From positions 1-34,250 of the IMG/VR virus record IMGVR_UViG_3300025151_000146: a stretch of DNA of 34,250 nt, one strand, 5' to 3'. The notes below the pieces were generated by a model. That model was not told where the DNA came from and did not search any database. It saw only the letters and a program-made list of their open reading frames with translations. The position numbers were made by a program, and so were the translations under genes. Origin of the DNA: a virus. Every line of letters begins with the position of its first letter. Position 1 is the stretch's first letter. Shown here in pieces: positions 1 through 34,250 of this stretch.

Positions 1-4
1 TGGA

Positions 5-562
5 ATGCCAGTTGGTGGTGCGATAAATGATCCTAGAATATCAGTAGATGCCTCACCATTAGGACCACCTATGCCCGTATTGCAAGAGCCACAACCAATA
101 GATAAACCTATGCCAATGCCACCAGTAGAAGTGCCACCAGCACCAATACTAAACGATCCTTTTAGAGGTCCAGTTGAAGTGCCATCAATACCAGGGGTGC
201 AGCCAGGAGACTTAAATCCTGTATTGCCTGGAGTAATAAATATAGATCAAGTACCATTCCCTGTTCCAGATTTTAGTGGCAGAGAAGGACCGATGGGTAT
301 TGTTGGACCAGCACCGAAGAGATCACCATTTATGCCATTACCACCTGCAAGAACAATGCCTGTGCCACCAGCACCAATAATGCCTGGTAAAATGCCTAGT
401 CCAATAAATCAAATTATAGGTGATGTAAAACCTATTATAGGTGATGTAAAACCTATCAGACCAAGACCACCAGTATCTCTACCATTGCCTGTTCAAGACT
501 TAGGACCAATAGGTTCTATGTCTGGTATGCCAGGTATGGGTAGAGGACCTTTTGGTAGGTAA
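5..562 (+). CDS. Proline-rich protein, probably the C-terminal end of a head gene (5' partial)
   Basis: The frame is open to the window edge (a glycine codon precedes the first ATG), so this is probably the end of a longer protein rather than a complete 185-aa gene. It is dominated by Pro, Met, Gly and Val, with runs such as PMPMPPVEVPPAP, no hydrophobic core and no catalytic motif. It ends in a Gly/Met-rich tail (GMPGMGRGPFGR). It carries a perfect two-copy IIGDVKP repeat. Position upstream of the co-chaperonin, scaffold and capsid genes suggests a disordered tail of a portal or similar head protein, but that is inference from gene order. An intact small proline-rich virion protein is the alternative. 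Confidence 0.55.
   Translation: MPVGGAINDPRISVDASPLGPPMPVLQEPQPIDKPMPMPPVEVPPAPILNDPFRGPVEVPSIPGVQPGDLNPVLPGVINIDQVPFPVPDFSGREGPMGIVGPAPKRSPFMPLPPARTMPVPPAPIMPGKMPSPINQIIGDVKPIIGDVKPIRPRPPVSLPLPVQDLGPIGSMSGMPGMGRGPFGR
413..454 (+). repeat. Perfect 21-bp tandem duplication inside the proline-rich gene
   Basis: Two identical 21-bp units (413-433 and 434-454) encode IIGDVKP twice, keeping frame. Each unit also holds a short inverted repeat, ATAGGT with ACCTAT separated by 8 nt, so each copy could fold. The perfect identity suggests a recent slippage duplication. Confidence 0.9.
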
Positions 563-588
563 GACGTTAATTTTTTAGGAGAGTTTAA

Positions 589-783
589 ATGGACGGCATA
601 AAATTAGCCGAATATGTTTTAAAAATTATTAGGCAAAGAGAGTCTCAGATTGTTGACAGCATATCTTCTGGCAATGTAAAATCCATGGAAGAATACAAAT
701 ATTCTATTGGGGCTTTATCAGAGTTAAGATCCTTAGAACAAGATTTAAAAGAAACTCTGCAAAGATATGACATCGATGAGTGA
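589..783 (+). CDS. Small helical hypothetical protein, 64 aa
   Basis: A 64-aa charged protein preceded by a clear ribosome-binding site (AGGAGAG, about 6 nt before ATG 589). It looks all-helical, with regular hydrophobic spacing (ALSELRSLEQDLKETLQ) suggesting a short coiled coil. The end overlaps the start of the GroES-like gene, so the two are translationally coupled in the head operon. I do not recognise the family; a minor head-assembly role is only suggested by position. Confidence 0.7.
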   Translation: MDGIKLAEYVLKIIRQRESQIVDSISSGNVKSMEEYKYSIGALSELRSLEQDLKETLQRYDIDE

Positions 784-1336
784 AATCGCAAAAGAAAATA
801 TAGAGAGTAAAAAAACTGTTAGTTCAGATACTGATAGTTCCATCAAAAGATTTGAAGAAAGATTAAAGAATCAAAAACCTCAAGAGCAGAGTCAACCAAA
901 AGAAAAACAAGAACAACAAGAAGAAAGGTCTGAACTAGACATGGCTTTCGTTGAGGAAGACCAAAGAGTTCTAGACCCAACTTTACTTAAAAAATCATTA
1001 ATTGATAGAATGCCCGACCCTACAGGTTGGCGTGTTTTGGTTTTGCCCTATCAAGGTAAAAGCACAACCGATGGCGGTATTCAATTAATAAAATCCACCT
1101 TAGATAGGGAGTCTCATGGGACTATGGTTTGTTATGTTTTAAAAACAGGACCATTAGCCTATAAAGACAAAAATAGATTTGGTGGTAGCGCTTGGTGTAA
1201 AAAAGGGGATTGGGTACTAATCGGCAAATATTCGGGTGCCAGATTCCTATTGGAAGATGATCATGAAGTAAGGATTATAAATGACGATGAAATCATCGGA
1301 AAAATTTTAAATCCTGATGATATTAAAACTTTGTGA
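767..1336 (+). CDS. Phage co-chaperonin, GroES (Cpn10)-like
   Basis: The C-terminal half reads as a Cpn10 beta-barrel: DPTGWRVLVLPYQ, then GGIQLIKSTLDRE, a GxVxxxGP-type strand (VLKTGPLAYKD), WCKKGDWVLIGKY and a final NDDEIIGKIL strand. These blocks match the phage GroES-like family as I remember it. The first 85 or so residues are a charged, Gln/Glu-rich, probably disordered extension not found in host GroES. The protein likely works with host GroEL to fold the capsid protein, whose gene lies downstream; no GroEL is in the window. ATG 776 is an alternative start because it overlaps the upstream stop region; neither start has a strong ribosome-binding site. Confidence 0.8.
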   Translation: MTSMSEIAKENIESKKTVSSDTDSSIKRFEERLKNQKPQEQSQPKEKQEQQEERSELDMAFVEEDQRVLDPTLLKKSLIDRMPDPTGWRVLVLPYQGKSTTDGGIQLIKSTLDRESHGTMVCYVLKTGPLAYKDKNRFGGSAWCKKGDWVLIGKYSGARFLLEDDHEVRIINDDEIIGKILNPDDIKTL

Positions 1337-1343
1337 GGAAAAT

Positions 1344-2333
1344 ATGTCGCAAGAAGCAGAAAAGGTAATAGATGTTGATATATCTGAAGAAAAGATAGAA
1401 AAAGCAGCTTTGCCTGAAAATAAAAGAGTTGAAGAGGAAATCTCAGACTCAAGCGTTGAGGTTGGCATTGATGAAAATGTTACACCTGTCACTGAAGATG
1501 AAGTTCAGGAAGACTTTGATGTCTCTAAAAAAGTAGAGCATGAATCAAAAGATCTTTCTGAGGTTGAAAGAAGAGCAGCTTATGCTCAGAATAGAATTAA
1601 CAAAGCTGTTGCTCAAGCCAAAGAATATCAAAGAAGAGAACTTATGGCTTTGCAATATGCTAAAGAGTTAAAGCAACAAAACGAACAGCTTACTAACCAT
1701 CAGCAAAGTTTCGCTAACAACTATAGTGAGGAGGCTTCTGCTAGAATAGATAGTCAAATTACTTTAGCTAAACAGGCTTTAAAACAAGCCACCGAAGCTG
1801 GTGATAGCGATGCTGTAGCGAAAGCTACTGAGGCTTTAACATTAGCAAGTGCTGATAAGTCTAGAATAGATCAATACAAGCAAAGTCTAGCTCAGTATCA
1901 ACAATACTATGAAGCTAACCCTGATCAAAATTTACAGAATTATCAACCACAACAGGTTCAAGAGTTCAATGAACCATCTGCTAAAGCTCAAGATTGGGCA
2001 GCAAAAAATGATAGTTGGTTTAATAAAGACCCTGTAGCAACTAATGTTGCTTATACTATTCATGCAGATTTGGTGCAGAAAGGCTTTGACACCGAGAGTG
2101 ATGAATATTATCATGAGATAGATAGAAGATTAAGGGAAGAACTCCCTAATAAGTTTAATAACGTGGAAGCAAACAAACCCGTCCAGACAGTTGCTTCACC
2201 ATCACGCAACACATCGACAGGACGCAAAAAAAATCGTATCGAATTGACACCGAGCGAACAGCAACTAGCTAAGAAACTTGGAGTGTCATTTAAAGATTAC
2301 GCAATACAAAAAGCGAGGTTACAAAAATCATGA
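1344..2333 (+). CDS. Capsid scaffolding protein
   Basis: I place the start at ATG 1344, not the upstream ATG 1317, because GAGGAA lies 5-6 nt before 1344 and the region before it is the end of the GroES-like gene. The 329-aa product has an acidic, low-complexity first 75 residues, then a long Gln/Ala/Glu-rich helical section from about 75 to 210 (ERRAAYAQNRINKAVAQAK) fit for a coiled coil. It ends in a small basic helical domain (ELTPSEQQLAKKLGVSFKDY) of the sort that binds capsid protein in scaffolds. The position two genes before the decoration protein and three before the capsid protein supports the call. No protease motif is visible. Confidence 0.75.
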   Translation: MSQEAEKVIDVDISEEKIEKAALPENKRVEEEISDSSVEVGIDENVTPVTEDEVQEDFDVSKKVEHESKDLSEVERRAAYAQNRINKAVAQAKEYQRRELMALQYAKELKQQNEQLTNHQQSFANNYSEEASARIDSQITLAKQALKQATEAGDSDAVAKATEALTLASADKSRIDQYKQSLAQYQQYYEANPDQNLQNYQPQQVQEFNEPSAKAQDWAAKNDSWFNKDPVATNVAYTIHADLVQKGFDTESDEYYHEIDRRLREELPNKFNNVEANKPVQTVASPSRNTSTGRKKNRIELTPSEQQLAKKLGVSFKDYAIQKARLQKS

Positions 2334-2797
2334 GCGATAAAGATTTAAAACAATCGAGATCTACTAGAGAAGTAGAAAACAGAAAGTTCGAGGAACGTGA
2401 TCAAGTTTGGAAACCACCAGCAGCGCTGGATATTTCAATAGACCCACCTCCTGGAAAAACTTTTAGATGGATTAGATCCGATATATTAGGTCAACCAGAC
2501 AAAACTAATATATCAAAAAGATTTAACGAGGGTTTTAAACCCGTAACGGCAGAATCTTTTCCAAATGGCCATGGTTTACCTGTAGTCGATGAAGGTCGTC
2601 ACTCAGGAGTAATCGGTGTTGGCGGTTTAATTCTTTGTGAAATAGATAATAAAATCTTAGAGCAAAGAAGAAATTATTATAAAAATATGACCGACAACCA
2701 AATGAGAGCTATTGAGAATGACCTTATGCGTGAGGAAAACCCTGCAATGCCTATAACTAGAGAGTTAAAAACAAGGGTCACATTCGGAAAAGAGTAG
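2330..2797 (+). CDS. Conserved head-module protein of unknown function, 155 aa
   Basis: The start ATG overlaps the scaffold stop (ATGA), implying coupled translation. The product is basic and charged at the N-terminus (SRSTREVENRKFEERD), followed by a compact segment KTFRWIRSDILGQPDKTNISK and a Gly-rich strand GVIGVGGLILCEID, then a C-terminal helix QRRNYYKNMTDNQMRAIEN. I remember proteins like this next to capsid genes in marine phages but no assigned role. A head-assembly or minor capsid role is inferred only from placement between scaffold and decoration genes. Confidence 0.7.
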   Translation: MSDKDLKQSRSTREVENRKFEERDQVWKPPAALDISIDPPPGKTFRWIRSDILGQPDKTNISKRFNEGFKPVTAESFPNGHGLPVVDEGRHSGVIGVGGLILCEIDNKILEQRRNYYKNMTDNQMRAIENDLMREENPAMPITRELKTRVTFGKE

Positions 2798-2810
2798 GTT
2801 CTTTTTTCCG
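2785..2810 (+). terminator. Weak hairpin at the end of the 155-aa gene, possible attenuator
   Basis: CGGAAAA at 2785-2791 is complementary to TTTTCCG at 2804-2810, with the stop codon in the loop, and an AT-rich stretch ending in a T run follows within 15 nt. The stem is A/T dominated, so termination would be partial at best. It could separate expression of scaffold genes from the decoration and capsid genes. Confidence 0.35.
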
Positions 2811-2829
2811 TTATTTAATTTTTTAATAT

Positions 2830-2850
2830 AGGAGCCTTGTGAAAACAAGG
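2830..2850 (+). promoter_or_regulatory. Stem-loop between ribosome-binding site and start codon of the decoration gene
   Basis: AGGAG at 2830-2834 is followed directly by CCTTGT-GAAA-ACAAGG (2835-2850), a perfect 6-bp stem with a GAAA tetraloop, and then 11 nt to ATG 2862. Without the hairpin the spacing from AGGAG to ATG is 27 nt; with it folded the spacing is close to normal. A second possible site, AAGGA at 2847-2851, lies partly in the stem. Confidence 0.6.
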
Positions 2851-2861
2851 ATTTAATAAAA

Positions 2862-3434
2862 ATGGCAAACCAAGATAAACCATTTGGGTTTAAGCTAGTA
2901 GGTAACTTGTCTGGTGTAAACAACCATAGAGTTAACGAATACAATATTGAATCTGGCTCAACCCAAGGGATCTTCTCAGGAGACCCAGTAAAAATGTTAA
3001 CAGGCGGTTTCATAGACGTAGCTGATGCCGCAGGTGACGTTAAAATACTAGGAATCTTTAGAGGATGCCAATATGTCGATGCGAATAGCAAAGAAGTTGT
3101 CTATTCCGCCCATTTCCCTGCTGCTAAAACAGCAACAGGAGATATAGTAGCCTTTGTTGAGGATAACCCTAATAACCTATACGAAGTTCAGTGTACTGGT
3201 TCTTTAGCTAGAACAGACATTGGTGCTAACGTAGATATTGCTTACACAGCAGGATCAACAGTTAGTGGCCAATCAAAAGCAGAAATTGCTTCTTCATCTG
3301 GTTCAGGAACAGCTAACTACAGATTAGTTGGTGTTTCAAAAGATTCAGAAAACAATGAATTAGGTTCAGCTAACGTCAACATGATTGTTAAGATTAACGA
3401 ACATGCTTATGATCAGTTAGCAGGAGGTGTATAA
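2862..3434 (+). CDS. Probable capsid decoration/head protein
   Basis: A 190-aa protein beginning MANQDKPFGFKLVGNLSG, with alternating beta-strand-like segments (QGIFSGDPVKMLTGGFIDVA, GDIVAFVEDNPNNLYEVQ) and a NYRLVGVSKD segment before the end. This shape and its place just before the major capsid gene match decoration or head proteins I recall from marine phages. It would bind the outer capsid surface. Its end carries the AGGAGG ribosome-binding site of the capsid gene, only 4 nt separating the two genes. The initiation region carries an unusual hairpin described separately. Confidence 0.65.
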   Translation: MANQDKPFGFKLVGNLSGVNNHRVNEYNIESGSTQGIFSGDPVKMLTGGFIDVADAAGDVKILGIFRGCQYVDANSKEVVYSAHFPAAKTATGDIVAFVEDNPNNLYEVQCTGSLARTDIGANVDIAYTAGSTVSGQSKAEIASSSGSGTANYRLVGVSKDSENNELGSANVNMIVKINEHAYDQLAGGV

Positions 3435-3437
3435 GTC

Positions 3438-4346
3438 ATGGCTATAAATAGAGCGCAATTAGCAAAAGAACTCGAACCTGGATTAGCTGCACTTTTTGGG
3501 CAGGAATATAACAGGTACGAAAATGAGCATGCAGAAATCTTTGAAACTGTTTCATCAGATAGAGCGTTTGAAGAAGAAGTAATGATTGTTGGTTTTGGTA
3601 ATGCACCAGTTAAACCTGAAGGAGAAGGTGTCTCATTTGACAACGCTTCTGAAGGATTTACTGCTCGTTACTCACACGAAACAGTCGCTTTAGCTTTCGC
3701 ACTTTCAGAGGAAGCAATCGAAGATAACCTGTATGACAGATTAGGTGCTAGATATACAAAAGCACTTGCAAGATCTATGTCTCATACTAAGCAAGTAAAA
3801 GCAGCAAATGTTCTTAACAATGCTTTCAGTTCCAGTTTCCCTGGTGGTGATGGCGTAGAGCTTTGCTCAACTGCACACCCATTAACAGGTGGCGGAACAT
3901 TTGCCAATGAGCCATCAACAGATGCTGACTTAAATGAAACATCTTTAGAAGATGCAATCATTAAGATTTCAACATTTGTAGATGACAGAGGTCTTATTGT
4001 CGCACTTCAACCTAGAAAGTTGGTTGTACCACCTCAGTTACAGTTTGTGGCTGATAGATTGTTACAATCTCCAGGAAGGGTTGGAACTTCAGATAATGAT
4101 ATTAATGCTATCAATAACATGGGATCTATTCCAGAAGGTTACGTTGTTAACCATTTCTTAACAGACCCAGACGCATTCTTTGTATTATCAGATGTTCCTG
4201 ATGGTTTCAAACACTATGAGAGATCTCCTCTCCAAACTTCTATGGAAGGTGACTTTGATACTGGCAACGTCAGATTCAAAGCTAGAGAGAGATACTCATT
4301 TGGATTCTCAAATCCAAGATGTGTGTTTGGTTCTAAAGGTGCGTAA
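3438..4346 (+). CDS. Major capsid protein
   Basis: A 302-aa protein consistent with an HK97-fold major capsid protein. It starts with a helical N-arm (AQLAKELEPGLAALFGQEY), then an E-loop-like strand region (DRAFEEEVMIVGFGNAPVK), a spine helix (NLYDRLGARYTKALARSMSHTKQVKAANVLNNAF), and an A-domain-like region with RKLVVPPQLQFVADRLLQS and a closing VRFKARERYSFGF strand. No long N-terminal delta domain is present, agreeing with a separate scaffold gene. AGGAGG lies 11 nt upstream, and the gene is directly followed by a strong terminator, as expected of the most highly expressed gene. Confidence 0.85.
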   Translation: MAINRAQLAKELEPGLAALFGQEYNRYENEHAEIFETVSSDRAFEEEVMIVGFGNAPVKPEGEGVSFDNASEGFTARYSHETVALAFALSEEAIEDNLYDRLGARYTKALARSMSHTKQVKAANVLNNAFSSSFPGGDGVELCSTAHPLTGGGTFANEPSTDADLNETSLEDAIIKISTFVDDRGLIVALQPRKLVVPPQLQFVADRLLQSPGRVGTSDNDINAINNMGSIPEGYVVNHFLTDPDAFFVLSDVPDGFKHYERSPLQTSMEGDFDTGNVRFKARERYSFGFSNPRCVFGSKGA

Positions 4347-4371
4347 CACCTAGTCGATTTAATCGATGTTT

Positions 4372-4400
4372 AGGGGTCCTTTTTGGACCCCTATTTTTTT
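4372..4400 (+). terminator. Intrinsic terminator after the capsid gene
   Basis: AGGGGTCC (4372-4379) pairs perfectly with GGACCCCT (4385-4392) around a 5-T loop, followed by A and seven T. It is the most GC-rich perfect hairpin noticed in the window and closes the head operon. A smaller dyad, TCGAT-TTA-ATCGA (4354-4366), lies just before it. Confidence 0.92.
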
Positions 4401-4427
4401 GACTTAATTTTTTACTTATAGTATATT
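4399..4427 (+). promoter_or_regulatory. Sigma70-like promoter for the DUF1289 gene
   Basis: TTGACT at 4399-4404 and TATATT at 4422-4427 are separated by exactly 17 nt. Five of six bases match the consensus in each box. The -35 box begins inside the T run of the capsid terminator, and the predicted start lies about 18 nt before the next gene. AT-rich sequence makes chance matches common, but the placement directly between a terminator and a gene adds support. Confidence 0.65.
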
Positions 4428-4451
4428 TTTCTTGTTACCTAAAGTAGCGAG

Positions 4452-4838
4452 ATGAATAATTTAGAAAAAACATCTTTAGCAGATAGTCCATGTATAGGCA
4501 GGTGTAGCACCACCTGGGGAGATATAATTTGTAAGGGTTGTGGTAGATCTGAAAAACAAATAAGAGAATGGCATGGTTATACCAACTTAGAAAAAAAACT
4601 GATAAACTTATCAATCGCAAAAAAATTTCATGCAATGAAAAAGATTAACGGAAAAGAACACCCTTTAAAAAGAATAGATGAAAAGATACTAGGCGCTCAA
4701 TGTTTAGTTGAAATGGTGGGTTCTGAATTAATAGACCTTTATGGCAAAAATCCTAAAATAGAAAAATCTTATAAAAATTTGTACGAAGCGGCTAAACTTC
4801 TAAAAGAAAGCAAAAGTAATTTACCTATTGATATATAG
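4452..4838 (+). CDS. DUF1289-type cysteine-cluster protein
   Basis: The N-terminus carries SPCIGRCSTTWGDIICKGCG, with cysteines at about 14, 18, 27 and 30 (C-x3-C-x8-C-x2-C), followed by RSEKQIREW and a helical stretch. This is the DUF1289 pattern found in small bacterial proteins, probably binding a metal or an iron-sulfur cluster; the biochemical role is not known to me. The rest (about 60-128) is a lysine-rich helical extension that I do not recognise. The gene sits alone between a terminator and a second promoter in the virion gene block, with its own promoter, so it is probably an accessory (moron) gene acting in the host cell, not a structural part. Confidence 0.8.
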   Translation: MNNLEKTSLADSPCIGRCSTTWGDIICKGCGRSEKQIREWHGYTNLEKKLINLSIAKKFHAMKKINGKEHPLKRIDEKILGAQCLVEMVGSELIDLYGKNPKIEKSYKNLYEAAKLLKESKSNLPIDI

Positions 4839-4856
4839 ATTTCTGTAATATAGAAT
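4828..4856 (+). promoter_or_regulatory. Candidate promoter for the connector/tail operon
   Basis: TTGATA (4828-4833) and TAGAAT (4851-4856) are 17 nt apart, each one base off consensus, upstream of the gene at 4914 which has AGGAG 5 nt before its ATG. It overlaps the end of the DUF1289 gene. Some transcription restart is expected here because the capsid terminator lies upstream. Confidence 0.45.
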
Positions 4857-4913
4857 TTAATAGTTAGCATAATGAGGCACATGGTGTGTTCCATTTAAAG
4901 AATAGGAGTTCTT

Positions 4914-5636
4914 ATGTCTAATCCACATTTTCAAAATTTAATTTTATGGGCAGGTAATACTGTCGCTTCGAAGTCTAAAAAAGACTTACCTATGTTTCAA
5001 CCATATCCGTCAGATCAGACGTATTATGGGTACTTTAATGATTTTATGAGTTATAACTCAGGTGACTGGACCATTACATCAACAGATGGTGGTGGCGATT
5101 CTGGTGAAGTAATTCAGATTACCAGTGGTGCAGGTGGTCAACTTATCATCACCACTAATGATGCAGATAATGACTCAGAAGAGTTACAGCTTAAAGGCGA
5201 GTCATTTTTAATTAATGGTAATAAAAGAGCATTCTTTTCATGCAGATTTAAACTTAGCGATGCTACAGAGTCTGACGCTTTGATTGGTTTAGCGATTACT
5301 GATACTACAGCAATTGATGGCGTATCAGATGGTATCTTTTTTACCAAAGATGATGGCGATACAAATTTAGACTTCGTAGTTGAGAAAGACTCTACTGAAA
5401 CAGAAACAGCAGCAGTAGCTACTGTAGCAGATGATACTTTTATCACTGCATCATTTTTCGTAGATCCAAATGCAAGTCAAGTATTTTATTCAATTAATAA
5501 TGCAGAGCCAGTTGGAGTTGTAAATACTAATCTACCTGATAATGAAGAACTTACTGTTACATTAGCTATTCAAGCAGGAGCAGCAGCAGCTAAAAGTTTA
5601 GTTGTAGATTATGTTAATGTTTTAGTTGAGAGATAA
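4914..5636 (+). CDS. Beta-rich virion protein, lectin-like fold suspected
   Basis: A 240-aa acidic protein rich in Thr, Ser and Asp, with many short strand patterns: GYFNDFMSYNSGDWTIT, a central FFSCRFKLSD strand, GLAITDTTAIDGVSDGIFF, LDFVVEKDS, and a closing VVDYVNVLVER. A domain with the layout (F)xxRFKLSD ... GLA ... DGIFF resembles concanavalin-like or carbohydrate-binding jelly rolls, but I see no decisive motif. Its place after the capsid gene and before the connector genes suggests a head fibre or decoration protein. The stop overlaps the next start by one base. Confidence 0.6.
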   Translation: MSNPHFQNLILWAGNTVASKSKKDLPMFQPYPSDQTYYGYFNDFMSYNSGDWTITSTDGGGDSGEVIQITSGAGGQLIITTNDADNDSEELQLKGESFLINGNKRAFFSCRFKLSDATESDALIGLAITDTTAIDGVSDGIFFTKDDGDTNLDFVVEKDSTETETAAVATVADDTFITASFFVDPNASQVFYSINNAEPVGVVNTNLPDNEELTVTLAIQAGAAAAKSLVVDYVNVLVER

Positions 5637-6037
5637 TGGCTGACGCAGTTACATCACAAATTATTCAAGATGGCGAAAGAGTTGCTGTCTTAAAATTTAC
5701 CAATGTTTCAGATGGCAGTGGTGAATCTGCTGTAAAAAAAGTAGACGTTTCTGCACTATCTAATAATAGTGCAGGAGCTGCTTGTACCTCTGTTGATGTC
5801 GCTAGAATATATTGGGCATGTCGTGGTATGGGAGTTGATTTGCTTTTTGATGCTACTTCAAATGTTCTCTTAACTGGTCTTCCTGCTGATAGCACAGGAG
5901 ATGAGTATTACGATCTTTTCAGTGGCATTCCTAATAATGCAGGTTCTGGAAAAACAGGAGATATTTTATTTACAACTGTTGGGCATTCAAGCGGAGATAC
6001 ATACTCTATAATATTGGTATTGAATAAAAATTACTAA
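5636..6037 (+). CDS. Small beta-rich virion protein, 133 aa
   Basis: Starts at ATG 5636 on the last base of the preceding stop. The product is acidic and beta-rich (AVLKFTNVSDGSGESAVKKVDVSAL; VARIYWACRGMGVDLLFDATSNVLLTGLP) and ends in a hydrophobic strand YSIILVLNKNY. I recall similar small proteins beside capsid genes in marine phage contigs but no assigned function. Coupling to the lectin-like protein upstream suggests the two products work together on the capsid. Confidence 0.6.
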   Translation: MADAVTSQIIQDGERVAVLKFTNVSDGSGESAVKKVDVSALSNNSAGAACTSVDVARIYWACRGMGVDLLFDATSNVLLTGLPADSTGDEYYDLFSGIPNNAGSGKTGDILFTTVGHSSGDTYSIILVLNKNY

Positions 6038-6054
6038 ACTAGGAGTGTCTTGAC

Positions 6055-6339
6055 ATGCCTAGAAAAAGAGACAAGCAACCACCAAGAAACAAGAAAAATT
6101 TCAGACCTACTAAGAAAGGTGCTGGAATGACAGCAGCGGGTGTAAGAGCTTACAGAAAACTAAACCCTGGCAGTAAATTAAAAACAGCAGTAACCAAAAA
6201 GAAAGGTCTTACTAAAAGAGAAAAAGCTAGACGTAAATCATTTTGTGCTAGATCAGCAGGACAAATGAAGAAGTTTCCTAAAGCAGCAAAAAACCCAAAT
6301 TCAAGATTAAGACAAGCAAGAAGAAGATGGAGATGTTAG
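6055..6339 (+). CDS. Lysine/arginine-rich small protein (DUF6321-like), 94 aa
   Basis: More than a third of the residues are Lys or Arg; there are almost no acidic residues. Recognisable blocks are GAGMTAAGVRAYRKLNPGSK, LKTAV, KSFCARSAGQMKKF and RLRQARRRWRC. These match a protein family common in marine phages that I believe is labelled DUF6321, but I could not check. Charge suggests binding to nucleic acid, possibly condensing packaged DNA, and its place between virion genes agrees. AGGAG lies 9 nt before ATG. Related lysine-rich proteins occur at 9965, 16159, 16359 and 16649. Confidence 0.75.
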   Translation: MPRKRDKQPPRNKKNFRPTKKGAGMTAAGVRAYRKLNPGSKLKTAVTKKKGLTKREKARRKSFCARSAGQMKKFPKAAKNPNSRLRQARRRWRC

Positions 6340-6347
6340 AATAAATT

Positions 6348-7022
6348 ATGGCATTATCAGGAAGTACAAATTTTGAACCAAATGTTGCAGAGTTTATAGA
6401 GGAGGCTTTTGAGCGTTGTGGACTTGAACTAAGAACTGGTTATGACTTAAAAATGGCTAGAAGGTCTATAAACTTTCTTTTAGCTGAGTGGGCAAATAGA
6501 GGTTTAAATCAATGGACTATAGAACAAGCTACTCAAACAGTTACTGAAGGGACATCTAGCTATACTTTAAATTCAAACATTATAGATGTTCTAGATTGTT
6601 CGTTAAGAAGGGTTGACGGCACTGTAACTACAGACTTGCAGATGACAAGATTAAGCAGGTCTGAATATTTGAACATTCCTAATAAAGATACTAAGGCTAG
6701 ACCATCACAATTTTTTCTAGATAAATTAACAACACCTGTTTTAAAGATTTGGCCTAGTCCAGAAAATTCTACTGATGTTTTAGTTTTTAATAAAATTGTA
6801 AGAATGGATGACGCTGATGCAGCTACAAACACATTAGATATGCCATTTAGATTTTATCCATGTTTTGTTGCTGGGTTGGCATATTACATATCTTTAAAAA
6901 GAGTCCCTCAAAGATCTTCAGATTTAAAAAGAATATATGAAGAGGAATTTAGAAGAGCGGCAGATCAAGATGAGGATAGAGCTTCTTTAAAAATAGCACC
7001 ATATTCTAGAGGAGGATATTAA
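6348..7022 (+). CDS. Head-tail adaptor, P22 gp4-like
   Basis: A 224-aa mostly helical protein. Residues 1-60 (FEPNVAEFIEEAFERCGLEL, then KMARRSINFLLAEWANRGLN) match adaptor proteins of the P22 gp4 type that bind below the portal and close the packaged head. A middle strand region with an IWPSPENSTDVLVFNKI segment and a C-terminal helix (LKRIYEEEFRRAADQDEDRA) follow the same order. It is followed by a second adaptor-like gene (7330) and later by a gp10-like nozzle, giving the usual podovirus connector set. Exact subfamily is not certain without a profile search. Confidence 0.75.
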   Translation: MALSGSTNFEPNVAEFIEEAFERCGLELRTGYDLKMARRSINFLLAEWANRGLNQWTIEQATQTVTEGTSSYTLNSNIIDVLDCSLRRVDGTVTTDLQMTRLSRSEYLNIPNKDTKARPSQFFLDKLTTPVLKIWPSPENSTDVLVFNKIVRMDDADAATNTLDMPFRFYPCFVAGLAYYISLKRVPQRSSDLKRIYEEEFRRAADQDEDRASLKIAPYSRGGY

Positions 7023-7330
7023 TGGCATACGCCACAGGTAAATATGCTTTAGCACATTGTGATAGGTGTGGGTTTCGTTACAAGCTACTTGAGTTAAGAA
7101 AAGAGTGGAATGGCTTAAAAACTTGTCCTAGTTGTTATGAAATGAAACATCCACAATTAGAGCCTATATCAGCAACATCAGACCCAGAAGCTTTATATGA
7201 TCCTAGACCAGACAATGATAATGAGAATACAGATTATGTTCATGTCTTTACAAGCACAGACCCTGTTGGAACTAATTTTGACCCTCTGTCAGCAACATCA
7301 AACCTTGGGAGTGTTACCATAACAACATAA
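7022..7330 (+). CDS. Zinc-ribbon small protein
   Basis: The N-terminal half has two CxxC pairs, CDRCGF and CPSCYE, about 20 residues apart, with a hydrophobic stretch between; a rubredoxin/zinc-ribbon knuckle is very likely. The second half is acidic and linker-like and ends LSATSNLGSVTITT, a short module repeated in other virion genes of this phage. Start and stop each overlap neighbours by one base, placing it firmly between the two adaptor genes. The function is unknown to me; a structural metal site in a minor virion or assembly protein is the simplest reading. Confidence 0.75.
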   Translation: MAYATGKYALAHCDRCGFRYKLLELRKEWNGLKTCPSCYEMKHPQLEPISATSDPEALYDPRPDNDNENTDYVHVFTSTDPVGTNFDPLSATSNLGSVTITT

Positions 7331-8004
7331 TGACTTTAGCAGAACTAAAAACACTAATACAAAATTATACAGAGTCTACTGAAACTACTTTTGTAAATAC
7401 TTTAGATGATATTATAAAAAATACTGAAGATAGGATATTTAATGAAGTTCAGTTTGATTACTTTAGAAAAAATGTTTCTGGTAATTTAAGCGTAGGTAAT
7501 AGATTTTTAACTTGTCCTAATGATTTTATTTTAGCTTTTAGTTTGGCTGTAATTGACAGTAATGGAGATTATCATTACTTAGATTTAAAACATCCATCTT
7601 TTATGCAAGAGTTTTCACCAGACCCATCAGATAGTTCTTTAAGAGGATTGCCAAAATATTATGGTCAGTTCGATAAAGAATTGTCTACTGCATCTAGCAA
7701 TGGTTCTAGCTTAATAGTGGCTCCAGTTCCTGATGTTGCGTACAATGTTGAACTTCATTACTTGTATCAACCTACATCTTTAGTCACTGACACAACAGGA
7801 ACTTGGCTTTCTACTAATGCTAGAGACGCTTTGCTTTATGGTTGTATAGCTGACGCTTATACTTTTCTAAAAGGAGAGCCTGATCTTTTACAAGTTTATG
7901 AAAGAAGATATGCTCAAGAGATAGCTAAGTTAAAAAATAGAGCAGAGGCAAGGGGTAGAAAAGATGAATATAGGTATGACTCTTTGAGAAAACCTATACA
8001 ATAG
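7330..8004 (+). CDS. Second head-tail adaptor/connector protein
   Basis: A 224-aa protein starting MTLAELKTLIQNYTE, an N-terminal helix typical of phage adaptor proteins (SU10 adaptor or T7 gp11-like group, from memory). Then IIKNTEDRIFNEVQFDYFRK, a beta section with a LIVAPVPDVAYNVELHYLYQP strand, and a C-terminal helical section DALLYGCIADAYTFLKGEPD plus YERRYAQEIAKLKNRA. These segments are standard for a ring-forming adaptor between portal complex and nozzle. Having both this and the 6348 product implies a two-layer connector. Confidence 0.75.
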   Translation: MTLAELKTLIQNYTESTETTFVNTLDDIIKNTEDRIFNEVQFDYFRKNVSGNLSVGNRFLTCPNDFILAFSLAVIDSNGDYHYLDLKHPSFMQEFSPDPSDSSLRGLPKYYGQFDKELSTASSNGSSLIVAPVPDVAYNVELHYLYQPTSLVTDTTGTWLSTNARDALLYGCIADAYTFLKGEPDLLQVYERRYAQEIAKLKNRAEARGRKDEYRYDSLRKPIQ

Positions 8005-8026
8005 TAATTAATAAGAGAGAGAGAAA

Positions 8027-8764
8027 ATGAAACCAATTAAAAAATTAAACGAGAGTTCTGTCGCTATTGTTGGTTTAGGCAATAGTTGGCAAGACTTTAA
8101 TATAGCCAAAACTCACGGAGTAAACTTTGATGAGGTTTGGGCAATAAATGCAGTTTCTTCAGTTATATACCACGATAGGGTATTTATGATGGATCCAGCT
8201 TCTAGATTCTTAGATGGCAATGATGCAGGTGGACAAACAGAGTCCATGAAAAAAGTTTTGTTAGAACACAAAGGTCCAATATATACATGTGAAAAAGATT
8301 CTCGTTGTCCTGGATTAGTAGAATATCCTGTAAAAGAAGTCGTAGAGGAAACTGAGTGTCATTATCTTAACAATACAGTTGCTTATGCTGTAGCGTTTGC
8401 ATATTGGAATAAAGTCAGAAAGGTGTCTTTGTTTGGCATAGATTTTACTTATAAGTCAAACCCTGCTTTTGCTGAAGCTGGTAGAGCTTGTGTTGAGTTT
8501 TGGTTGTCTAAATGTATGGAGGCAAACATACAAGTTGATATAGCACAAAACTCTAGTTTACTAGACGCTAACATACCTGCTGAAGATAAGCTTTATGGTT
8601 ATCATAGATTAGAAGATCCTCTAGTGGTAGGATATGATAGTCACCAAAATTTAAAAGTTAAAAAAGTTAGTGAACTAAAAGTGCAAAAGAATATTAAACA
8701 ATCAGGATATTTAGATAGATATGATTCTCATTTAAAAGGTCCTGTAGAACCTAACAAATATTGA
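8027..8764 (+). CDS. Rossmann-like protein, distantly DUF115-like
   Basis: A 245-aa protein with an N-terminal beta-strand and glycine loop, VAIVGLGNSWQDF, then DEVWAINAVSSVIYHDRVFMMDP, and later NNTVAYAVAFAYW followed by KVSLFGIDFTYK. The strand-helix alternation and glycine-rich first turn suggest a nucleotide- or sugar-nucleotide-binding Rossmann fold similar to the DUF115/motility-accessory group. I recall close homologues in many marine phage contigs without a proven function. It could modify a sugar or a virion component. A strong AGAGAGAGA ribosome-binding region precedes the start. It is odd to find an enzyme-like gene in the connector block. Confidence 0.6.
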   Translation: MKPIKKLNESSVAIVGLGNSWQDFNIAKTHGVNFDEVWAINAVSSVIYHDRVFMMDPASRFLDGNDAGGQTESMKKVLLEHKGPIYTCEKDSRCPGLVEYPVKEVVEETECHYLNNTVAYAVAFAYWNKVRKVSLFGIDFTYKSNPAFAEAGRACVEFWLSKCMEANIQVDIAQNSSLLDANIPAEDKLYGYHRLEDPLVVGYDSHQNLKVKKVSELKVQKNIKQSGYLDRYDSHLKGPVEPNKY

Positions 8765-9048
8765 ACCAAGAAGGATTACCAAAACTAGGAGCAATTGAAG
8801 TTGCTACCACTAACTATGGTGGGCATCCACCAGAGTTTTGGGCAGAACAATTAACTAATAAAATAGTCGGTGTTTCGGAAGATAAAGAGCCACATATAAC
8901 AGAACAAGCTAGAGCTTATCGTGATGTTATTTACAAAGTTGCTTTAATTTATATAAAGAATGCTATAAAATCATATAAAGTAACCATCATTCAAGAGTTA
9001 TTGAAAGGTGGCGAGGAAGAATTAGCGAAAGTGATTAGGAGACTTTAA
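8761..9048 (+). CDS. Conserved hypothetical protein, 95 aa
   Basis: Uses a TTG start within the previous stop (TTGA overlap), the usual arrangement for coupled translation. The product has an N-terminal segment PKLGAIEVATTNYGGHPPEFWAEQ and then two amphipathic helices (ARAYRDVIYKVALIYIKNAI and VTIIQELLKGGEEELAKVIRRL). Mixed charge and no transmembrane segment. I do not recognise a named family; the conserved-looking HPPEFWAEQ segment recalls small proteins in marine podovirus tail modules. Confidence 0.65.
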   Translation: MNQEGLPKLGAIEVATTNYGGHPPEFWAEQLTNKIVGVSEDKEPHITEQARAYRDVIYKVALIYIKNAIKSYKVTIIQELLKGGEEELAKVIRRL

Positions 9049-9485
9049 TGGCAATTTCATCAACATTAACAACAAGTTTTAAAAAAGAACTTTTACAAGG
9101 AGTTCATAATTTTGCCTCTGGTGGCAACTCTTTTAAATTAGCCTTATATGCTGGTGCTACCGCTTCTTTGGGAGCGACCACAACAGCTTATGCAACGAGT
9201 TTACCAGGACAAAGTTCAGGAACAAATTACACAGCAGGCGGATCAGCATTAACCCCTGCAATTGCTGCACCATCTTCAACAGGAACTACGGCCTTTGTGG
9301 ATTTTGCAGATTTAACTTTTAGCACAGCCACAGTTACAGCCAGTGGGTGTTTAATTTATAACGATACTAATTCAGATAAATCAGTAGCAACAATCAGCTT
9401 TGGGGCGTCCAAATCTTCAAGTGCAGGAGACTTTACAATAGTTTTCCCTGCTGCTGGGGCTAACGCAATCATAACTATAGCATAG
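9048..9485 (+). CDS. Small structural protein, probably tail or head-surface
   Basis: A 145-aa protein beginning AISSTLTTSFKKELLQGVHNF, then SFKLALYAGATASLGATTTAYAT, a Gly-rich NYTAGGSAL, and a strand-rich remainder ending in FTIVFPAAGANAIITIA. The initial block, a helix then xFKLALY, is one I associate with a widespread small virion protein of marine phages. There is low content of charged residues and a high content of Ala, Ser and Thr, as for tail or fibre-associated beta structures. One-base overlap with the previous gene. Confidence 0.65.
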   Translation: MAISSTLTTSFKKELLQGVHNFASGGNSFKLALYAGATASLGATTTAYATSLPGQSSGTNYTAGGSALTPAIAAPSSTGTTAFVDFADLTFSTATVTASGCLIYNDTNSDKSVATISFGASKSSSAGDFTIVFPAAGANAIITIA

Positions 9486-9498
9486 GGGTACAGACCCT

Positions 9499-9972
9499 AT
9501 GGCTATAGATACAGGTTGGGGCAGAGATAGCTGGGGATCAGGACCTTGGGGTCAGCCCGCAGATATAGAGGTATCTGTATCTGGCTTATCAGCAACATCT
9601 GCTCTAGGAACAACCACACAATCCTCTGGCGTCAATCAACCAGTTACCGAGCAAGGATCAACTTCTGCTTTAGGTACAGTTTTAGTAAAAGCTGCTGTTA
9701 ATCAATCAGTTACCGAACAGGGAGCAACTTCAGGACTAGGAACTATTAGTCTTGTTACCAACAACAATCTATCTGTTTCAGGTTTAAGTATGACATCTGG
9801 ACTTGGTAGCGTAGTTGCATCTCTACCAAAAGATGTTTCAGTTACTGGTTTGAGACTAACCGCAACTTTAAATTCTGTTAATGTTTGGTCAGTTATTGAT
9901 ACAAGTCAAACTCCAAACTATAATGTTATAACAGATTCTCAAACTCCAAACTGGTCTGCATTCGATGGGTAA
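9499..9972 (+). CDS. Repeat-containing structural protein (SGLSxTSxLG modules)
   Basis: The N-terminus has DTGWGRDSWGSGPWGQ, a Trp-Gly motif shared with the nozzle protein at 13940. The body has about five units of 22-25 residues built on (V)SGLSATSALG / TEQGSTSALG / TEQGATSGLG / SGLSMTSGLG / TGLRLTATLN, and ends with two copies of DTSQTPNxN/DSQTPNWS. The repeats look like stacked beta segments from a fibre or adhesin. The role is probably tail-fibre associated. The stop region overlaps a small basic gene starting at 9965. Confidence 0.7.
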   Translation: MAIDTGWGRDSWGSGPWGQPADIEVSVSGLSATSALGTTTQSSGVNQPVTEQGSTSALGTVLVKAAVNQSVTEQGATSGLGTISLVTNNNLSVSGLSMTSGLGSVVASLPKDVSVTGLRLTATLNSVNVWSVIDTSQTPNYNVITDSQTPNWSAFDG

Positions 9973-10084
9973 AAAATGGTCCATTGCAAGAAAAAGAAAA
10001 ATTAACTGTAAGAAGCCTAGAGGTTTTAGTGAGAAAGCACATTGTGCAAGTAAGAAAAAAAAGAGTAAAATGAGGAAGAGGTAA
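9965..10084 (+). CDS. Tiny basic protein, 39 aa
   Basis: A 39-aa frame starts at ATG 9965, overlapping the end of the previous gene by 8 bases, and ends 3 bases before the tail-fibre start. It reads MGKKWSIARKRKINCKKPRG and then FSEKAHCASKKKKSKMRKR. Seventeen of its 39 residues are Lys or Arg, with two cysteines. It fills the whole gap between neighbours, keeps overlapping gene style, and looks like tiny basic proteins found in other marine phage contigs, so I count it as real. The function is unknown; nucleic-acid binding is suggested by charge. Confidence 0.65.
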   Translation: MGKKWSIARKRKINCKKPRGFSEKAHCASKKKKSKMRKR

Positions 10085-10087
10085 CAA

Positions 10088-12373
10088 ATGGCAACCTATG
10101 TAAATAACTTAAGATTAAAAGAAATAGCCACAGGGGATGAATCAGGAACCTGGGGAACTTCAACAAATACAAATTTAGAATTAGTCGGAGAGGGGCTTGG
10201 TTTTGGTACAGAAGCCATCACAACAAATGCAGATACTCATGCGTCTACTGTAGCTGATGGTTCGGCTGATGAAGCTAGAGCTATGTATATTAAATATACA
10301 GGCACACTAGATAGCGCTTGTACTATAACAATAGGACCCAACACATTAAAAAGAGTTCATTTTATAGAAAATGCAACTTCAGGCAGTCAAAACATAATAA
10401 TAAAACAAGGCTCTGGTTCTACAGTAACTATCGGCCCTGGTGATGTAAAAGTAGTTTATCTAGATGGTGCTGGATCAGGTGCTGCAGTAAATGACGCTTT
10501 TGCAAGTTTATCTACAGTAGATTTAAAAGTTAGTGATGATTTAACAGTTACGGATGACGCCTCTGTAGGTGGAGATCTATTAGTAAGTGGCGAAGTGCAA
10601 ACTGCTAATATTGGTTTTACAGATGGTGACAATGCCATAACGATTGCAGATGGCGGTGGGATAACTGCTGCCAATGGCATTACCTCAACGGCTGCTTCAA
10701 ATACTTTTGGAGCTACATCTTTTAACGATGCCAACATAACAAATGTTGGAGACATTGCACTAGACAGTTTATCAGCAGATGGGTCTAGTATTTCTATAGC
10801 AAGTCCTGTAGTTATAAATGGGTCAACACCAACTTTAACAATAGGGGACGCAGGTGCAGAAGATACAAAATTAGTTTTTGACGGCAATGCGCAGGATTTT
10901 TATATTGGTTTAGATGATTCGGCAGATGATCTTTTGATCGGAAATGGCAGTACAGTAGGTTCTAATGTAGCTATTGGTATCAATGAAAGCCAAGTGGTGC
11001 AATTTAACGGAGCTTACACATTCCCAACGTCAGATGGTAGTGCTGACCAAGTTTTAAAAACAAATGGAAGTGGAGCTTTATCATTTGGCTCTGTATCTTC
11101 GGGAACACCTAGCTCTATATCTGACGCTGACGGCGATACTAAAGTGCAGTGCGAAGAATCATCTGATGAAGATGTAATTAGATTTGATACAGGTGGCTCT
11201 GAAAGATTAAATATTGATAGCTCTGGAAATATTACTCATGCTGGTGGTAGAACCAAACTTGGTGGCACTTTAGCTGATACAGGTATATTAGCAGTTCTTA
11301 CTGGCTCAAGTGGTGGCGTAAATGGCGCTGCTTCTACTCAATCAAATGGAAGTATCATATTTGCTAATACAGATAGTTCTGGTGTAGTTCCTGCAATAAT
11401 GATGAAAGGAGATGGGGCAAGGACACAATTTAGAGCAGCAACAGCAAATGGCAGTACCTATGATATGGAGTTTAATGTCAGAGAAAATGATGATTCTGAT
11501 TTTGCTGATGTAGGTGGAAAAGGTTTCTTATTCTCAAGACATGGTACAGAACTTATACAAATAACAAGACATGGTAATGTTGATATAGGTTTTTCTAGTG
11601 GTGTAGGCACAGGAGATGGCAACCCTGCACTTAGAGTTACACAATCAAGCACATCATTTAGCGGAAATCTTTTACAGCTTCAAGCTAAACGAACATCAAG
11701 TTCTGCATTCAGTTTAATTCAAGCCTATGCAAACTTTGCATCTGACCCTAAGTTTAAAGTTCGTGGTGATGGAGAAGTCACAGCAGATGGTAGCTTTAGT
11801 GGTGGTGGTGCTGACTATGCTGAATATTTTGAATGGGAAGATGGAAACTCTAGTAATGAAGATAGAATTGGATGCTCAGTAGCTATAGTTAATAATAAAA
11901 TAAAAGTAGCAGAAGAAGGCGACAATATTATTGGTGTTGTTTCTGCAAATCCTAGTGTTGTCGGAGATGCTCAAGAATTATATTGGCAAGGCAAGTATGA
12001 AAAAGATGACTATGGTAGAGATCTTTATGAAGATTACACACAAACAGAATGGGTAGAAAGTGTAGAAAATGGTACAGATACACCACAACAAATAAAGCAC
12101 TCATATCAATCAGACCAGATTCCAAGTGAAGTATCAGTTCCATCTGATGCTGAAATTGTTTCACTAGACGAAAATGGTAATAATTTACGAAGAAGAAAAA
12201 TTAGTTCAAGCTATGATGAATCACTTACCTATATTCCAAGAAGTGAAAGACAAGAATGGGCATGTGTAGGCTTAATGGGTAAGGTTAGAATTAAAAAAGG
12301 TCAACAAACAGGAGCATCTTGGATTAAACTAAAGGATGTATCCTCAGATGTTGAAGAATGGTTAATTAAATAA
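10088..12373 (+). CDS. Tail fibre/spike with C-terminal Peptidase G2-like autoprocessing domain
   Basis: A 761-aa protein. The first 140 residues (YVNNLRLKEIATGDESGTWG) match the virion-attachment end of marine phage tail fibres. Residues 140-560 are Ser/Thr/Gly/Asp-rich with beta-helix-like repeats (TADGSFSGGG, DLTVTDDASVGGDLLVSG). From about 570 the text GGGADYAEYFEWEDGN, GCSVAIVNNKIKVAEEGDN, IIGVVSANPSVVGDA and the end LMGKVRIKKGQQ fit the Peptidase G2 / intramolecular chaperone domain known from phi29-like appendage proteins, which trimerises the fibre and then cuts itself off. The likely cut is just before ADYAEYFEW; this is inference. The receptor-binding region is expected in the middle. 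Confidence 0.85.
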   Translation: MATYVNNLRLKEIATGDESGTWGTSTNTNLELVGEGLGFGTEAITTNADTHASTVADGSADEARAMYIKYTGTLDSACTITIGPNTLKRVHFIENATSGSQNIIIKQGSGSTVTIGPGDVKVVYLDGAGSGAAVNDAFASLSTVDLKVSDDLTVTDDASVGGDLLVSGEVQTANIGFTDGDNAITIADGGGITAANGITSTAASNTFGATSFNDANITNVGDIALDSLSADGSSISIASPVVINGSTPTLTIGDAGAEDTKLVFDGNAQDFYIGLDDSADDLLIGNGSTVGSNVAIGINESQVVQFNGAYTFPTSDGSADQVLKTNGSGALSFGSVSSGTPSSISDADGDTKVQCEESSDEDVIRFDTGGSERLNIDSSGNITHAGGRTKLGGTLADTGILAVLTGSSGGVNGAASTQSNGSIIFANTDSSGVVPAIMMKGDGARTQFRAATANGSTYDMEFNVRENDDSDFADVGGKGFLFSRHGTELIQITRHGNVDIGFSSGVGTGDGNPALRVTQSSTSFSGNLLQLQAKRTSSSAFSLIQAYANFASDPKFKVRGDGEVTADGSFSGGGADYAEYFEWEDGNSSNEDRIGCSVAIVNNKIKVAEEGDNIIGVVSANPSVVGDAQELYWQGKYEKDDYGRDLYEDYTQTEWVESVENGTDTPQQIKHSYQSDQIPSEVSVPSDAEIVSLDENGNNLRRRKISSSYDESLTYIPRSERQEWACVGLMGKVRIKKGQQTGASWIKLKDVSSDVEEWLIK

Positions 12374-12394
12374 TTTTCATATTGAGATAATAAA

Positions 12395-12580
12395 ATGGAT
12401 GAAAAAACTTTTTTGTTAAATATGCTACAACTTCTTGATTTGTCTTGCAAAAGAGGAGCTTGGAGTGGTTCTGAGATAAAAGCATTAAGTGAAATTAGAG
12501 AAGAAATAATGCTTAGATTAAAACCTTTAATGCCAGAAGAGGAAGAAGAAGAAGGTAAGGAAGAAAAAAATGTGGAATAA
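12395..12580 (+). CDS. Small acidic hypothetical protein, 61 aa
   Basis: A helical N-terminus (KTFLLNMLQLLDLSCKRGAWSGSEIKALSEIREEIM) followed by a glutamate-rich tail (EEEEEEGKEEKNVE). Starts 19 nt after the tail-fibre stop with only a weak ribosome-binding site. The segment GAWSGSEIKALSEIRE resembles small proteins seen next to fibre genes in marine phages. It is the first of five tiny genes that overlap end to start. Confidence 0.6.
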   Translation: MDEKTFLLNMLQLLDLSCKRGAWSGSEIKALSEIREEIMLRLKPLMPEEEEEEGKEEKNVE

Positions 12581-12707
12581 ATTTTTAGAAATGTTAGGTT
12601 TTGTTTGGGTTCGTCAAAGAGACGAACAAGGCAAATACATACCAGATAACAAAAAAACCAAGCATAAAAATGAAGCTTGGAAAAGAGTTTGGAAGTGGAA
12701 AAAATAA
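12570..12707 (+). CDS. Tiny Trp/Lys-rich hypothetical protein, 45 aa
   Basis: Starts at ATG 12570 inside the end of the acidic gene and stops at TAATG, sharing an A with the next start. The 45-aa product (start MWNKFLEMLGFVWVRQRDEQ, end EAWKRVWKWKK) is basic and tryptophan-rich with an amphipathic N-terminus. The overlaps on both sides support it as a translated gene. I do not recognise the family. Membrane-interface association is possible from the Trp/Lys pattern. Confidence 0.55.
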   Translation: MWNKFLEMLGFVWVRQRDEQGKYIPDNKKTKHKNEAWKRVWKWKK

Positions 12708-12835
12708 TGTCTGTACCAGGTAATGCACAAAAGAAAAAACTTAGAGAGATTATTGGCCAATTAAAAAAAGCCTCTAAGACTCATTTACAACAAGCAAACA
12801 AATTAGAAAAACTATTAAAAAGGAGTAAGAAGTGA
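12707..12835 (+). CDS. Tiny helical hypothetical protein, 42 aa
   Basis: Start and stop overlap the neighbours (TAATG at the start, TGATG at the end). The 42-residue product is a single lysine-rich amphipathic helix, with NAQKKKLREIIGQLKKASKT then HLQQANKLEKLLKRSKK. It resembles a conserved small protein often seen close to holin-like genes in marine phages, though I know no function for it. Confidence 0.6.
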   Translation: MSVPGNAQKKKLREIIGQLKKASKTHLQQANKLEKLLKRSKK

Positions 12836-13002
12836 TGTTTTTATTAAATTGGATTAGCGATCTTTTAATTTCGTTAAGTATTATTATTAGTTTGGCTTCT
12901 GTCTTAGCCACACTTACACCAAGTGAAAGAGACGATAAATGGATTAGTAAACTATATAGCTATCTTGATCTAATAGCTCTTAATTTTAAAATTAAAAAAT
13001 AA
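12835..13002 (+). CDS. Small single-span membrane protein, 55 aa
   Basis: Residues 2-27 (FLLNWISDLLISLSIIISLA and SVLATL) form a clear transmembrane segment, followed by TPSERDDKWISKLYSYLDLIAL, a TPxxxDD motif and C-terminal helix of the type I remember from small holin-like phage proteins. It overlaps its neighbours by one base at the start and one at the end. Together with the 74-aa membrane protein next door it may form part of the lysis apparatus, but no endolysin is adjacent, so the role is uncertain. Confidence 0.65.
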   Translation: MFLLNWISDLLISLSIIISLASVLATLTPSERDDKWISKLYSYLDLIALNFKIKK

Positions 13003-13226
13003 TGGCTAGAAAGACGGCTGCAGACGTACACCTAGAACTCGCTGTTCATGAAAAAGAATGTAGCGAGAGGTGGAAGACAGCCTTCAAAAACTTTGACGAA
13101 ATAGATAAAGACGTTAAAGAAATAAATCAAAAGCTAGATACTGGAACCAAAACAATCATTGGTCTTTTAGTTGTATTAATTTCGAGCATGGTGACTTTGA
13201 TTGTTCGTGGATTTATCTTTGTATAA
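13002..13226 (+). CDS. Small C-tail-anchored membrane protein, holin/XhlA-like
   Basis: A 74-aa protein with a charged N-terminal helical part (VHLELAVHEKECSERWKTAFKNFDEIDKDVKEINQ), suited to a coiled coil, then a hydrophobic C-terminal span (IIGLLVVLISSMVTLIVRGFIFV). This coiled-coil-plus-terminal-span layout resembles the haemolysin XhlA family and other phage lysis accessory proteins. A C-terminal anchor without positive tail fits insertion in the inner membrane with the coil in the cytoplasm. It could also anchor a virion protein during ejection. Confidence 0.6.
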   Translation: MARKTAADVHLELAVHEKECSERWKTAFKNFDEIDKDVKEINQKLDTGTKTIIGLLVVLISSMVTLIVRGFIFV

Positions 13227-13251
13227 ATTGTAAACATAGCAGAATAACTCT

Positions 13252-13734
13252 ATGCCAAAAAATTTAAAAGTAGGTTTGGCTGGAGAGTATCTAGCTGCAT
13301 CACACTTGGCTAGAATATTTGATGATATTTTTCCTGCATCATCATCATCTCGTTTTGATTTTCTATGTCATAAAAAAAATGTAAATTTTAAAATTCAAGT
13401 TAAAACCAGCAACTCAACCTTTAAGAAAAATAATAGTGATTGGGTTAGGTGGGACATTAAGAAAAAAATATCTAACAAAAAAGAATACAGAGTCTACGAT
13501 GGCTCTGAAGTTGATATTTTTGCTTTTGTTTTTTTAAAAAGAGATAAAGTTATTTTTGAACCTAATTATAATTTAGGAAAAACTTATCAAAAAAAAGTAG
13601 AATATATAAAGAGTATTGATACTCAAGAAAGTTTAAAAAAATCTGTTAACTTAATAGTAGAAATTAAAAATAAAATTATTAAATCAACAGATGATAAAGA
13701 TAATTTTACAAAGGAGAAATGGCTTATAAAATGA
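13252..13734 (+). CDS. PD-(D/E)XK nuclease, PDDEXK_5-like
   Basis: The first 55 residues contain the core: GLAGEYLAASHLAR with E12, SRFDFLC with D36, and FKIQVKTSN with Q49-x-K51, in the E...D...Q-x-K order of the PD-(D/E)XK superfamily and particularly of small restriction-like or homing-type endonucleases. The 160-aa length is normal. The remainder is lysine-rich. No good ribosome-binding site precedes ATG 13252. Its base use looks more AT- and lysine-rich than neighbours, suggesting an inserted gene. It could resolve DNA branches before packaging, degrade host DNA, or be a free-standing homing nuclease; gene context (between membrane protein and DUF3310) does not decide. Confidence 0.75.
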   Translation: MPKNLKVGLAGEYLAASHLARIFDDIFPASSSSRFDFLCHKKNVNFKIQVKTSNSTFKKNNSDWVRWDIKKKISNKKEYRVYDGSEVDIFAFVFLKRDKVIFEPNYNLGKTYQKKVEYIKSIDTQESLKKSVNLIVEIKNKIIKSTDDKDNFTKEKWLIK

Positions 13735-13943
13735 AATATGATGATGTTAATAAACCTGAACATTATAATCAGGGCGAAATAGAGTGTTATGATGCTTTAA
13801 AATCTATGCTCTCTAAAGAAGAATTGATAGGATATTTAAGAGGCAATAGTTTTAAATATAGATGGCGCTTTAGACAAAAGAATGGTAAGCAAGATCTTGA
13901 GAAAGCTGAATGGTATGAAAAAAAATTAAAAGATGAATTATGA
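13719..13943 (+). CDS. DUF3310 family protein
   Basis: The 74-aa product carries VNKPEHYNQGEIECYDALKS, ELIGYLRGNSFKYRWRFRQK and DLEKAEWYEKKL, which is the DUF3310 pattern. This family is very common in phages and sometimes appears fused to nucleotide-metabolism proteins, but its action is not established. AAGGAG lies 2 nt before ATG 13719 and 14 nt before the alternative ATG 13731; the second would start exactly with the conserved core, so the true start is uncertain. The gene overlaps the nuclease end and the nozzle start. Confidence 0.85.
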   Translation: MAYKMKYDDVNKPEHYNQGEIECYDALKSMLSKEELIGYLRGNSFKYRWRFRQKNGKQDLEKAEWYEKKLKDEL

Positions 13944-15829
13944 GTTTAGTTAAATACATTTTTAATCCTGGAATTAATAAAGAAAATACACAATTACTAG
14001 ATGAGAATGGATGGTTCGATGGAAATTTGGTAAGATTTAGAAAAGGACTACCAGAGAAGATTGGCGGTTGGGAAAAAACAAATACTAATTCTTTTCTAGG
14101 TAAGTGTAGGTCTTTATTCCCTTGGATTGCTTTAGACGGAACTGCTTACTTAGGACTTGGAACCACTTCAAAACTATATATTTTAGAAGGAACCACATTT
14201 AATGATGTGACGCCAATCAGATCTACAACATCGGCAGGCGATGTTACCTTTAGTGCCTCCAACGGCTCATCAGAAATAACTGTTACAGATACTGCTCACG
14301 GAGCAGTTAAAGGTGATTTTGTAACTTTTAGTGGAGCATCTTCTTTGGGCGGTAATGTCATTGCCTCAGTTCTAAACCAAGAATATGAAATAGATAGTAT
14401 AGTAAATGCAAACTCTTATAAAATTACAGCTAAAGATACATCAGGTAGCACTGTCACTGCAAACGCATCCGATAGTGGGAATGGTGGCTCAAGTGTCGTT
14501 GGCGCTTATCAGATTAATGTAGGTTTAGATTTTTTTGTAGATAGTACTGGATGGGGTGCTAATCCTTGGGGTGACGGAACTTGGGGACAATCAGCAACAC
14601 TATCAGACACAAACCAATTAAGGTTATGGTCTCAAGATAATTTTGGCGAAGACTTAGTGGCTAATGTTAGAAATGGTGGCATATATCTTTGGGATGAAAC
14701 CAATGGAGTCTCTACAAGAGCAGTTAACATTACATCCTTGTCTGGTGCAAACTTAGCGCCAACTAGAGGTTTGCAAGTTATAACTTCTGAGATTGATAGA
14801 CACGTTATAGTTTTAGGAGCAGACGCCATTAATGACGCTGGTACTGCTAGAACAGGTTCTGTTGATCCTATGCTTATAGCTTTTTCGGATCAAGAGAATA
14901 TAGCTGAGTGGGAGCCAAAGATAACTAATACAGCAGGCTCACTAAGACTATCAGCAGGTTCAACTATAGTCGGTGGCATAAAATCAAGGCAAGAGATACT
15001 TATATGGACAGACACCTCTTTATATTCAATGCAATTTATAGGCGCACCTTTTACTTTTGGCATTAATTTAATAAATCAAAATGTTGGATTGATAGGTCCC
15101 AAAGCTGCTGTTACAGCGCCAGATGGTGTTTATTGGATGGCTCGTGATGGATTTTACACATACAACGGAGCAGTAAGAAGATTAGCATGTTCTGTTTTAA
15201 GTTATGTTTTAGATGACTTTAATAAGTCTCAAGGTTTTAAAACATTTGCCTTTACTAATAGAGAGTTTAATGAGGTTGGTTGGTTTTACTGTTCAAAATC
15301 AAGTCAAGAGATAGACAGATATGTTGTATATAATTACTTAGAAAAAAATTGGACGATAGGTCAATTAGAGAGACACGCATGGGTAGATGATGGTGTGTTC
15401 AAAAAACCAAGAGCTACAGGAACAACAAGTAGCACTAATTTTTTATTTACTCATGAAACAGGTGAAGATGATGATGGTAGTCCGATGGATAATGTCTTTC
15501 TAGAATCAGGTGACTTAGACCTTCAAGATGGAGAACGATTTAGTTTTCTAAGAAGAATTATACCAGATGTTAGATTTTTAGGAGACTCTGCTAATGGTGG
15601 CCAAGTTAACTTTGTAATAAAACAAAGAAACTTCCCAGGGGATAGTTTAACGACAAGCTCAACAAGTGTGATAAATAGCACTACACAACAAGCACACGTT
15701 AGATCTAGAGCAAGACAAGTTGTGTTTAGAATAGAGTCTGATGACGATGCTGATGTAGGTAATAGAACACGTTTTAAATGGAGACTAGGAGCAACTAGAC
15801 TAGACCTAACACCAGATGGCAGGAGATAA
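13940..15829 (+). CDS. Tail nozzle / packaged-DNA stabilisation protein, P22 gp10-like
   Basis: A 629-aa beta-rich protein beginning YIFNPGINKENTQLLDENGW, then FDGNLVRFRKGLPEKIGGWE, the starting pattern of P22 gp10-like nozzle proteins. Propeller-like strands follow (YLGLGTTSKLYILEG; EILIWTDTSLYSMQFIGAPF; GVYWMARDGFYTYNG), and the end RQVVFRIESDDD ... RWRLGATRLDLTPDGRR fits the same family (the exact text is FKWRLGATRLDLTPDGRR). It should form the ring below the adaptors that keeps DNA in the capsid and attaches the tail needle or fibres. A Trp-Gly insert (STGWGANPWGDGTWGQ) near residue 200 is shared with the protein at 9499. Confidence 0.85.
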   Translation: MSLVKYIFNPGINKENTQLLDENGWFDGNLVRFRKGLPEKIGGWEKTNTNSFLGKCRSLFPWIALDGTAYLGLGTTSKLYILEGTTFNDVTPIRSTTSAGDVTFSASNGSSEITVTDTAHGAVKGDFVTFSGASSLGGNVIASVLNQEYEIDSIVNANSYKITAKDTSGSTVTANASDSGNGGSSVVGAYQINVGLDFFVDSTGWGANPWGDGTWGQSATLSDTNQLRLWSQDNFGEDLVANVRNGGIYLWDETNGVSTRAVNITSLSGANLAPTRGLQVITSEIDRHVIVLGADAINDAGTARTGSVDPMLIAFSDQENIAEWEPKITNTAGSLRLSAGSTIVGGIKSRQEILIWTDTSLYSMQFIGAPFTFGINLINQNVGLIGPKAAVTAPDGVYWMARDGFYTYNGAVRRLACSVLSYVLDDFNKSQGFKTFAFTNREFNEVGWFYCSKSSQEIDRYVVYNYLEKNWTIGQLERHAWVDDGVFKKPRATGTTSSTNFLFTHETGEDDDGSPMDNVFLESGDLDLQDGERFSFLRRIIPDVRFLGDSANGGQVNFVIKQRNFPGDSLTTSSTSVINSTTQQAHVRSRARQVVFRIESDDDADVGNRTRFKWRLGATRLDLTPDGRR

Positions 15830-16137
15830 TGGCAAAATTATTAAATACCAGATTACCTTTAGCACAAGGCGATGATGTTAGTGCTGATACATTTAACAGG
15901 TTAGTACGTTTACTAGAAATAAATTTAAACGCTTTTGATCCTGTAGCAACTCTTTCCATGACCACAGAAGAGAGAGACTCTAGTAGTTTTAATAGAGGAA
16001 CTATAATATTTAACACAACAACTGAGGTTTTGCAGGTTTTTGATGGCACTGAGTTTATTGACCTAACATCCCATAGAACCTACGCTTCTGGACTTTCATC
16101 AACTTCTTCTTTGGGTTCAGTTACTGTTTCTGTATAA
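15829..16137 (+). CDS. Small fibre- or nozzle-associated protein, 102 aa
   Basis: The start shares one base with the nozzle stop. Residues 10-40 (PLAQGDDVSADTFNRLVRLL and EINLN) form a helix and residues 60-80 read like a fibre-attachment strand set (GTIIFNTTTEVLQVFDGTEF), similar to the repeated unit of phage fibre proteins in which a parameter is shown as x-VFDGTxF. It ends in ASGLSSTSSLGSVTVSV, the same module found in the proteins at 7022 and 9499. A minor tail or fibre-connector protein is the probable role. Confidence 0.65.
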   Translation: MAKLLNTRLPLAQGDDVSADTFNRLVRLLEINLNAFDPVATLSMTTEERDSSSFNRGTIIFNTTTEVLQVFDGTEFIDLTSHRTYASGLSSTSSLGSVTVSV

Positions 16138-16158
16138 ATTGATGTAAAATAAAATATT

Positions 16159-16353
16159 ATGGCAGCAAGAAAACCAAAAGCTAAAAAAAAGTCTTCTAGC
16201 AAAAGTCCAAAGCCTACAAACCCAGCTTTGTATGCAAGGGTAAAGGCAGAAGCAAAACGAAAATTTAAGGTATATCCTAGCGCTTACGCAAACGCTTGGT
16301 TAGTTAGAACGTATAAAAAACGTGGTGGCGGTTATAGAGGTAAGAAACCTTAA
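16159..16353 (+). CDS. Lysine-rich small protein, DUF5872-like, 64 aa
   Basis: Nearly a third of residues are Lys/Arg. The C-terminal half, KFKVYPSAYANAWLVRTYKKRGGGYRG, is a pattern I recall from a widespread basic viral protein family possibly labelled DUF5872 (unverified). The N-terminal half is a low-complexity Lys/Ser/Pro tail like a histone tail. There is no clear ribosome-binding site before ATG 16159; the upstream gap is only 21 nt and very AT-rich. It opens a run of three basic genes. Confidence 0.75.
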   Translation: MAARKPKAKKKSSSKSPKPTNPALYARVKAEAKRKFKVYPSAYANAWLVRTYKKRGGGYRGKKP

Positions 16354-16358
16354 ATGAA

Positions 16359-16649
16359 GTGAGTCGAAAAAAAAGAGACCCTAAAGTAGGAACAGGGAAA
16401 AAACCAAAAGGTAGTGGTCGAAGACTATATACTGATGAAAACCCTAAAGATACTGTTAGAATAAAGTTTGCTACTCCATCTGATGCTAGAGCTACTGTAG
16501 CTAAAGTTAAAAGAATTAAAAAACCTTTTGCTAGAAAGATACAAATTTTAACTGTCGGTGAGCAAAGAGCTAAAGTTATGGGTAAAAAATTAGTAGCAAG
16601 TATTTTTAAAAAAGGTAAAGAGTCTATAAGAAAAACAAGGAAAAAGTAA
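16359..16649 (+). CDS. Lysine/arginine-rich small protein, 96 aa
   Basis: Uses GTG 16359 (GTGAGTCG, reading SRKKRDPKVGTGKKPKGSGRR), since the nearby ATG 16354 is out of frame and stops after two codons. The body TVRIKFATPSDARATVAKVK, RIKKPFARKIQILTVGEQRA and KVMGKKLVASIFKKG alternates strand and helix and looks folded, unlike its protamine-like neighbours. The terminus is again basic. I recall near-identical small proteins in marine phage contigs without known role. Structural or DNA-binding function is inference from charge and context. Confidence 0.7.
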   Translation: MSRKKRDPKVGTGKKPKGSGRRLYTDENPKDTVRIKFATPSDARATVAKVKRIKKPFARKIQILTVGEQRAKVMGKKLVASIFKKGKESIRKTRKK

Positions 16650-16990
16650 TGTCATTAACAGAGTGGTTTGGTAAAGGTAAGAAAGGTGATTGGGTAGATA
16701 TAGGCGCTCCTAAAAAGGATGGCAAGTTTCAAGCCTGTGGTCGTAAGTCTGCTAAAAGTTCTAAAAGAAAATACCCTAAGTGTGTGCCAAGATCTAAAGC
16801 TAAATCTATGACACCAGCACAAATAAAAAGTGCTGTTAGAAGAAAAAGAGCTAAAGCTCAAGGTGTGGGTGGTAAACCAACTAATGTAAAAACTATTCTT
16901 AAGAAAAGAGATGGCGGTATGATTGGTAAGTTGCACAGAGGTTGTGGCGCTGTTATGTCAGATCGTAGAAAAAGAACTACATATTCATGA
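16649..16990 (+). CDS. Lysine-rich protein, DUF6321-like, 113 aa
   Basis: Starts on the last base of the preceding stop. The beginning MSLTEWFGKGKKGDWVDIGA, then KKDGKFQACGRKSA, RKYPKCVPRSKAKSMTPAQI and GGKPTNVKTILKKRDGGMIG, with four cysteines, are those of a basic viral protein family related to the 6055 product (both carry Lys-rich text with a K-x-C-x-x motif and GGKP/NPGSK turns). The amount of Lys/Arg suggests DNA contact in the virion. It overlaps the holin start by 4 bases. Confidence 0.75.
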   Translation: MSLTEWFGKGKKGDWVDIGAPKKDGKFQACGRKSAKSSKRKYPKCVPRSKAKSMTPAQIKSAVRRKRAKAQGVGGKPTNVKTILKKRDGGMIGKLHRGCGAVMSDRRKRTTYS

Positions 16991-17382
16991 TAGATTTAAA
17001 CAGTTTAATAAGTCCTATAGAAAAAATATTAGGCAAATTTATAGCTGATAAAGACCTTAGAACCAAACTAGAATATGAACTCAAGTCCGAAATTCACAAA
17101 GCTAATCTTGCGCAGTTGGAAGTCAACAAAGCGGAAGCTGCTCATAAAAGTATATTTGTTGCTGGTTGGCGCCCTTTTATCGGTTGGGTGTGTGGTTTTG
17201 CTCTTCTTTGGCATTTTATTTTAAATCCACTTTTATATACTGTTTTGAGTTTATTCGGTTATAATGAAATAAATTTACCCGAATTTGATTTCGCACAACT
17301 GTCCACCATTTTAATGGGGATGCTCGGCCTTGGCGGCCTTAGAACATTTGAAAAAACAAAAGGAGTTTCCAGAGAGAAATGA
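16987..17382 (+). CDS. Holin, GTA-type 3TM family
   Basis: A 131-aa protein with a helical N-terminus and conserved text AGWRPFIGWVCGFALLWHFI, LNPLLYTVLSLFG and LPEFDFAQLSTILMGMLGLG followed by GLRTFEKTKGV, which I recognise as the three-helix holin family of gene transfer agents and marine phages (3TM holin). It would permeabilise the inner membrane at the end of infection. Starts by a 4-base overlap with the previous gene and ends with a 4-base overlap with the first internal protein, so it is transcribed with late genes. No endolysin follows. Confidence 0.85.
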   Translation: MIDLNSLISPIEKILGKFIADKDLRTKLEYELKSEIHKANLAQLEVNKAEAAHKSIFVAGWRPFIGWVCGFALLWHFILNPLLYTVLSLFGYNEINLPEFDFAQLSTILMGMLGLGGLRTFEKTKGVSREK

Positions 17383-18773
17383 AAGATTTATCAAAAGCAA
17401 ATAAAGGTTTACAAAAACTAGCAAAAGAAGAACCAGCATTAGTAGAAGAAAGGTTTGGCTATGATGTGCCAGGCTTTGCTGATGGTGCAGATCCTCAAGG
17501 CATTCAAGCTCAAAGTATAGAACAGCTAATGCAACTTCAAAAAATGATTCAAAAAAATCAAAATGCTGAAGATATGTCTAGAAAAGATTTAATGAAAATG
17601 ATAGCGAGAGGTGGCGTAGCTGATTTAATGGAAGAGCCACAAAAAATGTTTTTAGGAGGTTTATTAAAAAAAGTTGGAGGTAAGGTTTTTGATGACATCT
17701 TAGGCATTGATCCAAGTGGTAAGGGCTTGGTTGGAAGTATAAAAGATAATCCAAGAACTGCTGCACTTTTAGGAGGTTTATTAATACCTGGTGCTGGTTC
17801 AGCTTTAAGTGGTGCTTTGGGAGGCACTGGAACAGCTATAGGAAATGTCGGTAGCAATATACTTGGTAGGCTTGGAAATCTTGGTAGTGCTATAAGTTCT
17901 GGTTTAGGAACTGTAGGTGAGTTTATTTTACCTGGTGCTGATAAAATTGGTCTTTTTGGAAATATTAGTAATCTTTTAGGAGGAGGTATAGGTAATTTAT
18001 TTGCACCTAGTGCTGAAGGGCAAAGAAATATTTTAGGCGACATCTTGCGTGGCGGTTTAACTGGAGGCGGTCCAGGGGCTTTACTAGGAGGTCTTGGCGC
18101 TTTTGACTCAGACTTAGGAAGATTAGGTTTAAATTTTTTAGCACAAAGACAACAAGATAAAAGAATCAGAGATCAACAAAGACAGTTTGCTGAAATGTTT
18201 GGCAACATGTTTGGCGGAGGTCAAGGCGGAATGCCAGGAATGGGTGGTATGCCTGGAATGGGTGGTATGCCAGGGATGGGTCAAGGCACACAGTTTAATC
18301 CTTTCTCTATGTATGGTGCTACAACTCCTGGACAGTCTATTAACATAGACCCTCAAATGGCTAACCCACCAGCTTATATGTATTACCCAAGCGAAGTAGA
18401 AAAACTATATGCTCAATCTAGAGGTGTACCTTTTAGTCCTTTAGTAGCACCACCACAAGAAGCTTTATTTGATATTCAAGCAAGAAGAATACCTGGACAA
18501 CTTTACGCTGCTGATGGCACAGGCGAACAAGGTGTTGATGTTAGCAAGTTCCCAGAAAGAGATAAATTAATAACTGGTCCAGGTGGTGAAAAAGGAGACG
18601 AGATACCAGCGATGTTATCTGACGGAGAATTTGTAACCAATGCAGCAGCAGTTAGAGGTATAGGGTTAATGATGGGAGCAGACCCAAACGACATGTATGA
18701 ACAAAGAATGATGGGTGCAAAACAATTGTATGATCAACAAAAAATGAGTGAAGGTTTGGGGAGTATGGTTTAA
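17379..18773 (+). CDS. Probable internal virion (ejection) protein, Gly-rich, 464 aa
   Basis: Domains in order: a helical N-terminus with PALVEERFGYDVPGFADGADP; a Gly/Leu-rich hydrophobic body (90-240) with many LGGLL and GNLGS repeats that could insert in membranes; a Gly/Met repeat (MPGMGG three times, about 284-301); and a C-terminal domain with GGEKGDEIPAML followed by SDGEFV and the ending of a helical motif. The SDGEFV module is one I associate with internal or tail-length proteins of marine phages. Position directly before three other large proteins, after the nozzle, matches T7/P22-like ejection clusters. Confidence 0.65.
   Translation: MKDLSKANKGLQKLAKEEPALVEERFGYDVPGFADGADPQGIQAQSIEQLMQLQKMIQKNQNAEDMSRKDLMKMIARGGVADLMEEPQKMFLGGLLKKVGGKVFDDILGIDPSGKGLVGSIKDNPRTAALLGGLLIPGAGSALSGALGGTGTAIGNVGSNILGRLGNLGSAISSGLGTVGEFILPGADKIGLFGNISNLLGGGIGNLFAPSAEGQRNILGDILRGGLTGGGPGALLGGLGAFDSDLGRLGLNFLAQRQQDKRIRDQQRQFAEMFGNMFGGGQGGMPGMGGMPGMGGMPGMGQGTQFNPFSMYGATTPGQSINIDPQMANPPAYMYYPSEVEKLYAQSRGVPFSPLVAPPQEALFDIQARRIPGQLYAADGTGEQGVDVSKFPERDKLITGPGGEKGDEIPAMLSDGEFVTNAAAVRGIGLMMGADPNDMYEQRMMGAKQLYDQQKMSEGLGSMV
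18228..18281 (+). repeat. Three tandem 18-bp repeats (GMPGMG units)
   Basis: Three 18-bp units starting at 18228, 18246 and 18264 encode GMPGMG each with small third-base changes. The same PGMG word closes the proline-rich gene at the start of the window. Silent changes between units indicate an old or selected repeat. Confidence 0.9.
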
Positions 18774-20041
18774 TGAGTATATTTGATTTCTTACAAAGCA
18801 AAACTAAATTAGGGCCACCTGCTCAAGTATTGACTTTGCCACAAACAAGTTTTCAACAAATATCTCCATATATAGAAGATTACAGTAGAAGAATATTAGC
18901 TTCATACTTTGGCGTGCCTGGTGAGTCACCTGGTATGATAGGCCAAAGATTAGATGTTCCAATAGAACAAACTGCTGGACTAACACCTTTACAATTACAA
19001 TCTAGAGCCTTAACTCAAGGTTTAGGTGGATTTAGACCATATTTAGGCGAGGCAGAAAGACTTTTTGGCAAAAGAGAAGCTATAACAGATACAGCTTTAC
19101 AAGCTTTACCATTTGCTGGTAGGGCTATGGGCAGAGGGTTAGGCACTTTATCTAGAGCAGAAATGAGTGGACTTGGTTCTTTAGGGCTTTTTGATCCACA
19201 AAGTTCTAGAGCATTCTTTAATCCTTTTGAAGAAGATGTAGTTCAACAAACCTTACAAGATGTTAGTGAAGGCTTATCAAAAGCCAGTATTGGTGCAGGT
19301 GACAGAGCTATATCTCGTGGTGCTTTCGGTGGCTCTAGGGCAAGGTTAGGACAAGAAGAATTAGCTAGACAAGCTGCTAGAGGGGCAACAGAAAGAATCG
19401 GAGCTTTGAGAAGTTCTGGATTTGCTGATGCTCAAAGACAAGCTATGAGCGCTTTTGAAAACGCTAGAAGAGCGCAACAAGGATTAGCTTCTTTACAAGC
19501 TGGTATAGGCGCTCAACAAGCAGGCATTGGTCAACAGATAGCAGGGTTGGGTCAAACTGCCGCAGGGCTAGGCGGTCAGTTTGGGCAAATAGGTTCTGGG
19601 TTTGCAGGTCTAGGACAACAAGGTCAAAATCAATTAGCTAACCAAATTAATTTAATGAATCAGCTTGGCGGTCAAGGACAAGCAACTCAACAAGCAGCAT
19701 TAAGCAGACAGTTTGGCGCAGCTCAAAGAATGGCTGATATGCCATTCCAAAGACTAATGAGAGGACAACAGTTATTAACAGGTATGCCGTTTGGACAATT
19801 TGGTGGCGGTACTCAAGCAACTGGTTATCAAAGAGAGGCTTTTCAACAACCTAGTGGAATTGTTCAAGGCATAGGTACTTTGGGTGGGCTTAACACATTA
19901 TTTCCACAAATAGGAACTGGTATTGGTAACTTTCTAGGCGGTTTATTTGGAAACCAACAATCTGGAGGACAGACACCTCCTGTAGGCACTAATGTTGTAG
20001 GTGGACCACAACCACCAAACATAGGAGGATCTTACGCATAA
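18773..20041 (+). CDS. Probable internal virion (ejection) protein, Gln/Gly-rich, 422 aa
   Basis: Starts on the last base of the preceding stop. Residues 20-50 look like a helical anchor (SFQQISPYIEDYSRRILASY). A central helical region follows (GAGDRAISRGAFGGSRARLG and QEELARQAARGATER). Residues 230-300 hold a run of hexad/heptad-like words (QAGIGAQQAGIGQQ, IAGLGQTAAGLGGQ), a Gln/Gly-rich repeat fit for extended or amyloid-like packing. The protein ends in Pro/Gly-rich text. I consider it a member of an ejected internal protein set; no enzymatic motif is visible. Confidence 0.6.
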   Translation: MSIFDFLQSKTKLGPPAQVLTLPQTSFQQISPYIEDYSRRILASYFGVPGESPGMIGQRLDVPIEQTAGLTPLQLQSRALTQGLGGFRPYLGEAERLFGKREAITDTALQALPFAGRAMGRGLGTLSRAEMSGLGSLGLFDPQSSRAFFNPFEEDVVQQTLQDVSEGLSKASIGAGDRAISRGAFGGSRARLGQEELARQAARGATERIGALRSSGFADAQRQAMSAFENARRAQQGLASLQAGIGAQQAGIGQQIAGLGQTAAGLGGQFGQIGSGFAGLGQQGQNQLANQINLMNQLGGQGQATQQAALSRQFGAAQRMADMPFQRLMRGQQLLTGMPFGQFGGGTQATGYQREAFQQPSGIVQGIGTLGGLNTLFPQIGTGIGNFLGGLFGNQQSGGQTPPVGTNVVGGPQPPNIGGSYA

Positions 20042-21633
20042 TGAATGGCATAGCAGATTTTTTTAATTTTACAAAAGACGTTGGTCAAAACTTTTATCAA
20101 AATGTTTTAGCAGATCCTTCAACTTACAGTTTCCAAAAAAATCCAGATGAATTTAATTTAAGAGATGTTACAGATATTATTTTTGACCCAGATGATCCTA
20201 TAGATAAAGCATCATTAGCACTTCTTGCTTTCCCCCCTGCTTTTGGTGCGGCAAGAATTGGTCAAACTCTTAGAAAGGGTGGTAAATTAACCTCTGCTCT
20301 GAAGTCTGGAATAGCTGATCCTAATATAGGTCAAAGAGTGGGAGCTTTTATTGGCTATCCATTTTTAGCAGACGAAGCAAGCGCCATGACTAGAGGCATA
20401 GGTTTAAGAGGAGATGAATACTCAGGGATATTGTCTAAAGACACCTTAGATACGATTAGCCAATTAGGTGAAGAATATATGGATGACCCAGAGCTAGTAA
20501 ACGCCATTCTTGCAGCAGAGCTAACTGGTAAAGATTTCACAGAATATCTAAGCGATAATAAAAAAGAAATGTTGGGATTAAAAAATGGTGGCATAGCTAG
20601 TTTTAAAAAAGGTGGTAAAGTGATAAGTAGTTTAGGCGATATACTAGATAAAATTAGAAAATCTAAAAAAACAAAAAAAACAGACCCAAAACCAAAAGTA
20701 GAACCAAAAACACCAGAATTTAAAATGCCGACCAAAGAGGAAATCAAAGGTCTTGATATTAAAGTAGACCTTAAGAAAAATAAAATTTTTTCTAAGGATG
20801 GAAAATCTTTTCCTATTAACAGCACGCAAGGTAGAACAATTTTAGAAAATGCTAAACTAAGACGTCAACAAGCCTTGAAAGGACCTATTGAAAGAGGCAT
20901 AGAGAGTGGTATATCGGGAGTTGGAAATATTGCCTCTCGTGGTGGCAAATTTATAGGGCCAAGAATTGCAGCTAATCCAGTAACGTCTGGTCTTCTTGGA
21001 GGAGCAGGTGCTGCTGCCATAATAGCAAGTTTACTATCTGGTGATGATGAAGATAAAGACGATGATGATGATCCACCACCGCCACCACCAATACCAGAGC
21101 CAGAGCCAGAAGTAACACAACCTCAACTTAATGCTTTTCAGCGTTATCAAAAATTATTATCAGAAAATCCAGACTTTGCTCGTGCGCAGTTAGCAGGATT
21201 TATGAACATGATGAAACCACAAGCAGGCATAGTCCCAATCAGCGCACCAGTTGCTTTTGTTGAAGGCATGTTAGGGGAAGAGGACAGGCAAAGAAAAGGT
21301 ACGCCAGCAGAAATAAAAACATTACAGTTCTTGCAAGCTAATCCAGATTTAGCAGAATTTTCTAAATCTTTGGGGGGTTCAAAAGCAGGATCAGCTGATG
21401 CTTTGAAATTAGCAGGAAGTGGAGAATTTGCAGTTCTTGTTAAAAAAGCTCTTGGATTTGAAACTGGTGATGCTGGCGATTTTGATGTTTTAGTATCAGG
21501 ACAGCAAGACCCTATGTTGTTCCTTAACTTAGCTATCCTTGCACAGAATGATCCAAGCGCTCTTGCTAAAGAATTAAGAAGAGAAGACGCTCAAGGAAAT
21601 CCTATATATAGTTTAAAAAAGAAGGATGATTAA
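20041..21633 (+). CDS. Probable internal virion protein with acidic/proline hinge, 530 aa
   Basis: Starts on the last base of the upstream stop. Segments in order: 1-160 helical (DPSTYSFQKNPDEFNLRDVT); 181-200 GLKNGGIASFKKGGKVISSL; a Lys/Pro-rich linker (SKKTKKTDPKPKVEPKTPEF); a Gly-rich hydrophobic helix around 310-330 (AANPVTSGLLGGAGAAAIIA); an Asp run then Pro run and EPEPEP hinge; and a C-terminal helical domain from about 360. The charged hinge next to a transmembrane-like helix is suited to a protein that must unfold through the tail. No lytic domain is visible. Confidence 0.6.
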   Translation: MNGIADFFNFTKDVGQNFYQNVLADPSTYSFQKNPDEFNLRDVTDIIFDPDDPIDKASLALLAFPPAFGAARIGQTLRKGGKLTSALKSGIADPNIGQRVGAFIGYPFLADEASAMTRGIGLRGDEYSGILSKDTLDTISQLGEEYMDDPELVNAILAAELTGKDFTEYLSDNKKEMLGLKNGGIASFKKGGKVISSLGDILDKIRKSKKTKKTDPKPKVEPKTPEFKMPTKEEIKGLDIKVDLKKNKIFSKDGKSFPINSTQGRTILENAKLRRQQALKGPIERGIESGISGVGNIASRGGKFIGPRIAANPVTSGLLGGAGAAAIIASLLSGDDEDKDDDDDPPPPPPIPEPEPEVTQPQLNAFQRYQKLLSENPDFARAQLAGFMNMMKPQAGIVPISAPVAFVEGMLGEEDRQRKGTPAEIKTLQFLQANPDLAEFSKSLGGSKAGSADALKLAGSGEFAVLVKKALGFETGDAGDFDVLVSGQQDPMLFLNLAILAQNDPSALAKELRREDAQGNPIYSLKKKDD

Positions 21634-21635
21634 TA

Positions 21636-24600
21636 ATGCCTACAGTAATCTTGGACACTGGCGCAAGAGTATTTCTTGAAGAAGACACCCCAGAAGCAAG
21701 ACAAGAAGCAAAAGAAGCATTAGCAAGAGGATCGCAAGAATATTCTTTTGTTGGTGATATAGGCAGAGGTATAGGTGCAGGTCTTGTTTCTATCCCTCAA
21801 GGTTTAACTGAGCTTGGAACAACAGGTATAGATTTATTTTTTGACACCAATATTACAGATGATGTTAATGAATATTTTGAAAGCATAAAACCTGAAGTCT
21901 CAGGTAGCGCTGGTAAAACAGCACAATTCATAACTCAGTTTGGTGTTCCAGGATTAGGTACAGTTGGCTTACTATCTAAAGCCAGTAAAGCAAAACAAAT
22001 ATTAGGCGCTAGTTTAGTTGACGGAGCAGTTGCTACAGATGATGTAACAACCATAGGAGATGTTATATTTGATAGTGAGTCTGATGAACAGAGACTAGAA
22101 AGACTTGATGGTTCAGAAAAAGCTAGTGCTAGACTACTAGAAAGATTAGGAGTTGTTGGAGAGACTGCTGGTATTATGCTAACTGCACCCGCAGCTTTAG
22201 GTTTTGTTGGTAAAAGTGCAGGTGTTTTATCAGATGCTGTTGCGCCTTTAGCTGTACCTGTAGTTAATATTGCAAGTAAAACGGCTGGTGGTCTTGGATC
22301 ATTAGCTAATAAAGCTTTTGGCGACAGTCTTAGAAAAAACTTTACATTCACAGGTAGAAATCCAAACGAATTAGTGGCTCAATTATCAGCAGGCAAAACT
22401 GCTCAACTTGGAGCTATTAAAGAAAATGTTGAGACTGTTTTTAATCAAGTACAAAATACAATAAATTTAAGCGTCAAGGGTAACAAACTAAATCAAACAG
22501 ACGCTGAAGTTCTCGCACAAAATATCCAAGACTTTATTGCCCCTCAAAGTAAATTAGGTTTTACAAACCCAAGTTTAGCTGGCAAAGAACTAGCAGATGC
22601 AGCTAATGAGCTACAACAAAACGCTTTAAAAAATATAAAAAGTTTTGAAGGGACTGGTAACAAAATAGATTACAAAGCTTTAGGAATGAGTGAAGACGTT
22701 GCCATATCTAAATTATTAGAAGACGCTAGAGGTTCAGCAAATCTTTTAGAAGGAGAGATACTAAACTTATCAGCTAAACAAGGTGATGATAATTTAACCA
22801 AACTGTTTATTCCAGATGAGGTTAGATCTGCTATTGAAGCCAACCAAGGTGTATATGGCGCTAGGTCCTATAAAGCTTATGTGGATTCAGCTAATTTTTC
22901 TGTTAGCAAAGAGCAAAGAGAAAATGCAGTTAGAGAAATACAATCAAAAATGGGCGTTTCTAAAACAGAAGCTGAAATGACTTTTGAAAACTTTTTGTCT
23001 GGTCCTGGAGCAAAAAATAAAGATATGTATAGTTTTGAAACTCCTGAAATGTTGCTAGAAGGATTAAAGTTTGGTTCTTTGAAAGGTAGAAAACTAAATG
23101 AGTTTCCAGAAGTTAGAAAAGCTTTAGGTGAAATAACAGGATATGGCGCAAAAGATTGGAAACAAGCTCTTAGAAATACAGCATTAGCGTCACAAATAAC
23201 TATGTCTAAGTTAGGCTCTTTGGTGGCTAAGTCAAAAATGTTTGATGATATTAGAATGTTAGATGAAAATGCAGCAGTTTATGGTAATCAAAAATTTTTA
23301 AAAGATTTTTCAAAGGATTTAGGAGTACCGCCAGATCAATTACAAAAGACATTTGTTAACCCAGAGGATGGACTCACTTACGTTAGATTTAATGAAGACG
23401 CTGGTGCTTTGAAAGGCTTATATGCAACAGAAACATTTCACAACTCTATCATGGGAGCAACAACAGATTTCTTAGCTAATGCCCCAGCTTTAGTAAGTCA
23501 AAGTTATAAAGGTCTATTAGCCTTAAAAGCTGGAACTCAGTATGGTAAAACTGTTTTATCTCCAACAACACAAATAAGAAACTTTACCTCTATACCATTC
23601 TTTTCTCTAATGAATGGAAACTTAGGGCCAAGTGGTAGATTTGTTGACTCAGTAAAAACTATCTTTGCTGGTCTAAGAGATCCAGGTTCTAGAGCTTTGA
23701 AAAAAGACATAATAAAAGAGGGTAAAGACTACGGCATAATACAAAGAGGTGGCGCAACTTTGGATGAAATAAAAGCTTTAACCAGATATGCTGAAGAAGA
23801 CTCGCCTTTCATACAAAAAATAACTCAAAGCGAATTTGCTAAAAAAGGTAAAAAATTAACAGGTATAGAAACTTTTGAAAAAGCTTATACCATGTCTGAT
23901 GATACTGCTCGTTACTACAACTGGAATGCTGAACAAGCTAAGTTAGCAAGAGCCATAGAAAAGTCTGGTGCAGATGATGTCATCCCTGTAGGTTCAGCTA
24001 GAGCTAGTGTTGACCTAAAAGATTTAGTAAGACAAACAGACAAGGGTCCTGTTATTAGAGTGGGAGATTTAACAGGAGATAATTTAGATAAATTTTTAAA
24101 AGCAGAGGCAGCAGAAATAGCTTTGAACACAGTGCCAACGTACTCTCGTGTTCCAGATGCAGTTAAGGCTATGAAATATTTTCCTTTGCTTGGTAACTTT
24201 ATAGCATTCCCATCAGAGATAATAAGAAATACTTTTAATACTTTAGCTAGAGCTAGTAAAGAAATGGCTAGTGGTAACGCTGAGTTAGCTAAAATTGGTT
24301 CTAGAAGAATAGCTGGTGCTTTTACTGTAACAACAGGTTTACCTATAGCCTTAACCAATACAGCAAATGCGTTAACTGGAGTAGATCAAGAAAAAGTAGA
24401 CGCCTATAAAAGATCTTTTGCTGCTCCTTGGGACAAAGCTTCTACACTAATACCTGTTGGTTCAGACGAAAATGGCAACCCAACTGGTTTTTATAACTTT
24501 AGTTACACAAACCCATACGACTATTTGCAAAGACCAGTTAGAGCCTTGATGATGGAAATAGAAAAAGGCAATAGAAATGAGGCGTCTTTAATGGATGTAA

Positions 24601-25535
24601 CTACTAGAGCTACTTTCTCAGCTTTTCAAGAATTATTTTCTCCATTTTATGAACCATCTTTAGGCATAAACTCCATACTACAAGCCTATAACGGAGAAAC
24701 AGACACTGGAAGAAGAATATGGACAAACAGTGATAATAGTGGAGAGAAAGTTGTAAAAGGGCTTGTTCATATAATTGATGAAATAGCACCATCTGTTGTT
24801 CCATACAACATTTCAGTAGACCCTGGCTCTGGATTACCGCTAGGTATTAGATTTGACCCAAAAGATATTGTTACAGCGACTAGCAGTATTTTTGGCGGAA
24901 CAGATGGAAAGGGTGATGATAAATTAATTAATAGACAAGGCAGAAAAATTGACCCAGCAGAAACATTAGTTCAAGCATTTAGTGGATTAAAAGTTATAAA
25001 ACCACAAATAGAAAAATCTTTAAGGTACAAAGGCTTTCAAACCAATGACATTATAAGAGATTCATCAAATCAATTTAATAGAGTTTTGCGGTCAGCAGAT
25101 GAAAGATCAGCAGATGAATTTTTAAGAGCTTATATAAATGCAAATCAAGACAGATATAATGGATTAAGAGATTTATATACAGCCATAGAAGATGCTTATT
25201 CACTTGGTTTAGATTACAACCAAATAAATACTGAGTTAAAAAATTCAAAAGTAGCTAACAGAGATTTAGTTATGAAAAACTTATTTAAACCTATGGACTT
25301 AAATAAAGATTTAATATCTCAAGCACTTTACTCTAATTATCAAAAAGCCAGACAACCTGTTCCTGTTGAGGCGCTAGAGGTAGCAAGACAACAAATGTCT
25401 CAAGAATCATTAGTAGGAGCTTTAGATCCTGTTAACTTTATTCAACCTCAAGACGTATCACAACAACCTAGTCAAACTCAAGGTGGGTTTTTAAGAGATT
25501 TAGAACTTAGAAAACTACTAGGTATTTCTAACTAA
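21636..25535 (+). CDS. Very large internal virion / DNA ejection protein, 1299 aa
   Basis: The longest frame in the window. The first 30 residues (VILDTGARVFLEEDTPEARQ) form a small domain, then a GIGAGLVSIPQGLTELG membrane-like stretch, a helical body, and near residues 840-880 a passage MKYFPLLGNFIAFPSEIIRN that I recall as conserved in large internal proteins of marine podoviruses. The C-terminus is helical and glutamine-rich. Size and position (last of the late operon) correspond to the large ejected protein of T7 (gp16), but I see no transglycosylase motif. It should form a channel or help DNA entry. It ends by sharing its stop with a convergent gene. Confidence 0.7.
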   Translation: MPTVILDTGARVFLEEDTPEARQEAKEALARGSQEYSFVGDIGRGIGAGLVSIPQGLTELGTTGIDLFFDTNITDDVNEYFESIKPEVSGSAGKTAQFITQFGVPGLGTVGLLSKASKAKQILGASLVDGAVATDDVTTIGDVIFDSESDEQRLERLDGSEKASARLLERLGVVGETAGIMLTAPAALGFVGKSAGVLSDAVAPLAVPVVNIASKTAGGLGSLANKAFGDSLRKNFTFTGRNPNELVAQLSAGKTAQLGAIKENVETVFNQVQNTINLSVKGNKLNQTDAEVLAQNIQDFIAPQSKLGFTNPSLAGKELADAANELQQNALKNIKSFEGTGNKIDYKALGMSEDVAISKLLEDARGSANLLEGEILNLSAKQGDDNLTKLFIPDEVRSAIEANQGVYGARSYKAYVDSANFSVSKEQRENAVREIQSKMGVSKTEAEMTFENFLSGPGAKNKDMYSFETPEMLLEGLKFGSLKGRKLNEFPEVRKALGEITGYGAKDWKQALRNTALASQITMSKLGSLVAKSKMFDDIRMLDENAAVYGNQKFLKDFSKDLGVPPDQLQKTFVNPEDGLTYVRFNEDAGALKGLYATETFHNSIMGATTDFLANAPALVSQSYKGLLALKAGTQYGKTVLSPTTQIRNFTSIPFFSLMNGNLGPSGRFVDSVKTIFAGLRDPGSRALKKDIIKEGKDYGIIQRGGATLDEIKALTRYAEEDSPFIQKITQSEFAKKGKKLTGIETFEKAYTMSDDTARYYNWNAEQAKLARAIEKSGADDVIPVGSARASVDLKDLVRQTDKGPVIRVGDLTGDNLDKFLKAEAAEIALNTVPTYSRVPDAVKAMKYFPLLGNFIAFPSEIIRNTFNTLARASKEMASGNAELAKIGSRRIAGAFTVTTGLPIALTNTANALTGVDQEKVDAYKRSFAAPWDKASTLIPVGSDENGNPTGFYNFSYTNPYDYLQRPVRALMMEIEKGNRNEASLMDVTTRATFSAFQELFSPFYEPSLGINSILQAYNGETDTGRRIWTNSDNSGEKVVKGLVHIIDEIAPSVVPYNISVDPGSGLPLGIRFDPKDIVTATSSIFGGTDGKGDDKLINRQGRKIDPAETLVQAFSGLKVIKPQIEKSLRYKGFQTNDIIRDSSNQFNRVLRSADERSADEFLRAYINANQDRYNGLRDLYTAIEDAYSLGLDYNQINTELKNSKVANRDLVMKNLFKPMDLNKDLISQALYSNYQKARQPVPVEALEVARQQMSQESLVGALDPVNFIQPQDVSQQPSQTQGGFLRDLELRKLLGISN

Positions 25536-26644
25536 AAAGGCACATCTTTATATTTATCTTCTTCTTCGATATTAGAAATGCTTTGTAAAGTTATTGGCCC
25601 AAAGTTTTTCATAGAACCTGTTTTCATTTCATTAAGATTATCAATAACAGACCTTGGATAATTATTGTTAACTATATGTATTAATTCTTTGCTCGAATAA
25701 TTATTAGGTGTTTTGCCACTAATTTTCTCTGAACTATTAATGATAGTTATATCTTCGTGCTTATATTCCACACTACTATCAGTTTTATTTATGCAACGAG
25801 CAGAAATCAATTCTGGGACGAAGTTATGTCTAGGGCATGCTTTTAGTTGTCTTTCTACAGTTAAATTACGTTTGTGGCTATTACAGAACCAAGTTGGATC
25901 CTCGCCATCTGTTTTTGGTTGTGCAAATCTACAGTTGCGACAGTTAATGTTAGTAGGAAGTTTTTTGCCCAGATATATGTCTTGTTGTTCTTTGGACATA
26001 AAAGACCTAATACGATAATCAGTTTCTGGTATTCTATTTTCTGGTGGTTCTTGTGACTCTACTATTCTTTTAGCTTTTTCTAAATATAAATCGTAAAGCT
26101 CTTCGTCAAAATCAATAATCTCGGTATATAAGTCAGAGTTATTTTTATTATAAACAATACTTATACATCTCTTTAATTTAAACATGCCCATATAAAGATG
26201 GACTTGTGCTTTATATTCTTGAGACCAGTCACAATAACTACCTAGTTTTTTTAATTCACTAAATCTTCTGTCATTAGCAGTTTTAAATTCTAGTAAGTAA
26301 GTTTCGTCAGGATTTAAGCCTGGTATATTTTTAGCCAAGCCATCTATATGCCCACTAACATGGCCACCAAAAGCTTTAGCTCCAAACTGTTTGCCATCTT
26401 TAGTCTTATCATATATTTTTGCGCCTTTAATCTTGCGCATTTTTTCTACTAAATGATCTTCTAATAAATTACCAAGGTCTAACAACCTAGAAACTCTAGG
26501 CTCTACATCTATAGGCATAGACCATCTGAAGATAAACCAAAGCATTCTGTCATTCTCAGAACCTATTTGACTGACTCCTAAGTAATGTCTTGGCGTAAAC
26601 TTTTCTTTTTCTTCTAGATCATCAAAGACTTTGTTAATGCTCAT
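25532..26644 (-). CDS. PD-(D/E)XK exonuclease, RecB/Cas4-like
   Basis: A 370-aa nuclease. Motif positions: GNLLEDHLVEKM (E62), GGHVSGHIDG (H99, D101), LLEFKTAN (E119-x-K121) and QVHLYM (Q147), which is the RecB-type PD-(D/E)XK core. Four cysteines at about 235, 238, 254 and 270 (C-x2-C-x15-C-x15-C) suggest a metal or iron-sulfur site as in Cas4/AddB relatives, though the spacing differs. Residues 275-370 are an extension that ends EEEDKYKDVPF, similar to the SSB C-terminal tail. Clustered with Sak4-like ATPase, SSB-like protein and helicase, it probably resects DNA ends for recombination-dependent replication. Translation overlaps the helicase by 4 bases. Confidence 0.85.
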   Translation of the reverse strand: MSINKVFDDLEEKEKFTPRHYLGVSQIGSENDRMLWFIFRWSMPIDVEPRVSRLLDLGNLLEDHLVEKMRKIKGAKIYDKTKDGKQFGAKAFGGHVSGHIDGLAKNIPGLNPDETYLLEFKTANDRRFSELKKLGSYCDWSQEYKAQVHLYMGMFKLKRCISIVYNKNNSDLYTEIIDFDEELYDLYLEKAKRIVESQEPPENRIPETDYRIRSFMSKEQQDIYLGKKLPTNINCRNCRFAQPKTDGEDPTWFCNSHKRNLTVERQLKACPRHNFVPELISARCINKTDSSVEYKHEDITIINSSEKISGKTPNNYSSKELIHIVNNNYPRSVIDNLNEMKTGSMKNFGPITLQSISNIEEEDKYKDVPF

Positions 26645-28305
26645 AGCTTTATAAGTTTGTTCTCTTTGTTTCTAATACCGATAATGTTCTCATAACTGCC
26701 CTCTGTTCTCAAGACTACCTCTTGTATTGTATCAAATGCACCATTATTTATAAGTTCTGTTGCCATCCAAGGTTGTTTAGGGGCTGTCCACTCTGGAGCA
26801 ATCTTACGCCAACGGCTTACTGCCATGTTGTGAGCGTTAGGATGTCCAAACATAAGAGCCATCTTCTTGGCAAAGAACTCGTCTTTTAAGGTAAATATTA
26901 CACAACAATACTCATTGCCACTTTTAGACTTTTTAGTTACAGCAAATATATCAGAAACTCCTTTTACTCTTGGTTTTGATTTTGCTTTCTCGTCTGAAAG
27001 CACAGCTTGTCTTTGAGCTTTTGTTCTTTTAGCTGCCTTTCTTTCTTTAATCGTTACTAATGTTTTTGTTTTTGCAATAACAAACTTTGAATTACACTCA
27101 GAACATCTAGTGGCGCTAGGACTATTAACAGCATTACAAGTTGCACATATCTTGGGCCTGTAACGAGATGAACTTTGTTCTGGCTTGACCTCATCTAAAC
27201 ATCCATGACGGGCAACATTCTCACCATAGTCTAGTAATAAACAGTTTTCTTTGTTTGGGTGTAAACGCATACCTCTACCACACATTTGCACATACAATCC
27301 TGGGCTTTCTGTTGGTCTAAGCAGTGCAATACAATCTGTTCTTGGAGCATCCCAACCCTCTGTTAAAACTCCGACATTACACAAGGCATGAATCTTACCA
27401 TCCTCAAAGTCTTGCAGTATTTGTTCACGTTCTGCTTTTGGCGTTTCTCCTGTGACACATGCAGCAGCTATGCCTTGAGCCTGTAGGAAAGATGTCATTT
27501 TCAAAGCGTGTAGCACTGAAACACAAAAGAATACTGTAGCAGTTCTGCCCTTGGTATATGCTGACTCAAGCCAATCTGAAATTATTTCAGTAATAGTTTC
27601 ATCAATCATAGCTACTTTTTCTAATTCTTTTTCTCTGAAGTCACCATTCTTAAACTTAAGCTTTACTTGACTGGCATCTATAATTGCATCTTCTTTTACT
27701 GCAAAAGCAGACAGCCTAGATAGAAAGCCTTTGTTAATTAGTTCTGGTATAGAAACAGAGTAAGCAAGACCTTTAAAGAAATGATCTTTTCTACCACCAT
27801 AGATAAGTCCTTGTCCCATTCTGTAGGGGGTAGCAGTACAACCCATGACACGCATAGGTTTAAGATGGGACAAGGCACTTATTATTTTTTTGTATCTGGT
27901 AAAACCTTGAGGGGGTATGTTGTGGGCTTCATCAATAATCATATAATCAAATGAACCAACTGCCTCTAATCTTTTAGGCGATGCTAAAGTGTCTCTACTT
28001 GCTATCAGTATTTGTGAGTCGGTATCAAATCTTTTCATACCAGCAGCCAAGACTCCAACAGGAGCTTTGGGCCATACTGATTTAAGTTTTTGTTCTGCTT
28101 GAGCTACTAATTCTTTTCTATGTGCCATAACCAAGAATCTAGCTTGAGGATTTTTTTGCAATACTTCCATAATGAAGTTACAAAATATAATTGTTTTACC
28201 AGCTGCTGTTGGCAAACATATCAAAGCATTGTCTCCTGGCTCTTTGGTATCAAACCATTTGTGTAAGGAGTCTATTGCTTGTCTTTGATAGTATCTTAGT
28301 TTCAA
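26641..28305 (-). CDS. SF2 DEAH-box DNA helicase
   Basis: A 554-aa helicase with PTAAGKT (Walker A, 32-38), IIDEAH (DEAH at 125-128), GCTATPYR (motif III), and the C-terminal RecA lobe with CGRGMRLHP (motif VI; about 330). Near 385-410 there is a CxxC...CxxC zinc finger (CATCNAVNSPSATRCSECN). Overall order matches UvsW/RadD-like branch-migration helicases. The last 100 residues read like a separate small domain (KSGNEYCCVIFTLKDEFFAK). It would work with the recombination proteins upstream. Start and stop overlap neighbours by 4 bases each. Confidence 0.9.
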   Translation of the reverse strand: MKLRYYQRQAIDSLHKWFDTKEPGDNALICLPTAAGKTIIFCNFIMEVLQKNPQARFLVMAHRKELVAQAEQKLKSVWPKAPVGVLAAGMKRFDTDSQILIASRDTLASPKRLEAVGSFDYMIIDEAHNIPPQGFTRYKKIISALSHLKPMRVMGCTATPYRMGQGLIYGGRKDHFFKGLAYSVSIPELINKGFLSRLSAFAVKEDAIIDASQVKLKFKNGDFREKELEKVAMIDETITEIISDWLESAYTKGRTATVFFCVSVLHALKMTSFLQAQGIAAACVTGETPKAEREQILQDFEDGKIHALCNVGVLTEGWDAPRTDCIALLRPTESPGLYVQMCGRGMRLHPNKENCLLLDYGENVARHGCLDEVKPEQSSSRYRPKICATCNAVNSPSATRCSECNSKFVIAKTKTLVTIKERKAAKRTKAQRQAVLSDEKAKSKPRVKGVSDIFAVTKKSKSGNEYCCVIFTLKDEFFAKKMALMFGHPNAHNMAVSRWRKIAPEWTAPKQPWMATELINNGAFDTIQEVVLRTEGSYENIIGIRNKENKLIKL

Positions 28306-28619
28306 TGAATCGTATTTTCTTTTATATACCCATCGGCATAAAAGGTGTTCAACATGTCATTTACATCTAGGTTTTCATTTTCCATTTTCTCTGTAATCAA
28401 GGCACTAATAGCGTGTACCACTTGAGTTGGGTTTTCAGAGTAATGAAATCCTATATCTAATGCAAAGCTCATCAAGGCTATGATCGAAGACTCAACATCT
28501 TGGCCATCAGCAACCCATTCGTCTAAACATTTTTGTAGGTCTTCAGTTACTCTGTCTACGCATGTAGCGTCCAGTGATTTTAGATAAGAACCTTTGGACT
28601 TTTTTAGTTTCATAGTCAT
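28302..28619 (-). CDS. Hypothetical helical protein, 105 aa
   Basis: A mostly helical acidic protein (DRVTEDLQKCLDEWVADGQD; ESSIIALMSFALDIGFHYSE; AISALITEKMENENLD). The start ATG 28619 lies 77 bases inside the upstream 75-aa gene, in another frame, and I see no ribosome-binding site for it; no other in-frame ATG gives a sensible start until deep inside. Because it ends in the 4-base overlap typical of this operon, and the sequence looks protein-like to its end, I treat it as real. I do not recognise the family. Confidence 0.65.
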   Translation of the reverse strand: MTMKLKKSKGSYLKSLDATCVDRVTEDLQKCLDEWVADGQDVESSIIALMSFALDIGFHYSENPTQVVHAISALITEKMENENLDVNDMLNTFYADGYIKENTIH

Positions 28620-28770
28620 AGTTTACATTTAATATTAAGTTTTTAGTATTATCCACCCTTTCTTCAAGATTAGATGGCATTATAGGATATGTCTTTTCAA
28701 GCTCTATTATAAGATCTGTCACAGACACTAACGTATTTTTTAAATCAATTTCTAAATCATCTTTAAACAT
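28543..28770 (-). CDS. Small helical hypothetical protein, 75 aa
   Basis: ATG 28770 is preceded by TTGGAG about 6 nt away. The product starts FKDDLEIDLKNTLVSVTDLI, is largely helical and turns basic at its end (KITGRYMRRQSN). It overlaps the following gene by 77 bases in a different frame, unusual for this operon; the C-terminal 25 residues may therefore be constrained by the neighbour, or one of the two starts is wrong. No family recognised. It is the first gene after the structured gap 28784-28894. Confidence 0.6.
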   Translation of the reverse strand: MFKDDLEIDLKNTLVSVTDLIIELEKTYPIMPSNLEERVDNTKNLILNVNYDYETKKVQRFLSKITGRYMRRQSN

Positions 28771-28783
28771 ATTTTCTCCAAGT

Positions 28784-28894
28784 CTTAGTGTGTTTTAGTG
28801 TGCTGAAAAATAAGGCATCTTTTTAAAGCCTTCTCGGAGTACACACTAAAACTAAGGCAGCACTAAGAAACTACCTGGAATACTTAACTCCGAG
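28784..28894 (-). promoter_or_regulatory. Nested and competing inverted repeats between SSB-like gene and the 75-aa gene
   Basis: Arms seen on the plus strand: CTTAGTG 28784-28790 with CACTAAG 28861-28867; TTTTAGTGTG 28793-28802 with CACACTAAAA 28842-28851; AAGGC 28812-28816 with GCCTT 28828-28832; CTCGGAGT 28833-28840 with ACTCCGAG 28887-28894. The first three nest, the fourth competes with them. Read in the operon (minus) direction the inner AAGGC/GCCTT hairpin is followed by ATTTTT, like a weak terminator. The 127-nt gap has no gene. Attenuator, RNA processing site or origin are possible. Confidence 0.7.
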
Positions 28895-28897
28895 TTA

Positions 28898-29413
28898 TTA
28901 TTCGTCCCAATCAAAATCGTCATCATCAGCACTTTCAGAGCTATCTGATTTTTTCTCTGTCTTTGCTGGTTTCTTACTAGCAACCTTTTTCTCACTAGGG
29001 ATATATGACGCTATCCTGTTTGAGTCTTCGTATTTAGTTCCATCATCTTTCTCAGTACCAGGCTCCACTTTAACTTTCGCTAAGAATGAAACATTCATCA
29101 TGGATTCTAATTCTTCCATACCAAAAGCATTAACATCTGGATCTAGTCCCATAGACCTTCTCCACTGTCTAAGCTTTTGTGTAGAAATATTTAGACCATT
29201 ACCTTCGAGCATAAAATGCTCCCAGATTTTTCGTCCTGAAAAATTAGGTCCAACGACATCGAACTCTACTTTAATCATTCGATTGCCACTGGCTTTACTC
29301 TGCGTGTGTTGCCAGGTGCTACCCTGCAACTCATATTCACCTGCTGGCATAGCACCAATAGGAGAATCATCATCTTCGACATTAGTCAAATCCAAGTTAA
29401 AATCTTGGCTCAT
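28898..29413 (-). CDS. SSB-like protein, DUF669 family
   Basis: A 171-aa protein with ADVDD-like start (NLTNVED region aside), then IGAMPAGEYELQGSTWQHT, a strand region RMIKVEFDVVGPNFSGRKIW, and KLRQWRRSMGLDP, matching the DUF669 family as I recall it; this family is considered an SSB-type OB-fold protein in phage recombination modules. The C-terminus is lysine-rich then acidic (SADDDDFDWDE), the usual layout of an SSB tail that recruits partners. AAGGA precedes ATG 29413 by about 10 nt. It would coat single-stranded DNA and load the Sak4-like ATPase encoded just upstream. Confidence 0.85.
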   Translation of the reverse strand: MSQDFNLDLTNVEDDDSPIGAMPAGEYELQGSTWQHTQSKASGNRMIKVEFDVVGPNFSGRKIWEHFMLEGNGLNISTQKLRQWRRSMGLDPDVNAFGMEELESMMNVSFLAKVKVEPGTEKDDGTKYEDSNRIASYIPSEKKVASKKPAKTEKKSDSSESADDDDFDWDE

Positions 29414-29418
29414 AATAT

Positions 29419-30180
29419 TTATCCTTCCTTAATCTTTTTTAAAGATTGTTTAAATGCTGCAAGAAACGCAGACCAATCTAGGTCTATAGGCATAGCGCCT
29501 AAATCCACTCTAGATTTTGCATCAAATGCTGCCGTAAATTTATGAAACAACTTACGCTTGCCATAAGACACAGCACGAGTTGTTTCTTTAAACCCTTGTC
29601 CACTTGTACGAGTTGATACCTCGTAGTTTGCAAACAAGTTAAAGTCAACCCACTCACGAATCAAAGCCGAAACTTTTTTGTGGGTGTTCATTTCCCAACG
29701 ATCATAAGGCTCACGCTCTGGGTCGTTGAATGTTCTTATTGCTACATGAGATAAAAGGACTATGTGCATCTTCTTTTTATCTTGTAGAGCATCAAATAAA
29801 CGTAGTAGTTTGTGAAACAATTCGGCTGCCTCAACAAACCCCTTACCAAAACCTATGGCTTCGATAGATTTTACTGAATGGTTTTGACAAACTTTTTCAT
29901 GTATAAGTTTCTCTGCCCAATCAGTTGTATCGAATACTAAAGTTTTGTATTCATGTTCATCTTCATAAAGACTTTGCACTTGCTTTACTATTTCATCGTA
30001 AGACTTGCACAAAGGAAAAGAATCAACATCTAAAAACTTAGTGCCGTCCTCTGTCTTAATAAAGATTGGTTTTGGTGCTTTAGATGCAAAGGTAGTTTTA
30101 CCTATGCCGTCAGTTCCTGAAATATTTATTTTCAGTGCAGGGACTTTTAGTCCTGATTGAACGCTTTGTAGTAGACTCAT
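29419..30180 (-). CDS. Sak4-like RecA-fold ATPase (AAA_24)
   Basis: A 253-aa P-loop ATPase with GTDGIGKTT (Walker A, about 22-30), a conserved FIKTEDGTKFLDV turn, TLVFDTTDW (Walker B, 80-88) and HIVLLSHV. This layout is the AAA_24/Sak4 family of single-strand annealing or strand-exchange proteins encoded next to SSB-like genes in phages. In this operon it would pair single strands produced by the RecB-like nuclease. It starts by an ATGA overlap with the preceding small gene and is followed 5 nt later by the SSB-like gene region. Confidence 0.85.
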   Translation of the reverse strand: MSLLQSVQSGLKVPALKINISGTDGIGKTTFASKAPKPIFIKTEDGTKFLDVDSFPLCKSYDEIVKQVQSLYEDEHEYKTLVFDTTDWAEKLIHEKVCQNHSVKSIEAIGFGKGFVEAAELFHKLLRLFDALQDKKKMHIVLLSHVAIRTFNDPEREPYDRWEMNTHKKVSALIREWVDFNLFANYEVSTRTSGQGFKETTRAVSYGKRKLFHKFTAAFDAKSRVDLGAMPIDLDWSAFLAAFKQSLKKIKEG

Positions 30181-30377
30181 ATTAATTTCTCCTCTTTGAT
30201 TTTTTCAATACCTTTTTCCATTATAGTTCTAATGGCATCAGATCTTGTCATCTTAAAAGTTACACCATATTTATTAGTAACAGCAGACTCGTCTACTAAC
30301 TTGTCTGCAAATTCTAGGTGTTCATACGGAAATCTGTAGCCAATGCTATCAGATAGTTTTGTTTTTGATTTAATCAT
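30177..30377 (-). CDS. Small ribbon-helix-helix-like protein, 66 aa
   Basis: The C-terminal half VTFKMTRSDAIRTIMEKGIE has the strand-then-helix pattern of ribbon-helix-helix regulators (short strand, then SDAIRxxxxxGI), and the N-terminal half is amphipathic. Such proteins are usually dimeric DNA-binding repressors. The gene overlaps both neighbours by 4 bases and lies second in the leftward operon, a normal place for an early regulator. The assignment rests on a short pattern; an unrelated helical protein is possible. Confidence 0.6.
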   Translation of the reverse strand: MIKSKTKLSDSIGYRFPYEHLEFADKLVDESAVTNKYGVTFKMTRSDAIRTIMEKGIEKIKEEKLI

Positions 30378-30820
30378 TTCTGTTTAGTTGGCTCTACAAA
30401 AGATATGTAAGGTCTTTCATTTATTCTGGTTTGCAAACCCTCTTGCACCTTATTATAAATATCTGGGTTGTTATCTATTAAAGAGGCAATCTTCTTTGTG
30501 TCCTCAACATATTCTGTTCTAAATGGAAACAAGTCCTCTGGCACATCTGATTTGATTTTATTTATATGCTCTTGATCCCAAGACCTGGTAACACGATACT
30601 GAACTCTCAAGTCTAAAGGTATTAGGCCATCGAGCTTAACTCTTTTAGATCCACCTGACTCATTCAAGTCACCGATAGTTTCTAAAATTTCTTGACGAGT
30701 AGCGAGTTCTCTATCGAGAGCCTCACTCTCTTTTCGTAGTTCGGCTTGCTTAGATAAATTTTTCTTTTTCATCTTCAGCAGGTCGATAAAATTTTTATTA
30801 GATAATTTTATATCTTCCAT
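30374..30820 (-). CDS. Coiled-coil early protein, 148 aa, first gene of the leftward operon
   Basis: I place the start at ATG 30820, which has GGAG 6 nt upstream; a longer frame to 30856 would run into the leader hairpin and has no ribosome-binding site. Residues 5-55 form a coiled coil (FIDLLKMKKKNLSKQAELRK and ESEALDRELATRQEI), followed by KRVKLDGLIPLDLRVQYRVT and a WDQEHINKIKSDVPEDLFPF domain and the end INERPYISFVEP. The layout resembles small phage proteins of the DUF7173 type (memory, unverified), which have no known role. Possibly a recombination or host-takeover accessory protein. Confidence 0.65.
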   Translation of the reverse strand: MEDIKLSNKNFIDLLKMKKKNLSKQAELRKESEALDRELATRQEILETIGDLNESGGSKRVKLDGLIPLDLRVQYRVTRSWDQEHINKIKSDVPEDLFPFRTEYVEDTKKIASLIDNNPDIYNKVQEGLQTRINERPYISFVEPTKQK

Positions 30821-30851
30821 AATAATCTCCAAAATGTGGCGGTAAGACATG

Positions 30852-30880
30852 TCCAACCTTCAAGGAGGTGTTAAGTTGGA
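30852..30880 (-). promoter_or_regulatory. Leader hairpin exposing an anti-Shine-Dalgarno sequence
   Basis: On the minus (leader RNA) strand, TCCAAC and GTTGGA form a 6-bp stem (plus two more pairs with one bulge) around a 12-nt loop that contains CACCTCCTT, identical to the 3' end of bacterial 16S rRNA. It sits about 31 nt before the first gene of the leftward operon. On the plus strand the same bases read AAGGAGGTG, a perfect ribosome-binding site without a credible gene. Confidence 0.6.
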
Positions 30881-30909
30881 AATAATAAAAAAAAAACAAC
30901 TTAATCTTG

Positions 30910-31009
30910 CAACGCTTTATCCTCACCAAAAAAATAAAGTGTTGGGCTGTCTCTTGACCCTTGGCTTTTTAAAATGATTGAAAAAAAAAACACTTTGTCA
31001 AGAGCGTTG
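30910..31009. repeat. Interlocking inverted repeats in the early leader
   Basis: Pairs: CAACGCT 30910-30916 with AGCGTTG 31003-31009; AAAGTGTT 30936-30943 with AACACTTT 30989-30996; CTCTTGAC 30951-30958 with GTCAAGAG 30997-31004; plus TTATCC 30917-30922 with GGATAA 31009-31014. The second and third pairs cross instead of nesting, so the RNA could form a pseudoknot, or the DNA bases may be operator or origin boxes. The stretch 30821-31123 (303 nt) has no clear gene. Confidence 0.65.
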
Positions 31010-31050
31010 GATAACAGCAATATTACTAGCCTTACCTCAACCACTATTAA

Positions 31051-31080
31051 ATTATAAAAATAAAAATAACTTTTTGTCAA
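31051..31080 (-). promoter_or_regulatory. Consensus sigma70 promoter for the leftward early operon
   Basis: On the minus strand TTGACA (31080-31075) and TATAAT (31056-31051) are separated by 18 nt, both perfect matches to consensus. It is the best promoter I see in the window. Predicted transcription start is near 31044, giving a leader of about 220 nt before ATG 30820. Confidence 0.8.
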
Positions 31081-31083
31081 CAA
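31074..31083. promoter_or_regulatory. Candidate operator TTGTCAACAA
   Basis: The dyad TTGT-CA-ACAA covers the -35 box of the leftward promoter. A regulator bound here would block leftward transcription. TTGTCAA occurs again at 30995-31001 within the repeat cluster. Confidence 0.35.
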
Positions 31084-31087
31084 TTTA

Positions 31088-31115
31088 TTTACTTAATGTA
31101 AAAAACATTTAATAT
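31088..31115 (+). promoter_or_regulatory. Candidate weak promoter for the Cro-like gene
   Basis: TTTACT (31088-31093) and TAATAT (31110-31115) are 16 nt apart. With a start about 7 nt past the -10 box, transcription would begin at or next to ATG 31124, giving a leaderless or nearly leaderless message; no ribosome-binding site is seen before that ATG. Confidence 0.4.
31095..31109. promoter_or_regulatory. Candidate operator dyad AATGT-A5-ACATT
   Basis: A perfect 5-bp inverted repeat with a 5-nt A spacer lies between the presumed -35 and -10 boxes of the rightward promoter, 15-29 nt upstream of the Cro-like gene. Its size fits an HTH dimer site. Confidence 0.4.
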
Positions 31116-31123
31116 AGAAAACT

Positions 31124-31348
31124 ATGAAACTTAAAGAATATATTCAAAAAGTGGGAGAGCAGGAGTTAGCCGATAAAATGAACGTGTCAAAAAATACTAT
31201 TATTTCTTGGCGATATGGTGCAAGACAACCTTCAGTTAAACAAGCAAAAAAACTCATTAGCATGACAGGACGTGCTTTAGATTGGGAAGATATTTATGGT
31301 CCAGTAAATTTACAAAAAGATCCTGTCGCAGTGAGTGATGAGCTATAA
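31124..31348 (+). CDS. Cro/C1-type helix-turn-helix regulator, 74 aa
   Basis: A small protein with a helix-turn-helix from about 13 to 37: GEQELADKMNVSKNTIISWR, then YGARQPSVKQAKKL, and a short tail. This is the Cro/YdaS size and pattern (DNA-binding domain only, no dimerisation or cleavage domain). It is transcribed away from the strong leftward promoter and probably represses it and/or its own promoter. ATG 31124 has no ribosome-binding site and a -10-like box lies only 8 nt upstream, pointing to a leaderless message. Its end overlaps the prim-pol start. Confidence 0.8.
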   Translation: MKLKEYIQKVGEQELADKMNVSKNTIISWRYGARQPSVKQAKKLISMTGRALDWEDIYGPVNLQKDPVAVSDEL

Positions 31349-33305
31349 AGAAGACGACAAGCCTAAAGATTTAATAAAAAAATATTGGGCTGATGGATGT
31401 CATTTAATCCCTTGTGGGTCTACCAGAGACCCCATTCCAGAATACTTTCGTAAGAAACACCCCTTTGAAGATGATTTTGGCTTGGCTCGTAAATGGGCTA
31501 AGACCCCAAGAGTAAAGTGGTCTGAGTATATAAAAAGAAAACCAAACAAATCAGACATAACTAATTGGTATCAAAAGTTCCCTAACTGTAATTGGGCTGC
31601 CATCACAGGTATAAACTTTGTAGTCTTGGACGCTGATACTTATGACGCTTGTATGTTCGTAGAGGAGTCTGGCATAACAAAAACACCCATGAAACAAAAG
31701 ACACCTAGAGGTGGGTATCACTATTTCTACTCTATATCAGATCATATTATAAAGAACACAACAGGTAGACTAGATGTAAGGGGACAAGGTGGCTATGTCA
31801 TGATGCAACCATCTAATGATTATGAGCTTGAACTAGATGAAGAGATAAGTTCTTTCAGCGATTTACCTAAACTTTCCATGCAAGATATAAATAGTATTTA
31901 CGACTACAACAACAAGGGCAAGGTATCAAAAGAGAACTCAACAATACTAGCAACTGACGGAGTTGGCGAGGGACAGAGGAACGATACCCTAGCTAGATTA
32001 GTTGGCAAATGGATAAGAGAGGGTTGGGGTTTGCGTGAAGTAATTATAAAAGCTTTGGACTGGAATCAAACAAACAAACCACCCATGCAACTAGAAGAAG
32101 TTATGCAAACAGTAAACAGTATCTGTTCAGGACATGTGCGAAGAAACCCAGATGACCTTGATGCAGGTATACACAAATGGAAAACAAGTGAGTGGCAGAT
32201 AAAACTAGCAGACGAACTAAAAGAAATAATGGATCAAGAAGACCCCATTGAACAACAAAAGAAAACAGAAACACAAAAAGACCCACTAGGTTTAAAACCT
32301 TTCAACAATGATTTTTGGGAAGGTATGGACGCAGGTAGAATAGAACAGTATTGGGGTGATTGTTTCATCTTCCAAGAGTCTAGGGTGTTGTTGGTTGGTA
32401 AACCTAAAATAGGAAAGTCACATTGGCTTGGGGCTTTCGCTGCTGCTGCCACAACAGGCACAGAGTTTATGGGCAAACAGTTTTCTCGTCCCTTGAAAGT
32501 GATGTGGCTACAAGCAGAAATCATACATGAGTTTCTAAAGAACAGAGTAGATATGTATTACCAACCTTTTGAACACGATGAAGAACTTTTACAACTTGGT
32601 AAATCAAACTTGATAGCATCAGGCAGACTGAGAAAAAATATCATGAGAGATGCAGACATGGATGACATAGCACAGAGTATTGACTATCACAAACCAGACT
32701 TGCTTATGATTGACCCAATAATTAATTTTTTTAGTGGGGAAGAAAACTCAAACCAAGAAGTGCATGAGATGTTATCTCGTGTTGATAAACTTATAGAAAT
32801 GTTCAAAGTTGCTTGTATCATTGCACACCACACTGGGAAAGAAAGAGCAGACGATTTAACTTTTATGTCTGCAAGAGGTGGCTCTGCCTTCGCAGGTTGG
32901 ATGGACTCTGGTATAAAACTTTTAGGCACAAAACCAAACATTACATTATTTTATGAAGCTCGAAATGCTAAAGAGCCAGAACAACATAACGCATACTTTG
33001 ATTACCAAGAAGGTTGTTTCAAGATGGTGCAACCAAAAGAAGGTCCAGACGAAGTAGCTATAGCAAAGGTGGTAGCAAAGGCTATGGACAAACATAAGTT
33101 CTACACAAGACAAGACTTAGAGATATTAGCAAGACAAGCATTGAAAGAAGCAGATCAAGCTAGTGGTGAGAGAGCGGGTAGATATGCAGTAAGTTATGTC
33201 ACAAAATATTTAGGGCATGTTGTAAAAGTTTACCAACAGCCAGGTAAGAACACATGGTATTTCTTGGCAGAGAATAAGGCCAAAAGACCTTGGGAAGATA
33301 AATGA
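31338..33305 (+). CDS. Primase-polymerase fused to RepA/AAA_25-type helicase
   Basis: Start at ATG 31338 (a GTG at 31335 is directly upstream in frame), overlapping the regulator. The N-terminal half is a prim-pol domain: NWAAITGINFVVLDAD with D98 and D100 as metal ligands, TPRGGYHYFY with H128, and RLDVRGQGGYVMMQPS. The C-terminal half is a RecA-type ATPase: VGKPKIGKSH (Walker A, about 352-361), LLMIDPI (Walker B, about 455-461) and CIIAHHTGKE, as in RepA/DnaB-like helicases. The combination makes primers and unwinds at the fork; the protein should start phage replication. A short winged-helix-like end (RQDLEILARQALKEA) follows. Confidence 0.88.
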   Translation: MSYKEDDKPKDLIKKYWADGCHLIPCGSTRDPIPEYFRKKHPFEDDFGLARKWAKTPRVKWSEYIKRKPNKSDITNWYQKFPNCNWAAITGINFVVLDADTYDACMFVEESGITKTPMKQKTPRGGYHYFYSISDHIIKNTTGRLDVRGQGGYVMMQPSNDYELELDEEISSFSDLPKLSMQDINSIYDYNNKGKVSKENSTILATDGVGEGQRNDTLARLVGKWIREGWGLREVIIKALDWNQTNKPPMQLEEVMQTVNSICSGHVRRNPDDLDAGIHKWKTSEWQIKLADELKEIMDQEDPIEQQKKTETQKDPLGLKPFNNDFWEGMDAGRIEQYWGDCFIFQESRVLLVGKPKIGKSHWLGAFAAAATTGTEFMGKQFSRPLKVMWLQAEIIHEFLKNRVDMYYQPFEHDEELLQLGKSNLIASGRLRKNIMRDADMDDIAQSIDYHKPDLLMIDPIINFFSGEENSNQEVHEMLSRVDKLIEMFKVACIIAHHTGKERADDLTFMSARGGSAFAGWMDSGIKLLGTKPNITLFYEARNAKEPEQHNAYFDYQEGCFKMVQPKEGPDEVAIAKVVAKAMDKHKFYTRQDLEILARQALKEADQASGERAGRYAVSYVTKYLGHVVKVYQQPGKNTWYFLAENKAKRPWEDK

Positions 33306-33520
33306 AGATAGACAAAAAAGCCTTTAAGGAATCTGTAGCAGACACAATGTTGGGACTAGCAATAAACTTTCCTATGGTTTACATAACTCTAAGTATCTGT
33401 TTACTTTTTACCACAGACGCTTTTGTTATAACAATAGTGCAAACGATAGTCATAACTATCATTGCTATAATAAGAAGATACGCTACAAGATTATGGTTTA
33501 AACAAAGGAATGGCGATTAA
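33302..33520 (+). CDS. Small two-helix membrane protein, DUF7220-like
   Basis: A 72-aa protein with an N-terminal charged helix, then two hydrophobic spans (MVYITLSICLLFTTDAFVIT and IVQTIVITIIAII) and a basic end RRYATRLWFKQRNGD. The layout and the terminal R-x-Y-x-x-R-x-W-F pattern are those I remember for a small phage membrane family (possibly DUF7220). Function unknown; the basic tail predicts a cytoplasmic C-terminus. Starts in a 4-base overlap with the prim-pol gene and overlaps the methyltransferase start. Confidence 0.7.
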   Translation: MKIDKKAFKESVADTMLGLAINFPMVYITLSICLLFTTDAFVITIVQTIVITIIAIIRRYATRLWFKQRNGD

Positions 33521-34250
33521 GGTATTAAGTTTATTTGATGGTATGAGTTGTGGGCAGATAGCCCTAGATCAATTAGGTATAGAGGTTGACACTTACTATG
33601 CAAGTGAAATAGATAAGTATGCTATCGAGATAACACAAAAAAATTTTCCCGAAACAATACAAGTTGGTGACATTACAAAACTAGATCCTAAAGATTTCGC
33701 AGACGTAGATTTAATTATGGGTGGTAGTCCGTGCCAAGGTTTTTCATTTGCAGGCAAACAATTAGCATTTGATGACCCAAGGTCTGCATTGTTTTTTGAG
33801 TTTATTCGTATGCTCAAAGCAATCAAGCCTAAGTATTTTTTATTAGAGAATGTCAGAATGAAGAAAGAGTTTCTAGATATTATTTCACAGCAAGTATCAG
33901 AGTGTTATCCAGAGATTACTTTTGGCATACAACCTATATTAATAAATAGTTCTTTGGTATCAGCACAATCAAGACAAAGATACTATTGGACAAATATTCC
34001 AAATATAAAACAACCAGAAGAAAGAGGTATTGTCTTGCGAGATATATTAGAAGATGATGTGAACAACGAATTTTATCATGGTAAGAAATCAATAGAATAT
34101 ATGGAAAGAGGCAATGATAAATGGCAACAAGCAGGAGCAAGAAGAGCAGATAGATACGAGCAAACAGCAGATAAAGAAAAGTCTTTTACCATAACAGAAA
34201 ACTGGCACAAAGGAGTGCCATATAATTATTTTAAAGAAACCAAACCAAAA
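33510..34250 (+). CDS. DNA (cytosine-5) methyltransferase, N-terminal part
   Basis: An open frame from ATG 33510 reaches the window edge with 247 codons and no stop. It begins VLSLFDGMSCGQIALDQLGI (motif I, AdoMet binding), YYASEIDKYA (motif II), MGGSPCQGFSFAG with catalytic C75 (motif IV), LLENV at 111-115 (motif VI) and SAQSRQRYYW (motif VIII). These are all the N-terminal motifs of a C5 methyltransferase; the target-recognition and final motifs lie outside. It probably protects phage DNA against host restriction. It overlaps the preceding membrane gene by 11 bases, and no restriction partner is visible. Confidence 0.92.
   Translation, partial: MAIKVLSLFDGMSCGQIALDQLGIEVDTYYASEIDKYAIEITQKNFPETIQVGDITKLDPKDFADVDLIMGGSPCQGFSFAGKQLAFDDPRSALFFEFIRMLKAIKPKYFLLENVRMKKEFLDIISQQVSECYPEITFGIQPILINSSLVSAQSRQRYYWTNIPNIKQPEERGIVLRDILEDDVNNEFYHGKKSIEYMERGNDKWQQAGARRADRYEQTADKEKSFTITENWHKGVPYNYFKETKPK

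Follow-up and report, generated by a model that had tools for sequence, protein, structure and literature searches.

Structured RNAs Comparable to the Leader

The 5'-terminal stem-loop mRNA stabilisers of the ompA and papA type begin with a paired 5' end at the first transcribed base (+1) that is followed by an open ribosome-binding site, and RppH and RNase E require single-stranded 5' ends (PMC3997798). The alpha-r14 "cuckoo" sRNAs (NfeR1 and others) are separate alpha-proteobacterial RNAs with three hairpins, each with CCUCCUCCC, a constant and unpaired C-rich anti-Shine-Dalgarno (anti-SD) motif, while their stems are highly variable in sequence (PMC10746234). Among phage RNAs, HK022 putL and putR are sequence-conserved two-stem antitermination RNAs of about 70 nt, located directly after the early promoters of divergent operons (PMC9378689); the c4 antisense RNA of phages P1 and P7 is a structured RNA with loops aimed at ribosome-binding sites, which pairs specifically with the ant mRNA and gives immunity (PMC12197685); the cabRNA of staphylococcal phages arises in terminase genes and is a structured trigger of CBASS (PMC10686824).

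The phage leader described here shares features with each of these systems. Like the ompA/papA stem-loops, it has a paired 5' end at the predicted +1 and then an open ribosome-binding site, but it is a 220-nt multibranched domain with an anti-SD motif and fast-changing loops, whose stabilising effect is putative. As in alpha-r14, a constant unpaired C-rich anti-SD motif is combined with stems of changing sequence; in contrast, there is one CCUCCUU within a gene-joined leader, the leader sequence contains no CCUCCUCCC, and no minus-strand terminator that would make it an independent transcript separates it from the gene. As with putL/putR, a structured RNA directly follows an early promoter of divergent operons, whereas in place of a sequence-conserved pair of stem-loops of about 70 nt there is a multibranched fold with a closing stem, in which the sequences of this stem (P1) and of the loops vary freely. 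Unlike c4, it has no Rfam match and no specific partner was found, and unlike cabRNA it does not come from terminase genes. In particular, neither the window nor 18 relatives matched an Rfam 15 covariance model at gathering score, and the leaders of L057 and L059 matched none either; the weak matches near the window leader (E 0.3-3.4) look like chance. Searches of an open-access library returned no account of such a leader.

The Locus and Its Promoter

The window, i.e., the whole stretch of 34,250 nt that was analysed, is from an uncultured, probably marine phage; its features are collected in Table 1. The promoter sits between the plus-strand regulator and primase-polymerase genes (31124-33305) and the minus-strand replication operon opening with g1, whose product is a protein of unknown function, and this divergent arrangement is retained in more than 100 contigs. 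As claimed by an earlier sequence-only reading, TTGACA-N18-TATAAT is perfect at 31080-31051 and, with N16 to N19 allowed, unique in the window (1 against 0.04 expected); region 31045-31123 is identical at 79/79 bases in all relatives of the window clade. The predicted +1 is 31044, the 7th base past the -10. The leader of about 220 nt placed by the same reading between promoter and ATG 30820 was borne out; it spans about 31044 to 30821, and no terminator was found on the minus strand between it and the gene. Two other candidates in this region were discarded: a second promoter-like site (31001-30974), whose -10 is not retained in L003, L002 or L005, and a small gene within the leader (ORF 30901-31083), whose frame is disrupted by indels in L002 and L005.

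Table 1. Positions of the elements of the leader and of the surrounding genes (RNA letters within the transcript).
Feature	Positions	Strand	Remarks
IMGVR_UViG_3300025151_000146	whole window		34,250-nt virus record without cultured close relatives
Consensus promoter TTGACA-N18-TATAAT of the g1/Sak4 operon	31051..31080	-	perfect, unique in the window
Leader RNA	30821..31044	-	predicted +1 to ATG at 30820, about 220 nt
P1 5' arm	31031..31044	-	GUGGU (31044-31040), UGA bulge, GGUAAG (31036-31031)
P2 5' arm CCAAC	31006..31010	-	partner GUUGG 30857-30853
Hairpin P3 CUCUUGAC/GUCAAGAG	30951..31004	-	loop fast-changing
Hairpin P4 CAAC.CUUUAU/AUAAAG.GUUG	30910..30944	-	loop replaced in L002, L005, L198
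Hairpin P5 UUAAGUUG/CAACUUAA	30871..30904	-	loop fast-changing; 10 bp in L002
CACCUCCUU, copy of the 16S rRNA 3' end	30862..30870	-	mostly unpaired between P5 and P2
P1 3' arm	30836..30846	-	CUUACC (30846-30841) and GCCAC (30840-30836)
SD of g1, GGAG	30827..30830	-	about 97% unpaired
g1	30374..30820	-	first operon gene, ATG 30820, 148 aa, weak phrog_2480 match
Operon after g1		-	genes for Sak4-like annealing protein, SSB-like DUF669 protein, helicase, Cas4-like exonuclease
Divergent helix-turn-helix regulator	31124..31348	+	74 aa, ahead of primase-polymerase
Primase-polymerase	31335-33305	+	3' of the helix-turn-helix regulator

The regulator promoter carries a palindrome, TTTAC-N5-GTAAA (31088-31102), with comparable forms in relatives, which is likely an autorepression operator. 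At 33513-34250 an ORF that runs off the end of the record resembles a DNA cytosine methyltransferase, and has a 75% DNA match to a gene bearing this annotation in Pseudoalteromonas phage H40/1. The genes of the record that were examined included no integrase. Compared with L193 over 25533-34250, the replication module is 99% identical and the upstream structural genes hardly align, which points to strong mosaicism of the genome. As for the host, one relative in the genome collection lacks the module and lies in a contig of a Neomarinimicrobiota MAG, and one further match is distant; both are too weak for naming a host.

Fold of the Leader

The proposal of a structured leader after the consensus promoter was upheld, as the RNA folds at -56 to -59 kcal/mol, better than its shuffles (z -2.3 and -2.6). 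The strongest element is P1, in which GUGGU pairs with GCCAC and GGUAAG with CUUACC at probabilities of 0.98-1.0, the closing duplex reaching -19.0 kcal/mol where shuffles give -6.4 (p 0.001); both P1 and the fast-changing loops had been missed before. Its 5' arm begins at the predicted +1 and its partner arm lies immediately 5' of the SD, so that P1 closes a multibranched domain enclosing the hairpins P3, P4 and P5. All three hairpins are retained in the window clade, and in the alignment of six near-relative leaders (window, L003, L008, L002, L005 and L198) 2/84 paired columns vary, against 36/129 unpaired ones (28%; Fisher 3e-7); a U.G pair of P1 becomes U-A in L002, L005 and L198. A DNA-pattern search with the 3' part of the leader for further leaders matched only the known clade.

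The hairpin 30880-30852 of the sequence-only reading survives as one of two competing folds, with a probability of 0.42 in the window against 0.36 for P2 (0.82 in L008). It was rejected as the main structure: it competes with P2 and P5, and a check of the stem in relatives found its outer pair lost in L002 and L198 and P5 kept on the same bases.

The Anti-SD Motif and the SD of g1

An unpaired copy of the 16S rRNA 3' end near the end of the leader, as had been described, is found at 30870-30862 of the minus strand, where CACCTCCTT is the sole copy on either strand of the window; it is mostly unpaired in most, not all, of the window-clade alleles. With 0.31 copies expected for the 9-mer, and CCTCCTT present once against 4.9 expected, its occurrence would not by itself be surprising, and it is conservation that makes it so. 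That the loop would be conserved in close relatives held for CCTCCTT, unchanged in all six leader alleles, and failed for two bases, since L002, L005 and L198 read ACCCTCCTT, leaving 7/9 motif bases invariant.

The further idea that the loop masks the GGAG of the first gene found no support. All five full-length alleles that were folded leave the SD about 97% unpaired, with the ATG likewise open; the motif, which matches the 16S end and is not the complement of g1's own SD, forms only 4 bp with it (-6.4 kcal/mol, against -18.0 with the canonical SD AAGGAGGUGA); and in the next clade g1 of L006 has no recognisable SD, though the leader exposes CUCCU. A 4-bp pseudoknot may still form.

The same energies bear on a trans-acting anti-SD RNA, by which the leader, whole or processed, would bind SD sites of host mRNAs or late phage mRNAs with its CCUCCUU and lower their translation, like alpha-r14. 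Such a role, which we regard as unlikely, would account for a motif whose pairing with AAGGAGGUGA is far stronger than that with the leader's own SD and which stays invariant in a clade where 28% of the unpaired columns vary; it has a precedent in the unpaired CCUCCUCCC and variable stems of alpha-r14 (PMC10746234), and it draws on the relatives' leaders, in which CCTCCTT occurs in 7/24 interior clusters against 0.37 expected, as well as on the presence of the domain on either of two divergent operons, which is therefore not tied to one gene. However, no terminator or processing signal was found, the motif is absent in some relatives with near-identical genes (L175 vs L178), and the phage's own genes use AGGAG and GGAGG SDs, so that the RNA would hit its own messages too. 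At 3420-3437, the SD region of the major head protein gene contains AGGAGGTG, the 8-nt complement of CACCUCCU; this region is a possible target of the motif, in one case only.

Leaders of Related Phages

An analogous domain is present in about 60 distinct leaders of related phages, for the most part on the mRNA of the divergent repressor/primase operon and not on the g1 mRNA. These leaders measure 75-115 nt from P1 to the start codon, and P1 starts at the 8th (44) or 9th (8) base past the -10 in 52/57 leaders, at or next to the predicted +1 as in the window. Its pairing is supported by 8/13 pairs changed on both sides (covariation 0.417 vs 0.244 in shuffled alignments, 0/500) and, in a second group, by 5/12 such pairs (0.325 vs 0.202). 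The relatives' interiors have C-rich loops with CCCCC or CCUCCUU and an excess of C over G (0.26 vs 0.13); a Rho-type bias of this kind was set aside for the window leader, in which it is not evident. The covariance model R1, built on the regulator-side leaders, has no match in the window, L002, L005 or L006, and the two sets, alike in plan, are therefore called analogous here and not homologous. L006, of the next closest clade, has its own g1-side leader with z -4.0, a closing stem and an unpaired CUCCU. The clade of L022, L045, L127 and L019 has no structured leader on either operon and retains the SD directly after the promoter, and L199 is likewise without the module. No convincing second copies of the module were found elsewhere in the relatives' contigs, among 8 records.

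The location between divergent operons, adjoining the primase, could also suit an element acting as DNA, such as an operator or replication origin with inverted repeats, and the antisense strand of the window leader folds well too (z -3.3). This seems very improbable, as z is -3.1 for the sense against -1.5 for the antisense orientation, whichever operon bears the domain has P1 beginning at its predicted +1, and pairs on the transcript strand of relatives include 39 G.U against 10 A.C over 51 correctly registered alignment rows, all A.C falling in four over-extended rows.

A nascent-RNA antiterminator similar to HK022 put, binding RNA polymerase past the early promoter and allowing read-through of terminators, would be in keeping with a promoter-proximal domain found on either side of divergent promoters, as putL/putR (PMC9378689), and not tied to a particular gene. 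We hold it to be improbable: put RNAs share their sequence and two-stem shape, whereas here P1 sequence and loops vary and only C-rich motifs are kept, and just one of the two operons bears the domain, which one clade lacks.

Rapid Change of the Leader Interior

Among 74 contig pairs with a coding identity of at least 95%, which include related contigs of single clades and are thus not independent, mean identity is 0.98 in coding sequence, 0.97 in the promoter and 0.87 in the RNA interior. In 29 pairs the interior trails by more than 0.1, and the opposite is seen in none. L116 and L119 differ at 10/2100 coding, 0/83 upstream and 18/32 interior bases. Upstream of the regulator gene of L116, L119, L121, L122, L111 and L125, the flanks are near-identical and a 32-nt interior is replaced at constant length. 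The leader of L193 is 89% identical to that of the window (divergence 0.11) at a synonymous divergence of 0.03, with coding flanks about 99% identical or better and a promoter identical at 79/79 bases. By these comparisons, the leader interior evolves much faster than its flanks and promoter.

An early RNA present in abundance, with loops that change so as to evade host sensors or antisense recognition or to mark phage identity, would produce the contrast in the 74 close pairs, which is never reversed, as well as those between L116 and L119 and between window and L193, and structured phage RNA is able to trigger CBASS (PMC10686824). This explanation is doubtful: there is no known partner or sensor, and recombination of old alleles with neutral loops gives the same pattern. 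Two allele types are visible among the window-clade leaders, and exchange of old alleles is therefore a simple part of the explanation.

A Possible Role in Cis and Its Implications

We tentatively favour, at a little short of an even chance, a self-contained folded 5' UTR domain of the early replication operon that would act mainly in cis. With the P1 5' arm beginning at the predicted +1, the transcript should be base-paired from its first nucleotide; in the predicted fold P1 joins the first bases to those just 5' of the SD and encloses P3-P5, with the SD and start codon remaining open and the enclosed junction displaying the unpaired CCUCCUU. The paired 5' end may shield the mRNA from 5'-end-dependent decay, and a clean initiation site would be offered regardless of loop content, so that early expression would be strong. 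The unpaired C-rich motif could bind SD-like purine stretches and tune translation of its own or neighbouring messages, and the loops would be little constrained in sequence and perhaps even under pressure to vary.

The 5'-terminal closing stem is common to all placements and would fit 5'-end protection from RppH and RNase E, and the exposed C-rich loops, present in most leaders, would fit SD-type targets; the open SD was computed for the window clade only. Against a role in cis, stem stabilisation alone leaves the invariant CCUCCUU and the relatives' conserved CCCCC loops unexplained, the domain exceeds the length that a stabiliser needs, and one clade (L022, L045, L127, L019) manages without it. 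Moreover, the RppH/RNase E argument would presume these decay enzymes in the host. It is also conceivable, though we think it rather unlikely, that these leaders form an undescribed class of phage RNA, closed from the first transcribed base, placed on either divergent early operon and exposing an anti-SD, with loops renewed faster than the genome because they act in trans on ribosome sites or host sensors.

If the leader does act in cis, it would provide, in many uncultured phages, a clear natural series of 5'-terminal domains with conserved stems and changing loops, on which the protection and translation of phage early mRNAs could be tested. If instead the motif or the changing loops act in trans, the leader would be a phage RNA targeting ribosome sites or evading RNA-sensing defence, of which few unrelated examples are known at present.
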